Positions 1 to 55,604 of a stretch of DNA of 55,604 nt are shown piece after piece. The stretch covers positions 1-55,604 of the forward strand of contig JAFXCH010000003.1 of the NCBI GenBank assembly GCA_017516485.1. The letters are read 5' to 3'. Numbering within the stretch: the first letter of the stretch is position 1; the number at the start of each line of letters is the position of its first letter. Source of the stretch: Clostridia bacterium. Its GTDB lineage: Bacteria; Bacillota; Clostridia; Oscillospirales; Acutalibacteraceae. Both the position numbers and the translations under genes were made by a program. The notes under the pieces were generated by a model. The model saw only the letters and a program-made list of their open reading frames with translations, was not told where the DNA came from and did no database searches.

Positions 1-2
1 GA

Positions 3-428
3 ATCGGTGGTGTAGTACATACCCATTCAACAAACGCCACAGCCTTTGCGCAGGCACGCTCGCCTATTTCTGCCTACGGCACGACACACGCCGATTATTT
101 TTACGGCGATATTCCCTGCACGAGAGAGCTTACGGCGGCAGAAACAGCAAGATATTATGAAGAAAACACGGGCAGGGTTATTGTAGAAGCCTTCAAGCTT
201 ATTGACCCCGTTGCCGTGCCCGGCGTTGTTGTAGCCAATCACGGGCCGTTTGCCTGGGGCAAGGATGCCGCAGAAGCTGTACACAACGCAGTTGTTATGG
301 AAGAGGTTGCAAGAATGGCAATACTGATGAAATCAATAAATCCCAACAGCAGCCCTATTCCGAAATACATACTCGACAAGCACTATAACCGCAAGCACGG
401 TGAAAACGCATATTACGGACAAAAATAA
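3..428 (+). CDS. araD: L-ribulose-5-phosphate 4-epimerase, 3' part (5' end outside window)
   Basis: The reading frame is already open at the window edge and ends at 428, so only the C-terminal ~141 residues are present. It converts L-ribulose 5-phosphate to D-xylulose 5-phosphate, the last dedicated step of arabinose use, in the cytoplasm. The fragment opens with [17 protein letters not shown], which carries the HTHS metal-binding motif of class II aldolases/epimerases, followed by [15 protein letters not shown] and the conserved [11 protein letters not shown] stretch with a further metal-ligand histidine. The tail ends with [10 protein letters not shown], as in complete AraD proteins. araA follows 19 bases downstream on the same strand, which supports an arabinose operon. 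Confidence 0.93.
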
Positions 429-447
429 TCTGAAAGGAACAATTTAT

Positions 448-1893
448 ATGAGCAACGTTTGGTTTATTACAGGCAGTCAGCATCTCTACGGTGATGATGC
501 ACTCAGACAGGTTGCCGCAGATTCCGCAGTCATTGCCGAGCACCTCAACAGCAGAATCGGCGCAGAGGTTATCTGCACACCCGTTGTTACAACTGCATCC
601 GAAATTACCGATGTAATGAGAAAAGCAAATGCCGATGAAGAGTGTATCGGTGTTATTACGTGGATGCACACTTTCTCACCGTCAAAGATGTGGATTGACG
701 GACTTAAAACGATATCAAAGCCCATACTTCATTTCAGCACACAGTTCAACGAGGCACTCCCCTATTCTGAAATTGATATGGACTTTATGAATCTCAACCA
801 GTCTGCACACGGCGACCGTGAGCACAGCCACCTTTATGCACTTATGAGAAAAAGCCGCAAAGAGGTTGTCGGACATTGGCAGGATGAGGAAGCTATTAAA
901 GAAATCCGCACCTGGGTAAGTGCCGCAAAGGCATTTGCCGCAGGCAGCACGCTTCGTGTTGTACGTTTCGGCGACAATATGCGTGATGTTGCTGTTACGG
1001 AAGGCAACAAAGTAACAACACAGGCAAAGCTCGGCTGGAGTGTTGATTATTACGGAATCGGCGACCTTGTTGAAGAAATTGAAATGGTAACCGACGAAGA
1101 AGCTGATGCACTCGTTGAAGAATATAAATCCGCTTACTCCGTTGTTACCGATGACATTGCCGCAATCAAAGAGCAGGCTAAGTATGAAATTGCTCTTGAG
1201 CGTTTCCTTAAAAATACTGAAAGCACGGCATTCACGACTAATTTCCAGGACCTTCACGGACTCAAGCAGCTTCCCGGATTAAGTGCACAGCGGCTGATGG
1301 CCAAGGGCTACGGTTTCGGCGCAGAGGGTGACTGGAAAACCGCCGCTCTCACCCGTGCAATGAAAATTATGAGCGAAAACGATTCTACCGCCTTTATGGA
1401 GGACTATACCTATAACCTCACAAAGGGCAATGAAGCTATCCTCGGCGCTCATATGCTTGAGGTTTGCCCCACAATTGCCGAGGGTGAAATCAAGCTTGAC
1501 GTTCAGCCGCTCGGTATAGGCGGCAAGGAGCCGCCCGCAAGGCTGATTTTCAACGCTAAAGCCGGCGACGCAATATGTGTTTCACTTGTTGACCTTGGCA
1601 ACAGACTCAGACTTATCTGCGCAGAAGTTGAGTGCATATCAACTCCCGAGCAAATGCCCAAGCTCCCTGTTGCCAGCGCAATGTGGAAGCCTTATCCCGA
1701 TTTTAAAAACGGCGTAAAAGCTTGGCTTCTCGCCGGCGGTGCTCACCATTCCGTATTAAGCTACACTCTCACAAAAGAGCATATTATTGATTTTGCAAGA
1801 ATGGCAGGAATTGAATGTGTAGTAATCGGCAAGGACACCAATGTTTCCGATTTCGAATTAAAGCTTATGTTCGGCGATGCCGCTTGGAAATAA
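448..1893 (+). CDS. araA: L-arabinose isomerase
   Basis: Cytoplasmic enzyme that isomerises L-arabinose to L-ribulose, a Mn2+-dependent reaction. The start chosen is the ATG at 448, which follows a GAAAGGA ribosome site at 432-438; the frame stays open further upstream but overlaps araD. The 481-residue product has the family length. It begins MSNVWFITGSQHLYG and contains the conserved blocks KGYGFGAEGDWKTAA, GNEAILGAHMLEVCP and LAGGAHHSVLSY, which include the catalytic glutamates and the metal-binding histidines. It lies between araD and a GPH symporter gene that has its own promoter. No araB kinase gene is in view; it is presumably upstream of the window. Confidence 0.96.
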   Translation: MSNVWFITGSQHLYGDDALRQVAADSAVIAEHLNSRIGAEVICTPVVTTASEITDVMRKANADEECIGVITWMHTFSPSKMWIDGLKTISKPILHFSTQFNEALPYSEIDMDFMNLNQSAHGDREHSHLYALMRKSRKEVVGHWQDEEAIKEIRTWVSAAKAFAAGSTLRVVRFGDNMRDVAVTEGNKVTTQAKLGWSVDYYGIGDLVEEIEMVTDEEADALVEEYKSAYSVVTDDIAAIKEQAKYEIALERFLKNTESTAFTTNFQDLHGLKQLPGLSAQRLMAKGYGFGAEGDWKTAALTRAMKIMSENDSTAFMEDYTYNLTKGNEAILGAHMLEVCPTIAEGEIKLDVQPLGIGGKEPPARLIFNAKAGDAICVSLVDLGNRLRLICAEVECISTPEQMPKLPVASAMWKPYPDFKNGVKAWLLAGGAHHSVLSYTLTKEHIIDFARMAGIECVVIGKDTNVSDFELKLMFGDAAWK

Positions 1894-1929
1894 AAACGCT
1901 TAAATCTTCGACATTTACTAAATTTTACT

Positions 1930-1958
1930 TGCCAAAACCAACGCAATGTGATATGATT
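1930..1958 (+). promoter_or_regulatory. Candidate sigma-A promoter for the GPH symporter gene
   Basis: A TTGCCA -35 box near 1930 and a TATGAT -10 box near 1953-1958 are separated by about 17 bases. They precede the AAAGGAG ribosome site and ATG at 1988. Boundaries are good to about one base. Confidence 0.5.
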
Positions 1959-1987
1959 TAAATATTATGTGTAAAGGAGTGGCGCAG

Positions 1988-3535
1988 ATGTCAGCTGAAA
2001 ACGCAGCAGTTTCTACCACAAATGAAGCTCAGAAGACTCTGAACAGGCGCTATGTCGGCACGAAGGAAACCTTTGCCTACATACTTGACGACATAGCACA
2101 AAGCTTTAACATCGGCAAATACGACGACGTTTTTAAGATGAATATTCTTAAAATCGACCTCGTTCTGCAGTCGGTTACCAACGGCGTAATCGGTGTATGG
2201 GATATTATCAACGATATGTTCCTTGCAGCCATTGTCGATAAAACCCGTACCCGTTGGGGTAAATTCAAGCCCTGGCTTGTTGTTTACGCTATCCCCGGTG
2301 TTTTCCTCACTGTTCTTTACTGGGCGTTGCCTATCTTTATGGGCACGCAGGGTATCGGTTCCAACATTCCGAGGTTTGCCGTTTATCTTGTATTGCAGAT
2401 TTTCTCAAACCTTGCAAGTTCACTTATTTCAATCGTCCGCCAGGGTATGACTACAACAATCACACCAAACATTGTTGACAGAACGAGACTTATTACCCAG
2501 GCTAACCTTCTTTCCGGCTTCGTTGAGAAGGCACCCGAAATTCTTATGGGTCTGCTTATTGATATTTATATCAACAGCCCCAAGAACCAGGCTCTCGAAA
2601 TCACCAACAATACGCTCTATCAGGCCGGATACAACAAAATGTTCGTTCTCGGCGGTGTAATCACGGCCGTTGTTGCAGGTCTTTTCGCTCTGTTCTATGC
2701 TTTTGTTGCTAAAGAAAGAGTTATGCAGACAGTCGAGCGTCCCAGCGTATTCAGCGGTGTCAAGTCCGTTATTACCAACAAGCCTCTTCTGCTTATCACG
2801 CTTTCCGAGTTCCTTGGCGCATTCAGCCTTAACTCCGGTACAAACCTTTACTACATCAACGTTCTTAACCTTGCTTCAATGTCTACAATCGTTGGTATTC
2901 CCGGCGCAGTTGTTTCCCCCATCTCCTACTCGTACGTTCCCTGGGCACGCTCCAAGTTCTCGACCAAGGCTCTGTGGATTGCAGGCTCTCACGTTGACAG
3001 CGTGCTGATGCTCGGCGTATTCGCAGCCGGTGAACTTATCAACGTCGGCGGCAAAAAGGGTTACGAGAACCTTGCTGTTATGATTCCGTCGTTTATGCTT
3101 CGTGAAACCATCTGGATGTTCTTCTGGGGTATCAGAAAGGTTATTCCCGAGGAAATGAGAAACGAAGCTATCGACTACGGCGAGTGGAAGAACGGCTTCC
3201 GTTCCGAGGGTATGACGGGCGTTGCTAAGGGTCTTGTCACCAAGATGGTAGGTACCGTAAAGAACTTCGTTCAGCCTCTTCTTCTCAAGCAGTTCGGCTA
3301 CAACCCCAACGCAACTCAGGGCAACCAGACGGTCCGTGCACGCCACGCTCTTTTCTGGATGTGTACTCTCCTTCCCGTTGTTACCGGTATCCTCAGCATC
3401 GTTCCCCAGCTCTTCTACGACCTTCAGGGTGAAAAGAAGGACAAGATGTATGCAGAGCTTTACGAACGCCGTAAGCTTATGCAGAATGATGTTGACCTTG
3501 CAAATGAAACAATCAATGCACCCGAAAACAACTGA
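1988..3535 (+). CDS. GPH-family sugar:cation symporter (MFS_2 type)
   Basis: Integral membrane transporter of the glycoside-pentoside-hexuronide:cation symporter family (melibiose-carrier relatives), 515 residues. The start is the ATG at 1988, placed seven bases after AAAGGAGT; an ATG at 1967 lies upstream of that ribosome site and is less likely. The N-terminal half has the family signature VWDIINDMFLAAIVDKTRTR (loop between helices 2 and 3: D, then R-T-R-W-G-K-F-K-P-W). Many hydrophobic helices follow, and the C-terminal cytoplasmic block AIDYGEWKNGFRSEG is typical of the family. The position after araD-araA suggests pentose or arabinoside uptake, but the substrate cannot be read from the sequence. 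A terminator follows at 3548. Confidence 0.88.
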   Translation: MSAENAAVSTTNEAQKTLNRRYVGTKETFAYILDDIAQSFNIGKYDDVFKMNILKIDLVLQSVTNGVIGVWDIINDMFLAAIVDKTRTRWGKFKPWLVVYAIPGVFLTVLYWALPIFMGTQGIGSNIPRFAVYLVLQIFSNLASSLISIVRQGMTTTITPNIVDRTRLITQANLLSGFVEKAPEILMGLLIDIYINSPKNQALEITNNTLYQAGYNKMFVLGGVITAVVAGLFALFYAFVAKERVMQTVERPSVFSGVKSVITNKPLLLITLSEFLGAFSLNSGTNLYYINVLNLASMSTIVGIPGAVVSPISYSYVPWARSKFSTKALWIAGSHVDSVLMLGVFAAGELINVGGKKGYENLAVMIPSFMLRETIWMFFWGIRKVIPEEMRNEAIDYGEWKNGFRSEGMTGVAKGLVTKMVGTVKNFVQPLLLKQFGYNPNATQGNQTVRARHALFWMCTLLPVVTGILSIVPQLFYDLQGEKKDKMYAELYERRKLMQNDVDLANETINAPENN

Positions 3536-3547
3536 TAATCTCTTCTT

Positions 3548-3578
3548 TGACCCGGCTTTACAGTCGGGTCATTTTTTA
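3548..3578 (+). terminator. Rho-independent terminator after the GPH symporter gene
   Basis: TGACCCG and CGGGTCA form a seven-base-pair stem around a ten-base loop, followed by ATTTTTTAT. It separates the symporter gene from the ABC operon, so the ABC gene must start downstream. Confidence 0.8.
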
Positions 3579-3613
3579 TGCGAAAAATATTTCAAAAACT
3601 TTTCCGAAGGTTA

Positions 3614-3644
3614 TTGACATTAATATAAAATACTGCAATAATAT
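3614..3644 (+). promoter_or_regulatory. Candidate promoter of the ABC-DUF1854-DarA operon
   Basis: A consensus TTGACA at 3614-3619 is followed 17-19 bases later by an AATAATAT -10 region at 3637-3644. The predicted transcript start near 3650 fits a translation start near 3667. Confidence 0.6.
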
Positions 3645-3666
3645 GCGCGAAAGATATAAAAACGGG

Positions 3667-5934
3667 GTGATTAAAACGGAAAACAAGACCTTACTCACAA
3701 ACAAACCGATACCTCCCGAGCTTGAAGCAAGAGCAAACGAACTGCTTTGCGGTGCAATGCCGCTTATGGCTGTTGTCGGCGACCTGAAGCTCAGCGGAAG
3801 ATACGGCAGCGGAGCCATTCTTGTTTGTGCCGACAGACTTATCGCCGTTTCAAAAGAGCTTGAAACGGACGGCTTAATGCTTCTGTTTGAAGACATTGAC
3901 GAAGCAAGTGTCAAAAGGCTGTACGGTAACGCAGTTTTCAGGGTAAAAACAAGCGAAGGCAAAGTTATGGATTTGCTTCGCTTTACCTACTCGACAACTG
4001 ACCTTTGCGATGCTGTTTCCGAATTTATTATCAAGGTCAAAGAAGGCGCAGATATTGACGAACAGCTTCGTGTTGTTGAAAACACGTACCAGAATCTTCG
4101 CTCCTTCTGCCCCAAATGCGGCAGAAAGCTCGCCTCCCCCCATGCCGATTGTATGAACTGTAAGGGCAAGGGCAAGATGTTTGAGGTGCTTTTCGGCTAT
4201 ATTAAGCCGTATATCAAGCGTCTTAGCGTAAGTATTGTTCTGTCAATTCTTACAACCGCTATGGCTCTCGTTCCTCCGTACATAACAAAGATGATGGTTG
4301 ACGACATCATCCCGAACAAAAATCAACAGATGCTGCTCGTAACAATTGCAGCGCTGATGGGCGTTTATCTTCTGCAATACGGTCTCGGTGCACTCAGAGC
4401 CTATCTTTTAAGAATCACGGGCGATATGATTATCGTTGACCTGAAAAAGGATATCTACGCAAAAGCGCAGTATCTGCCGATGAAGTTTTACGACAAAACC
4501 TCAACCGGCTCAATTATCAACAGAATCAACAGCGATACTACACAGCTTCAGAACTTTATGCTTCGCATTACGCAGGAAGCCGTCGTTCAGTTCTTTATGA
4601 TGATAGGCATTATCGTTATAATGCTTGTTATGAACTGGCGCCTTGCTCTCGTTTCGCTGATTCCCGTACCTGTTGTTGCACTTCTCAGCCGTTATTTCGG
4701 CAGGAAGCTTTCTCCTATGTACCGCAGACTGTGGAGAAGGTCAAGCTCAATTTCTACTATCCTCACCGACACAATTCCGAGTATCAGGGTTGTCAAATCG
4801 TTCACAAGTGAGGAACGTACAATCAAAAAGTTCGGCAGATATATGGACGACTGGATGAACGAAGACAAGCGTGCCGCAAAAACAGCCAGTATCTTCCCCA
4901 ACGCCATCACCTTCTTCGTTACCTGCGGTTCAATCCTTATCTGGTTTGTCGGCGGTAAGTATGTTATTGACGGCACGGGAGACCTCACTCTCGGTGTTCT
5001 TGTTTCATTTATTTCCTACGCAAGTATGTTCTATAATCCGGTTAACTTCTTTGCAAGCCTTAGTGACAGCTATCAGAACGCACTTGCTTCAACGGAGAAG
5101 ATACTTGATATTATCAATGCCGAACCCGAACACAACTTCGGCAAGGGCGATGCACCCAAATTCCTTGAAGGCAAGGTTGAATTCAAGAACGTCAACTTTT
5201 CCTTTGACCGTTCAAAGAAAATACTCAATAACGTCAGCTTCGTAATTCAACCCGGCGAAACTGTAGGTATCGTAGGTACAACAGGCTCGGGTAAGTCAAC
5301 CCTTATCAACCTGCTTATGCGCTTCTACGATGATTACGAGGGCGAAATTCTTATTGACGACATCAACATAAAAGACATTGATATGGAATTCTTCCGTTCG
5401 AGAATCGGTTACGTTCAGCAGGAGCCGCTGATGTTCCGTGATACGATTTTCAACAACATCTCCTATTCAATGCCCGGTGCTCACGTTGACCAGGTACTCA
5501 ATGCGGCTGACGTCGCAAACGCACACACCTTTATCTCCCGTCTTCCCGATGCGTATGACACTACGCTCGGTGAACGCGGTGTCGGCCTTTCCGGCGGTGA
5601 AAAGCAGAGGCTTTCAATTGCACGTGCTGTTCTCAAAAACCCGAATCTTATGATTTTTGACGAAGCAACATCCGCTGTTGACTCCGAAACGGAAAAGCTC
5701 ATACAGGACGCCATCGACCAGGTTATCAGAGGCAGAACAACGTTTATGATAGCTCACCGACTTTCAACGCTCAGAAAAGCCAACAGAATTCTCGTTGTTG
5801 ACAAGGGCAGAATTATCGAAAACGGCTCGCACGACGAGCTTATGGCACTTAAGGGCAAGTATTACAAGCTGATTCAGATTCAGTCGATGTCCGAAAAGGT
5901 TGCGGCTGACAAGGCTGCCGAAAACTTTGAATAA
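3667..5934 (+). CDS. ABC exporter with N-terminal regulatory domain and zinc ribbon (DUF1854-associated type)
   Basis: Fused ABC exporter of about 755 residues. The start is uncertain: the GTG at 3667 is the first start codon after the predicted transcript start, but GGGGTGATT at 3664-3672 itself resembles a ribosome site and no ATG follows it at the right spacing. Numbering from that GTG: residues ~15-135 form a compact beta-rich domain reminiscent of a PH-like fold; residues 148-165 are a zinc ribbon (CPKC at 148-151, CMNC at 162-165); ~175-480 are the six-helix export domain; the C-terminus is the ATPase with Walker A GTTGSGKST, signature LSGGEKQRLS and Walker B LMIFDEATSAVD. The DUF1854 gene 16 bases downstream matches the known pairing of such transporters with DUF1854, known for example from cyanophycin-associated clusters. 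The substrate is unknown. Confidence 0.85.
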   Translation: MIKTENKTLLTNKPIPPELEARANELLCGAMPLMAVVGDLKLSGRYGSGAILVCADRLIAVSKELETDGLMLLFEDIDEASVKRLYGNAVFRVKTSEGKVMDLLRFTYSTTDLCDAVSEFIIKVKEGADIDEQLRVVENTYQNLRSFCPKCGRKLASPHADCMNCKGKGKMFEVLFGYIKPYIKRLSVSIVLSILTTAMALVPPYITKMMVDDIIPNKNQQMLLVTIAALMGVYLLQYGLGALRAYLLRITGDMIIVDLKKDIYAKAQYLPMKFYDKTSTGSIINRINSDTTQLQNFMLRITQEAVVQFFMMIGIIVIMLVMNWRLALVSLIPVPVVALLSRYFGRKLSPMYRRLWRRSSSISTILTDTIPSIRVVKSFTSEERTIKKFGRYMDDWMNEDKRAAKTASIFPNAITFFVTCGSILIWFVGGKYVIDGTGDLTLGVLVSFISYASMFYNPVNFFASLSDSYQNALASTEKILDIINAEPEHNFGKGDAPKFLEGKVEFKNVNFSFDRSKKILNNVSFVIQPGETVGIVGTTGSGKSTLINLLMRFYDDYEGEILIDDINIKDIDMEFFRSRIGYVQQEPLMFRDTIFNNISYSMPGAHVDQVLNAADVANAHTFISRLPDAYDTTLGERGVGLSGGEKQRLSIARAVLKNPNLMIFDEATSAVDSETEKLIQDAIDQVIRGRTTFMIAHRLSTLRKANRILVVDKGRIIENGSHDELMALKGKYYKLIQIQSMSEKVAADKAAENFE

Positions 5935-5950
5935 GGAGGAGACGTGACTT

Positions 5951-6439
5951 ATGGCAAGAACTTTTGTTGACCCCAATGCCGTTCGTTTTACGGTAAACGA
6001 TAAGATTTACGTTGACGCAGAGCTTTACACGGGCGAAAAATTCACAATGCTTGAGCCGCATCGCCTCTTCCCTGTCAGCGGTCTTATGAAGTATATATCC
6101 CTTCTTGATGAAGAAGGCAATGAACAGATGATAATCCGAGACCTTGAGCAGCTTATGCCGGAATCAAAAGAGGTTATATTAAACTGCTTAAACGAGCGTT
6201 ATATGATTCCGAAAATAACACGCCTTATTAAAAGAACTGAAAAGTTTAAGATTTGGATGTGGACTGTTGATACCGACAGAGGCGAATACACCTTTGAGAT
6301 TATCAACAGCTATCAATCAATCAAAATTCTTTACGACGGCAGAATACTTATCAAGGACGGCAACGACAACCGCTACGAGATACCCGACCTTTATGCACTT
6401 GATAAACGCAGCATAAAGCTCATTCTGCCCGATGTCTGA
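5951..6439 (+). CDS. DUF1854 family protein, ABC-exporter partner
   Basis: A 162-residue soluble protein that I place in the DUF1854 family from its overall pattern: an N-terminal LFPVSGLMKYISLLDEEGNE region, DLEQLMPESKEVI, and a basic/aromatic segment where IPKI is followed by a helix and WMWTVDTDRGEYTFEI. It starts at ATG 5951 behind AAGGAGGAG. DUF1854 proteins are known as partners of ABC exporters carrying extra N-terminal domains, and that gene is immediately upstream. Their molecular role is not established. Tight spacing on both sides places it in one operon with the exporter and the c-di-AMP receptor gene. No signal peptide or membrane helix is visible. Confidence 0.75.
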   Translation: MARTFVDPNAVRFTVNDKIYVDAELYTGEKFTMLEPHRLFPVSGLMKYISLLDEEGNEQMIIRDLEQLMPESKEVILNCLNERYMIPKITRLIKRTEKFKIWMWTVDTDRGEYTFEIINSYQSIKILYDGRILIKDGNDNRYEIPDLYALDKRSIKLILPDV

Positions 6440-6466
6440 TTAATAATTATACGAGGAGAATATATA

Positions 6467-6793
6467 ATGAAACTTATAATTGCAATTGTAAATAACGATG
6501 ACAGCGCCGTAGTTTCCTCCGCACTTACAAGCGAAAACTTTATTGTTACAAAGCTTTCTACTACCGGCGGCTTTCTTATGGTAGGTAACACAACATTCCT
6601 CATCGGCGCTAATGATGATGAAGTACCGAGAGTTAAGGAAATTATCAAGAAATATTCACAGACAAGAACAGCTTCAACACATTCTACCGCTTCCTTCGGC
6701 AGAGACCTCAACAACAACGATATGCCGAGTGAGGTCAAGGTAGGCGGTGCAACTGTATTTGTTCTTGACGTAAACAGTATGGATAAGTATTGA
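6467..6793 (+). CDS. darA: Cyclic-di-AMP receptor, PII-like (DarA/PstA family)
   Basis: A 108-residue PII-like protein. DarA (PstA) forms a trimer and binds c-di-AMP between subunits; its downstream targets remain unclear. The sequence has the typical opening MKLIIAIVNNDD, the loop TGGFLMVGNTTFLIG (family GGFL...GNTTFLIG nucleotide-binding element), and the C-terminal GGATVFVLDV strand. The length equals that of the family. The ATG at 6467 follows CGAGGAG. It is the last gene of the operon with the ABC exporter and DUF1854 protein and is followed directly by a terminator. In Bacillus the gene stands in another context, so the linkage here may point to c-di-AMP control of the exporter (inference). 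Confidence 0.9.
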   Translation: MKLIIAIVNNDDSAVVSSALTSENFIVTKLSTTGGFLMVGNTTFLIGANDDEVPRVKEIIKKYSQTRTASTHSTASFGRDLNNNDMPSEVKVGGATVFVLDVNSMDKY

Positions 6794-6800
6794 TTTAAGC

Positions 6801-6830
6801 GAGGAGTCGAAAGACTCCTCTTTTTATTTT
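6801..6830 (+). terminator. Rho-independent terminator of the ABC-DUF1854-DarA operon
   Basis: GAGGAGTC and GACTCCTC form a perfect eight-base-pair stem with a GAAA tetraloop, followed by TTTTTATTTT. Confidence 0.92.
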
Positions 6831-6849
6831 AATATAATACTTGTTTTTA

Positions 6850-6878
6850 TTGATTTTTTTATACTTTTGTGTTAACAT
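6850..6878 (+). promoter_or_regulatory. Candidate promoter for the ceramidase-like gene
   Basis: TTGATT at 6850-6855 and TAACAT at 6873-6878 are 17 bases apart, just upstream of the AAAGGTGG ribosome site. The whole 6831-6890 stretch is AT-rich. Confidence 0.45.
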
Positions 6879-6905
6879 ATTACGGTACAGAAAGGTGGTT
6901 AAAAA

Positions 6906-8492
6906 ATGAAAAAACGTTTAATCGCAATCATCCTCAGTGTTGCTATGATTTTCTCGGCAACATCACTCCCCGTTCTCGCTGCAGATGAATTTACTGCATC
7001 GGAAATCTCACTCAATACATTCGGTGAAAAAGCTCTACAGGGCATAGTCGGCGTAATTGCCGCACTTATCAAAGCACCCAATAAGTGGCTCAGCGAAGAT
7101 AAGTTCTTTGAAACAACAGAGCTTTACGACACCAAGACCGAATTCGTTGACGAAGCACAGGCGGAATACTGGTCACTCGGCTATGCAAGCGACTCACTCC
7201 AGACCGGTAACGAGCTTGAGTGCTATGTAGGCGGCAGCCTTGCAGTAACCAAAAAGCTTGCAACTGCAGTATACGACGACCAGAGAGTCAGAACCGTTGC
7301 AATTTCCGACGGCAGAGGCATCCATGTTTTCGTTGCTCTTGACTGCTTCGGCTTTGCTTCCTCCGAGGTTTACAAGGTAAGAGATATGCTTGCTGACTTT
7401 GCAGAAGAAAATAACGTTGTCAGCATCAACATTTCTTCCCTTCATCAGCACAGCTGTGTTGATACCTTCGGTATGAACGGCGACCTTGTCGGTGCGCTCT
7501 TCCTCAGCCCCGTCAGAAATATCCTCGGTATTGAAAACCCCAGCGGTCAGAACGAGGCATTTATGAATAACCTCTACGCAAAGGTTATCGGTACAGTTAA
7601 AGATGCCGTTAAGAGCATGACAGAAGGCGAACTCTACTACGGTAGCGTAGATATTTCCGAATACATCCGTGACAAGCGTGACCCGCAGGTTATTGACCCC
7701 AACCTCAACCGCTTCCGTTTCGTTCCCAACGACGGCAGTAAGGAAACCTGGATTGTTAACCTTGCTATCCACACAGTAGGTCTCGGTGCAGGCGGTACAA
7801 AGGTATCTGCCGACTATCCCTACTATATGGAAAAATATATCAACGAAAAAGCCTGCGCTAACTTTATGATGATTCAGGGCGCTGAGCTTGCTATCACCTC
7901 CGAATACGGCGAAGACCTTGTTGCTGATGAAGAAATCCTTAATCAGTATAACGACGAGGGCTACGCAAGACTTGCAACGTACGGCTGTATTCTCGGCGAA
8001 TTCGCCTGCTCCGTACAGGACAGCAAGAAGATTGACCCCATTATCAACTACGCTACAAGCACCTACCTCATTCCCACAGAAAACCAGATTCTTATCCTCG
8101 CAGGTAAGGGCGGTCTTCTTACAAACACGGTTGTAAAGACAGGCCTTTGGAAGTACAGCGTTGTTTCCGAGGTTGGTTATATGGAGCTTGGCAAGGATAT
8201 AGCCGTTGTTATCGCAGGCGGTGAGCTTGCTCCCGAAATTGCTTTCGGCGGTGCAACAACAGCGGAAGAATCCTGGAGCGGTGAAGAATGGACATTCGAG
8301 CCCATCAAGGATAACGTAAACGGCAGAACACTTGTAGTATTCGGTATCACAAACGACCAGACGGGCTATATGCTTACCGATAACAGCTGGCGCTCCTTCC
8401 TTTGTGAGAACGAAGAAATCGTTACTCCTGGCCCGCAGGCAGGCTCCGCATTTGCAACTGCCTTCTACAGCCTTCTTGATTCAGTCAGATAA
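6906..8492 (+). CDS. Secreted neutral/alkaline ceramidase-like hydrolase
   Basis: A 528-residue exported protein. Residues 1-26 are a classical signal peptide (MKKRLIAIILSVAMIF, cleavage around VLAA/D). The catalytic region resembles the N-terminal domain of neutral/alkaline ceramidases: NISSLHQHSCVDTFG at ~175-189 corresponds to the zinc-binding THTHSGPGG block (H180, H182 visible), and AIHTVGLGAGG followed by VSADYPYYM corresponds to the HPTSLG...SGDYPGY block. Ceramidases hydrolyse the amide bond of ceramide to sphingosine and fatty acid. The canonical motifs are altered (SLHQHSCV rather than THTHSGP), so a different amide or ester substrate is possible. No membrane anchor or sortase motif is seen. 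ackA follows 35 bases downstream, perhaps by chance. Confidence 0.6.
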   Translation: MKKRLIAIILSVAMIFSATSLPVLAADEFTASEISLNTFGEKALQGIVGVIAALIKAPNKWLSEDKFFETTELYDTKTEFVDEAQAEYWSLGYASDSLQTGNELECYVGGSLAVTKKLATAVYDDQRVRTVAISDGRGIHVFVALDCFGFASSEVYKVRDMLADFAEENNVVSINISSLHQHSCVDTFGMNGDLVGALFLSPVRNILGIENPSGQNEAFMNNLYAKVIGTVKDAVKSMTEGELYYGSVDISEYIRDKRDPQVIDPNLNRFRFVPNDGSKETWIVNLAIHTVGLGAGGTKVSADYPYYMEKYINEKACANFMMIQGAELAITSEYGEDLVADEEILNQYNDEGYARLATYGCILGEFACSVQDSKKIDPIINYATSTYLIPTENQILILAGKGGLLTNTVVKTGLWKYSVVSEVGYMELGKDIAVVIAGGELAPEIAFGGATTAEESWSGEEWTFEPIKDNVNGRTLVVFGITNDQTGYMLTDNSWRSFLCENEEIVTPGPQAGSAFATAFYSLLDSVR

Positions 8493-8527
8493 AAATTAAT
8501 GTTTATATATTCCGGAGGAAAAATTAA

Positions 8528-9733
8528 ATGAAAGTTCTTGTTATTAATGCCGGCAGCTCATCGCTTAAGTTCCAGCTCATCGATATGAACGGTGAAGTTG
8601 TAATAGCTAAGGGCACCTGTGGCAGAGTCGGCTCAGAAATGGGCGAATTTGACATCAAAACCGAAAAAGGCAAGTTTGAACAGGAAGTTGCAATGCCGGA
8701 TCATACAGCAGCTTTCCAGGTTGTCAAAGAAGCTCTTACCGGCGGTGAAACAAAGGTTATTGAATCACTTGATGAAATTTCCGCAATCGGTCACAGAGTC
8801 GTTCAGGGTGGTTCACTCTTCAAGGAAAGCACACTTGTAACAGACGAAGTTATTGAAGGAATTAAGAGCCTTTGCGACCTCGCTCCCCTTCACAACCCCG
8901 CACATATTCAGGGTATCAACGCTTGTATCGATGTTTTCGGCAAAGATGTACCCGAAGTTGTTGTTTTCGATAACGCATTCCATTCAACAATGCCTGAAGA
9001 AGCTTATATGTTTGGTATTCCTTATGAATACTATGAAAAATATAAGATTCGCCGTTACGGATTCCACGGCACATCTCACAGATTTGTCAGCGCAGAGTGT
9101 GCAAAGATTATGGGTAAGGATATAAAAGACCTTAAAATCATCACCTGCCACCTCGGTAACGGTTCATCAATTACTGCTGTTAAGGGCGGCAAGGTAATAG
9201 ATACTTCAATGGGTCTTACTCCCCTTGACGGTTTCATTATGGGCACACGTTCCGGTAACCTTGACCCCTCTGTTGTCACATTCCTTCAGGAAAAAGAAGG
9301 CTGGACACCGGCTCAAACAAATACAATCCTTAACAAGAAATCAGGCGTATTCGGTATTTCCGGCGGTCTGAGCGATGACAGAGACATTCTCAAGGCTGCT
9401 GCTGAAGGTGATGCAAGAGCTGAGCTTGCAAAGAAGATGCTCTGGTATCAGATCAGAAAGTATATCGGTCAGTACATCGCTGCTATGCAGGGTGTAGATG
9501 CAATCGTATTTACCGGCGGTATCGGTGAAAACTCACAGCCCCTTCGTCAGAACATCTGTGAGAGCTTCGGTTATATCGGCGTAACATTTAACGCTGAAGA
9601 AAACGCAAAGGCAATCAAGGGCAAGGGCGGCGAGCTTTCAGGTCCCGACTCAAAGGTTAAGGTTTACGTTATTCCCACCAACGAAGAGCTTATGATTGCA
9701 AGAGATACAAAGGAAATTGCAGAAAGTCTTTAA
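8528..9733 (+). CDS. ackA: Acetate kinase
   Basis: Cytoplasmic enzyme that transfers phosphate from acetyl phosphate to ADP, giving acetate and ATP, the main substrate-level phosphorylation step of acetate-forming anaerobes. The 401-residue product has the family length and starts MKVLVINAGSSSLKFQL (signature 1). It also contains HRVVQGG, DNAFHSTMPEEAYMFGIPYEYY, RYGFHGTSHRFVS (signature 2), HLGNGSSI, and VFTGGIGENS of the ASKHA fold. The ATG at 8528 follows CCGGAGGAAAAATTAA. No phosphotransacetylase gene is adjacent, unlike the common pta-ackA arrangement. A strong terminator follows at 9752. Confidence 0.97.
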   Translation: MKVLVINAGSSSLKFQLIDMNGEVVIAKGTCGRVGSEMGEFDIKTEKGKFEQEVAMPDHTAAFQVVKEALTGGETKVIESLDEISAIGHRVVQGGSLFKESTLVTDEVIEGIKSLCDLAPLHNPAHIQGINACIDVFGKDVPEVVVFDNAFHSTMPEEAYMFGIPYEYYEKYKIRRYGFHGTSHRFVSAECAKIMGKDIKDLKIITCHLGNGSSITAVKGGKVIDTSMGLTPLDGFIMGTRSGNLDPSVVTFLQEKEGWTPAQTNTILNKKSGVFGISGGLSDDRDILKAAAEGDARAELAKKMLWYQIRKYIGQYIAAMQGVDAIVFTGGIGENSQPLRQNICESFGYIGVTFNAEENAKAIKGKGGELSGPDSKVKVYVIPTNEELMIARDTKEIAESL

Positions 9734-9751
9734 TTACAATTAAGCAAAGTT

Positions 9752-9795
9752 AAAGGACTGACAGTTTTATCGCTGTCAGTCCTTTAAAAATTTAC
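9752..9795. terminator. Bidirectional terminator between ackA and pyrI
   Basis: AAAGGACTGACAG and CTGTCAGTCCTTT form a 13-base-pair stem with a TTTTATCG loop, followed by AAAAATTTAC. It sits between convergent ackA and pyrI and can serve both strands. Confidence 0.85.
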
Positions 9796-9801
9796 TATAA
9801 A

Positions 9802-10221
9802 TTATTCCTTTGCCGCTGTTTCGCAATACATACAGCGATATACTTTCTTTTCCTTATCGGTAAGTTTAAAAATCTGCGGCAATTCCTGCTCCGTTGAGGT
9901 TATGCAACGGGGATTTTTGCACTTGATAACGTTTGTCAGCTTTTCGGGAAGCTCAAGCTTTTTCTTGGCAACCATTTCCTCATTCTGAATGATGTTAACT
10001 GTTGCACCCGGGTCAACGTAGCCGAGGATATCAAGGTCAACGTGAAAATCCGTATCAATCTTGATAATATCCTTCTTGCCCATTTTGGAGCTTGAAACGT
10101 TCTTGATTAATGCAACCGAACAATTCAGCTCGTCAAGACCGAGAAGATTATAAATTTTCATAGCCTTGCCGGCTGTGATATGGTCGATAACTATACCGTT
10201 TTTAATTGAATCTATTTTCAT
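9802..10221 (-). CDS. pyrI: Aspartate carbamoyltransferase regulatory chain
   Basis: Regulatory subunit that binds the catalytic trimers of PyrB and transmits CTP/ATP control. The start is the ATG at 10221, nine bases after GGAGG inside the pyrB end; a TTG at 10230 touches the ribosome site and is ruled out. The 139-residue product has the N-terminal nucleotide-binding half (GIVIDHITAGKAMKIYNLL) and the C-terminal zinc domain with ligands CKNPRC...C..C near KVYRCMYC. It is the last gene of the pyr operon, one base after the pyrB stop. Presence of PyrI implies allosteric feedback at the carbamoyltransferase, unlike the PyrI-less Bacillus enzyme. Confidence 0.95.
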   Translation of the reverse strand: MKIDSIKNGIVIDHITAGKAMKIYNLLGLDELNCSVALIKNVSSSKMGKKDIIKIDTDFHVDLDILGYVDPGATVNIIQNEEMVAKKKLELPEKLTNVIKCKNPRCITSTEQELPQIFKLTDKEKKVYRCMYCETAAKE

Positions 10222-10222
10222 A

Positions 10223-11134
10223 TCATTCAACCTCCAACAGCTTTAATATAAGCGCCATACGGATGTATTTGCCGTTGAGCACCTGCTTGAAATAGCAGGC
10301 TCTGGGGTCACTGTCAATTTCAACGCTGATTTCATTAACTCTGGGCAGCGGATGCATAATCGCCAAATCTGCCTTTGCGGTATTAAGACGCTCAGGGCGG
10401 AGAATATAGCTGTCCTTAAGGCGAAGATAATCTTCCTCGTTAAAGAAGCGCTCACGCTGTACACGTGTCATATAGAGAATATCCAGCTCAGGCATTACGC
10501 TGTCAAGGTCTGTTGTCTGAACGTATTCAAGATTGTTCTTTTTAAGAGTTTCTTTTACGTAACTCGGTAATTTGAGTTCTTCGGGAGAAACAAGAACGAA
10601 CTTGATGTTTTCATATCTTGAAAGCGCATTGATAAGGGAATGTACAGTTCTGCCGAACTTAAGGTCGCCGCAAAAGCCAACAGTCAGATTATTAAGCCTG
10701 CCCTTTTCACGCTGAATAGTGAGAAGGTCTGTAAGAGTCTGTGTCGGATGATTGTGACCGCCGTCGCCAGCGTTGATAACCGGAATTGAAGCGTTCATTG
10801 CCGCAACGAGCGGAGCACCTTCTTTCGGGTGGCGCATTGCAATGATATCGGCATAGCAGGACGTAGTTTTGGCAGTATCGGCAATACTTTCGCCCTTTGC
10901 GGCGGATGAGCTCTGCGCCTCGGAAAAGCCGAGAACATTGCCGCCAAGCTCGTACATAGCCGCTTCAAAGCTAAGCCTTGTTCTTGTGGAAGGCTCAAAG
11001 AAAAGAGTTGCAAGCTTCTTTCCCCTGCACTTTTCGCTGTATTTTACAGGGTTGGCAATAATATCGTTGGCCTTGTCAATAAGCTCTTTTATTTCAGTAA
11101 CATCAAGCTCGAGAATGTCAATCAAACTTCTCAT
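10223..11134 (-). CDS. pyrB: Aspartate carbamoyltransferase catalytic chain
   Basis: Condenses carbamoyl phosphate with aspartate to carbamoyl aspartate, the committed step of pyrimidine synthesis, in the cytoplasm. The 303-residue product has the carbamoyl-phosphate loop [16 protein letters not shown], the second conserved loop around [32 protein letters not shown], and [10 protein letters not shown] near the C-terminus, all at normal positions. It lies 3 bases after pyrE and is followed by pyrI, forming the B-I pair typical of allosteric class B enzymes. Confidence 0.97.
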
Positions 11135-11137
11135 AAC

Positions 11138-11770
11138 TTATGCACCTATCCAGCTTTCATCGGAGGGATTGTTGCGGAACTTGATAAGCTTTGCAATATC
11201 CTCTGCTGCGATATAGCCTTCTTCTGCAGCAACTTCCGCAATGCAGTCAAAGTTTGTAAGGCTTACGTTCTTAACGTTTGCCGCAGCAAGTCTGTCAAGA
11301 CCCTTCTGCATACCGTAAGTAAAGATTGAAGCAATACCGAGAACCTCTGCACCTGCTTCACGTAATGCATCAACAACGTCGATAACGCTACCGCCGGTGG
11401 AAATAAGGTCCTCAACAACAACAACCTTCTGACCTGCCTCAAGCTTGCCTTCGATTCTGTTCTGTCTGCCGTGGTCCTTGCTCGAGCCTCTGACATAACC
11501 CATAGGAAGACCCATAATTTCAGCAGTGATAGCTGCGTGAGCAATACCTGCGGTCGAAGTACCCATAAGAACCTCAACATCAGGATAGTTTTCCTTAATT
11601 ATAGCTGCAAGACCGTTTTCAACATCCTTACGTGCCTCGGGAGCAGTAAGAATAAGGCGGTTGTCGCAGTAAACGGGGCTCTTGATGCCGCTGGCCCAGG
11701 TAAAGGGCTCTTCGGGGCGGAAGAAAACGGCTTTGATTTTAAGTAAATCCTTGGCAATAAGTTTCTGCAT
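11138..11770 (-). CDS. pyrE: Orotate phosphoribosyltransferase
   Basis: Transfers the phosphoribosyl group of PRPP to orotate, giving orotidine 5'-phosphate. The 210-residue protein has the PRPP-binding signature VVVVEDLISTGGSVIDVV and the upstream VEVLMGTSTAGIAHA and MGYVRGSSKDHGRQNRIEG blocks (the mobile catalytic loop). The ATG at 11770 follows AAAGGAGATAAATTG. It stands between pyrF and pyrB in the pyr operon; the gap to pyrF is 33 bases. Confidence 0.97.
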   Translation of the reverse strand: MQKLIAKDLLKIKAVFFRPEEPFTWASGIKSPVYCDNRLILTAPEARKDVENGLAAIIKENYPDVEVLMGTSTAGIAHAAITAEIMGLPMGYVRGSSKDHGRQNRIEGKLEAGQKVVVVEDLISTGGSVIDVVDALREAGAEVLGIASIFTYGMQKGLDRLAAANVKNVSLTNFDCIAEVAAEEGYIAAEDIAKLIKFRNNPSDESWIGA

Positions 11771-11803
11771 ATCAATTTATCTCCTTTTTAATTTTAGCAA
11801 ACA

Positions 11804-12502
11804 TTAACCGACAAATTCAGCTACGCAGCGCTTATATGCGGCTACGGGGTCTTCTGCAGCAGTAATCGGCCTGCCTACAACAATGTAATCACTGCCGATT
11901 TCCTTTGCCTGAGCAGGTGTCATAACTCTGGACTGGTCACCTATATCGCCGTCTGCAAAGCGGACACCGGGTGTGACCGTAAGGAACTTTTCGCCGCAGG
12001 TTTCGTGTACCTTACCTGCCTCAAGCGGAGAGCAGACAACACCGTCAAGACCGGCTGAAGCGGCATTCTTGGCGTAGTGCATTACAACCTTGTCGATAGG
12101 CTCATTAATAAGCAGGTCTGCTTCCATTCTCTCCTGGCTTGTGGAGGTAAGCTGAGTAACAGCAATAAGAAGCGGACGGGTGCCGTCAGGACGGGTAAGA
12201 CCTTCAAGACCGGCCTGCATCATTGTAATTGTACCGCTTGCATGAAGGTTGGTCATATCAACATCAAGGTGTGAAAGAACAGCCATTGACTTTTTGACAG
12301 TATTGGGAATATCGTGAAGCTTGAGGTCAAGGAAAATCTTGTGACCTCTTGCTTTGATTTCCTTTACAATTGCAGGGCCTTCAGCATAGTAGAGCTCCAT
12401 ACCGATTTTAACAAAGGGCTTGCAATCCGTAAACTTGTCAAGAAAATTCATTACATCAGCCTTGCTTGCAAAGTCACAAGCAATAATTACGTCTTTACCC
12501 AT
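11804..12502 (-). CDS. pyrF: Orotidine 5'-phosphate decarboxylase
   Basis: Decarboxylates OMP to UMP. The 232-residue protein carries the class 1 active-site sequence [16 protein letters not shown] with the catalytic Lys-Asp array, and the phosphate-binding C-terminal [18 protein letters not shown] and [16 protein letters not shown]. Its ATG overlaps the pyrD stop (TAATG), and its ribosome site GGAGG lies inside the pyrD end, which implies translational coupling. Confidence 0.97.
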
Positions 12503-13413
12503 TAATGTGCGCCTCCTATAATCTGTGATAAATCATCTATATTATATTTTTCCATAACCTTAGGAAGATTTTCAATAATAGTCTTACTTGCAAAGGGGTC
12601 AACAAGGTTTGCCGCACCTACCTGTACCGCCGTAGCACCGGCAAGCATCATTTCAATAACGTCCTCCGCTGTCGAGATACCGCCCATACCGATAATCGGA
12701 ACTTTGACTGCCTCATAAACCTGATAAACCATACGAAGTGCAATAGGCTTTATTGCTGGACCCGAAAAACCGCCCATTTTATTGGCAATAACCGGCTTTT
12801 TGGTTTTAAGGTCGATGCGCATACCGAGCATTGTATTAATCATACTGATGCCGTCTGCACCTGCCGCTTCGCACGCCTTTGCAATATCAACAATATTTGT
12901 AACATTGGGAGAAAGCTTGATATAAAGCGGTTTTTTTGTAACCTTACGGCAGGCGGCAGTTACTTCTGCGGCAGCTTCGGGAGATGTACCGAAGCTCATA
13001 CCTCCGCCGTGAACGTTCGGGCAGGAAACATTGACCTCAAACCAGCCAATCTGCTCCTGCGAATCAAGCTTTTCAACGGTGTAAGCATAATCTTCAACCG
13101 AAAAACCGCTGACATTAGCCATAACGGGTTTATTAAAGCAAGCCTTGAGCTTAGGAAGCTCGTTTTCTATAACCTTTTCAACGCCAGGATTCTGAAGACC
13201 GACTGCGTTAATCATACCGCTGTCACATTCAGCAATTCTCGGGCAGGGATTGCCGAAACGAGGGTCTTTGGTTGTACCCTTGAACGAGAATGTACCAAGG
13301 CAGTTGATATCGTAAAGCTCGGCAAATTCATAGCCGAAGCCAAAGGTACCGCTTGCAGGGATAACAGGATTATCGAGAATTATACCGCTTAAGTTTACCT
13401 TAGTATTTACCAT
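12502..13413 (-). CDS. pyrD: Dihydroorotate dehydrogenase B (NAD+), catalytic subunit
   Basis: FMN-containing catalytic subunit that oxidises dihydroorotate to orotate; class 1B enzymes pass electrons to NAD+ through PyrK. The 303-residue barrel has [15 protein letters not shown], the catalytic-base loop [14 protein letters not shown] (cysteine as the class 1 base), [10 protein letters not shown], and the FMN phosphate site [14 protein letters not shown]. It overlaps the pyrK end by seven bases and pyrF by one base. Adjacent pyrK confirms the 1B type, which is independent of quinones and suits an anaerobe. Confidence 0.96.
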
Positions 13414-14138
13414 ATAATCTCCTCCCTTTCAAGCACGGGACCGTCCTTACAGATTCTCTTATTTCCGTACTTAGTTTTGCAGGAGCAGCCCATACAGGCG
13501 CCGAAGCCACAGCCCATTCTCTCCTCAAAGCTATACTGGCCGCTTGTTGATGCAACAGCCTCTATTGCCTTGAACATAGGCATAGGTCCGCAGGTGAAGA
13601 AATATGTGTAATCAATGCCCTTCATCGCATCGGTTACAAAGCCCTTAACGCCGTAGCTGCCGTCAGCCGTTGCAACCAATACCTCAGCACCGAGCTTTTT
13701 AAAGTCATCCTCAAGAAAAATCTCTTCCTTGGTATTAAAGCCCAGCACAACAGTAACCTTTTTGCCCTCATTTATAAGCTTTTTACAAAGATTATAAAGC
13801 GGGGGTACACCGACACCGCCGCCGATAAGAAGAGGTTTATCGCCGCATTTATCAAGGCTGTAGCCGTTACCGAGACCGACAAGCACGTCAAGCTCCTGTC
13901 CCTCGGTCATTTTACTCATCTGCTCAGTACCGACACCGACAACCTTGTAGACAAGCGTTATTGTGGTTTCGTCATAATCGCAGATTGAAATGGGCCTGCG
14001 AAGAAATTTTCCGTCAAGCTTTATGTTAACAAACTGACCGGAAGCAGTAATTGCACCGGTATCGCCCCCGAGCACCATTTTGTAAACGGTGCTCGTGAGC
14101 TGAACATTTGAGAGGATTTTATAAAAACCTTGAGTCAT
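13407..14138 (-). CDS. pyrK: Dihydroorotate dehydrogenase B electron-transfer subunit
   Basis: FAD and [2Fe-2S] subunit that couples PyrD to NAD+. The 243-residue protein has the FAD-binding RRPISICDYD motif, the nucleotide-binding LLIGGGVGVPPLYNL glycine loop, and the C-terminal iron-sulfur loop MGCGFGACMGCSCKT followed by a fourth Cys at RICKDGPVL. It lies 13 bases after carB and overlaps pyrD. Confidence 0.96.
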   Translation of the reverse strand: MTQGFYKILSNVQLTSTVYKMVLGGDTGAITASGQFVNIKLDGKFLRRPISICDYDETTITLVYKVVGVGTEQMSKMTEGQELDVLVGLGNGYSLDKCGDKPLLIGGGVGVPPLYNLCKKLINEGKKVTVVLGFNTKEEIFLEDDFKKLGAEVLVATADGSYGVKGFVTDAMKGIDYTYFFTCGPMPMFKAIEAVASTSGQYSFEERMGCGFGACMGCSCKTKYGNKRICKDGPVLEREEIIW

Positions 14139-14151
14139 TTATAATCACCTT

Positions 14152-17100
14152 TTAAGCATCAATTGTGGAAATAAAGAGTGTGGTTTCTTCAAGCACATCA
14201 AGAAGAACCTTAACAGTATCAAGAGAAGTGAACATTGTTACGTTGTTTTCAACTGCACACTGTCTGATTTCGTGGCCGTCCATTGCACCGCCTGCAGCGT
14301 TCATATCTCTTGTGTTGATTACGTATGTTACGTAGCCCTGACGGATAGCCTTGAGAATATCGTCGTTACCGTCGCTGATTTTGGGAAGAATATGAGTTCT
14401 GATACCGTTCTGCTTAAGGAATTCGGCGGTACCCTCAGTAGCCTGAATATTAAAGCCCATATTATAGAAGCGGCGAATAAGCGGAAGAGCCTCTTCCTTA
14501 TCCTTATCGGAAATTGTGGCAAATACCGTACCGTAGCTCTTGACGTTCATACCGCTTGCCTGAAGAGCCTTATAAAGTGCACGGCGAAGGCTGTCGTCAT
14601 AACCGATTGCTTCACCTGTGGATTTCATTTCAGGTGAAAGGTAGGCATCCAGACCTCTGAGCTTGGAGAATGAGAAAGCGGGAACCTTTACGTACCAACG
14701 CTTCTTTCTGGGAGCGATTGTATAATCAATACCCTGCTCTTTAAGCGATACACCGAGCATACAGAGTGTTGCAATATCGGCAAGGCTGTAGCCGGTGGAC
14801 TTTGAAAGGAAGGGAACCGTTCTGGAGGAACGGGGGTTAACCTCAATAATAAATACGTTATCGTCCTTATCAACAATAAACTGAATATTGTAAAGACCGA
14901 CAATACCTATACCAAGACCAAGCTTCTTGGTGTAATCGATAATTGTTTCCTGTACCTTTTCGGAAATTGAGAAGGTGGGATAAACGCTGATTGAGTCACC
15001 GGAGTGGATACCTGTTCTTTCAACAAGCTCCATTATGCCGGGAACAAATACATCTTTACCGTCGCAGATTGCGTCAACCTCAACCTCTTTACCGACAATG
15101 TACTTATCAACAAGAACGGGCTTGTCCTCGTCAATTTCAACGGCTGTAGTAAGGTATCTGCGAAGCTGTGCTTCATCGGCAACGATTTCCATTGCACGGC
15201 CGCCGAGAACAAAGGACGGACGCACAAGCACGGGATAGCCGATTCTTGCCGCTGCGGCAACACCGTCTTCAATCTTTGTAACAGCCTGACCCTCGGGCTG
15301 AGGAATGTTGAGGGACTGAAGAACCTTCTGGAAGGAGTCACGGTTTTCTGCACGCTCGATAGCATCGCAGTCTGTACCGATAATCTTGACACCCATATTC
15401 TTGAGGCCGTCGGAAAGGTTGATGGCGGTCTGACCGCCGAGAGAAGCAACAACGCCTTCCGGCTTTTCAAGGTGGATGATATTCATAACGTCTTCGATAC
15501 ACAGCGGCTCGAAATAAAGCTTATCGGAGCAGGTGTAGTCTGTTGAAACGGTTTCGGGGTTGTTGTTAATGATAATAGCCTCGTAACCGAACTTTTTAAT
15601 TGTTGTTACAGCGTGAACGGTTGAATAGTCGAATTCAACGCCCTGACCGATACGGATGGGTCCCGAGCCGAGAACGACAATCTTTTTCTTGTCAGACATC
15701 TTGGACTCGTTTTCAGCCTCATAAGTCGAGTAAAGATACGGAATATAGCCGTCAAACTCTGCTGCACAGGTATCAATCATCTTATACACGGGGAACATAT
15801 CGTTTGCTTCACGAAGCTCGTAAACTTCCTTAGCAGTCATATCCCATACGCCTGCGATATATTCATCGGAGAAGCCCATTCTCTTTGCCTTGTAAAGCAC
15901 GGCAACATCAGCCTTGTTTGCCTTGACTTCCTTTTCAAGGTCAACAATGTTCTTGAGCTTTTCAATAAAGTACATATCGATTTTTGTAGCGTGGTTAATC
16001 ATACCGACGTCAATGCCTCTGCGAAGCAGCTCTGCAATGGCGTAGAAGCGGTCATCGGTACCGTCAACAATGTACTTGAGAAGCTCATCGTCCGTAAAGG
16101 TATCAAACTTTTTGAGATAGAGGTGGTTTACACCCGTTTCAAGAGAGCGTACAGCCTTGAGAAGGCTTTCTTCAACAGTTCTGCCGATGCTCATAACCTC
16201 ACCGGTAGCCTTCATCTGAGTAGAGAGCGTGTTATTAGCATTGGTGAACTTATCAAACGGGAAACGGGGCATCTTTGTAACAACATAGTCAATTGTGGGC
16301 TCGAATGCACCGTAGGTGTTTGCTATTTTAATTTCATCAAGTGTCATACCGAGAGCAATTTTCGCCGTAACTCTTGCAATCGGGTAACCGCTTGCCTTGG
16401 AAGCAAGTGCGGAGGAACGGGAAACTCTGGGGTTAACCTCGATAAGATAATATGTAAATGAAAGCGGGTCAAGAGCGAACTGAACGTTACAGCCGCCTTC
16501 AATCTTGAGTGCACGGATAATCTTAAGAGCGCTGTCACGGAGCATATTGTGTTCTTTGGCGGTAAGAGTCTGTGTGGGGCAGACAACAACAGAGTCACCT
16601 GTATGGATACCGACAGGGTCGATATTTTCCATATTACAGATGGCTATAGCTGTATCGTTTGCATCACGCATTACTTCGTATTCGATTTCCTTATAGCCCT
16701 TGATGCTCTTTTCAACAAGTACCTGATGTACGGGAGAAAGAGCAAGAGCATTCTTAAGGATTTCTCTGCACTGTGCTTCGTTGTCGGCAAAGCCGCCGCC
16801 TGTACCGCCGAGAGTGAATGCAGGACGGAGAACAACCGGATAGCCGATTTCTTCCGCTGCGGCAAGACCCTCTTCCATTGTGTTGGCTATAAGTGAGGGA
16901 AGAACGGGCTCACCGAGAGATTCACAAAGCTCCTTGAAAAGCTCTCTGTCTTCAGCCATTTCAATACTCTTGCTGCTTGTGCCGAGAAGCTCAACACCGC
17001 ACTCTTTGAGTATGCCTTTCTTCTCAAGCTGCATAGCAAGGTTAAGACCTGTCTGACCGCCGATACCGGGTACAATTGCATCGGGTCGCTCGTAGCGGAT

Positions 17101-17331
17101 AACCTTTGCAACATATTCAAGTGTGAGAGGCTCCATATAGACCTTATCGGCAATGGTAGTATCAGTCATAATTGTAGCAGGGTTGGAGTTGCAGAGAACA
17201 ACCTCGTAGCCCTCCTCCTTAAGAGCAAGACAAGCCTGTGTACCGGCATAGTCAAACTCAGCGGCCTGGCCGATAACAATCGGACCGGAACCGATAACAA
17301 GTACCTTTTTAATATCTGTTCTTTTTGCCAT
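14152..17331 (-). CDS. carB: Carbamoyl-phosphate synthetase large chain
   Basis: Synthesises carbamoyl phosphate from bicarbonate, ammonia and two ATP, and carries the ammonia-using active sites. The 1059-residue protein has the expected duplicated ATP-grasp architecture: first half with [19 protein letters not shown] and [12 protein letters not shown], second half with [19 protein letters not shown] and [12 protein letters not shown], both with EVNPR metal sites, and a C-terminal MGS-like allosteric domain (from about residue 930, with [19 protein letters not shown]). All recognised motifs appear intact. carA lies immediately upstream (stop one base from this ATG). Because the paired CarA lacks its glutaminase residues, CarB probably relies on free ammonia here. 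Confidence 0.97.
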
Positions 17332-17332
17332 C

Positions 17333-18424
17333 TTACTTGTCCCCCTTCATAAGATTGATGAATCTTTCATAAAACAGTGAAATTTCGCACGGAACGTACT
17401 GTACAGAATAAACGTTATCCTTCTCGCAGCTTACACCCTCAACGGTTTTGTCAAACAGATTGATGTGTGTAATCTTAAGATCAGTACCTTCGACAGAGTC
17501 AGCATCAATTACGTAGCTGTGGTTCTGTGTGTGGTTGCGGAAGGTATTGTTAATAAGCGAATGAACAGCGTGGTTACAGCCTCTGTGTCCGAACTTGAGC
17601 TTATACGTTTTTGCGCCGTAAGCAAGGCCGATAATTTCGTGGCCGAGACCGACACCGAATATCGGGCACTTACCCTTGAGCTGTCTTACAAGCTCAATAA
17701 CGCAGGGAACATCCTCGGGATTGCCGGGACCGTCGGAAATGTAAATTCCGTCGGGTTTCATTTTGAGAACTTCCTCTGCACTCGTGTCAAACGGAACTAT
17801 TGTAATATTACAGCCTCTGGAATTAAGTATACGGATAAGGCTGAGCTTGATGCCGCAGTCAATGGCAACAACGTTATACTTAGCATTTGCTGTTCTTGAA
17901 TACCAACGCTTTTTACAGCTTACAGTTTCAACGGCATTGGTCGGAATTTCGATATTGCCGAGAATTTCAAGAGCCTTTTCTTTAGGAGTATCAATGCTTG
18001 TAAAAAGCACCTTGCAGGTACCGTTATCACGGATATGACGGGTAAGCTCTCTGGTATCCATACCCTCAATTCCGGGAATATTGTAATCCTCCATTACCTC
18101 GTTGAGCGTCTTTGTTGTACGGAAGTTGGAGGGAATATCGTTATACTCCCTTACGACAAGACCGCCGATGGTGGGAACTCTGGACTCAAAATCATCGTCA
18201 CAAGTACCGTAGTTACCGATAATGGGGTAAGTCATAACAACAGCCTGATATGTATACGCAGGGTCGGAAATAATCTCCTGATAGCCGAGCATCGCCGTGT
18301 TGAAAACAAGCTCGCAAACCCGTTCACACTCGCTGCCGAAGCCCCTGCCGTAAAACTCTGTACCGTCTTCAAGTACAATTTTTCTGTCATACTTCTCAAA
18401 CTCTATTATTTTCTGTTTATCCAT
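17333..18424 (-). CDS. carA: Carbamoyl-phosphate synthetase small chain with degenerate glutaminase site
   Basis: Small subunit of carbamoyl-phosphate synthetase; the normal role is to release ammonia from glutamine and tunnel it to CarB. The 363-residue protein aligns along its whole length: N-terminal domain ([37 protein letters not shown]), then the class I amidotransferase domain with [11 protein letters not shown] and [11 protein letters not shown]. The nucleophile elbow, normally GxCLGHQ, reads [11 protein letters not shown], so the catalytic Cys is Gly259 (codon GGT at 17650-17648). The motif QGHPEASPGP, which supplies catalytic His and Glu, reads [10 protein letters not shown] at 342-351. 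All three catalytic residues are lost while the fold motifs and frame remain intact, as in ammonia-dependent relatives such as CPS1. It overlaps the pyrC end by 19 bases. Confidence 0.95.
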
Positions 18425-19632
18425 ACTGCTTTACCTCCGCATACAGTTAATTCACATTTTCCGCTGACCGACATTCCCTCAAACGGTGTGCTTCTTCCCT
18501 TTGAAAGGAACTCGTCAGGATTGATTTTATAATGCTCTTCAAGATTATAAACACAGTAGTCGTCTGCCTGCAATTCAAGTCCGAAACGTTTTCGTGGGTT
18601 GACAGACATAAGCTCAATCAGCTTCTGAAGAGTTATTGCACACTCTTCTTTTACAAGTTGTGTGAAAAGCACGGGGAAGGCGGTTTCAATACCGACAACA
18701 CCCATAAGGCTGTCTTTGAGACCCTTGGACTTTTCTTCTGCGCTGTGCGGTGCGTGGTCGGTTGCTATCATATCAATAGTGCCATCCTTTATGCCCTCAA
18801 TAAGCGCAAGCCTGTCCTCCCTGCTTCTGATCGGAGGATTCATCTTAAATCTGCCGTCCTCCTGCAGGTCGCTGTCATCAAAAACAAGGTAGTGCGGAGC
18901 GGTCTCGCAGGTGACATCTACTCCCCTTTTCTTAGCTTGTCTGATTAATTCAACGCTTTCTTTTGTTGATATATGGCAGACGTGATATTTACAGCCCACC
19001 TGCTCGGCAAGGCGCAAATCACGCTCAATCGGCTTCCACTCACTTTCGCTGCATATTCCCTTGTGACCGTTAAGCCGTGCATACTCACCGTCGTGAATAT
19101 AGCCGCCGTTAAGCAGAGAATTATCTTCACAATGGGCAACGATTATCTTGCCGAGTGCTTTGGTCTTCTTCATAGCCTCAAGCATCATTTCCTCGCTCTG
19201 TACTCCCCTGCCGTCATCCGAAAAAGCACAGCAGTATGGTGCAAGCTCTTCAAAATCCGAAAGCTGTTCACCCTTCTGACCTACCGTTATTGAAGCATAC
19301 GGATGCACGTTGATTACAGCATCTTTTTCAATTATATCGAGCTGCTGTTTTATCGCCTCTACACAGTCGGGTACGGGGTTGAGGTTAGGCATAGAGAATA
19401 CGTCTGTATAGCCGCCTCTCGCCGCAGCGGCAGTACCGCTTGCTATGGTTTCCTTATAAAAAAAACCCGGCTCTCTGAGATGAACGTGAACATCACAAAA
19501 AGCGGGAAATATAATACAATTATTAAAGTTAAAGTCGTTACCCTGACCTCCCTGAAGAGTGACCTCAGAGAAATCTGTTTTAACGAATCTACCGTTTTCA
19601 TATTTAAGACAATTGTTAAAGACGGCCTTCAT
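18406..19632 (-). CDS. pyrC: Dihydroorotase
   Basis: Cyclises carbamoyl aspartate to dihydroorotate. The 408-residue product is a class I-type dihydroorotase: DVHVHLREPGF carries the first two zinc-binding histidines, FSMPNLNPVPD follows, IVAHCEDNSL and YHVCHISTKESVE hold further metal-site histidines, and MIATDHAPHSAEEK contains the catalytic aspartate. The ATG at 19632 follows AAAAGGAGAAAAT. It is the first gene of the nine-gene pyr operon and directly follows a strong promoter; its 3' end overlaps carA. Confidence 0.95.
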   Translation of the reverse strand: MKAVFNNCLKYENGRFVKTDFSEVTLQGGQGNDFNFNNCIIFPAFCDVHVHLREPGFFYKETIASGTAAAARGGYTDVFSMPNLNPVPDCVEAIKQQLDIIEKDAVINVHPYASITVGQKGEQLSDFEELAPYCCAFSDDGRGVQSEEMMLEAMKKTKALGKIIVAHCEDNSLLNGGYIHDGEYARLNGHKGICSESEWKPIERDLRLAEQVGCKYHVCHISTKESVELIRQAKKRGVDVTCETAPHYLVFDDSDLQEDGRFKMNPPIRSREDRLALIEGIKDGTIDMIATDHAPHSAEEKSKGLKDSLMGVVGIETAFPVLFTQLVKEECAITLQKLIELMSVNPRKRFGLELQADDYCVYNLEEHYKINPDEFLSKGRSTPFEGMSVSGKCELTVCGGKAVWINRK

Positions 19633-19680
19633 ATTTTCTCCTTTTAAAAGTGCGCTTGGTTAGTAAAAACCTTAACAGAT

Positions 19681-19709
19681 ATGTTACCACACACAAGGCT
19701 TTTTGTCAA
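19681..19709 (-). promoter_or_regulatory. Promoter of the pyr operon
   Basis: On the minus strand, consensus TTGACA (19709-19704) and TAACAT (19686-19681) are separated by exactly 17 bases. The predicted leader to the pyrC ATG is only about 40 bases, too short for a PyrR-type attenuator. The initially transcribed region contains a GGTTTTT run. Confidence 0.75.
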
Positions 19710-19790
19710 TAAATTGAAGGGTAAAACGAGTTGAAATTAAGTACCGGTTTTTTATGCAAATTAACCATATTTCTTTATTTTTATTTTGTA

Positions 19791-19819
19791 TTGTAATTAA
19801 TCAAAATGAATGGTATTAT
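19791..19819 (+). promoter_or_regulatory. Candidate promoter for the membrane protein gene at 19850
   Basis: TTGTAA at 19791-19796 and TATTAT at 19814-19819 are 17 bases apart. The divergent intergenic region 19633-19849 holds this and the pyr promoter; nothing else is apparent in it. Confidence 0.45.
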
Positions 19820-19849
19820 AAATTTAATAAATTTGCGAGGTGATTATCT

Positions 19850-21208
19850 TTGAAGGATAAAAAGCAAACGCTTACAAATGTATTAACCGTTATTATCGGC
19901 TGTCTGCTGATGGGCTTTCTCTGGCGAATCAGAGGTGAACACGGCTGGGGTGCCGCATGGGGCGTACTTAACGCAGGTTTCATTTACTCGCTCTTTGTTG
20001 TCCTCATTAAAGGTGCCCGTGAAAAGTTCAACATCGGCTGGCTTGCCGTAACCTCAATCAGCTTTATGCTCACAGTCCCTGCCTGGGGCACAATACTCGA
20101 CCAGATAACCGGCGTGCTCGTTGAAGCGGAATTTAACAACGGTACACCTGTATATGTTTCAATATTCTCTGCAGTATTCCTGATGCTTTGCATCGGCTTC
20201 GGTATGGCTACGCTTTTCGGCATACTTCTCGGCAGAGGCTTCAGCGACAAACAATGGAAAACCAAGGACCTTATAATTCTGATTGCCGTTTTCTACATAA
20301 CAGACCTTGTTACAAAAGCATCGGTTTCTCATTGGATACTCGGCCTCGTTCAGCCCGAGGCGGCGCAGACTTTTGAAAACGTTCTTGCCGCAAACGGTAT
20401 TGAGGGCAGTGCTTGGGAAGTATATCTTCAGCACTTCGACGACGTATCCTGGGCAAAGAAAATTCCCAACAGCAACAGCATAGGAAGAAACTATTTCCAG
20501 TCAATTGAATGTATTTCCGCAATGCTTCGCAGTATTGCCGCAATCATAACTGCAAGGTTTATCATTAAAGATAAGGTTGCCGCCAAGACAGGTCTTGTTG
20601 TATCAGGCGCATTCGCTTTTGCAATTGCTTTTGCCGATTTGTTCTTCTACTTCGGAGACGGCGGATACCACAGACTCGGCGAAAACATTTTCCCCGCAAG
20701 CATAGCCCCCTGGTCCTGCTGGGAATACTTCACCGGCTTTATTGCAGGCGGTATCATAACGGCATATTTGCTTAAGCTTAAAGCAGGCAAGGATGTGCCG
20801 GAGCTTGCATTCAACAAAGTGCCGCAAAAAGTAAGCAACGTACTCACGTTTATTGCAGGCTTTATTTTCCTCATCGGCGTAAGTATTGTTCGCCCGATAC
20901 TTGAAAGATACGACTACAACGTTGTCACACAGGTAATTGCTACAGTAATTGCCGTTCTTGGCGCAATTGCGTTCGTTGTTGTGCTTATCAAAAAATGGGG
21001 CTTTGATATGGCAAAAATCGACACGGTCAAATATTCCGCCCTGCTTCTCCCCTTCTTTATGTGTTATATGTTTGCCGCTTACCTTTTCACCGGCGGCACA
21101 GAACACGGCGACTATATGAACTTCAATATGTTCCACCTGTGGTGCTGCCTTGTTTCATTCATAAGCGTTCTTGCGTGGAGTATTAAAAGAGCTAAAAATC
21201 TTAAATAA
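19850..21208 (+). CDS. Polytopic membrane protein of unknown function
   Basis: I do not recognise the family. The start is a TTG at 19850, supported by the ribosome site GCGAGGTGAT six bases upstream; no in-frame ATG lies near the start. The 452-residue product has roughly eleven to thirteen hydrophobic helices. The first helix is followed by a charged, glycine-rich motif FLWRIRGEHGWGAAWG, and another polar-aromatic block DGGYHRLGENIFPASIAPWS falls between helices near the middle; both could form a binding site within the membrane. It has no ATPase or transporter signature that I can name. It ends in a terminator that faces the convergent GH36 alpha-galactosidase gene. Confidence 0.85.
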   Translation: MKDKKQTLTNVLTVIIGCLLMGFLWRIRGEHGWGAAWGVLNAGFIYSLFVVLIKGAREKFNIGWLAVTSISFMLTVPAWGTILDQITGVLVEAEFNNGTPVYVSIFSAVFLMLCIGFGMATLFGILLGRGFSDKQWKTKDLIILIAVFYITDLVTKASVSHWILGLVQPEAAQTFENVLAANGIEGSAWEVYLQHFDDVSWAKKIPNSNSIGRNYFQSIECISAMLRSIAAIITARFIIKDKVAAKTGLVVSGAFAFAIAFADLFFYFGDGGYHRLGENIFPASIAPWSCWEYFTGFIAGGIITAYLLKLKAGKDVPELAFNKVPQKVSNVLTFIAGFIFLIGVSIVRPILERYDYNVVTQVIATVIAVLGAIAFVVVLIKKWGFDMAKIDTVKYSALLLPFFMCYMFAAYLFTGGTEHGDYMNFNMFHLWCCLVSFISVLAWSIKRAKNLK

Positions 21209-21227
21209 GTCACAGTTTACAAAGCTA

Positions 21228-21260
21228 CAGCCGACCCGTTAAAGGTCGGCTGTTTTAATG
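21228..21260 (+). terminator. Rho-independent terminator after the membrane protein gene
   Basis: AGCCGACC and GGTCGGCT form an eight-base-pair stem with a seven-base loop, followed by GTTTTAATGTTT. It lies between convergent genes. Confidence 0.8.
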
Positions 21261-21261
21261 T

Positions 21262-23415
21262 TTATTCGGACATCATTTCATAAAGCACAAGCTCAGATGA
21301 TAAAGATGAAGGCAAATCAACGGTAATACCGTTCTGCATAATTTCGGCACCTGTCATCTCAATTATTTTACGGAAATTGTCAAAATACACCCAATAATTC
21401 CTTGATATATCAATGCCCTTAGGTTTTACAGAAATATGCTTTTCACCGCTGAACGATACGGAAAAAACTCCTATTGCACCGCATGTGCTGTCCTTTGCAG
21501 ACACCTCGATGACGACGTTGCCGTTTTTCCTTGCATCATTAGTATCGGGAGTATGATGATAAACCTTACTTTCGGGCAGGAACGGACGGATGAAGCTCTT
21601 GTAAAGATTTACGCTGTGCTTAATAAATTCCATCTGTAACGGATTATCTTTTGTTGCGGCAGGTGCAACGACGTTAAGCGACATATGTCCGAGCATAGTG
21701 TTTCTCATATGAGCATCAAAGGCTCCGTCCTCGTGACAGCCCATACCGGCAAAAAGCCTGTCAACCCTTTCGGGCGGAAGCACCATAGTCATACCGTTGG
21801 TAATGAAAACGGAACGAGGATAACGCTGACAGTCACTCACCCAGGTGTGGTTAAACGATTTCATCATACCAAGGTCCGTTCTTGCACCGCCGCCGGCGCA
21901 GTTTTCAAATATAACGTTTGGAAAACGCTTTTTAAGCCTGCGGTACATATCGTAAACAGCCTTGTAATGCCGTAGCGAAACACATTCTTTTATACCGTAA
22001 GCTGTATCCTTGAGGGCAAAATGCTCACGGAAACCGATGTTAAAATCAATCCTCAGCAAGTCAAGCTCGTATTCGGTAATTATTCTCGCAAGCTCATCCT
22101 CGGCCCATTTTGCGGCTTCCGGATTGGTCATATCAAGAAGATTGCCGGACTGCTCACCGAAGGCGTTATTAAGCCGCCATTCGGGCTTTTCGCTGAACAT
22201 CGGGCAGAATTTGCCGAGGCGCTCAATTTCAACCCACAGGGCAAATTTCATTCCCTTTTCGTGACAGTAATCGGAAAGTTCTTTTAATCCGTTTGGATAT
22301 CTTTCTGCGTTCGGAATATTGAAGCCGTTATATTCTCCCCACATCATCTCCTTATGAGGGGGATTCTGCCAGCCTGCATCAATTATAAACACCTCTCCGC
22401 CCATTTCGGCAAACCGGTCAATAAAAGCCTTGCTCGTTTCAACTGACATATCGTGCTCTGCGCCCATACCGCAGCCAACAAGAAGTGCCGACGGGTCCGC
22501 TTCGGGCATATTAAGCACCGATTTTCTGATATGAGCGTGCATTTCGTTTACAGCTTCATCAATACCGCCGTGAACAAGTCCGATATGTGCTTCGGGTGAA
22601 GCATATCTTTCACCGCCGCTGAGCACAAGCAAGGGTGAAATTCCCGTAATTTCATTTTTGAATGAAAGATACGTGCTGTTTCTGCCCTGCTGAGCGTTAT
22701 AATCTACGGAAAACCTGCAGCCACCGCTCCAACCGAGCTGAGATAACCACATATCTCCCGTTACGTTATTGCGAATAAAAAATGCGGGATGTCGGTGCCT
22801 GTCACGGTTATATCTGATATCAACGCTTGTTGTATCAGGCATAAGCTTATGCCACGACAGCATACCCTCATAGCCCCATTCATCATCGTCAATGTAACCG
22901 ATTGAGTAAAACGACGTTATATCCTCGCCGTTATGCATCATCCGCCTCAAATCCATTGTTTCGATTCCGCCCGAGAAAATGCTCAACCTGCTGACGTTGG
23001 CAGGAACATCGGACAGATTTTCAATTTCGAGCCAACGGGTAAACATCTGCGTACCGTCAAGCAAGGTATGAACATATATCCTAATTGGTAAAAGCTCACT
23101 ATCAAGAGTGATAACCGAATGAATACCATTTTCTTCGTTAATCTTTTCAAATTCAACCAACTTGAGCGCAAAGTCAAGGCAGCAGCCGTTTACGGTAAGG
23201 TTAAACGCATACGGCTCACCGAAGCGCTTGAAGTCAAGGCGGCTCGGACAGTTAGTGAGAACGTTGAGCGGATAGCCGGCGCTGTTATAGCCAAGGCCGA
23301 CGAGAGCTCCGTTTATAAGTCCTTCCTCATAAACGGCAAGGCCGCTTCTGTAGCAAAAAACCGGATTGTCACCGGGTTGATAATATACGTCAGCATAGCC
23401 TGCTTTGTTACCCAT
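21262..23415 (-). CDS. Alpha-galactosidase, GH36 family
   Basis: Retaining alpha-galactosidase that releases terminal alpha-galactose from raffinose-type sugars or galactomannan fragments; no signal peptide, so cytoplasmic. The start chosen is the ATG at 23415 behind GGGAG; an upstream in-frame ATG at 23457 precedes the predicted transcript start. In the 717-residue product the N-terminal beta-sandwich is followed by the TIM barrel: FIIDAGWQ at 344-350, FALWVEIERL, the nucleophile in LLRIDFN (D457), ENCAGGGARTDLGMM, and the acid/base aspartate in HTWVSD (D528). A C-terminal beta domain follows. The gene has its own promoter with an overlapping palindrome, which suggests sugar-responsive control. 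Confidence 0.9.
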   Translation of the reverse strand: MGNKAGYADVYYQPGDNPVFCYRSGLAVYEEGLINGALVGLGYNSAGYPLNVLTNCPSRLDFKRFGEPYAFNLTVNGCCLDFALKLVEFEKINEENGIHSVITLDSELLPIRIYVHTLLDGTQMFTRWLEIENLSDVPANVSRLSIFSGGIETMDLRRMMHNGEDITSFYSIGYIDDDEWGYEGMLSWHKLMPDTTSVDIRYNRDRHRHPAFFIRNNVTGDMWLSQLGWSGGCRFSVDYNAQQGRNSTYLSFKNEITGISPLLVLSGGERYASPEAHIGLVHGGIDEAVNEMHAHIRKSVLNMPEADPSALLVGCGMGAEHDMSVETSKAFIDRFAEMGGEVFIIDAGWQNPPHKEMMWGEYNGFNIPNAERYPNGLKELSDYCHEKGMKFALWVEIERLGKFCPMFSEKPEWRLNNAFGEQSGNLLDMTNPEAAKWAEDELARIITEYELDLLRIDFNIGFREHFALKDTAYGIKECVSLRHYKAVYDMYRRLKKRFPNVIFENCAGGGARTDLGMMKSFNHTWVSDCQRYPRSVFITNGMTMVLPPERVDRLFAGMGCHEDGAFDAHMRNTMLGHMSLNVVAPAATKDNPLQMEFIKHSVNLYKSFIRPFLPESKVYHHTPDTNDARKNGNVVIEVSAKDSTCGAIGVFSVSFSGEKHISVKPKGIDISRNYWVYFDNFRKIIEMTGAEIMQNGITVDLPSSLSSELVLYEMMSE

Positions 23416-23447
23416 TACATCAGCTCCCAGAATGTTTTTACTGTTTA

Positions 23448-23476
23448 AATATACCATTCTGACTCAACTGAGTCAA
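23448..23476 (-). promoter_or_regulatory. Promoter of the GH36 gene
   Basis: On the minus strand, TTGACT (23476-23471) and TATATT (23453-23448) are 17 bases apart. The -10 box lies downstream of the ATG at 23457, which excludes that ATG as the start. Confidence 0.65.
23461..23474. promoter_or_regulatory. Candidate operator palindrome in the GH36 promoter
   Basis: GACTCAACTGAGTC is a perfect inverted repeat (six-base arms, two-base centre) that overlaps the -35 box and spacer of the GH36 promoter, a position where a bound repressor would block transcription. Confidence 0.45.
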
Positions 23477-23570
23477 TAATGTTAAATTTATTTAAGAAAT
23501 TATCTATTGATTATTCCGAAAATTATGATATTATTAATGTATAATATTAACTAATGAAAGGGATACGGTT

Positions 23571-24455
23571 ATGGCAAAATATCTTATCGTAAACGCTGAC
23601 GACTATGGAATGTGTCACGCAGCCAACACGGCTGTCGCAGAGCTTTTCGAGGGTGGCTGGCTCAAATCAGCTACTATTATGATGCCCTGTCCTACGGCAG
23701 CAGAGGCAGTTGAGTTTTCAAAAGCTCACCCCGAGCACGCTATCGGTATTCACCTTACAATGACAAGTGAATGGGGCAAATACCGCTGGAAGCCCCTCAC
23801 AAACGGAAAGACCCTCCTTGACGAAGAAGGCTTTATGTGGCACGAAAGCGACCAGGTCGAAAAGAACGCCTCTTACGAAGACCTCGAAGCCGAAATCCGT
23901 GCACAGATTGACCTTGCGCACAGCATGGGTATGAAGCCCTCTCACACAGATAACCATATGGGCTCACTTTACGGCCACTATACAGGCAGACTCGGCCTTG
24001 CAAAAATGACGCTTCGCATCTGCGGCGAATACGGCTACGCATACCGTCTTTACACAAAGCACGACAAGAGAATCTGTCCCAAGGGTACACCCTATTTTCT
24101 CTATGCTGCAATCACAATTCTTTCAAAGAAGTGGGGTAAAAAGTATAATGTAGTTATTCCCGATTACCTTCTCTTCCCCGACTGGAACGACGATATGCGT
24201 GTAAGCTACGAGGTTTACAGAGATACTATCCTTAAAATCTGGACAGACATCCCCGACGGCGTAACCGAAACCTTTGTTCACCCCTCCGTTGAGAGCGATG
24301 AGCTCAAGGGCATTACCGGCAGATGGCAGGACAGAGTATGGGAATACCAGCTTATGAAGGACCCCTATGTACATAAATACCTCAAAGACCACGGTGTTGA
24401 GCTTATCAGCTACAGAGAGCTTATCAAGATGAAGGGCGGCACCGTAAAGGGCTGA
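23571..24455 (+). CDS. ChbG/YdjC-family carbohydrate deacetylase
   Basis: Predicted metal-dependent deacetylase of the ChbG/HpnK (YdjC) family, which removes acetyl groups from N-acetylated sugars such as chito-oligosaccharides. The 294-residue protein begins MAKYLIVNADDYGMC with the family NADDYG motif (Asp metal ligand). IGIHLTMTSEWG gives a histidine of the metal site, and PSHTDNHMGSLYG is the second conserved block. The C-terminal part is more divergent (FVHPSVESDELKG). No signal peptide is visible, so it is cytoplasmic. It is monocistronic, divergent from the GH36 gene and followed by a strong terminator; the actual substrate is not known. Confidence 0.85.
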   Translation: MAKYLIVNADDYGMCHAANTAVAELFEGGWLKSATIMMPCPTAAEAVEFSKAHPEHAIGIHLTMTSEWGKYRWKPLTNGKTLLDEEGFMWHESDQVEKNASYEDLEAEIRAQIDLAHSMGMKPSHTDNHMGSLYGHYTGRLGLAKMTLRICGEYGYAYRLYTKHDKRICPKGTPYFLYAAITILSKKWGKKYNVVIPDYLLFPDWNDDMRVSYEVYRDTILKIWTDIPDGVTETFVHPSVESDELKGITGRWQDRVWEYQLMKDPYVHKYLKDHGVELISYRELIKMKGGTVKG

Positions 24456-24475
24456 TTTTAAACAACATATAAATA

Positions 24476-24516
24476 ACGGCATACACTTAAAACGCAAGTG
24501 TATGCCGTGTTTTTTT
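24476..24516 (+). terminator. Rho-independent terminator after the deacetylase gene
   Basis: ACGGCATACACTT and AAGTGTATGCCGT form a 13-base-pair stem with a seven-base loop, followed by GTTTTTTTAA. It lies between convergent genes and may also serve the minus strand. Confidence 0.92.
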
Positions 24517-25753
24517 AATCTCTGCGAAGTGCGTCAATCGGCAGCATTTTTGCTGCTCTTCTTGCAGGATAAATTCCGAAGAATATACCGATAGTGCTTG
24601 AAAAGCCGACCGCCAAAAGAATTGTAGTAAGCTTCACCTCAATAGGTACACCTACAAACGCCGCAACAGCCAAAGCACCTCCGACACCGATAACCAAGCC
24701 TATAAAGCCGCCTATACAGCACAGTATTACCGACTCAGTAAGGAACTGAAGCATAATAGTCGAGGTTTTTGCGCCGAGAGCCTTTCGTATGCCGATTTCA
24801 CGTGTGCGCTCCGTAACGGAAACAAGCATAATATTCATTACGCCGATACCGCCGACAACAAGCGAAATTGCACCGACAGCCGCAATGAATGCAGTAAATA
24901 CATTGATAACGGTATCAATAAGCTCAATGTAGGTTGCCATATTCGTTACCTTGTACATACCCTGCCCTGCATTTGAATGTCTTGCTTCAAGAACATTCGC
25001 AGCAGTAGCACCTGCGCTGTCAAGAAATTTGTCGTCTTTTGCGGTGAGATAAAGCATCTGGTATCTGCCGCTTTGACCGAAAAACTCGTTATAGGTCGTA
25101 GAGGGTATCATAATACTGACCATAGTACCGACCATACTGTTGGCTTCCATCATTGAAGCCATAGTTTCCGTATCCATATTAGTCATTGCCGTGCTGTCAC
25201 CGACGCCGATAATCTTGAACGCAACGGTGTTGCCGTTGTAGCTCAGGTTGATTTTCTCACCTACGCAGTTTTCGTAGCCGAAAAGTGTGTAGGCGCTTAC
25301 GTTATCGATACAGCACACATAGCGTGCCGCATCGCAGTCATCATCGCTGTAAAACCTGCCGTACATCATAGAGGCGTTAACAATATAACGGAAATCCGTC
25401 GTTCCGGCCATTATCATTGCAATACCGTTTTCCTTATCTGTTGAACAGGTGGTCATATTCATTGCCATAGGCGAAACAACATCAACGCTGTCAAGCTGTT
25501 TGATAGCAGCAACATCATCGTCCGTAATATAATCGTTAACCGATGCAATATCGGAGGAAACGGAAATACTGACCATATTTGAGCCCATAGACTCAATCAT
25601 ACCTACTATATAATCTCGGCCGCCGTTACCGACTGTTACAATAGCGATAACCGAAGCAACGCCTATTATAATACCGAGCATCGTCAGCAAGGAACGGGTT
25701 AAATTTGTTTTAATGCTGAAAACGGCAATACGGATATTTTCAATAATATTCAT
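24515..25753 (-). CDS. MacB-like ABC permease (FtsX fold), no ATPase domain
   Basis: A 412-residue permease of the MacB/FtsX type. Helix 1 is near the N-terminus (TRSLLTMLGIIIGVASVIAI), then a large extracytoplasmic MacB_PCD domain (~45-260), then three helices at ~280-400 with the conserved coupling segment ERTREIGIRKALGAK between them. Such permeases work with a separate MacB ATPase and a MacA-type adaptor to move peptides or other substrates, or to act as mechanotransmitters. The adaptor gene precedes it by 17 bases, but no ATPase gene lies next to it, which is unusual. The ATG at 25753 follows GAGGAAAA. Confidence 0.88.
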   Translation of the reverse strand: MNIIENIRIAVFSIKTNLTRSLLTMLGIIIGVASVIAIVTVGNGGRDYIVGMIESMGSNMVSISVSSDIASVNDYITDDDVAAIKQLDSVDVVSPMAMNMTTCSTDKENGIAMIMAGTTDFRYIVNASMMYGRFYSDDDCDAARYVCCIDNVSAYTLFGYENCVGEKINLSYNGNTVAFKIIGVGDSTAMTNMDTETMASMMEANSMVGTMVSIMIPSTTYNEFFGQSGRYQMLYLTAKDDKFLDSAGATAANVLEARHSNAGQGMYKVTNMATYIELIDTVINVFTAFIAAVGAISLVVGGIGVMNIMLVSVTERTREIGIRKALGAKTSTIMLQFLTESVILCCIGGFIGLVIGVGGALAVAAFVGVPIEVKLTTILLAVGFSSTIGIFFGIYPARRAAKMLPIDALRRD

Positions 25754-25770
25754 ATCTGTTTTCCTCGCCG

Positions 25771-27396
25771 TCAGACTGCTTCATCGCTCGTGCTTTCAAA
25801 GGGTGTTGCAACCACCTTTTTTCCCTCTTCAGCTATTTCCTGCAAAGCACTTGACTGATTCTGAACAATTTTGTCACCCTCGGATAAACCTGACAGAATC
25901 TGATATTGCGTATCGGAAGCAAGACCGATTTCAACAGCAATGCGTGAAACCGTATTGCTTTCTTCATCAAACTTATACACGAAATTTCCTGCCGAGCTTG
26001 TTTCAACCGCTTCAATCGGAACAACAATAGCGTTTTCAACGGTATCGACGATTATATCAATATTAACGTCAATGCCGATAATTATGCGTTCATCGGGGTT
26101 TTTGATAAGAATTCGGGCAGGAATCGTATTGGAGCCGCTCGATGTCGTACCCGTCATACTGCCGAGCATAGTTGAAATATCCAGACCCGAACCGGAGCTT
26201 GCAACGGGGCTTATAAATACAACCTCACCCTCGTATTCCCTGCCGAGCGACTCAATAGTAGCAGTTTTGCCGACCTGAACATCAAGCACGTCAGCCTTAC
26301 CGAGTGAAAAGGATGCAATAAAGCTGTCGTAATACTCAACGGCAAGACCTACACTCGTCTGCGTACCCTGCGACATTACGGAAGCAAGCAAGCCGGAAAT
26401 ATCCTGCGTAGAGCCTGACATCAGACCAAGCAGAGAATTAATGTCAAGAGAAGATGACGAAGAAGAAGCCGGAACAAAAGCCTGACCCGCAACGATGTTG
26501 AGCTCGCTGACAATACCGCTGCCCTGAGCATACCAACCGTTTTCAAGCTCCTTTACGGCAGCCTTAGCCGAATCAAGGTTTGCCTTTGCGGTATTCATAA
26601 TCGATTCATAAGTCGAGCCGAGAACGTTCTTTGACTGCGTTTCAAGCAAGGCAATCTGAGCCTTCAGAGACATAACGTTGAGCTGTGCGCTCATAAGCTC
26701 AGACTCTGAGGAAGAAATACCCATAAGCGAAGACATATCCAAGCTGCCGACACTTGTCATACTGTCAATAATATCGGAAATACTCTTGCGGCTGGCACCT
26801 CTGCGGGCAAATTTCGCAAAAAAGTCCTTTATTTCCTGCTCGGTATATTCATCTCTGAGCAATGAAGCGAGCTTGGAATAATCAATTGACTCAACCCAGG
26901 CAGGAACATCCTGCTCATTTTCTTTGGTCACATCTTTTTTAGCCGCAGCAGTGAGCTGTTCAATCTGTTCGTTATATTCTGCAATCTGCACGCGAAGTGC
27001 TGGAATTTTAGCGGCAGCCTCCTGTGCGGCGGCAACGGAATTATAATAATTCACTTTTGCCGAATCGTATTCACTCTGCTTAACAGCAACAATTCCGTTG
27101 AGCGAACTGCTGTCAAAGGTTGCCAGAAGCTGACCTTCTTCTACCTTATCGCCAAGCTTTACAAATACATCCTTAACAACCACACCTGTATAAATGACAA
27201 ACTCCCCTCTGTTTGTCGATTCGACCGTACCCGTGGTTGAAAGTGTTTGTGTAATCGGTGCCGTCGTAACGTCCATAATTACCGCCTGGTATCTGTTGTC
27301 CGTTTCACGCTTGACAAAGATTACTGCGGCAGCAACGATAGCTGCCACAAGCAGCAGCGAAACCGCAATCGTCGCTGCTTTTTTGTTTTTCCTCAT
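25771..27396 (-). CDS. MacA/HlyD-like periplasmic-adaptor-type protein
   Basis: Membrane-anchored adaptor for the MacB-like permease. The 541-residue protein has an N-terminal anchor (AATIAVSLLLVAAIVAAAVIFV), a lipoyl half-motif (VKDVFVKLGDKVEEGQLLATFD), a long helical hairpin (~90-290) with coiled-coil character, the second lipoyl half, and C-terminal beta-barrel and membrane-proximal domains (PIEAVETSSAGNFVY). Serine-rich insertions with a recurring LDIxxLLG-like pattern interrupt the hairpin and barrel (for example LDINSLLGLMSGST and LDISTMLGSMTGTT). In a single-membrane cell such adaptors reach the wall or act as extracellular scaffolds. The ATG follows GGAGGG, 20 bases after purD. Confidence 0.85.
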   Translation of the reverse strand: MRKNKKAATIAVSLLLVAAIVAAAVIFVKRETDNRYQAVIMDVTTAPITQTLSTTGTVESTNRGEFVIYTGVVVKDVFVKLGDKVEEGQLLATFDSSSLNGIVAVKQSEYDSAKVNYYNSVAAAQEAAAKIPALRVQIAEYNEQIEQLTAAAKKDVTKENEQDVPAWVESIDYSKLASLLRDEYTEQEIKDFFAKFARRGASRKSISDIIDSMTSVGSLDMSSLMGISSSESELMSAQLNVMSLKAQIALLETQSKNVLGSTYESIMNTAKANLDSAKAAVKELENGWYAQGSGIVSELNIVAGQAFVPASSSSSSLDINSLLGLMSGSTQDISGLLASVMSQGTQTSVGLAVEYYDSFIASFSLGKADVLDVQVGKTATIESLGREYEGEVVFISPVASSGSGLDISTMLGSMTGTTSSGSNTIPARILIKNPDERIIIGIDVNIDIIVDTVENAIVVPIEAVETSSAGNFVYKFDEESNTVSRIAVEIGLASDTQYQILSGLSEGDKIVQNQSSALQEIAEEGKKVVATPFESTSDEAV

Positions 27397-27416
27397 CTAC
27401 AATCCCTCCGTGAGAA

Positions 27417-28697
27417 TTATTTTAAGGCTGACAAAGCACGCTGACCGATATCGGTGCGCTTATGTACGCCGTCAAAATCAATAGTTTCAGTTGCGGCGTA
27501 GGCCTTATTCAATGCATTTTTAAGTGTCTCCGCCTTGGCGGTCACACCGAGCACTCTGCCGCCGTTGGTGAGAATTTTACCGTCCTCACGCTTTGTACCT
27601 GCGTGATAAACTGTTGCACCGTCGGTGTTGCCCTTTTCATCAAGTCCCTTAATCTCAATTCCTTTTTTGTAAGAGCCGGGATATCCGCCCGAGGCAAGAA
27701 TAACGCAGGCACAGGCTTCGTCGGAAAACTCTACGGAAACCGTGTCAAGCCTTTCATCGGCAACCGCTTCTATTACATCGATAAGCGGTGTTTTGAGAAG
27801 AGGCAGAACAACCTGAGTTTCAGGGTCGCCGAAGCGTGAATTATACTCAATAACCTTAGGTCCGTCGGGGGTCAGCATAAGGCCGAAATACAGACAGCCC
27901 TTGAAGGGACAGCCCTCAGCCTGCATAGCCTTTACTGTGGGGGCAAAAATCGTGTCCATACATATTTCTGCAATTTCGGCAGTATAAAACGGATTAGGGG
28001 CAACTGTACCCATACCGCCAGTGTTAAGGCCCTTATCACCGTCGAGCGCTCTCTTGTGGTCCATTGAAGAAACCATAGGAGCTACAGTTTTTCCGTCCGT
28101 AAATGCAAGCACGGAAACCTCGGGACCTGTCAGGAATTCTTCAACAACAATGTTATTACCCGAAGCACCGAAAACCTTGTCTTCCATTATTGACTTAACG
28201 GCATCAGCGGCTTCTGCCATATTTTCGGCAATAATTACACCTTTGCCGAGTGCAAGACCGTCCGCCTTGACAACGACGGGGAATTTGCCCTGCTGTTCAA
28301 TATATGAAATTGCCTTTTCGGCTTCGGAGAAAACCTTATACGAAGCGGTAGGAATACCGTATTTTTTCATAAGATTCTTTGAAAAAACCTTGCTGCTTTC
28401 AATTCTTGCGGCAGCAGCAGAGGGACCGAAGCATTTGAAGCCCTCTTTTTCAAAAGCGTCAACCATACCTGCGGCAAGCGGGTCATCGGGCGCAACAAAG
28501 ACAAAATCTGCCTTCTGCTCCTTTGCAAGAGCAATCATACCCTCAATATCCATAACAGATACGTTAAAGCACTCGGCATCAAAAGATATTCCGCCGTTAC
28601 CCGGTGCACATATTACGCTGTCAACTCTTTCGCTTTCAAGCAGTTTTTTTACGAGGGCGTGCTCTCTGCCGCCTGAGCCAATCATAAGAACTTTCAT
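27417..28697 (-). CDS. purD: Phosphoribosylamine-glycine ligase (GAR synthetase)
   Basis: Second step of de novo purine synthesis: ligates glycine to phosphoribosylamine with ATP. The 426-residue protein has the N-terminal MKVLMIGSGGREHALVKKL, the ATP-grasp core (PVVVKADGLALGKGVIIA), the signature RFGDPETQVVLPLL and the C-terminal RTDIGQRALSALK. It is separated from other pur genes here; the MacA-like gene starts 20 bases downstream, so purD is probably the first gene of an unusual three-gene transcript. The ATG follows AAAGGGGT. Confidence 0.96.
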   Translation of the reverse strand: MKVLMIGSGGREHALVKKLLESERVDSVICAPGNGGISFDAECFNVSVMDIEGMIALAKEQKADFVFVAPDDPLAAGMVDAFEKEGFKCFGPSAAAARIESSKVFSKNLMKKYGIPTASYKVFSEAEKAISYIEQQGKFPVVVKADGLALGKGVIIAENMAEAADAVKSIMEDKVFGASGNNIVVEEFLTGPEVSVLAFTDGKTVAPMVSSMDHKRALDGDKGLNTGGMGTVAPNPFYTAEIAEICMDTIFAPTVKAMQAEGCPFKGCLYFGLMLTPDGPKVIEYNSRFGDPETQVVLPLLKTPLIDVIEAVADERLDTVSVEFSDEACACVILASGGYPGSYKKGIEIKGLDEKGNTDGATVYHAGTKREDGKILTNGGRVLGVTAKAETLKNALNKAYAATETIDFDGVHKRTDIGQRALSALK

Positions 28698-28740
28698 ATT
28701 TAAACCCCTTTCGAATATATACGCATTTATTTATCAATGT

Positions 28741-28752
28741 ATTATAGCACAC
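28741..28752 (-). promoter_or_regulatory. Candidate extended -10 promoter of purD
   Basis: On the minus strand TGTGCTATAAT gives a consensus TATAAT (28746-28741) with an upstream TGn extension. The -35 region is weak. No PurR-type PurBox or purine riboswitch was recognised in the short leader. Confidence 0.4.
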
Positions 28753-28873
28753 AATTCAGTAAATATAAAGTAGTATGTAAAAATTTAATAAATTCACAAT
28801 ACCTGTGAAAAGTTATCATATTTTTTCGTAAAACATATACTGAATATCAGAGATACATTGAGGAGTGATTTTA

Positions 28874-29539
28874 TTGGACAGCTTTGATAAGCAGATTGAA
28901 AGATACAGACAGGAGCTCGTGAAATATGCAGAAAAACACGGAACGGTTTACTATGAAGACTGCGGTAATTCCGTTTTGCCCAAAAAAGAGGAAAAAACAA
29001 AAAAATACAACGCCGCCTATGTCAGCAACAGACCGATGCCGTATGAATACGACGGCAATGACAGCGTAACGACCTCGCCGTCAGGTTCATCCGTAATAGA
29101 AGAAAACGCTACCAACACACCTTTGTACGATAATATTGACGATTTCAGAGCAGACAATACAAAAAACGGCAAGCTGAGAGTGCAGGCATACGCCTCACAG
29201 CAGGTCTTTCCAATCCAGAACGCCAAGGTGACGGTTGAAAAGGATTTTCGCAACGGTAAATATCTTTTTAACGAAAGCTATACCGACATAGACGGTGTGG
29301 CACAGAACATCGTTCTGCCTGCAAAGGATAAACGCCTGTCACTTACGGCAAGCGGTGAAATTCCCTACACAACCTACAGAGTAACCGTTTCACATCCGCA
29401 GTTTGAAACACTTACCTTTGACAGAGTGCCTGTATTCGATTCAATAGAATCTATGCAGCCTGCCGCAATGGTACCTAAAAGCGACGCTTTAAATTCAAGG
29501 GTTATTGCGGACACCGATGCAGGAACGGTGAGGAGATAA
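28874..29539 (+). CDS. Hypothetical protein with carboxypeptidase-regulatory-like domain, spore-operon member
   Basis: A 221-residue protein without signal peptide or membrane helix. The start is a TTG at 28874, eight bases after the GGAG at 28862-28865; a GTG at 28865 lies inside the ribosome site. Residues 1-100 are polar and probably disordered (DSFDKQIERYRQELVKYAEK, then Ser/Thr/Asn-rich). Residues ~100-190 read as a beta-sandwich of the carboxypeptidase-regulatory-like type (GKLRVQAYASQQVFPIQNAK, FNESYTDIDGVAQNIVLPA, YRVTVSHPQFETLTFDRVPV). It is the first of three tightly packed genes with a SpoIID-like peptidoglycan protein and a SpoVAF-like protein, so a role in sporulation or the spore envelope is likely, but none is shown. 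Confidence 0.75.
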   Translation: MDSFDKQIERYRQELVKYAEKHGTVYYEDCGNSVLPKKEEKTKKYNAAYVSNRPMPYEYDGNDSVTTSPSGSSVIEENATNTPLYDNIDDFRADNTKNGKLRVQAYASQQVFPIQNAKVTVEKDFRNGKYLFNESYTDIDGVAQNIVLPAKDKRLSLTASGEIPYTTYRVTVSHPQFETLTFDRVPVFDSIESMQPAAMVPKSDALNSRVIADTDAGTVRR

Positions 29540-29542
29540 GCT

Positions 29543-30889
29543 ATGCCAAATCCAACCGTACCGGAAACAATAACCGTTCATCTCGGAGCACCCGATTCTG
29601 CGGCGCAAAACGTCACACTGCCGTTTGCCGAATACATCAAAAACGTTGCTTCAAGCGAAATATACCCTACCTGGCCCGAAAGTGCGCTGAGGGCAAACAT
29701 ATACGCAATAATTTCGTTTGCTCTCAACAGATATTACACCGAATTTTACAGAAGCCGCGGATATGATTTTGATATTACTTCATCAACGCAGTACGACCAG
29801 AAATTTATAAACAACCGGGAAATATTTGAAAATATCAGCCTTATTGTAGACGATATTTTCAACGATTACGTAACCAAAGGCAACCAGATTCAGCCTTATT
29901 TTACAACCTACTGCAACGGCACAACCGTCACCTGCGACGGCTTGTCCCAATGGGGCACGGTAAGCCTTGCCGAGCAAGGACTTGTTCCGTTTGAAATACT
30001 GCAGTACTATTACGGCGACGACATAAATATCGTTCAGAATGCACCAATCAGCGCAAACGTACAATCTTACCCCGGTATCATACTCCGCTTAGGCTCATCA
30101 AGCGAAGATGTGCGAACGATACAAAGACAGCTAAACAGAATAGCATCAAACTACCCCTCAATCCCGAGAATTCCGCAAATCAACGGCATATACGATGAAA
30201 CAACGAGACGTGCGGTTGAACAGTTCCAGCGAATATTCAACCTTACACCTGACGGCCAGGTCGGCAAAGCCACTTGGTATAAAATAAAACAGATTTACAA
30301 CGGTGTAAAAAAGCTGTCCGAGCTTTATTCGGAGGGTATAACAATCAGCGAGGCACAAAGACAGTATCGAAAGGTGCTTCAAAGCGGTGACACGGGTACG
30401 GATATTGCAACCTTGCAGTATTATCTGGATTTTCTTGCCTCGTTCTATGATACCCTGCCGGATATTACCGTTGACGGAATTTTCGGAAACGAAACGCTGA
30501 ATGCCGTGCTCGCTTTCCAAAGACAGTTCGGCTTACCGCAGGACGGAATCGTGGGCAGAGGAACGTGGTACGCAATACAGGATGCATACGATGCCGTGCT
30601 TCGTTCACTTCCTGCTGAGTACACAAGCTACTCATCTTTTTTATATCCGGGCTATTTGATTACTACCGGTGCAACGGGAAAGGTTGTGGAACAGCTACAG
30701 ACGTTTATTAATACCATTGCAAGAAATGACCCGACAGTACCGAGCGTTACGGTTGACGGGGTTTACGGCCCTGCAACACAAAACGCCGTAAGGGTGTTGC
30801 AAAGGATTAACGGTCTGCCCGAAAACGGTGCTGTAGGTCCGCTGACGTGGAACGAGATAATAAATACCTACAACGAATACAGGGAATAA
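29543..30889 (+). CDS. SpoIID-like protein with three peptidoglycan-binding domains
   Basis: A 448-residue protein. Residues ~24-160 resemble SpoIID/LytB lytic-transglycosylase domains: LPFAEYIKNVASSEIYPTWP carries the catalytic-type glutamate (E39), followed by LRANIYAIISFALN, two cysteines at 124 and 131 and GLSQWGTVSLAEQG, which matches the SpoIID MSQYGA block. Three PG_binding_1 repeats follow (~175-250, 270-345, 365-445), each with an LxxLGSSSEDVxxxQxxL-type start and a DGIFGNET-like turn. There is no signal peptide or membrane helix, odd for a wall enzyme. The ATG follows GGTGAGGAG. It is co-transcribed with its neighbours and likely acts on spore peptidoglycan. Confidence 0.82.
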   Translation: MPNPTVPETITVHLGAPDSAAQNVTLPFAEYIKNVASSEIYPTWPESALRANIYAIISFALNRYYTEFYRSRGYDFDITSSTQYDQKFINNREIFENISLIVDDIFNDYVTKGNQIQPYFTTYCNGTTVTCDGLSQWGTVSLAEQGLVPFEILQYYYGDDINIVQNAPISANVQSYPGIILRLGSSSEDVRTIQRQLNRIASNYPSIPRIPQINGIYDETTRRAVEQFQRIFNLTPDGQVGKATWYKIKQIYNGVKKLSELYSEGITISEAQRQYRKVLQSGDTGTDIATLQYYLDFLASFYDTLPDITVDGIFGNETLNAVLAFQRQFGLPQDGIVGRGTWYAIQDAYDAVLRSLPAEYTSYSSFLYPGYLITTGATGKVVEQLQTFINTIARNDPTVPSVTVDGVYGPATQNAVRVLQRINGLPENGAVGPLTWNEIINTYNEYRE

Positions 30890-30893
30890 TTCG

Positions 30894-32363
30894 GTGCTTT
30901 TGCGGCAGAATTTAATTAAAAGATGTACGGAAGTGATAATTTTGCCGCAGGATTTTTCCAAGGATTTTAAAAGCAATATCGAGCTTATTGACAGCAGACT
31001 CAGAGTAAACGAGAGCTTTGATATAGTATGCCGAAACTTTGAATTTGCACAGAGAAAAGCAAAGCTGTATTTTGTTGACGGCCTCGTAAAGGACGATTCA
31101 ATGGTCAAGGTTATTCAGGGTGTTCAGGCAATTACCGAAGATAAGCTCAAGAACGCACCGACAGCGAGAAACTTCGTAAATCAGTTTATCAGCTATATTG
31201 AAACCGATGTAACGGGCAGCATAGATGTTGTAACAACAATGGTACTTTCGGGCGCTCTGTGCATAATGATTGAAGGCTACGAGCAGGCAATAATCATCGA
31301 TGCAAGAACTTATCCCGTAAGAAGTGTCGGCGAACCCGAAAACGACAAGGTGCTCCGCGGTGCACACGACGGCTTTACGGAAACAATGATATTCAACACG
31401 GCTTTGCTAAGGCGAAGAATGAGAAATCCGCAGCTTACCGTAAAATACAAAAACGTGGGTACGCTTTCACACACCGACCTTGTTATATGTTATCTTGATG
31501 ATAAGGTTGATAAAAAAGCGTTAAAGTCAATTGAAGAAAAAATTGACAGAGTAAAAATCAAAAACCTGCCTATGGGTCAGGCTTCGCTTGCGGAAGCTCT
31601 GCTGAAAAAGCAGCATTTTAATCCTTTTCCGAAAATAAGGTACACGGAAAGACCGGATGCCGCAGCAGCAAGCATAAACGAGGGCAGTATTGTAATAATG
31701 GTTGATAATTCGCCGTCGGCAATGATAGTACCTACGGGAATATTCGATTTTCTTCAGGACTCCAACGACTATTATTTTCCTGCCCTGATAGGCTCATATC
31801 TGCGTATTATCCGTATGCTGATTTTTGCTCTGACACTACTTCTGACACCCGTTTGGCTGCTTCTTATTCAAAACGAGAGTATCATACCGCCTTGGCTTGA
31901 ATTCATCAAAATTCAGGACGAATACCTTATTCCGCCGTTCGCACAGCTGCTGATTGTTGAAATAATTATCGACGCATTAAAGCTGGCTTCGCTTAATACT
32001 CCGTCAGCATTAAGCAATTCACTGAGTATAGTCGGTGCACTTGTACTGGGCGAATTTGCCGTACAGTCGGGTTGGCTTTCTTCGGAGGTTGTGCTGTATA
32101 TGGCATTCGTCGGTATAACCAATTTTACACAGCCGAGCTACGAATTGGGCTACGCCTTCAAGCTTTGCAGAATGATGATGATAGTTCTTATTGCGCTTTT
32201 CAACCTTTGGGGCTTTATAGCAGGTTTGCTGATAACAACTGCGCTTATAGCGTTCAATTCAACCGTTACCGGCCGATGCTACCTTTATCCGCTCATTCCG
32301 TTTGATTGGCAGAAACTTTCGGGTCTGCTGATAAGAAAAAGGCTTAACGATAAAAACAACTGA
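30894..32363 (+). CDS. spoVAF: SpoVAF-like spore germination protein (GerA family)
   Basis: Inner spore membrane protein of the GerA family, closest in pattern to SpoVAF, whose homologues contribute to ion release in germination. The 489-residue product starts at a GTG (30894) eight bases after AGGGA. The N-terminal soluble half has PENDKVLRGAHDGFTETMIF and LLRRRMRNPQLTVKY; the membrane half has NTPSALSNSLSIVGALVLGE and NFTQPSYELGYAFKLCR, a block resembling the PSYEL segment of SpoVAF. About five helices are visible. No GerB or GerC partner is adjacent, and no other spoVA genes are in view, so it is an orphan of this kind. A terminator follows. Confidence 0.8.
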   Translation: MLLRQNLIKRCTEVIILPQDFSKDFKSNIELIDSRLRVNESFDIVCRNFEFAQRKAKLYFVDGLVKDDSMVKVIQGVQAITEDKLKNAPTARNFVNQFISYIETDVTGSIDVVTTMVLSGALCIMIEGYEQAIIIDARTYPVRSVGEPENDKVLRGAHDGFTETMIFNTALLRRRMRNPQLTVKYKNVGTLSHTDLVICYLDDKVDKKALKSIEEKIDRVKIKNLPMGQASLAEALLKKQHFNPFPKIRYTERPDAAAASINEGSIVIMVDNSPSAMIVPTGIFDFLQDSNDYYFPALIGSYLRIIRMLIFALTLLLTPVWLLLIQNESIIPPWLEFIKIQDEYLIPPFAQLLIVEIIIDALKLASLNTPSALSNSLSIVGALVLGEFAVQSGWLSSEVVLYMAFVGITNFTQPSYELGYAFKLCRMMMIVLIALFNLWGFIAGLLITTALIAFNSTVTGRCYLYPLIPFDWQKLSGLLIRKRLNDKNN

Positions 32364-32380
32364 TTTTACTCGACACCTCA

Positions 32381-32405
32381 ACCGTCCTTCGGGGCGGTAT
32401 TTTTA
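32381..32405 (+). terminator. Rho-independent terminator of the spore operon
   Basis: ACCGTCC and GGGCGGT form a seven-base-pair stem (one G-T pair) with a TTCG tetraloop, followed by ATTTTTATAA. Confidence 0.85.
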
Positions 32406-32414
32406 TAAATTTTA

Positions 32415-32443
32415 TTGATTTTGAAAATAGTTTTTGATATTAT
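32415..32443 (+). promoter_or_regulatory. Candidate promoter of the GH27 operon
   Basis: TTGATT at 32415-32420 and TATTAT at 32438-32443 are 17 bases apart, upstream of the GGAGG ribosome site of the GH27 gene. Confidence 0.5.
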
Positions 32444-32478
32444 TAAATTGTATTTCAGTAATTATACGGAGGTTTATT

Positions 32479-34203
32479 ATGCTTAAAAGTTTATTCAAGG
32501 CTACCGCAGCAGCGGCGGCAGCAACGGGTATTGCCCTTTCGCTCAACAATAAGACGGTTTCCGCTTCTGCAGCTGCGGCAAGAGCAGTCAATGCCGCCAA
32601 GGTAACAAAGAAAAGCGAAAAGAGTTATGACAACGGTGTTGCACTTACACCGCCTATGGGCTGGTCAAGCTGGAACACCTTCCGCAGAAACATAAACGAA
32701 AAGCTAATTCTTGAGGTTGCAACCGCAATGGCAAACAGCGGCCTTAAAGAAGCGGGCTATCAGTACATCAATCTTGATGACTGCTGGCAGTCATCGGCAA
32801 GAGATGAAAACGGCAGGTTCGTTGCAGACTACGCCACCTTCCCTCGCGGAATAAAACCGCTTGTTGATGAAATTAACGAAATGGGGCTCAAGGTCGGTAT
32901 CTATTCCTCCAACGGTACTCACACCTGTGAGGACCTTCCCGCTTCTCTCGGCTTTGAATCGGTTGATGCCGACACATTTGCAGAATGGGGTATTGAATAC
33001 TTCAAGTACGATTTCTGCCACAACAAGCCTACATCCACCTCAGCGCCCAACATTGAAAGAATGGTTGTCAGCGACGTTAACGGTAACGACCTGCTGACCT
33101 TTGAGGCCGCTGATGCTGAGCTTACGGGTCACGCAAGAATTGCCAAGGACACACGCTTCCCCGGTGAATATATCACGGGTCTTGGCGGAAATATCGGTAC
33201 AGCTTCCTTTAACGGTATAAATGTCGAGGAAGACGGCGAATATGTACTGAGCTTTACCCTCAGAAAAAGAGGTAACTATTATAAATATGCCCGTATAATT
33301 GTTAACGGTACGGATGAATACGAAATCACCACGGCACCCACAATGGCACAAAGTGCCGAAGGCAGAGCACAGGTGCTCGTTAAGCTCAACTCCGGTGCAA
33401 ACAGCGTTAAGATTTTCAACCCCTTTGCCTCGCGTATGGATGCGGCGGCACATCAGTATACAAAAATGGGTCTTGAGCTCAAGCGTGCAACAAAGGAATT
33501 TGCCGAAAGAATGGGTACAGAAGAAAAGCCCATCTGTTACTCAATATGCGAATGGGGTCTCAACAGACCGTGGAACTGGGGTAAGGAAGCAGGAAACCTC
33601 TGGCGCACGACAATGGATATTAAGGCAAACTGGGCATCTATCGTTTCAATTTACGAGCAGAATGTCCGTCTTGCAAAGCACGCAGGTCCCGGCGGCTGGA
33701 ACGACCCCGATATGCTTGAGGTCGGCAACGGCAGCCTTTCTATGGACGAAAACAGAGCACATTTCACACTTTGGTGTATGATGGCGGCTCCCCTTATACT
33801 CGGTAACGATATCCGCCGTTTCCTCAACGAAGACGGCACAGCTAAAGAAGAAGATGCAATCCTCAAAATTCTTACAAACAAGGATTTAATTGCAATTGAC
33901 CAGGATTCTCTCGGTGTTCAGTGCGTAAGACACAGCACAAATATCAAGGTTGATATTCTCGTCAAGCCCCTTTCCGACGGCACAACGGCTGTTTGCTTCT
34001 TCAACAAATTCGGCGAGGCAATTGAAGAAGAGCTCAACATTAAAGAAATCATCGGCAAGGCATACTCTAACCTGCCCGACGCTGAATACTACGAATGCAA
34101 AGAGCTTTGGACGGGCGAAGAATTTGATACAGACGACGAAATTGAAACCTATATAGCTCCCCACTCAGTAAAGATTTACAAAGTTACAGCAAAAGAGGAC
34201 TAA
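32479..34203 (+). CDS. Secreted alpha-galactosidase, GH27, with inserted CBM-like domain
   Basis: Exported retaining alpha-galactosidase, 574 residues. The ATG at 32479 lies six bases after GGAGG. Residues 1-35 form a signal peptide with a long alanine-rich core. The GH27 barrel starts at LTPPMGWSSWNTF (~56-68), with YQYINLDDCW at 94-103, the nucleophile in YFKYDFC (D178), and the acid/base aspartate in NLWRTTMDI (D380), followed by GPGGWNDPDM. Between the nucleophile strand and PICYSICEWG (351-359) lies an extra segment (~195-340) that looks like a CBM35/CBM6-type beta-sandwich (LLTFEAADAELTG, YVLSFTLRKRGN, ARIIVNGTDEYE). Such an insert is not part of the usual GH27 barrel. It heads an operon with a phosphoesterase and an IMPase-family gene. 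Confidence 0.92.
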   Translation: MLKSLFKATAAAAAATGIALSLNNKTVSASAAAARAVNAAKVTKKSEKSYDNGVALTPPMGWSSWNTFRRNINEKLILEVATAMANSGLKEAGYQYINLDDCWQSSARDENGRFVADYATFPRGIKPLVDEINEMGLKVGIYSSNGTHTCEDLPASLGFESVDADTFAEWGIEYFKYDFCHNKPTSTSAPNIERMVVSDVNGNDLLTFEAADAELTGHARIAKDTRFPGEYITGLGGNIGTASFNGINVEEDGEYVLSFTLRKRGNYYKYARIIVNGTDEYEITTAPTMAQSAEGRAQVLVKLNSGANSVKIFNPFASRMDAAAHQYTKMGLELKRATKEFAERMGTEEKPICYSICEWGLNRPWNWGKEAGNLWRTTMDIKANWASIVSIYEQNVRLAKHAGPGGWNDPDMLEVGNGSLSMDENRAHFTLWCMMAAPLILGNDIRRFLNEDGTAKEEDAILKILTNKDLIAIDQDSLGVQCVRHSTNIKVDILVKPLSDGTTAVCFFNKFGEAIEEELNIKEIIGKAYSNLPDAEYYECKELWTGEEFDTDDEIETYIAPHSVKIYKVTAKED

Positions 34204-34206
34204 GCT

Positions 34207-35787
34207 ATGGCTCCCCTTAAAATTTCCGTTATAACCGATACCCATTATTATTCGCCTGAAACCGGCACAACGGGCAAGGCATACGAAGCGGCGCTTATGC
34301 GCAGCCAGAAGCTTCTGGGAGGCAGCCGTGAGGTATTGCAGGCAGCCTTTGACAAAATAGCCGCTGATACATCAAGCGACATACTGCTGATTGCAGGTGA
34401 CGTTTCCAACGACGGCGAAAAGTGCGCTCACGAAGAATTCCGTGAAATGCTCCGTAAGCTTAAAGAAAAAGGCAAGCAGATTTTCGTAATTACCGCAACG
34501 CACGATTATAAAGAAAAATGTAAAAAATACGTCGGTGACAATATAGAAGAAATGCCGGGGCTTCTGCGTGAAGAGCTGTATGATTTTTACGCTGAATTTG
34601 GCCCCGAGCAGGCTGTTTCCTCGAAGCCCGAATATATGAGCTACGTCGTTCAGCTGCCGAATAACATCCGCCTTTTTGCAATTAACGACGATTGCGGTGT
34701 TGAAGGCGAAATGTATGAGTGGGTTAAAGAGCAGGTGGAGGATGCACGAAAAAACGGTCAGTTCATTCTTGCAATGACTCACCACCCGATAATTCCGCCG
34801 TCACCAATGTACGAGCTCATCGGCAAGGGCGATATGCACCGAAGCTACAAGGAAAGACGAAGAGATTACGCCGATATGGGTATTCAGTTTATGCTTACGG
34901 GGCACACTCACACCCACAACATAGGCAGAATATTTTCCGACAGAGGCAATGCTTTTTACGCAATAAGTACGGGCTCTACCTGCGGCTACCCTGCCCCGAT
35001 AAGAAAAATTGAAATTGACGCAGACAGCAAAACGGTTAACGTGACAACCGAAACTGTTGATAAAGCCGACATTGACACCAACGGCCTCACACTTAAAGAG
35101 CACCTTAAAAATCAGCTTATCGGCGTTATCGGCGATATGATTAAGGCGGCAGGAAGTGACATTGACACCTTCGCCTATATGGCTGTAGGTATAAGCATCA
35201 AGCCTAAAATCGTTTACCGCTTCGGCTGGATAATAAAGCCTATATTCAAATTTCTTAACAGCGTTAAATTTTCAACCTTTGCCGCCTGGACAAAAAAAGA
35301 AACAGGACTTAACAAGGAAGACATAGAATCAATAAAGAACGACAAGGTTATAGATTTTATAATCGGTCTTGTTTCAAATCTTTTTTCGGGCGAAAACAAT
35401 ATGGAGCTGACTGACCCTAAATGCAGGATTTACATAGGCTTTTTGAGAATTATTGACAGCATACTCTCAACGCTTCACGTTGATTTAGGCAAGCTGATAA
35501 AGGTTGCTCCTGATGCGGTTTCGCTGCTTGCACCGCTTGCCTTCAAAGGTGAATTTGATGCTTACAATACCGAATTGCCGGTTTTCGATTACGTTGAAGA
35601 AGGCTCAAAGCGTGAAGCACCCGAAGCCAAAGACCCGTTTGCCGAAATACCAAAGAGTAAAAAAGGTCCGGCAATTTTAGCAATAGGCATTATAAGCGTG
35701 ATAGCGTTTCTGCCGCTTATACTCCTGCTGTTGCTGTTCGGGTTTATAAACAATCAAATAAAATACGGTAAAAAGATAAAAGGATAA
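34207..35787 (+). CDS. Calcineurin-like metallophosphoesterase with C-terminal membrane anchor
   Basis: A 526-residue predicted phosphoesterase. The metal motifs are DTH (D11, H13), GDVSND (D65), THHP and GHTHTHN. The usual GNH(D/E) motif reads ATHD (T98-H99-D100), so the asparagine ligand that normally bridges metal and phosphate is replaced by threonine. There is no N-terminal signal peptide. A single strongly hydrophobic helix near the C-terminus (GPAILAIGIISVIAFLPLIL) followed by lysines suggests a tail anchor with the enzyme domain in the cytoplasm. It lies 3 bases after the GH27 gene and 5 bases before the IMPase-family gene. The substrate is unknown. Confidence 0.85.
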   Translation: MAPLKISVITDTHYYSPETGTTGKAYEAALMRSQKLLGGSREVLQAAFDKIAADTSSDILLIAGDVSNDGEKCAHEEFREMLRKLKEKGKQIFVITATHDYKEKCKKYVGDNIEEMPGLLREELYDFYAEFGPEQAVSSKPEYMSYVVQLPNNIRLFAINDDCGVEGEMYEWVKEQVEDARKNGQFILAMTHHPIIPPSPMYELIGKGDMHRSYKERRRDYADMGIQFMLTGHTHTHNIGRIFSDRGNAFYAISTGSTCGYPAPIRKIEIDADSKTVNVTTETVDKADIDTNGLTLKEHLKNQLIGVIGDMIKAAGSDIDTFAYMAVGISIKPKIVYRFGWIIKPIFKFLNSVKFSTFAAWTKKETGLNKEDIESIKNDKVIDFIIGLVSNLFSGENNMELTDPKCRIYIGFLRIIDSILSTLHVDLGKLIKVAPDAVSLLAPLAFKGEFDAYNTELPVFDYVEEGSKREAPEAKDPFAEIPKSKKGPAILAIGIISVIAFLPLILLLLLFGFINNQIKYGKKIKG

Positions 35788-35792
35788 AACTT

Positions 35793-36548
35793 ATGCTAAA
35801 CAAAATTATTGAAACAGTTAAAGAAGCCGGAAAGATAATTCTTTCAGCACATAATCAGGAAAATACCGTTACCGCCAAGGAAGGCAAGAAAAACTTTGTA
35901 ACAAAATATGACGTTGCCGTGCAGGAGTTTTTGTTTGCTGAGCTCGGCAAAGCATTTCCCGAAGCGGAATTTGTTGGCGAAGAGGGCGAAACAAACCTCA
36001 AAAGCCGGGACTTGAGATTTATCATTGACCCGATTGACGGCACGACAAACTTTATGCAGGACTACCGCTGCAGCTGTATTTCTGTTGCACTTTGCAAGGA
36101 AAACGATATTATTGCCGGTGTCGTTTACAATCCGTATTCAAGCGAAATATTCACAGCGGAAAAAGGTAAGGGTGCTTACCTCAACGGTGAAAGAATATCG
36201 GTAAGCGACCGTCCGCTTTCAGACGGACTTGCGCTTTTCGGCACCTCACCCTACCACCCCGAAAATACTGACGATACCTTCGTGCTTTTGAGAAAGGTAT
36301 TTGATTTATCCCGTGATATTCGCAGAAGCGGCTCGGCAGCAAACGATATATGTATGGTTGCCTGCGGAAGATGTGAGGTGTTCTTCGAAAAAGACCTTCA
36401 GCCGTGGGACGTTGCGGCAGGCACGCTGATTATTAAAGAGGCCGGCGGTTTTGCAAGAAATTACGAAGGCGGCGAAATTGATTTTACAAAGCCCAATGAC
36501 GTAGTGTTCGCAAACCCGAAAGCGTATGAAGAATTTATGACATTATAA
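35793..36548 (+). CDS. Inositol-monophosphatase-family enzyme
   Basis: A 251-residue Mg2+-dependent phosphatase of the IMPase/SuhB superfamily, which hydrolyses inositol phosphates, fructose bisphosphate or nucleotide 3'-phosphates depending on subgroup. The metal motif DPIDGTTNF, the upstream FVGEEGE glutamate pair and the C-terminal PWDVAAGTLIIKEAGG are all intact. The ATG follows AAAAGGATAAAACTT. It is the last gene of the operon with the GH27 enzyme and the phosphoesterase. A link to galactinol or inositol-phosphate breakdown is possible (inference). A terminator follows. Confidence 0.88.
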   Translation: MLNKIIETVKEAGKIILSAHNQENTVTAKEGKKNFVTKYDVAVQEFLFAELGKAFPEAEFVGEEGETNLKSRDLRFIIDPIDGTTNFMQDYRCSCISVALCKENDIIAGVVYNPYSSEIFTAEKGKGAYLNGERISVSDRPLSDGLALFGTSPYHPENTDDTFVLLRKVFDLSRDIRRSGSAANDICMVACGRCEVFFEKDLQPWDVAAGTLIIKEAGGFARNYEGGEIDFTKPNDVVFANPKAYEEFMTL

Positions 36549-36558
36549 TAAAACGAAG

Positions 36559-36590
36559 ACCTGTATCAAGCCGATACAGGTCCTATTTTT
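36559..36590. terminator. Terminator between IMPase-family gene and APH-like gene
   Basis: ACCTGTATC and GATACAGGT form a nine-base-pair stem with a five-base loop, followed by CCTATTTTTAT. It lies between convergent genes. Confidence 0.85.
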
Positions 36591-37497
36591 ATAAACTGAA
36601 ATTTATTTTCATTTGCTCAATTAATCTTTCCGAACGGTATTTTAAATAGTCGTGCCCAATTGTGCCGAGAACTGAATACCAATGTAACTCATTACACAGA
36701 GCATATAATTCCACTTTCAAATCACAGAACTCGCTGACGGAATTTCTTTTCTTATACTTGTCATATAGCCTGAGTTTTTCACCATACATTAACGTAAAGC
36801 AAAACAGCTCGTATTCCGGCTCAGCCCATAGCATATCAAACGGGTCAATAACTGACACCAACTCAGATTTCCAAAAATCAATAATCATATTCGGAAACCA
36901 GAAATCGCCGTGACATAAACAAGCCGTTGTGATTTTATTACTGAAAATCTTATTAAAATTAATATCGATTAACTCAACAGCTTTCCATACCACATCTTCT
37001 ATTTCACCTTTTGAGTGCTTATCGCAAGCAAATAAATATATACTTTCAAAAAAATTCTTATAATAATCATACCAACTGTCAAATTCAGGGTTATCATATT
37101 TTCCGAATTTATCATTGTGATTGCTTTGCATATTCATAAAGGCGTCAATTATACTGTTCACAAGGTGTTTTTTGTTTGGTACAAAAGGCAACAATTTGCT
37201 TTTTCCACCAATGCCTTTTATGTATTCCATACCCAAAAATGTTATGCCGTTTTGCTGAACGACAAAATAAGTTTTGGGCACTTTAAAACTAACTTTATCG
37301 GATAAAAACTCAAGCATTGATTTTTCTTTACTTACAGCATCATTATGCTCACTCGTTTTAACCGCTATCTTATATGGAATATCACTTATTTCAGCACAAA
37401 AAACCGCTCCGCTTGCGCCCTTTCCGACCTTATAAACTCTTTTAACTCGAGTTGACAATTGTTTTTCGACAACCGCTTTAACAGTAAATTTATCCAT
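36589..37497 (-). CDS. APH/fructosamine-kinase-like phosphotransferase
   Basis: A 302-residue kinase-like protein of the aminoglycoside-phosphotransferase superfamily. The start chosen is the ATG at 37497 after GGTGAT; the frame is open further upstream but runs into a terminator hairpin. Visible motifs are the glycine-rich loop VGKGASGAVFCAE, the ATP lysine in KIAVKTSEH, the catalytic loop CHGDFWFPNMII (HGDxxxxN) and the metal-binding SVIDPFDM. Members phosphorylate aminoglycosides, choline, amino sugars or fructosamines; the substrate here cannot be decided. The gene is clearly richer in A and T than its neighbours and uses many ATA, AAA and TTT codons, which suggests recent transfer. Confidence 0.8.
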   Translation of the reverse strand: MDKFTVKAVVEKQLSTRVKRVYKVGKGASGAVFCAEISDIPYKIAVKTSEHNDAVSKEKSMLEFLSDKVSFKVPKTYFVVQQNGITFLGMEYIKGIGGKSKLLPFVPNKKHLVNSIIDAFMNMQSNHNDKFGKYDNPEFDSWYDYYKNFFESIYLFACDKHSKGEIEDVVWKAVELIDINFNKIFSNKITTACLCHGDFWFPNMIIDFWKSELVSVIDPFDMLWAEPEYELFCFTLMYGEKLRLYDKYKKRNSVSEFCDLKVELYALCNELHWYSVLGTIGHDYLKYRSERLIEQMKINFSL

Positions 37498-37523
37498 ACA
37501 TATCACCCAAACCACAATAGCAC

Positions 37524-37561
37524 AAAAGCAGAAGTTATGCAACCGCAAAACTTCTGCTTTT
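37524..37561 (-). terminator. Terminator of the NuoE-NuoF-flavoprotein operon
   Basis: AAAAGCAGAAGTT and AACTTCTGCTTTT form a 13-base-pair stem with a 12-base loop. On the minus strand it follows the flavoprotein stop and ends in a TTTTG run. It separates that operon from the APH-like gene. Confidence 0.8.
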
Positions 37562-37567
37562 AATACA

Positions 37568-40249
37568 TTAATAAATATTAACCGTCTTTAAAACACCCGA
37601 ATCGGTTGTAAATGAGCTTTCTGTTTCAAGGCTTGAAACTGCTTTGATTATTATATCCGCACCGATGTTTTCAAACACTTCTGCGGCGATGACCTTATAG
37701 TCAATTTGGGGCACTTTTCCGCCGAAAACGACCGCACTGTCATATTTCCCGCCTGAATACTCTTCAATGCCCAGTGCCTTGATTTTGGGCATATTTGCGC
37801 CGATTTTTCTTTCTTCGCCGAAGGCTTTGATTTCAGCATCAATATAAGCCGTATCATTGAAGTACTTAATATCGGCGTTGTTTGCCTTTGCAAATTCAAC
37901 TACTTCGTCAAGTGCTTCGTTACTCATAGAACTGTTAACAAGCACAACGGTATTGTTCATTCTTTCCGAAGCTGCTTTGAGTGCCTGTTCTCTTGAAACC
38001 GCTTTACCGTCAACGGTTGAATTTATTATTCTTAGCGGATTATTGAGCACCGAAAAACCGAATGCGCCGACCTTACACAGAACGTTAGTGTCTGTCGGCT
38101 CACAGCGGACAATAGTTTTACCCGAGGTGTGAACGTTCATTTCGCATAGCTTTGCACAGCCCGTACAGAATGTTTTGGTAACCTTTGTTTCAAGCGGAAC
38201 GTTCTTTCTGAACGGAACCTTGGGCTCAAGGGCACCTGTCGGACAAAGTGCGGCACACTGACCGCAGGAAATACAGCGTGAAGAATCAAGAGAGTTATTG
38301 AATTCGGGCGAAACAACCGTAATAAAGCCGCGGTTTACAAGACCGAGAGCGGTTACACCCATAACCTCGTCGCAAACTCTTACGCATTGACCGCAGAGTA
38401 TACACTTGTCGTTATCGTGTATAAGGAAAGGATGTGTTGAATCCTTTCCGCAGAGTGTTTTTTCGCCTGCATAAACCGAGGGATTAACCTCATAAAACCT
38501 TGAATATTCAAGAAGCTTGCACCTGAAGTAATCCAGACAGCCGCATTCAAGGCAACGGTCAGCTTCTTTCTTTGCCGCTTCTTCAGTAAAGCCCAAAGCA
38601 ACTTCTTTAAAATTGTGCTTTCTTTCTTCGGCAGACATTGTAGGCATTTTGGCACAGGGAACTTTTTCTCTGTCAGCCAAATCTTCGGCAGTAACCTGCT
38701 TTTCAACAACGAAGGGTTTACGGTAGCCGAGTGTAAAGCCGTAAATGTAGCTCTCAATAACGTCTGCCGCTTTCTGTGCCTCGCCTATTGCTGCAACGGC
38801 GATTGATGCCCCTTTATTCGTTGCATCGCCAACGGCAAACACACCGTCAATATTAGTCATAAACGTTGCTTCATCGGCAACAATTGTATTTTTCCGTGTC
38901 AGCTCAAGTCCGTCAAGGCCGTTGATATCCGTCTGCTGACCGATAGCCATAATAACGCTGTCAACGTCAAGGATTTCAAATTTACCCTCTACGGGTACGG
39001 GTGAGCGTCTGCCGCTTGAATCGGGCTCACCGAGCTCCATAACCTGAAGCTTAACGGCACTTACCTTACCGTCTGCACCGATAATTTCGGCAGGATTTGT
39101 GAGGAACTTGTAAATTACGCCCTCTTCCTCCGCCTCATCAATCTCAAGCTTTTCGGCAGGCATTTCGTCCCTTGTTCTGCGGTAAACAACGTAAACCTCA
39201 TCAGCACCGAGCCTTACCGCTGTACGGCAGGCATCCATTGCGGTATTACCGCCGCCGCAGACAGCAACCTTTTTGCCGATTTCCAAGGGCTTGCCCTCAA
39301 TAACGCTGCGCAGGAAATCAATGCCGCCGTAAACTCCGTCAAGGCCTTCGCCTTCAACGCGCATAGGACTGCTTTTCCACGCACCTACAGCTATAACAAC
39401 GGCATCACTTTCAGCCTTAAGGCTCTCAATAGTGAAATCAACGCCGAGAGTCTTATTGTTAATCATTTCAATGCCGAGGTCTTCTATGAGCTTGATTTCC
39501 TTGTCCAAAAGATCTTTAGGCAGTCTGTACTGCGGAATACCGTAGCGAAGCATACCGCCCATTTTCGGCATTTTATCGTAGATTTTGACGCTGAAGCCCT
39601 TTATACGAAGGAAATATGCCGCTGTAAGGCCTGCAGGGCCACCGCCGACAACGGAAACCGTTTTACCATTCAGCGGTGCCAATTCGGGAACATAGGTGTT
39701 TTCGCTTGCAATATCAATATCGGCTACAAAGCTTTTAAGGTAAGCTATCTGTATCGGGTCTTCAACGAGACCTCTGCGGCAGGCAGTCTGACAAGGGTGC
39801 GGACATACCCTGCCTATTGCGGCAGGCAAAGGAACTTTTTTCTTGATTAATTTGAGTGCCTCCTCGTACTCGCCGTTAGCAATTAAGCCAACATAACCCT
39901 GACAGTCAGTACCTGCAGGACAGGCAAGAGAGCAGGGTGCCTTACAGTCGCCCGTATGATTTGAAAGAAGCATATCAAGCGCAAACTTTCGCGCTCTCTC
40001 AACTCTTTCAGAAAAAGTATTTATATTCATACCATCGGTAACCTTTGTAGAACACGCACGAAGAAGCTTCGGCACACCTTCAACCTCTACAACGCATATA
40101 CCACAGGCACCGTATTCCTCAATTCTCTTATCGTGGCAAAGGGTGGGAATTGCATCATACCCGACAGATTCTGCCGCCTGAAGAATTGTCATACCTGGTG
40201 TTGCTTCAATTTCAGCACCGTCAATAGTAATAATATATTTTTCACTCAT
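37568..40249 (-). CDS. Iron-sulfur FAD/NAD(P) oxidoreductase, StnA-like subunit of a bifurcating transhydrogenase
   Basis: An 893-residue multidomain electron-transfer protein. In order: a [2Fe-2S] domain (Cys 38, 49, 52, 66); a NuoG/GltD-like cysteine region (H98, Cys 102-116, 149-157); a GltD/NfnB-like FAD and NAD(P) domain with VGGGPAG (201-207) and CGGGNTAMD (331-339); a CxxCxCx5C cluster at 566-577; two [4Fe-4S] clusters (616-626, 659-669); and a molybdopterin-oxidoreductase-type [4Fe-4S] motif (695-725) without a molybdopterin domain behind it. With NuoE and NuoF upstream this matches the Sporomusa-type (Stn) NADH:NADP+:ferredoxin transhydrogenase. No FeFe hydrogenase H-cluster motif is present. 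The start follows AAGGAGGGG. Confidence 0.85.
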   Translation of the reverse strand: MSEKYIITIDGAEIEATPGMTILQAAESVGYDAIPTLCHDKRIEEYGACGICVVEVEGVPKLLRACSTKVTDGMNINTFSERVERARKFALDMLLSNHTGDCKAPCSLACPAGTDCQGYVGLIANGEYEEALKLIKKKVPLPAAIGRVCPHPCQTACRRGLVEDPIQIAYLKSFVADIDIASENTYVPELAPLNGKTVSVVGGGPAGLTAAYFLRIKGFSVKIYDKMPKMGGMLRYGIPQYRLPKDLLDKEIKLIEDLGIEMINNKTLGVDFTIESLKAESDAVVIAVGAWKSSPMRVEGEGLDGVYGGIDFLRSVIEGKPLEIGKKVAVCGGGNTAMDACRTAVRLGADEVYVVYRRTRDEMPAEKLEIDEAEEEGVIYKFLTNPAEIIGADGKVSAVKLQVMELGEPDSSGRRSPVPVEGKFEILDVDSVIMAIGQQTDINGLDGLELTRKNTIVADEATFMTNIDGVFAVGDATNKGASIAVAAIGEAQKAADVIESYIYGFTLGYRKPFVVEKQVTAEDLADREKVPCAKMPTMSAEERKHNFKEVALGFTEEAAKKEADRCLECGCLDYFRCKLLEYSRFYEVNPSVYAGEKTLCGKDSTHPFLIHDNDKCILCGQCVRVCDEVMGVTALGLVNRGFITVVSPEFNNSLDSSRCISCGQCAALCPTGALEPKVPFRKNVPLETKVTKTFCTGCAKLCEMNVHTSGKTIVRCEPTDTNVLCKVGAFGFSVLNNPLRIINSTVDGKAVSREQALKAASERMNNTVVLVNSSMSNEALDEVVEFAKANNADIKYFNDTAYIDAEIKAFGEERKIGANMPKIKALGIEEYSGGKYDSAVVFGGKVPQIDYKVIAAEVFENIGADIIIKAVSSLETESSFTTDSGVLKTVNIY

Positions 40250-40264
40250 TGCAAATCCCCTCCT

Positions 40265-42022
40265 TTACTTTTTCTCTACCGCACCGAAGCGGCAGGCATC
40301 CATACACTGACCGCACTTGATACATACTGCCGTGTCAATAGTAAATTTCTTCTTTATTTCACCGCTTATTGCACCTACGGGACACTTTTTACTGCAGAGT
40401 GAACAGCCAATGCACTTGTCCTCATTGATAGTATACTTGACAAGGTCTATACACTCACGTGCCGGGCAACGCTTTTCATTAATATGTGCCTCGTATTCAT
40501 CACGGTAATATTTAATAGTTGTGAGAACAGGGTTAGGCGCAGTCTGACCCAGACCGCAGAGTGCACCTGCCTTAATTTCATTGCAGGTTTCTTCAAGCAG
40601 TTCTATATCGCCTTCTTTGCCCTCGCCCTTACAGATTCTGTCAAGAATTTCGAGCAAGCGCTTCGTGCCGATACGGCAATGCGTACACTTGCCGCAGGAT
40701 TCTTTAGCGGTAAAGTCAAGGAAGAAGCGTGCCATACCGACCATACAGGTGCTTTCATCCATTACAACCATACCGCCAGAGCCCATAATTGCGCCCGTTG
40801 CGGAAAGCTTTTTATAATCAATTTCGGTGTCCTGCATATCGGCAGGAATACAGCCGCCCGAAGGGCCGCCGAGCTGAACGCATTTATAAGATTTATCGGT
40901 CTTCATTCCTCCGCCGATATCAAAAATAACGTCGGAAAGCTTCTTACCCATAGGCACTTCAACAAGACCGCCGCGCTTGATTTTACCCGTAATTGCAAAA
41001 ACCTTGGTACCCTTGCTGTCGGGTGTACCGAGCTTTGCAAATTCTTCGCCGCCGTTGCGGATAATCCACGAAACGTTGGCAAAGGTTTCAACGTTATTTA
41101 TATTAGAGGGCTTGCGCCAATAACCCGACTGTGCAGGGAAAGGCGGCTTGAGGCGAGGCATACCTCTTGAGCCTTCAAGTGACTCAATAAGAGCTGTTTC
41201 CTCACCGCAGACAAACGCACCTGCACCTGCTTTTATTCGGAAAGAACATGAGAATTCGGTACCGAAAATATTATCGCCGACAATGCCCTTTTCCTTTGAC
41301 TGTTCAATGGCACGTTCAAGCCTGATTATAGCAAGAGGATATTCGGCACGGACATAGACAATTGCTTCCTTAGCCCCTATTGCATAAGCGCCTATAAGCA
41401 TACCCTCAATAAGGTTATGCGGGTTGCTTTCAATTACTGCTCTGTCCATAAATGCGCCAGGGTCACCCTCGTCCGCATTGCAGATGAGGTATTTTTCTTC
41501 GCCCTGACTGCTTCTTGCGGCGTTCCATTTAAACCACGTCGGGAAGCCTGCACCGCCTCTGCCCGCAAGGCCCGAAATCTTGATTTCTTCAATAACGCTT
41601 TCGGGAGTCATTTCGATAAGAGCTCTTTTGAGTGCCGAGTAACCGCCGCTTGCAATGTAATCGTCAATCTCTTCGGGATTAATAACGCCGCAGCCGTTAA
41701 GAGCAATTCTTGTCTGTGAATCAAGGAATACTCTGTCTTCATCACTGAGAAGAAGGTTTTCGATTTTTGAAACATCGCCGTCAGTGAGATAAGCGGCTAT
41801 GCTTTCACTATCGTTTTCAGAAACCCTTACAAGTCTTGCTGTTAATGTTTCATCGTTATATATATCGACAATAGGCTCAAGGTAGCACATACCTATACAG
41901 CCCGTAACCGAAAGATTTGCATTGATGTTTTTTTCTTGAATTATATTTTTAAGGCTGTTGAAAACCTTACCTGCACCTGCGGAAATACCGCAGCTGCCCT
42001 GTCCGACTTTAACGGTAATCAT
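40265..42022 (-). CDS. NuoF-type NADH-binding flavoprotein subunit (StnB/HydB-like)
   Basis: The 585-residue NADH- and FMN-binding subunit of the complex. N-terminal thioredoxin-like [2Fe-2S] domain with GSCGISAGAG and TGCIGMCYLEP; the NuoF core with the NADH/FMN glycine loop GLAGRGGAGFPTWFKW and the GGAGAFVCGEETALI block; a [4Fe-4S] site SCGKCTHCRIGT; and a C-terminal ferredoxin domain with two clusters (CIGCSLCSKKCP, CIKCGQCMDACR). This arrangement is that of HydB of bifurcating hydrogenases and of StnB. Its start overlaps the NuoE stop, and the flavoprotein gene follows after 15 bases. Confidence 0.92.
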   Translation of the reverse strand: MITVKVGQGSCGISAGAGKVFNSLKNIIQEKNINANLSVTGCIGMCYLEPIVDIYNDETLTARLVRVSENDSESIAAYLTDGDVSKIENLLLSDEDRVFLDSQTRIALNGCGVINPEEIDDYIASGGYSALKRALIEMTPESVIEEIKISGLAGRGGAGFPTWFKWNAARSSQGEEKYLICNADEGDPGAFMDRAVIESNPHNLIEGMLIGAYAIGAKEAIVYVRAEYPLAIIRLERAIEQSKEKGIVGDNIFGTEFSCSFRIKAGAGAFVCGEETALIESLEGSRGMPRLKPPFPAQSGYWRKPSNINNVETFANVSWIIRNGGEEFAKLGTPDSKGTKVFAITGKIKRGGLVEVPMGKKLSDVIFDIGGGMKTDKSYKCVQLGGPSGGCIPADMQDTEIDYKKLSATGAIMGSGGMVVMDESTCMVGMARFFLDFTAKESCGKCTHCRIGTKRLLEILDRICKGEGKEGDIELLEETCNEIKAGALCGLGQTAPNPVLTTIKYYRDEYEAHINEKRCPARECIDLVKYTINEDKCIGCSLCSKKCPVGAISGEIKKKFTIDTAVCIKCGQCMDACRFGAVEKK

Positions 42023-42528
42023 TATTCTGCCGCCTCCTTAAGCGCCTCATCCTTAAGACGGGCAATAATTTCCCTTACCTTCTGCGGGGTAAGAGAGCCG
42101 TAGGTTTCATCGTTAATCATCATAACCGGCGAAAGCGAGCAGCAGCCGAGGCAGGCAACGTTTTTGAGCGTAAAAAGACCGTCTTCGGTTGTTTCTCCGT
42201 CCTTGATGCCAAGAGTATCAAATATCGTTTTCTCCAGCATAAGCGAGCCGTTAACGTGGCAGGCAGTACCCTGACAAAGCATAATAAGATACTTGCCGAC
42301 AGGCTTGAATCTGAACTGAGTATAGAATGTTGCCACACCGAAAACCTTTGCGGCAGGTATACCCGTTTTTTCAGCAATATAATTGAGCACATCGGCAGGA
42401 AGATAGCCGTATATCCCCTGCGCCTTTTGCAGAATCGTAATAAGACTGCCGGGAATTGCGGCATAATGTTCAAGTGTTTCGTTAAGCAAGGACAAATCGC
42501 TCTTGCTGCATGAACAGTTGCAAGACAT
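42022..42528 (-). CDS. NuoE-type [2Fe-2S] subunit (StnC/HydC-like)
   Basis: A 168-residue thioredoxin-fold [2Fe-2S] protein of the 24-kDa complex I subunit family. The ligands are in MLCQGTACHVNG (C-x4-C) and VACLGCCSLSPVM (C-x3-C). The helical N-terminal region QKAQGIYGYLPADVLNYIA is typical of NuoE/HydC. An additional cysteine-rich start (MSCNCSCSKSD) is unusual and could be involved in metal binding or be a lineage feature. The ATG follows GGAGTGAT. It is the first gene of the three-gene operon. Confidence 0.92.
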   Translation of the reverse strand: MSCNCSCSKSDLSLLNETLEHYAAIPGSLITILQKAQGIYGYLPADVLNYIAEKTGIPAAKVFGVATFYTQFRFKPVGKYLIMLCQGTACHVNGSLMLEKTIFDTLGIKDGETTEDGLFTLKNVACLGCCSLSPVMMINDETYGSLTPQKVREIIARLKDEALKEAAE

Positions 42529-42557
42529 AATATCACTCCATTTTAAAATACGTGATA

Positions 42558-42585
42558 ATTATACTCCTTCCGCCAAAATAATCAA
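42558..42585 (-). promoter_or_regulatory. Promoter of the NuoE-NuoF-flavoprotein operon
   Basis: On the minus strand TTGATT (42585-42580) and consensus TATAAT (42563-42558) are 16 bases apart, about 30 bases before the NuoE start codon. Confidence 0.65.
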
Positions 42586-42678
42586 GTGTTTTGGTTAAGC
42601 AATTATTCACAATACGAAGTATTATAGAAAAATAATATCTTATTTTTCAAAGCAGGAAAATAAATTAAACAAATTATG

Positions 42679-42707
42679 TTGAAAGTGTTTAAATATTATG
42701 TTATTAT
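42679..42707 (+). promoter_or_regulatory. Candidate promoter of the second GPH symporter gene
   Basis: TTGAAA at 42679-42684 and TATTAT at 42702-42707 are 17 bases apart. The intergenic region 42529-42754 is very AT-rich and otherwise shows nothing I can support. Confidence 0.5.
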
Positions 42708-42754
42708 TTTAAAAACAATTCAAAATTTTCAAAAAACCGACCAGAGGTGAAGAA

Positions 42755-44251
42755 ATGCAGGCAAACAATTCCTCGGTTCTTGAAACAATAGAGCCAGCAC
42801 AGACACCCGTGCTTGACAAACAAAACCGCAGATTTCTGACTCCGAAGGAAATAGCTGCTTACGTCCTTACGTCATACGGTACAAAAAACCTGAATTCTTA
42901 CGTTGATACGTGGAAGCAGTATTTCCTGCTCAACTATACAGGTCTTTCAGGCTCGGCTATAGCATCTATGAACGCAGTAACGAGTATCTGGGATGCTTTG
43001 GATGACCCGCTTTCGGGTATTATTATCGACAGAATGAGAACACGTTGGGGCAGACTCAGGCCGTTTCTTATTCTGCCTATGCCGATATGGGCTATATGCA
43101 CAATGCTGTTCTTCCTTGTCCCCTATGCTATTCCCATGGCATACAGACCTATTTACGCTATCATAATCAGCATACTTAACAGTATAGGCTGGTCATATTA
43201 CAACGCATGGACCATTCTGCTTTATAATATCACACCTAATCTCAGCGAACGAAACACGCTGATTACCGTTCAGAAATTCGTTGAGCTTTTCGGCGTATGG
43301 ATTCCGTCAATGGTGCCGATAACGGTTGACTTTCTTCCCGGTCTTACCGGCTGGTCGCAGGAAGGAATATACGGCGGCTTTGCACTGTTCTTCGTCGGTA
43401 TTCTCGTGCTGTGCTCAATATTTGCGTTCCGCAATATAAAAGAGCGTGTTCCGATTGCCTCAAAAGAAGATATGGAAAACGTTTCCATATTCCAGTCTAT
43501 CAAATACACAATGAGCAACCGTCCGCTGTTCATCGTAATTCTTTCATCATTTTTCGCCAGCGTCAAGGGCATTGGCGGTGCAAACGAAAGCCTTTTCTGG
43601 CTGAACTGCACCGGTAAGCTGACCAACGGCACGATATGCGGACTTTTCACCGGTATTCCGAACTACATCATCACCCCTCTTGCCCCCAAGCTGATTAAGC
43701 GCTTTGGTGCAAGAAGCTGTGCAATTTTCGGCGGTATATTTGCGGGCGTTGCCTACACAACGCTTTATGTAATCGGCTACAAGCCCTTCGGCGACGATTT
43801 CAACATTGCAAACTTTGCTTTCGTAATCATAATGCTCACTATCTGCGGTCTGCCCAACTGCCTTATGGGTGTTTGCGGCCCCGTACTTCAGGGCGATGTT
43901 TACGATTATCTTGAATGGAAATCCGGTGTCAGAAACGAAGGTCTCGTCAACGCTGTGCAGGGCTATGTAACGAAGCTGTCAGGTACGCTTATCGGCGCTC
44001 TTTCCGGTCTTGTGCTTGAATTTATCCACTACACACCGATTAAAGATATTGCCGGCAACCTCGTGCCCCATACAGACCCCGATATTCTTCAGGGTATCTG
44101 GGCAATATTCTGTATCGCTCCTGCAATCGCACGCTTCGGCTACGGCTTTGCTAACATATTCTTCAACGTTCACGGTAAATTCCGTGAGGATATGCTTGCC
44201 GAACTCAACGCAAAGCGCTCAATGAAAACACTCAACAACAAGGAAAGCTGA
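42755..44251 (+). CDS. GPH-family sugar:cation symporter (MFS_2 type)
   Basis: A 498-residue membrane transporter of the glycoside-pentoside-hexuronide:cation symporter family. The family signature lies in the 2-3 loop: SIWDALDDPLSGIIIDRMRT followed by RWGRLRPFL. Roughly twelve helices are visible, and the C-terminal segment GDVYDYLEWKSGVRNEG is typical. The ATG at 42755 follows CAGAGGTGAAGAA. It is a paralogue of the transporter at 1988 but clearly diverged. An ArsC-like gene follows after one base. The transported sugar cannot be inferred from neighbours. Confidence 0.88.
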   Translation: MQANNSSVLETIEPAQTPVLDKQNRRFLTPKEIAAYVLTSYGTKNLNSYVDTWKQYFLLNYTGLSGSAIASMNAVTSIWDALDDPLSGIIIDRMRTRWGRLRPFLILPMPIWAICTMLFFLVPYAIPMAYRPIYAIIISILNSIGWSYYNAWTILLYNITPNLSERNTLITVQKFVELFGVWIPSMVPITVDFLPGLTGWSQEGIYGGFALFFVGILVLCSIFAFRNIKERVPIASKEDMENVSIFQSIKYTMSNRPLFIVILSSFFASVKGIGGANESLFWLNCTGKLTNGTICGLFTGIPNYIITPLAPKLIKRFGARSCAIFGGIFAGVAYTTLYVIGYKPFGDDFNIANFAFVIIMLTICGLPNCLMGVCGPVLQGDVYDYLEWKSGVRNEGLVNAVQGYVTKLSGTLIGALSGLVLEFIHYTPIKDIAGNLVPHTDPDILQGIWAIFCIAPAIARFGYGFANIFFNVHGKFREDMLAELNAKRSMKTLNNKES

Positions 44252-44252
44252 T

Positions 44253-44594
44253 ATGAACATACAGATATTCGGTAAGTCAAAGTGCTTTGACACAAAGAAA
44301 GCAGAGCGTTATTTCAAGGAACGAAGAATTAAATTCCAAATGATTGACGTTGCAAAATTCGGTATGAGCAAGGGTGAATACCAAAGCGTAAAATCAGCCA
44401 TAGGCGGCTTTGATAACCTTGTTGACAAGAGCTCCAGGCTTTATGAAGAACTGTTTATAGAATACCTTGCCTCTGCGGAAGCAAAGGAAGAAAAGCTTCT
44501 TGAAAACCCTGCTCTATTCAAAACTCCGATTGTCCGAAACGGCAAAAAGGCTACTGTCGGCTATCAGCCCGACGTTTGGAAAAACTGGGAATAA
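44253..44594 (+). CDS. ArsC/Spx-family thioredoxin-fold protein
   Basis: A 113-residue protein of the ArsC family. It begins MNIQIFGKSKCFDTKKAERY, with the single N-terminal cysteine (C11) in a KxxCxxTKKA context; the family C-terminal LFKTPIVRNGKKATVGYQPD is also present. ArsC enzymes reduce arsenate with glutaredoxin, whereas Spx-type members bind RNA polymerase; with one cysteine and no arsenic genes nearby, true arsenate reduction is unlikely. It starts one base after the transporter stop and probably shares its transcript. A terminator follows. Confidence 0.82.
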   Translation: MNIQIFGKSKCFDTKKAERYFKERRIKFQMIDVAKFGMSKGEYQSVKSAIGGFDNLVDKSSRLYEELFIEYLASAEAKEEKLLENPALFKTPIVRNGKKATVGYQPDVWKNWE

Positions 44595-44610
44595 CACGCT
44601 ATAAAAACTC

Positions 44611-44648
44611 ACCGCCGTCTTCACAGAAGAAAACGGCGGTATTTTTAT
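44611..44648. terminator. Terminator between ArsC-like gene and DAHP synthase gene
   Basis: ACCGCCGT and ACGGCGGT form an eight-base-pair stem, extended inside by CTTC/GAAG, followed by ATTTTTATAG. It lies between convergent genes. Confidence 0.88.
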
Positions 44649-44665
44649 AGGTATTTAAGATTAAA

Positions 44666-45694
44666 TCAAAGCAAATCCGCAATATCGAAGATAAGCTTTT
44701 CGGTTTTCTCCCAGCCGAGACAGGGGTCGGTTATGGATTTTCCGTAGATGCAGTCCCCTATTTTCTGGGCACCGTCCTCAATATAGCTTTCAATCATAAA
44801 GCCCTTTACGAGCTTTTTAACCTCGGAATCGTGCCTGCAGGAATGAAGCACCTCTTTGGTTATTCTGATTTGCTCAAGGTATTTTTTACCCGAATTAGCG
44901 TGATTTGTGTCCACGATAACACCGGGGTTTGTAAGACCGCTGCCGGCATATATTTCGGCAAGATGCACCAAATCCTCAAAATGATAGTTGGGCATTGACT
45001 GACCGTGCTTATTGATATAGCCGCGCAAAATTGCGTGTGCAAGCGGATTTCCTTCGGAGTGAACCTCCCAGCCGCGGTAAATAAACGTATGCTTATGATG
45101 TGCTGCGGTAATCGAATTCATCATAACGGAAATATCGCCGCTAGTCGGATTCTTCATACCTACGGGGACAGAAATACCGCTTGAAACAAGTCTGTGCTGC
45201 TGATTCTCAACCGAACGAGCGCCTACAGCTACGTAGCCGAGTATATCGCTAAGGTATCTGTAATTTTCGGGATACAGCATTTCATCCGCACAGGAGAAGC
45301 CCGTTTCGCTGAGTGCTCTCATATGAAGCTGACGAATAGCGACAATACCCTTGTACATATCAGGCTTTTCATTCGGGTCGGGCTGATGAAGCATACCCTT
45401 ATAGCCGTCACCGGTTGTACGGGGCTTGTTAGTATAAATTCTCGGAATTATAAGAATTTTATCGCTTACCTTATCCTGTACGGAACGAAGGCGGTAAATA
45501 TAATCAATTACGCTGTCCTCATTATCCGCAGAGCACGGGCCGATAATAAGCACAAGCTTTTCACTTTTACCCGAAAAAACGTCCGCAATCTCCCCTGCCC
45601 TTTTGTTTACAGTTTTTTCAAGCTCGGCAGAAAGCGGATACTGAGCCTTAACCTCCTGTGGAATCGGAAGCTTTCTTTCAAAAATCATTGCCAT
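44666..45694 (-). CDS. aroF: 3-deoxy-7-phosphoheptulonate (DAHP) synthase, class I
   Basis: First enzyme of the shikimate pathway: condenses phosphoenolpyruvate and erythrose 4-phosphate. The 342-residue protein is of the AroF/G/H type with LVLIIGPCSADNEDSVIDY, the PEP-binding RIYTNKPRTTGDGYKGM, VGARSVENQQHR, VGMKNPTSGD and the metal-site VIVDTNHANSGK. The start is ATG 45694 (MAMIFERKLPIP). A second ATG two codons later is possible. It has its own promoter and seems monocistronic; no T-box leader or trp-type attenuator is seen. The aroF/aroG/aroH isozyme assignment, and thus the feedback amino acid, is not decided by the sequence. Confidence 0.95.
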   Translation of the reverse strand: MAMIFERKLPIPQEVKAQYPLSAELEKTVNKRAGEIADVFSGKSEKLVLIIGPCSADNEDSVIDYIYRLRSVQDKVSDKILIIPRIYTNKPRTTGDGYKGMLHQPDPNEKPDMYKGIVAIRQLHMRALSETGFSCADEMLYPENYRYLSDILGYVAVGARSVENQQHRLVSSGISVPVGMKNPTSGDISVMMNSITAAHHKHTFIYRGWEVHSEGNPLAHAILRGYINKHGQSMPNYHFEDLVHLAEIYAGSGLTNPGVIVDTNHANSGKKYLEQIRITKEVLHSCRHDSEVKKLVKGFMIESYIEDGAQKIGDCIYGKSITDPCLGWEKTEKLIFDIADLL

Positions 45695-45732
45695 TTTACT
45701 TATCTCTTCTTTGCTGAATAAATTTACAGATT

Positions 45733-45761
45733 ATTTTATAATATAATTTATAAAAATTCAA
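45733..45761 (-). promoter_or_regulatory. Candidate promoter of the DAHP synthase gene
   Basis: On the minus strand TTGAAT (45761-45756) and TAAAAT (45738-45733) are 17 bases apart in an AT-rich region. Confidence 0.45.
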
Positions 45762-45787
45762 GAGTAAACAAAAAATTTATAAATATA

Positions 45788-45819
45788 CAAAAATGAGCCC
45801 TCCCAAGCGGAAGGCTCAT
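45788..45819 (-). terminator. Terminator of the S1P-lyase-like gene
   Basis: On the minus strand ATGAGCC and GGCTCAT form a seven-base-pair stem, extended inside with one mismatch, followed by TTTTTG. Confidence 0.75.
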
Positions 45820-45829
45820 AATTAAAAGT

Positions 45830-47365
45830 TTATTTTTTAATCTTTTTCTTTGCAATGGCAACCGCTGTACCCACAGCAGCCGCAGATGCACCGATAACGC
45901 CTGCAGCTTTCGCACCGTTAACAATTTTTTTAACCGAACCGGGCTTTTTAAGGTCTGCCATAACAAGCTTATTCGTAATCTTGTCAAGCATACCGCCACC
46001 GGTAACCTGCGTTGAATCGGAAATATCAATAAGGCCCTTGGAAATCTCATAGGACTGTGAGAAAACGTTGAGAACGGACGAGCGTACCATACCGAGCAGC
46101 GGAATATGACCGACCGTAGAATACGTTGCCGCTTCGCCCTTGAGAGCAAGCTCGGGCTTACCCTTGACAGCGTCAACAGCTTCACGAAGGTCTGCAAAAT
46201 AGCGGTCAATTGCATCATCGTGCGAGCAGGTAATCATAGCGTGAAGTCCGTCGGGATGAATAAGTCTGTCAATATGCCAGCCCTTTTCCTGCATAATATC
46301 GCCCACTGCAAAAATGTTGACATTATACGGGTCTTTTGAACGGTAAGCAACAAGACTGCACTTGGGGTCACCGATGATTTCAAGTTCCTCAAAGCTTCTG
46401 ATACCTTCACGTATACGGTCAGCATTAGCCATTGTCTGCTTTGCCATTTCAATGTAGCCCTGTCTGCCGTTTGCCTGAATAGCAGCCCAGGCCGCCGCAT
46501 AAGCACCGCCGGGACGTGTACCGAGGAAGGCAGGAGAAGCGAAAAGTCCGCCCGGCCAGTTGGGATGTACGAAGCACTGATACTTGAACAAATCAAGGTT
46601 TTTATAGAGAATACAGCTGCAGCCCTTTGATGCAAAGCCGTACTTGTGAATATCAGCCGACATAGACGTAACACCGGGAACAAGGAAATCAAAGGGAGGA
46701 AGGTCAGCGCCCGCCTGAACCATAAAGGGAAGCAGATAACCGCCTACGCAAGCGTCAACGTGTACGGGTATGTTATGCTTTACGCCGAGTTCACCGAGTG
46801 CACAAATATCGTCAATGATACCGTGAGGATATTCGGGAGCAGCACCGAGAAGCATAATCGTGTTCTTATTGATTTTACGCTTGACTGCTTTTATGTCAAT
46901 CTTCCAGTCCTTGTCAACGGGAACTGTATGAACCTTTACACCGAAATACTCAGCGCCCTTGAACCAAGCGACGTGAGCAGTTTCACAGACAATCATTTCC
47001 GGCTTCTTTATGCCCTTTTCTTTTCTTGCCCAGTCACGGTAGGTTTTAACGGCAAGCATACAGCTTTCCGTACCGCAGGAGGTTACACAACCGGCTGCCT
47101 GCTCACCTGCGTGAAGCAACTCGGCAGTAAAGGCAACAATATCGTTTTCAAAGCGCTTAAGGCTCTTGAAAGCCGTGGGGTTAAGACCGTTTGCAGACAT
47201 ATACTTTTCATAAGCCTCGGCAAGGAAATGTGTATATTCCGCATCCTTGTAATAAACAAGACTCCAGGTTTTTTTGTCTTTATAATCGGGGTCATCCATA
47301 CCGTATTCATCAAGTGCCTTGAGCACTTCATCATAAGGACGGCCGTATTCGGGAATTGTTTTCAT
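45830..47365 (-). CDS. PLP-dependent lyase/decarboxylase, sphingosine-1-phosphate-lyase-like
   Basis: A 511-residue fold-type I PLP enzyme. The motif MSADIHKYGFASKGCSCILY (PLP lysine K241) with the preceding HVDACVGGYLLPF (D204) and TSCGTESCMLAV (94-105) is the pattern of sphingosine-1-phosphate lyases rather than ordinary glutamate decarboxylases. S1P lyase splits sphingosine 1-phosphate to a long-chain aldehyde and phosphoethanolamine. Related group II decarboxylases (for example tyrosine or aspartate decarboxylases) remain alternatives. The C-terminus carries an extra tail: a lysine-rich segment, a glycine/alanine-rich hydrophobic stretch (~484-505) and KKKIKK, resembling a membrane tail anchor. 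The ATG follows AAAAGGAGAG. Confidence 0.72.
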   Translation of the reverse strand: MKTIPEYGRPYDEVLKALDEYGMDDPDYKDKKTWSLVYYKDAEYTHFLAEAYEKYMSANGLNPTAFKSLKRFENDIVAFTAELLHAGEQAAGCVTSCGTESCMLAVKTYRDWARKEKGIKKPEMIVCETAHVAWFKGAEYFGVKVHTVPVDKDWKIDIKAVKRKINKNTIMLLGAAPEYPHGIIDDICALGELGVKHNIPVHVDACVGGYLLPFMVQAGADLPPFDFLVPGVTSMSADIHKYGFASKGCSCILYKNLDLFKYQCFVHPNWPGGLFASPAFLGTRPGGAYAAAWAAIQANGRQGYIEMAKQTMANADRIREGIRSFEELEIIGDPKCSLVAYRSKDPYNVNIFAVGDIMQEKGWHIDRLIHPDGLHAMITCSHDDAIDRYFADLREAVDAVKGKPELALKGEAATYSTVGHIPLLGMVRSSVLNVFSQSYEISKGLIDISDSTQVTGGGMLDKITNKLVMADLKKPGSVKKIVNGAKAAGVIGASAAAVGTAVAIAKKKIKK

Positions 47366-47387
47366 TATAATTCTCTCCTTTTCTATT

Positions 47388-48782
47388 TTAAATCAGACTG
47401 TACAGATAATAAACAGCGTTTCCGAGATAGTTACCGACGGCGTAGCCGACAACACCCGTTGCAAGACCCGAAACAAGAATTGCATTGTTATTGAGCGATG
47501 CGGCAACGGCAGGAACAAAGGGCGGAGAGCAAACAGCAGAAACCGATGTGATAATCATAGTATCGGCATCTATTTTAAACAGCTTGCTCAGGAAAGCGTG
47601 AACCAAAAGACCTATAACAATTGTTACGCAAACATAGCAGAATATCGGCAGACTGAAATTGAGCAGAGCCCTGAAATCCGCACTTGCAGCAACAGAGAAG
47701 CAGAACGCATAAATGATGTACATACCGAGCTGGAAAGTTTTGCGAATCTCACGAACCTTTTTAATAAACGAAAAAGCTATGCCGAGTGTCGTTATTGACA
47801 GCATCATAACCGTCATACCAAGGCTCGGATTAACGGTTGAAACGAGAATGTTAAGCGCATAGGAAATTCCGAAAATGACGGCTGAAAGCCCAACCGCTAC
47901 CAACAAGCCGGGAATATTCTTCTTGTAGAGCAGCTCCTTGTACGTATAAACAGACTCGTCAATTGTTGCGCTGTCGATAGAATCGGAAGCTGAGCTGTTA
48001 CTTTCAAAGGGCTTCATTTTGAAAACCTTGATGAAGAATTTTCTGCCTATTGTTGAGAGGAAGAAAATATAGATAACGGAAACAACGGAATCATACGTAT
48101 TAAATATAATATAATCGTTGTTAGATATGCCTATTGCATTGCGTATTGAACCGAAATTAACCGTACCGCCTGTATATACAGAAACGGCACCGGCTGCGTA
48201 CTGCGCCGAATTTTCGGTTGAGGTACGGAAAATAAGGTGAAGCACGAAGGTAACCAACACAACCGAAACGCCTGCAAGCAGCATACAAAGCATACCCTTT
48301 TTAGCCACCTTGAAGAACTTTCGGATATCAAGAGAAAACAAAACAAGCGGCAAAGCAAGACATATCGTTATACTTTGCAGAAGGCTGAGCGTACTGTCTC
48401 CCTGTGAGGCGGTTATCACAGCGTTTTCGTCGGAAGCAGTGTAGTTGATTGCAACCTTATCAGCATTCTCATAAGGGAGTTTAACGGTCTGAGTCCAACC
48501 GTTTTCGGCGTTCAGCGTAACCGTTTCGACTACGGCACCTTCATTGTCCAAAACGTCAACAACGGTTTCCTGCTGTAACTGCCCGTCAAGAGAAACAGTA
48601 ACGTTGGTTACAGAAGGCGTGGTAAACGAGTGTGGAAGCAAACCAAGGTTACCTATAACCATACCGACTATGTAGCAAAGCAGAACTATGCCGAGCTTGT
48701 TAAGCGCTTTGAATTTTACGCAAAGAAAAATCATCAGCGCCGGTACCGCCAGAAAAAGCAGTACTGTTATAATGTTTAACAT
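47388..48782 (-). CDS. DUF819-like membrane protein with extracellular CnaB-like insert
   Basis: A 464-residue polytopic membrane protein resembling the DUF819 family; function unknown. The start chosen is the ATG at 48782 after AAGGAGGAAAAT; an upstream extension would lie before the predicted transcript start. Two helices at the N-terminus are followed by a hydrophilic segment (~52-130: NVTVSLDGQLQQET, TVTLNAENGWTQTVKLP, INYTASDENAVI), which looks like a CnaB-type beta-sandwich on the outside. About ten more helices follow, with the family motifs YTGGTVNFGSI and the C-terminal GLATGVVGYAVGNYLG. It lies 22 bases upstream of the S1P-lyase-like gene on the same strand, so the two are probably co-transcribed. 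Confidence 0.78.
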   Translation of the reverse strand: MLNIITVLLFLAVPALMIFLCVKFKALNKLGIVLLCYIVGMVIGNLGLLPHSFTTPSVTNVTVSLDGQLQQETVVDVLDNEGAVVETVTLNAENGWTQTVKLPYENADKVAINYTASDENAVITASQGDSTLSLLQSITICLALPLVLFSLDIRKFFKVAKKGMLCMLLAGVSVVLVTFVLHLIFRTSTENSAQYAAGAVSVYTGGTVNFGSIRNAIGISNNDYIIFNTYDSVVSVIYIFFLSTIGRKFFIKVFKMKPFESNSSASDSIDSATIDESVYTYKELLYKKNIPGLLVAVGLSAVIFGISYALNILVSTVNPSLGMTVMMLSITTLGIAFSFIKKVREIRKTFQLGMYIIYAFCFSVAASADFRALLNFSLPIFCYVCVTIVIGLLVHAFLSKLFKIDADTMIITSVSAVCSPPFVPAVAASLNNNAILVSGLATGVVGYAVGNYLGNAVYYLYSLI

Positions 48783-48819
48783 ATTTTCCTCCTTATAAAA
48801 TTTGTTAGCAATTGTATAA

Positions 48820-48848
48820 ATGATATAATATTTTTTAAAAAAAAGCAA
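48820..48848 (-). promoter_or_regulatory. Candidate promoter of the DUF819 and S1P-lyase-like genes
   Basis: On the minus strand TTGCTT (48848-48843) and TATCAT (48825-48820) are 17 bases apart; the spacer is a T-run followed by an A-run. It lies about 40 bases before the DUF819 start codon. Confidence 0.45.
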
Positions 48849-48877
48849 CATATTTTTCAAATTGTGCAGTAAAAGCC

Positions 48878-48906
48878 TTGATTAAAGTCAAAATATAGCT
48901 TATTTT
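48878..48906 (+). promoter_or_regulatory. Candidate promoter of the PQ-loop-like and SGNH genes
   Basis: TTGATT at 48878-48883 and TATTTT at 48901-48906 are 17 bases apart. It is divergent from the DUF819 promoter. Confidence 0.4.
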
Positions 48907-48935
48907 ATAACTAATAAATTCTTGAGGTGTGCTTT

Positions 48936-49232
48936 ATGTCGGAAATACTTGAAGTTTTAATGATAATCAGCTTCGGCGCTTCGTGGCCGTTCAACGTAGT
49001 AAAGTCTTACAAGGCTCGCACAGCCAAGGGCAAAAGCCTGTGGTTTCTCTGTTTAATCATTTTCGGATATATTGCAGGTATCTTATCCAAATTCTTAAAC
49101 ACAACCTATATGGCAGATATATCGGAAAAATGGTATGTTTTGTTTTTCTATTTTCTTAACCTTACAATGGTAACTGCGGACCTTATTATATATTTCAGAA
49201 ACAAACAGCTTGACAGGAGAAACGGAAAATGA
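48936..49232 (+). CDS. Small PQ-loop/SemiSWEET-like membrane protein
   Basis: A 98-residue protein with three hydrophobic helices, the size of SemiSWEET/PQ-loop half-transporters that form dimers. The first helix reads EILEVLMIISFGASWPFNVV and is followed by KSYKARTAKGKSLWFL, where the usual PQ pair is PF. The start is ATG 48936 after TGAGGTG. Helix 3 (LFFYFLNLTMVTADLIIYF) is followed by a basic tail. PQ-loop proteins carry sugars, amino acids or other small solutes, and the substrate here is unknown. It overlaps the next gene by four bases (ATGA). Confidence 0.75.
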   Translation: MSEILEVLMIISFGASWPFNVVKSYKARTAKGKSLWFLCLIIFGYIAGILSKFLNTTYMADISEKWYVLFFYFLNLTMVTADLIIYFRNKQLDRRNGK

Positions 49233-49951
49233 ACATACTTTCAATCGGAAACAGCTTTTCAACCGATGCGCACAGATATTTACACAGGCTTGCAGAGCTT
49301 AACGGAATTGAGATGAAAACCGTCAACCTGTTTATCGGCGGCTGTGACCTTGAAACACATTGGAAAAACGCTGAAGAAAATAACGTTTGCTATGATATGG
49401 AAATAAACGGCAACGAGGCTGAGAATATTATCGGCATTGCTCAGGCATTGAATTCGGATAAATGGGACATTATCACTCTGCAGCAGGCAAGCAAGCTGAG
49501 CGGTATTTTCGAGAGCACCGAACCGTATCTGACAAACCTTGCACAGTATGTCAGAAAAGTCCAACCGCAGGCAAAACTTTATTATCACCAAACGTGGGCA
49601 TACGAGACCGATGCACAGCACACAGGCTTTTTAAATTACGGCAACGACCAAAACGAAATGTATCGCTGCATAAAAGAAACCGCCTGCAAAGCAGCAGCTA
49701 ACATAAAAGCAGAGATTATACCTGCAGGTGACGTAATACAGCTGCTGCGAAAAACAAAAGAATTTGACTGCAGCAACGGCGGTATCTCACTTTGCCGTGA
49801 CGGATATCATCTTTCCTTTGATTACGGGCGCTTTGCCGCTGCCGCAACGTGGCTGCGTACACTAACCAAAAAGGAGCTTATCTGTCAGAGCTTTGACGGG
49901 CTTGATACAGAGCTGATTAACGTTATTCTTAATACTGTTAACGGTATATAA
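49229..49951 (+). CDS. DUF4886-like SGNH/GDSL hydrolase
   Basis: A 240-residue soluble protein that matches the DUF4886 pattern of SGNH-fold esterases: MNILSIGNSFSTDAHRYLHR at the start carries the nucleophile serine (GNSFS), followed by VNLFIGGCDLETHW, the block WDIITLQQASKLSG and the C-terminal LCRDGYHLSFDYGRFAAA with the Asp and His of the triad. Such enzymes often deacetylate sugars or cleave ester groups on glycans. No signal peptide is visible. It starts inside the PQ-loop-like gene (ATGA overlap) after AGGAGAAACGG. A terminator follows. Confidence 0.82.
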   Translation: MNILSIGNSFSTDAHRYLHRLAELNGIEMKTVNLFIGGCDLETHWKNAEENNVCYDMEINGNEAENIIGIAQALNSDKWDIITLQQASKLSGIFESTEPYLTNLAQYVRKVQPQAKLYYHQTWAYETDAQHTGFLNYGNDQNEMYRCIKETACKAAANIKAEIIPAGDVIQLLRKTKEFDCSNGGISLCRDGYHLSFDYGRFAAAATWLRTLTKKELICQSFDGLDTELINVILNTVNGI

Positions 49952-49956
49952 AAAAA

Positions 49957-49992
49957 ACCTTTGCATTCCTTTCGGAGTGCAAAGGTTTTTTA
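49957..49992. terminator. Bidirectional terminator between SGNH hydrolase and URO-D-family genes
   Basis: AACCTTTGCATTCC and GGAGTGCAAAGGTT form a nearly perfect 14-base-pair stem with a TTTC loop, followed by TTTTTATT; the other strand has a T-run too. Confidence 0.92.
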
Positions 49993-50958
49993 TTCTCTTG
50001 CAAGTCTGTAAATCAAGTCAAAAGCGAAGCGGAGGTCTTCAACAGAGCAATGCTTCTGAACAAAGTGTGAAGTACAGCAAATCCAGCGCTTTCCTTTGAG
50101 AAGTGAGAAAACTCTCCTTATTTCTCTTTCAAGCTCATCTCTCGGCATAATACCGATTGCAGACTGCACGCAAATTCCGCCCATAATTGCAAAATCGTTG
50201 CTGTAGTTTTCAATATACATTTCAAGCGGCATACCTGCATTTTCCTGCCACGGATGCACAACGTCAAAGCCGATGTCACGAACGCCGTCAAGCACCTTTG
50301 CAATACAGCCGTCAGAATGAAGGCTTGCAAAGGCCCCTCGGCTGTGTACGTGGTCAACGATTATTTTCATATTCGGATAAATAATGTCGTACCAGGTTGC
50401 AGGACTGAACAGCATATCCCTCTGCGACCCCCAGTCGTCGGAAATATGTATCATATCCGCACCGAGTTCGATACATTTATCCGCAAACCGAAAGGTCCAC
50501 TCGGTCTGCCTTGCGTAAAGCTCTCCCAGCTCCTCCGGATAAAGTGCGGTATACATAAGATGGTTTTCAATTCCGAAAACAGAATTGAAGTGCTCAAACA
50601 AGCCCGGTGTCTGAATGTAGCAAAAACGTTCACGCTCTTTGTGACGGGCAATTTCACGCCTGACGTTTTCATAAGCCGCATCGTTATCAGGCGAAGTGAA
50701 AATATTGTAATCAAGCAAAACATCAGGTGTCAGTTCGTCGTGCTCGCTTCTGATTTTGTCAAAGGTTTCGGAATCAAAGGACCAGGGTCCTCCGAAAATA
50801 TGAGCCGCATCAAACTCATATTTATCCTCAAAGCACGCAACACTGCCGTACTTTTCGCTTATTTCATCCTCAAGGGTTTCCTTTAACCAACCGTATATGG
50901 GCTGACGGTCAGTATTTCTTCCGAGGATTGTGTTTCTGACTCTTTCGGTGCTGTTCAT
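49990..50958 (-). CDS. Uroporphyrinogen-decarboxylase-family protein (MtaA-like fold)
   Basis: A 322-residue cytoplasmic protein of the URO-D superfamily, which includes HemE and cobamide-dependent methyltransferases. It starts MNSTERVRNTILGRNTDRQP and contains the barrel blocks ADMIHISDDWGSQRDM and FASLHSDGCIAKVLDGVRDI. The zinc-binding HxCG of MtaA-type methyltransferases reads HSDG, so it is not a typical corrinoid:CoM methyltransferase; the HemE N-terminal arginine signature is also absent, so it is not a heme enzyme. Its substrate is unknown. No corrinoid protein gene is adjacent. The ATG follows GAGGGG. Confidence 0.82.
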   Translation of the reverse strand: MNSTERVRNTILGRNTDRQPIYGWLKETLEDEISEKYGSVACFEDKYEFDAAHIFGGPWSFDSETFDKIRSEHDELTPDVLLDYNIFTSPDNDAAYENVRREIARHKERERFCYIQTPGLFEHFNSVFGIENHLMYTALYPEELGELYARQTEWTFRFADKCIELGADMIHISDDWGSQRDMLFSPATWYDIIYPNMKIIVDHVHSRGAFASLHSDGCIAKVLDGVRDIGFDVVHPWQENAGMPLEMYIENYSNDFAIMGGICVQSAIGIMPRDELEREIRRVFSLLKGKRWICCTSHFVQKHCSVEDLRFAFDLIYRLARE

Positions 50959-51047
50959 AATAACCCCTCATCAATTAAACTTAATGCAACAATACGCCTC
51001 ATCAGAGGGTATTCCCAAAACAAACCTGCAGTAAGCCGTCATTATGC

Positions 51048-51076
51048 TTGACACGATTAAGCTATTACATTATACT
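51048..51076 (+). promoter_or_regulatory. Strong promoter of the small gene at 51099
   Basis: Consensus TTGACA at 51048-51053 and TATACT at 51071-51076 with a 17-base spacer. The predicted transcript starts at about 51083, which is the base of the ribosome site, so the leader is only about 16 bases. Confidence 0.75.
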
Positions 51077-51098
51077 GAAAGCCAAAGGAGGGCTTGTT

Positions 51099-51305
51099 TT
51101 GATTTACAAAGAGCTTGATTACACGATACGCCGCTATATGTATACTGCTGTGTTAAATAACGGCGTAACCATAACCGCCTTTGAAGACGGTACTGCCGAC
51201 GGAAACGACGGACACAAATACCGTCAGGCAAGCCACATTGACCCGTGTGAGTTTTATGACGTACTCGACGAAACGATTGTTGACGGATGGGAAATTGTTG
51301 AATAG
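51099..51305 (+). CDS. Small acidic protein of unknown function
   Basis: A 68-residue protein that I do not recognise. The start is a TTG at 51099, seven bases after AAAGGAGG (51084-51092). It reads (M)IYKELDYTIRRYMYTAVLNN at the N-terminus and then a charged segment with TADGNDGHKYRQASH, ending DETIVDGWEIVE. It has no membrane helix or zinc motif and is rich in acidic and aromatic residues. A consensus promoter before it and a strong terminator directly after it show that it is an independently transcribed gene and not a chance frame. Confidence 0.72.
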   Translation: MIYKELDYTIRRYMYTAVLNNGVTITAFEDGTADGNDGHKYRQASHIDPCEFYDVLDETIVDGWEIVE

Positions 51306-51309
51306 ATTA

Positions 51310-51347
51310 AAGACCGCAGAAGTAATATCTCTGCGGTCTTATTTTTT
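51310..51347. terminator. Bidirectional terminator between the small gene and the GH3 gene
   Basis: AAGACCGCAGA and TCTGCGGTCTT form an 11-base-pair stem with a nine-base loop, followed by ATTTTTTACT. It lies between convergent genes. Confidence 0.92.
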
Positions 51348-53844
51348 ACTGTTCGGCAGTATTAAAAGCCGCTGTCTGCATCTTCATACGGCAGATATCG
51401 TAAACGCAAAGACGCATAGCATTACCAAAGCCTATCGGGTCACGGCGGTACGCAATACGCAGCGAAAGAATTGTCTGCGGTGCGGAAACAACGTAAATCA
51501 TACTTAAGATGCCGTCATTTCTCGCATAAACGGCAAGTGCAGGGTCAAGATAGCCTTCACCCGTAAGGTCAATGCTCGCATCGGTTATAACAAAGCCGTC
51601 AAAGCCCCATTCAGTTCTGAGCAAATCGGTTATGAGAGCCTTGCTGCCGCCGCACCACTCTGCACCTATTCTGTTATATGCGGACATAATGCCCTTTGCT
51701 TCGCCCTCTTTAACTGAAATCTCAAAGGGCTCAAGATATATTTCACGCAATGACTGCTCGCTCAGCCACGTATACAGACCGTTAGACTGTCTGTTGGTTT
51801 CCTGCTCGTTTGCAGCAAAATGCTTGACGGTAACAACGATGCCCTTTGACTGTGCGCCCCGTGTAACGGCCGCTGACATTCTGCCTGAAATGAGCGGGTC
51901 TTCGGAATAATATTCATTGTTTCTTCCGCCCTGAGGACTGCGGTGAATGTTACAGCCGGGAGCATACCACACGTGCGTACCGAGCTGATTTGCTTCTTCG
52001 CCAATTATCTTACCGAATTCCTCGGCAAGGTCATCGTTCCAGGTGCAGGCAAGTGCGGTTGCTACGGGGAAAGCGAGACCGCATTCGGAATAAAGCAAAC
52101 CTCCCTCACCCTTTACGCAGGAGGGACCGTCGTTATCCGACGTGCCCGGTATACCGAGTCTGTCAACCGAAGTGGTTTCGTATCCGCAGTCGGTAATGAG
52201 CGCAATCATTTCGCTTAAGGTAAGCTGGTCAAGAAATTTATCCCAGAGGCTTTCGTCTTTGGCAACATCGCTGAGCATTATCGTACCCGTATCGTACCTA
52301 ACACCCATTTTAGGTGCTTCACCCTCGGTAACGGGCGCAGGTCTTTTATCGCTGTTTTTAACGGAGTCGGGAGCCTTATAATCCGTAGGCGGTGCGGGAT
52401 AAGTGCCGTCGGAATCCGCACGGGACAGATAGGTCAGGTCGCCTTCCGCCTGCTCAAAAAGATTTCTGATTTCGTTACCCGAATTGCTATCGGTTTTGTA
52501 AACAACCTTTTCTTCAACGGTATACTTAAAGGTTTTAACAAAGGTTCTTACGTCACGGGCAACACGAATTTCATATTCGCCGGCATCAAGCACCCATGCC
52601 TGCTCCTTTTCGGAATCGTAAGATGCCATATCTTCAACGTTAAAAGAAATTTCGAGTGTCTCACTCTCACCGGGTTCAATAAGCTTGGTTTTGGCATAGG
52701 CGGCAAGCTCCGTTGCGCTTTTTTCAATTCCGCCCGTATAAAAAGGTGCGGCAAAATAAAGCTGAACTACGTCCTTGCCGGCAACCTCACCCGTGTTGGT
52801 AACTCTGACCTTTGCCGTAATCTTCTCACCGTCGGCAGAGAAGGAAGTTACGCTCCAATCAAACTCCGTATAAGAAAGCCCAAAGCCGAAGGGATACTGT
52901 ACCTTTTCGGGTGCAAAGGTTTCAAAATATCTGTAGCCGACGTAAATACCCTCGCTGTAGTTAACAAAATACTTCGGTATACCGAGTATGCCCTTGTACA
53001 TATAATTTCCGAAATTTTCAGAAGCGGGATGGTCCTCAATATCATAGGAAACCGTATCAACAAGCTTACCGGACGGATTAACCTCACCCGTCAGCACCTT
53101 GCCGACACTTTCAGTAGCAACCTCACCGGGCAGCCACATAATCATAGCCGCCTTAACCGAATCGTAGTCCTCAAGCCAGGACATATCCATTATGTTTGAA
53201 ATGTTGAAAACAACAATAACGTTATCAAACAGCGAGCATACCTTATCTATCATATCTTTTTCGTCAGCGGTAAGGTTGAGCTGTTCAACGCTCAAATCCT
53301 TCATTTCCGTGCCTACCCTGCCGATAACGATAATTGCGGTATCGGAAAACTCAACGGCAGAGTCCATCAATTTATCGCTGATTTTGCTGACGGGCACCTC
53401 GGACTGACCGCCGCCGAAGAACTGCTTGAGCACGGTTATTATGTAGCCGATAAAGCCGAGGTCAACAAGAGTTCCCGTCTGAGAGGCATAGGCCTTATAC
53501 AAATCACGGTTATACTCAATACCTGCAGCGGTAAGCGCATCGTAAAAGTCTACGGCATCTGACGAGCGCACGGCACCTGAGCCTGCCGCACCTGCAAAGG
53601 CAATCGAACACGAGGCGGCACCGAAAACGTTTACCTTACGTTCCTTAAGCGGAAGCGCATCGTCTTCATTTTTTAGCAGAACGATACCTTCGGATTCAAT
53701 TGTATTAGCAATTTCCTTTGATTTTGCAGTTGTCTCCTCGGATATAAGGTCCGATGCAAACGCACAGACCGATGAGGAAGCGGCAATGCAAAAGACTAAA
53801 ACAACCGAAAGTGTACGCCTGAAAAAATTCTTCTTATTTTTCAT
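51346..53844 (-). CDS. Secreted GH3 beta-glucosidase/beta-xylosidase with reversed domain order
   Basis: An 832-residue exported glycosidase; residues 1-30 form a signal peptide (RRTLSVVLVFCIAASSSVCAFA). The domain order is reversed from most GH3 enzymes: the GH3_C alpha/beta domain comes first (SEGIVLLKNEDDALPLKERK at ~50-69, then PFGFGLSYTEF), then the Fn3-like domain (VTNTGEVAGKDVVQLYF), then the catalytic barrel (~530-800) with LGIPGTSDNDGPSCVKG, TVKHFAANEQETNRQ and GFVITDA, whose aspartate is the nucleophile. This circular order is known in some ruminal GH3 enzymes. Substrate is a beta-linked glucoside or xyloside; the exact one cannot be read. The gene has its own promoter. Confidence 0.9.
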   Translation of the reverse strand: MKNKKNFFRRTLSVVLVFCIAASSSVCAFASDLISEETTAKSKEIANTIESEGIVLLKNEDDALPLKERKVNVFGAASCSIAFAGAAGSGAVRSSDAVDFYDALTAAGIEYNRDLYKAYASQTGTLVDLGFIGYIITVLKQFFGGGQSEVPVSKISDKLMDSAVEFSDTAIIVIGRVGTEMKDLSVEQLNLTADEKDMIDKVCSLFDNVIVVFNISNIMDMSWLEDYDSVKAAMIMWLPGEVATESVGKVLTGEVNPSGKLVDTVSYDIEDHPASENFGNYMYKGILGIPKYFVNYSEGIYVGYRYFETFAPEKVQYPFGFGLSYTEFDWSVTSFSADGEKITAKVRVTNTGEVAGKDVVQLYFAAPFYTGGIEKSATELAAYAKTKLIEPGESETLEISFNVEDMASYDSEKEQAWVLDAGEYEIRVARDVRTFVKTFKYTVEEKVVYKTDSNSGNEIRNLFEQAEGDLTYLSRADSDGTYPAPPTDYKAPDSVKNSDKRPAPVTEGEAPKMGVRYDTGTIMLSDVAKDESLWDKFLDQLTLSEMIALITDCGYETTSVDRLGIPGTSDNDGPSCVKGEGGLLYSECGLAFPVATALACTWNDDLAEEFGKIIGEEANQLGTHVWYAPGCNIHRSPQGGRNNEYYSEDPLISGRMSAAVTRGAQSKGIVVTVKHFAANEQETNRQSNGLYTWLSEQSLREIYLEPFEISVKEGEAKGIMSAYNRIGAEWCGGSKALITDLLRTEWGFDGFVITDASIDLTGEGYLDPALAVYARNDGILSMIYVVSAPQTILSLRIAYRRDPIGFGNAMRLCVYDICRMKMQTAAFNTAEQ

Positions 53845-53877
53845 AAAAGTGCCTCCTTACGGTGCAGATTTGAATAC

Positions 53878-53906
53878 AGTATACCACACACAGCCGTTCA
53901 TTGCAA
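53878..53906 (-). promoter_or_regulatory. Promoter of the GH3 gene
   Basis: On the minus strand TTGCAA (53906-53901) and TATACT (53883-53878) are 17 bases apart. Immediately upstream (53910-53925) TACTTT and AAAGTA form an inverted repeat with a four-base centre, a possible operator. Confidence 0.6.
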
Positions 53907-53924
53907 CAATACTTTAAACAAAGT

Positions 53925-53967
53925 AAAAGCAACCAAAGCAAATAATAAAATGCTCCGGTTGCTTTTT
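53925..53967 (-). terminator. Terminator of the repeat-protein gene
   Basis: AAAAGCAACC and GGTTGCTTTT form a ten-base-pair stem around a 22-base loop that can pair further (AGCA/TGCT). On the minus strand it follows the gene at 53971. Confidence 0.75.
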
Positions 53968-53970
53968 GAT

Positions 53971-55257
53971 TTACAGTCGCTTTTCGTCTTCCATACGCTG
54001 CTTTTTGTCATTGATATACCACGGAATACCGAAGCCGAGTGCACCGCCGACAACAAGACCTATCAGCAGGAACATCCACCACAGGCCGTTCTTTTTTTCT
54101 TCCTCATCATCTGATGTGTCAATAAGCTCCGCCTTTTCTTCAATTACGGTTTTTACGTCAAGCGTTTCAGTATATTTTTCGCCGTAGTCGTCCTCATAGC
54201 TAATTGTAAGCGCTCCCTTAACTTCACCGAGAATTTCTTCGCTGACACGGAGGTTTGCATTTCCTGCGGCTGATTCGCCTGAGTTGATTGTGCCAATAAA
54301 AGTACTTCCGCCGCCGATCAGACCCTCAACGTCAAACTCAAACATACAGTTATAAAGCGTACTTTTGCCGGTATTCATAAGCGTTAAGGAAACGGTTGTA
54401 ACGTTGCCCTGAACAACCTTTGCAGGAAGCTGTGCGCCGCTGTAGTCAAGCGAAGTCGTCTGCCGCACCTGAACGAGCAAGGTGTCGCTTGCGGAATAAG
54501 GGCTGTGGTTTTCGTCCTCGTATTCCATTGAGAGGTTCAGCCTGTGCTCGTTTGCGGCGGCTGTGTTAGCGGCAGTAAGTTTAACACACCACGTGTAAAC
54601 ACCGCCTGCAGAAATAGCGAAAACATATTTTGTGCCCATACCGTCGGGCTTTATTTCACCGCTTTCGTCGGCAATGGAGAGCTTTATGTTGCTTACTGCC
54701 TTTTCAGCATTGGTGTTCCTGATTGTAATTTTCAGGCTTGCACTGCCGTCGGGAGAGAGAAAACCGTTCTCAATCTCATAGCCCGTAACCATAAGCCTTG
54801 GGCTTGAATTATTTTCTTTGGTTTCTTCTTCCGTTTTGCCTTTAATGCTTATATTTAGAGTGTCGCTCGAACTTCCGCTGCCGCCGCTTTCGGTTTCGTA
54901 TTCGGCTGAAACGGTAACGGCGTGGTTGCCGTCGGTTGCCTTGTCGATGGCTTTAACGGTAAGCTCCCACGTATATGTCCTGGCGGAATATATTTTGCTG
55001 ACGTATGCCGTACCCGTGCCGTCAGGGATTAATTCGCCCGACGGATCAGAAAACGTAAGCTTGATATTTTTAATATCAATACTGCGGTGGGTGTTAGTGA
55101 GCTTTACCGTCAGCTTTGCGGAAGTGCCGGCATTTATTGAGCCGCTGTCAACAGAATATTCCGTTACCATAAGCTTTGGCGTTGATGGAATTTCTTCGGC
55201 AAAAGCAGAGAAAGAAAAGATGAATATTAAGCATAAAACAAGTGATATTCTTTTCAT
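53971..55257 (-). CDS. Secreted, membrane-anchored protein with two tandem beta-sandwich repeats (CARDB/S-layer-like)
   Basis: A 428-residue surface protein. Residues 1-20 are a signal peptide (RISLVLCLIFIFSFSAFA). Two homologous repeats follow, starting LMVTEYSVDSGSINAGTS (~29) and LMVTGYEIENGFLSPDGS (~153), each with the pattern LTVKLTNTHRS or ITIRNTNAEKA, GELIPDGTGT or GEIKPDGMGT, and a YTWELTVK-type strand. A third, shorter domain (TVSLTLMNTGKSTLYNCMFE) precedes one membrane helix near the C-terminus (WWMFLLIGLVVGGALGFGIP) and a basic cytoplasmic tail. The repeats resemble CARDB/COG1361-type beta-sandwiches, which act as spacers or adhesion modules. Function unknown; the ATG follows AAAAGGA. 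Confidence 0.8.
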   Translation of the reverse strand: MKRISLVLCLIFIFSFSAFAEEIPSTPKLMVTEYSVDSGSINAGTSAKLTVKLTNTHRSIDIKNIKLTFSDPSGELIPDGTGTAYVSKIYSARTYTWELTVKAIDKATDGNHAVTVSAEYETESGGSGSSSDTLNISIKGKTEEETKENNSSPRLMVTGYEIENGFLSPDGSASLKITIRNTNAEKAVSNIKLSIADESGEIKPDGMGTKYVFAISAGGVYTWCVKLTAANTAAANEHRLNLSMEYEDENHSPYSASDTLLVQVRQTTSLDYSGAQLPAKVVQGNVTTVSLTLMNTGKSTLYNCMFEFDVEGLIGGGSTFIGTINSGESAAGNANLRVSEEILGEVKGALTISYEDDYGEKYTETLDVKTVIEEKAELIDTSDDEEEKKNGLWWMFLLIGLVVGGALGFGIPWYINDKKQRMEDEKRL

Positions 55258-55327
55258 TGTTTTCAGTCCTTTTCAGATGACAAATTACAGTTTGTCGGGA
55301 TGATTGTATTGGTAAATTGGGTTGTCA

Positions 55328-55604
55328 AAAGCTCCCTTGGAAGGGAGCTGTCGAAATCGCAAAGCGATTTTGACTGAGGGTTGTTCTTTAGAGATTTAAT
55401 CAACATAAAATCTTGCAATCCTCCGTCTTTTGCTTCGCAAAATCCACCTCCTTTAAAAAGGAGGTTAATGCTCCGCATACACCTCATCAGTCACCTGTGG
55501 TGACAGCTTCCCTTCACCGGGGAAGCCTTTAGTTATAGCAGTACCTTTTCTTGCCTTCCCCTCGAGGGGAAGATTCCCCCACGGTGTGGGGGAAAGGTCA
55601 CAAA
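55328..55604. repeat. Palindrome-rich intergenic repeat (MITE-like mosaic), continues past window edge
   Basis: The region holds no gene that I trust. It is a chain of short hairpins: GCTCCCTT/AAGGGAGC at 55331-55348, AAATCGC/GCGATTT at 55354-55370, TTTTGC/GCAAAA at 55428-55442, ACCTCCTTT/AAGGAGGT at 55446-55465, TCACC/GGTGA at 55491-55503, GCTTCCC/GGGAAGC at 55506-55525, the 18-base palindrome CTTCCCCTCGAGGGGAAG at 55555-55572, and TTCCCCCAC/GTGGGGGAA at 55574-55594. This style of G- and C-rich hairpin mosaic is familiar from intergenic regions of Ruminococcaceae genomes and is probably a non-autonomous element. A frame that is open on the minus strand here lies in the repeat and is not a gene. 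Confidence 0.7.

Follow-up and report, generated by a model that had tools for sequence, protein, structure and literature searches.

Bacterial carbamoyl-phosphate synthetase (CPS) is a textbook glutamine enzyme, and the locus analysed here raises the question of which nitrogen donor serves a CPS whose small subunit, CarA, is without glutaminase residues. The locus lies in a stretch of 55,604 nucleotides from a Clostridia bacterium (the window) and forms a complete pyr operon in the order pyrC-carA-carB-pyrK-pyrD-pyrF-pyrE-pyrB-pyrI (Table 1). The carA frame opens with ATG and contains no internal stop, and carB is complete, as the initial annotation had described. By descent, the carA product belongs to the CarA/CarB type of CPS, as it gives Pfam matches to both CarA domains, PF00988 (CPSase small-chain) and PF00117 (GATase-like), beside a complete carB, and it scores 381.1 bits against TIGR01368, the model of the glutamine-hydrolysing CPS small subunit (curated cut-off 307.35). 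The Cys-His-Glu triad of that family is missing from the protein (Gly259, Val344 and Cys346), and with Gly259 it displays the glutaminase-like part without catalytic Cys that characterizes an ammonia-dependent CPS.

Table 1. Coordinates of the pyr operon genes and altered CarA sites in the window, and of related features in other loci (L) of the collection.
Feature	Position	Strand	Basis or remark
pyrC, dihydroorotase; overlaps carA start	18406..19632	-	TIGR00857 above cut-off
carA, CPS small subunit without glutaminase residues, 363 aa	17333..18424	-	TIGR01368, PF00988, PF00117; AlphaFold2
Ala56, codon GCG, at place of Ser (E. coli S47)	18257..18259	-	alignment to E. coli CarA
Asp231, codon GAC, at place of Asn (E. 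coli N240)	17732..17734	-	alignment to E. coli CarA
Nucleophile site, Gly259, codon GGT (E. coli C269)	17648..17650	-	alignment to E. coli CarA
Glu263, codon GAA, at place of Gln (E. coli Q273)	17636..17638	-	alignment to E. coli CarA
QYVPCE block, then six-residue deletion of G359-P360 loop	17384..17401	-	alignment
carB, CPS large subunit, 1059 aa, complete	14152..17331	-	NF003671 1489.9 bits
pyrK, dihydroorotate dehydrogenase electron transfer subunit	13407..14138	-	NF000799 231.6 vs 314, NF000798 214.5 vs 219, both below cut-off
pyrD, dihydroorotate dehydrogenase	12502..13413	-	NF005574 above cut-off
pyrF, orotidine-5'-phosphate decarboxylase	11804..12502	-	NF001273 above cut-off
pyrE, orotate phosphoribosyltransferase	11138..11770	-	TIGR00336 above cut-off
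pyrB, aspartate carbamoyltransferase catalytic subunit	10223..11134	-	TIGR00670 above cut-off
pyrI, aspartate carbamoyltransferase regulatory subunit	9802..10230	-	NF002063 above cut-off
Short GuaA, GMP synthase ATPPase without GATase domain, 327 aa	L407:5368-6351 (window's genome, G000:C19)		profile match
Glutamine-mode cluster	L397:158-17907		also L396, L395, L394 with L032, L399, L405; gene content varies by copy

The initial annotation had read the nucleophile Cys as Gly (codon 17650-17648) and had reported the His and Glu lost from the QYVPCE block. Alignment with the E. coli CarA chain (258 bits) bears out both readings, with H353 replaced by Val344 (GTT, 17395-17393) and E355 by Cys346 (TGC, 17389-17387), whereas the deletion that follows, put at about nine residues, amounts to six against the nearest intact relatives. 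Beyond what had been annotated, the positions of S47, N240 and Q273 are altered as well. From the E. coli structures, we take S47, N240, K202 and Q273 to be residues of the glutamine site, and the 358-361 loop to line the ammonia tunnel. The C269G substitution in E. coli CarA abolishes the use of glutamine but not that of ammonia. An AlphaFold2 model of the window CarA (48 CarA rows as input) is confident, with a mean pLDDT of 93.4 and a pTM of 0.91, and thus suggests that the CarA fold is retained. With its glutamine-nitrogen site lost from CarA, the window CPS most likely uses free ammonia as its donor.

The genome of the window (G000) is a draft of 2.17 Mb in 65 contigs and 90.7% complete, and error in sequencing or binning, including the base-call error that the initial annotation had named as a possible refutation, is the first explanation to be weighed. 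At the nucleophile position, GGT is the codon in each of the seven dead copies known from the genus, i.e. CarA copies that have lost their glutaminase residues (the window, G001, G003-G006 and the pyr-operon copy of G007); in the four intact relatives compared, the codon is TGC or TGT. As the identical codon stands in six other assemblies, a base-call fault is excluded and sequencing error is rejected, and since named records, some of them titled strains, show the same change, we regard any explanation by sequencing or binning as next to inconceivable. A second CarA was not found in G000, the only other match (E up to 10) scoring 11 bits, which answers, for a genome of this completeness, the earlier suggestion to look for an intact carA elsewhere. 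Among 59 genomes searched for CarA, the window's own included, a dead-form CarA, 82–96% identical, is likewise the only match in the congeners G001, G003, G004, G005 and G006 (87–99% complete). G007 holds a dead CarA in its pyr operon and an intact CarA elsewhere, G002, G008 and G010 have an intact copy, and G009 gave no CarA match. The alignment of relatives that the initial annotation had called for thus sets seven dead copies in the genus, with the triad and the S47, N240 and Q273 positions altered in the window clade, beside sister copies that are intact. In a 72-row tree, the seven-row clade of the window (99% support) nests within a 19-row clade (99%) that includes five intact CarA. The dead CarA would thus have arisen within the genus from a glutamine-dependent ancestor, G007 still holding both forms, and from the sequences compared the CarAB of the window is very probably an ammonia-only CPS of this origin.

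Selection on the gene bears on whether CarA still has a role. Whole-carA dN/dS for nine pairs within the genus is 0.025–0.142, far below 1, and the frames are unbroken in seven assemblies. Compared with the N-terminal half, the GATase-like half shows the lower dN/dS in six of the nine pairs, and the order is reversed in the other three, namely G001-G004 and the two pairs that include G007. The large subunit is conserved in parallel: residues 1-1037 of the window CarB align with E. coli CarB 1-1044 (1035 bits), and R129, R169, E215, H243, E299, N301, R303 and R265, residues with catalytic roles, are all retained. Across the first 612 E. coli positions, 188 CarB positions are conserved beside intact CarA (55 rows), and 165 of these are kept at ≥90% beside dead CarA (72 rows). 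No clear signature of ammonia use emerges in CarB over this region, the window clade differing only at a few of the least-kept positions listed (e.g. L87, F391, I248 and A251). A bypass through carbamate kinase is rejected, as no match exceeds the cut-off in any of eight genomes (2/14 control genomes pass it). CarA as a decaying pseudogene, with CarAB making no carbamoyl phosphate, would explain the loss of the whole triad and one loop, but is very hard to reconcile with the low dN/dS and unbroken frames, the complete pyr operon, the conservation of CarB over those 612 positions and the missing carbamate kinase, and we give it very little credence. For RNA families, none was found within the window, and nine loci together yielded two T-boxes and one tRNA and nothing else.

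The initial annotation had treated the window as a single case. A collection in which each of 84,980 species is represented by a single genome was scanned for a non-Cys nucleophile codon in CarA, and at least 119 stretches matched, of which 80 were taken as loci; the pattern is blind to codons starting with T (Ser TCN, Tyr, Phe, Trp) and says nothing on these. A CarA frame is present in all 80 loci, the nucleophile residue being Gly in 73, Asp in four, Ser in two and Asn in one, and 72 of the loci also have carB as a frame on the same strand. In six of the eight loci without carB, CarA sits at the edge of the stretch or the stretch is very short, and L168 is near an edge; at L125, carB is truly absent nearby. 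Among the matches listed, titles with Clostridia, Clostridiales or Oscillospiraceae predominate, gut samples being the source of many, and others are titled Syntrophomonadaceae, Opitutales, Alistipes, Oxalobacter, Mailhella or strains of Bacilli. Two ‘Alistipes’ rows nest within the wider clade of the window in the 72-row tree, so that these titles may reflect wrong bins or transfers. As a measure of prevalence, 98 genomes of the window's class (taken as Clostridia, in line with named neighbours in the CarA tree) were evenly drawn (≥90% completeness requested) and searched with TIGR01368, full-length matches being read; for G000 and G048, these came from the 59-genome search. CarA is held by 71 of them and a non-Cys CarA by 20, in 16 of which it is the sole CarA found; these counts take G121 (Cys kept, Gln for His) as Cys and leave G102, with no full-length CarA, outside. 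G042 and G036 each have a second CarA.

The distribution of the change on a CarA tree (210 of 214 rows, after removal of four that were short or identical, and without the trait columns) requires 31 changes between Cys and non-Cys with all branches kept, and 29, 22 and 11 when branches below 80, 90 and 95% SH-aLRT are collapsed and the polytomies resolved for the fewest changes. The counts carry no direction, although regain of a lost triad seems unlikely. Contrary to a single case, the loss therefore recurs across the class, with at least 11 changes on the tree even when weak branches are collapsed. At further loci (L326, L328, L043, L042, L320 and L321), CarA is strongly diverged, with Ser, Asp or Gly at the nucleophile position and altered elbow motifs.

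Where CarA erodes was read from 97 Cys rows and 117 non-Cys rows over the 60 positions that are ≥95% conserved in the former. The ten least kept in non-Cys rows are C269, H353, I205, N240, P360, E355, D362, G359, K202 and E71, and 28 of the 60 stay at ≥90%; residues ~268-291 are biased in this comparison, since 80 of the 117 rows had been selected through a pattern in that region. As aligned, and I205 and E71 apart, the positions most eroded cluster in the glutamine site and the tunnel loop. An alternative in which CarA still hydrolyses glutamine through another nucleophile or an unusual route could point to Cys346 and Glu347, which sit in the old His/Glu block. The alteration of the S47, N240 and Q273 positions speaks against it, as do the non-Cys rows not selected by pattern, 27/37 of which have Gly at the nucleophile with no common replacement of the His, and we consider such a route highly unlikely. 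The tunnel loop bears on a further alternative, in which ammonia is channelled to CarAB from another protein (a glutaminase, deaminase or glutamine synthetase) docked on the dead CarA. The strong constraint on the GATase-like half and the nearness of carA to carB in 72 of the 80 scan loci would suit a docking surface, but six of the genus's seven dead copies lack the G359-P360 loop, which is also frequently altered in dead copies elsewhere, and the genes of the pyr operon offer no candidate partner. Docking is hence improbable, if less so than continued hydrolysis of glutamine.

The use of free ammonia would, by comparison, be the best-supported reading, with CarA as a structural or allosteric partner as the initial annotation had supposed: the dead copy is the sole CarA and is constrained, and CarB is conserved. 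The glutamine-binding and glutamine-hydrolysing residues are gone from CarA, and presumably the activity with them. Free ammonia would reach CarB either directly or along another path of the kind put forward for human CPS1 and E. coli CPS, and CarB would then make carbamoyl phosphate as usual. The purifying selection suggests that CarA is retained for the support that its fold gives to CarB, in a structural or allosteric role. The human CPS1 paper, which also puts forward an alternative path for ammonia, describes E. coli CPS variants with a blocked or perforated ammonia tunnel as having normal activity when ammonia is supplied externally (PMC4655335); according to a paper on Blochmannia, CarAB can use ammonia when glutamine is absent (PMC3017870). 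Against this, an E. coli review has glutamine as the donor for E. coli CPS, describes the enzyme as needing very high, likely unphysiological ammonia, and considers the reaction with ammonia likely to be physiologically irrelevant (PMC6245113). With such a need for ammonia in E. coli, some adaptation is to be expected in an ammonia-only CarAB.

The closest parallel is CPS1 of human and other vertebrates, in which a glutaminase-like part with the Cys replaced lies beside a working synthetase part and the donor is ammonia (PMC4655335); solved CPS1 chains (5dot, 6uel) match both the CarA and the CarB of the window. Unlike CPS1, a single fused chain that is activated by NAG and in which Ser replaces the Cys, the CPS described here consists of two bacterial subunits encoded in a pyrimidine operon, has mostly Gly for Cys and has arisen repeatedly. 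E. coli CarAB has the same two subunits as the window, but with a full triad and glutamine use. CPS III of Alcolapia is described as a convergent shift towards ammonia (PMC7657897), although in a fish and in the urea cycle. Our literature search, with subscription journals mostly outside its reach, found no report of a natural triad-less bacterial CarA, of its occurrence together with losses of GuaA and PyrG, or of the gene cluster described below.

Other glutamine enzymes of nucleotide synthesis are affected in the same genomes. On the GMP synthase model, which has 512 positions, the GuaA of G000 matches just 191-512, and nevertheless passes the NCBI cut-off for ‘glutamine-hydrolyzing GMP synthase’. 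It resembles the ATPPase of the archaeal two-subunit GMP synthetase in being without its own GATase domain, and such subunits are described as able to work in vitro on ammonia supplied from outside (PMC10526850). In the archaeal enzyme, the GATase is a subunit of its own, whereas the only two PF00117 matches in G000 are the dead CarA and HisH, the latter with its triad intact. PyrG (PF06418) has no match in G000, as against 14/14 control genomes; the pathway to UMP is complete in the window, yet CTP synthase is unmatched in its genome. PF06418 is also unmatched in G001, G003-G006 and G009, and in 29 of the 98 Clostridia genomes. GuaA frames of 335-344 residues occur in G001, G003, G004, G005 and G009, and no GuaA was found in G006. 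In the prevalence sample, a full-length GuaA is absent from 12/16 genomes with a sole dead CarA versus 4/55 other CarA holders (Fisher 2e-7), and PyrG from 12/16 versus 5/55 (Fisher 6e-7); neither value is corrected for kinship, for which families were inspected only, and ‘full-length’ is by length alone, triads having been read for the four full-length GuaA of the dead-CarA genomes.

Within families of mixed state, the three traits move together in f35, f48 and f49. GuaA loss tracks CarA in f38, where PyrG is absent in both states, and in f29 PyrG tracks CarA except in G121, in which the Cys is kept, the His is lost, and PyrG and GuaA are both missing. Exceptions with a sole dead CarA yet PyrG present are G070, G074, G085 and G137, and those with a full-length GuaA are G063, G070, G085 and G137. 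Three of these four GuaA keep the Cys of GxCYGxQ; the fourth (G063, L336:143-1687) has the elbow AVGYGMQ, with Gly for Cys, in a genome whose only CarA is also without Cys, which shows that the same change struck GuaA too. A GATase stump without the nucleophile motif is present in all six mid-length GuaA that were read (417-435 residues, counted from the first Met) and in the GuaA of G037; the mid-length forms (L333, L340, L341, L342, L343, L344 and L099) are perhaps a stage between full and short. A GATase-less PyrG in G007 was also considered and dropped, as its 314-aa frame is cut off by the end of the contig. Nor has glutamine use been lost in general: in the window's genome, the catalytic Cys is retained in PurF (two copies), PurL (named only by its length and a PF13507 match), GlmS and HisH, and glutamine is thus still used elsewhere in this genome. 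The ammonia-rich gut niche of the initial annotation is conjectural, the co-loss of the GuaA GATase and PyrG fitting a life on ammonia but the Cys kept in PurF, PurL, GlmS and HisH pointing to continued use of glutamine.

Intact CarA occurs in a different setting in some of these Clostridia. In G097, it is part of a cluster on one strand that reads gdhA - glutamine synthetase III - amt - asnB - guaA - pyrG - purF - carA - carB - dapF - dapL; the same genome also holds a dead CarA (L314), and its GuaA includes a short frame, 328 residues long. Related versions are found in G094 and G011, with the pyrG of G011 on another contig, and the cluster of G007 is split across two contigs (L394, L032). 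In G007, G012 and G019, the dead CarA is the pyr-operon copy and the intact copy lies elsewhere. Among loci not fetched for this purpose, cluster-type neighbours accompany 7/60 Cys rows versus 1/94 non-Cys rows (L124), with Cys loci being the shorter (median 4,050 vs 8,000 bases). From its glutamine synthetase and ammonium transporter, we infer that the cluster serves low ammonia. Lineages with an ammonia-only CPS appear to have shed it: the intact CarA of the cluster, a full-length GuaA and PyrG were not found in close relatives of the window, which would leave them dependent on ammonia for carbamoyl phosphate and GMP. We tentatively suggest, as a scheme that may well prove wrong, that nucleotide synthesis in Clostridia has two nitrogen modes, a low-ammonia glutamine cluster (gdhA, GSIII, amt, asnB, guaA, pyrG, purF, Cys-carA and carB) and ammonia-mode copies beside it (a dead CarA in the pyr operon and a GATase-less or Cys-less GuaA). 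Lineages of ammonia-rich habitats, the genus of the window included, would have dropped the glutamine mode and with it their only CTP synthase, and would then draw on outside cytidine or on an unrecognised ammonia-dependent CTP enzyme.

The loss in CarA is real, recurrent and functional-looking, and is best filed as a variant of CarAB and a bacterial counterpart of the glutamine-to-ammonia change of vertebrate CPS. If this holds, 16 of the 71 CarA-holding Clostridia sampled would make pyrimidines from free ammonia, such genomes would be misannotated (NCBI models label both the dead CarA and the short GuaA ‘glutamine-hydrolyzing’) and metabolic models would carry the wrong nitrogen donor, while glutamine analogues should not block the carbamoyl-phosphate step. 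The repeated conversions offer a natural series for studying the requirements of a synthetase that works on free ammonia, and they expose a gap in some genomes, namely full UMP synthesis without a detected CTP synthase. Elsewhere in the window, an 893-residue 2Fe-2S/4Fe-4S pyridine-nucleotide oxidoreductase is encoded next to the gene of a 585-residue NuoF-like protein (37568-42022, minus strand).
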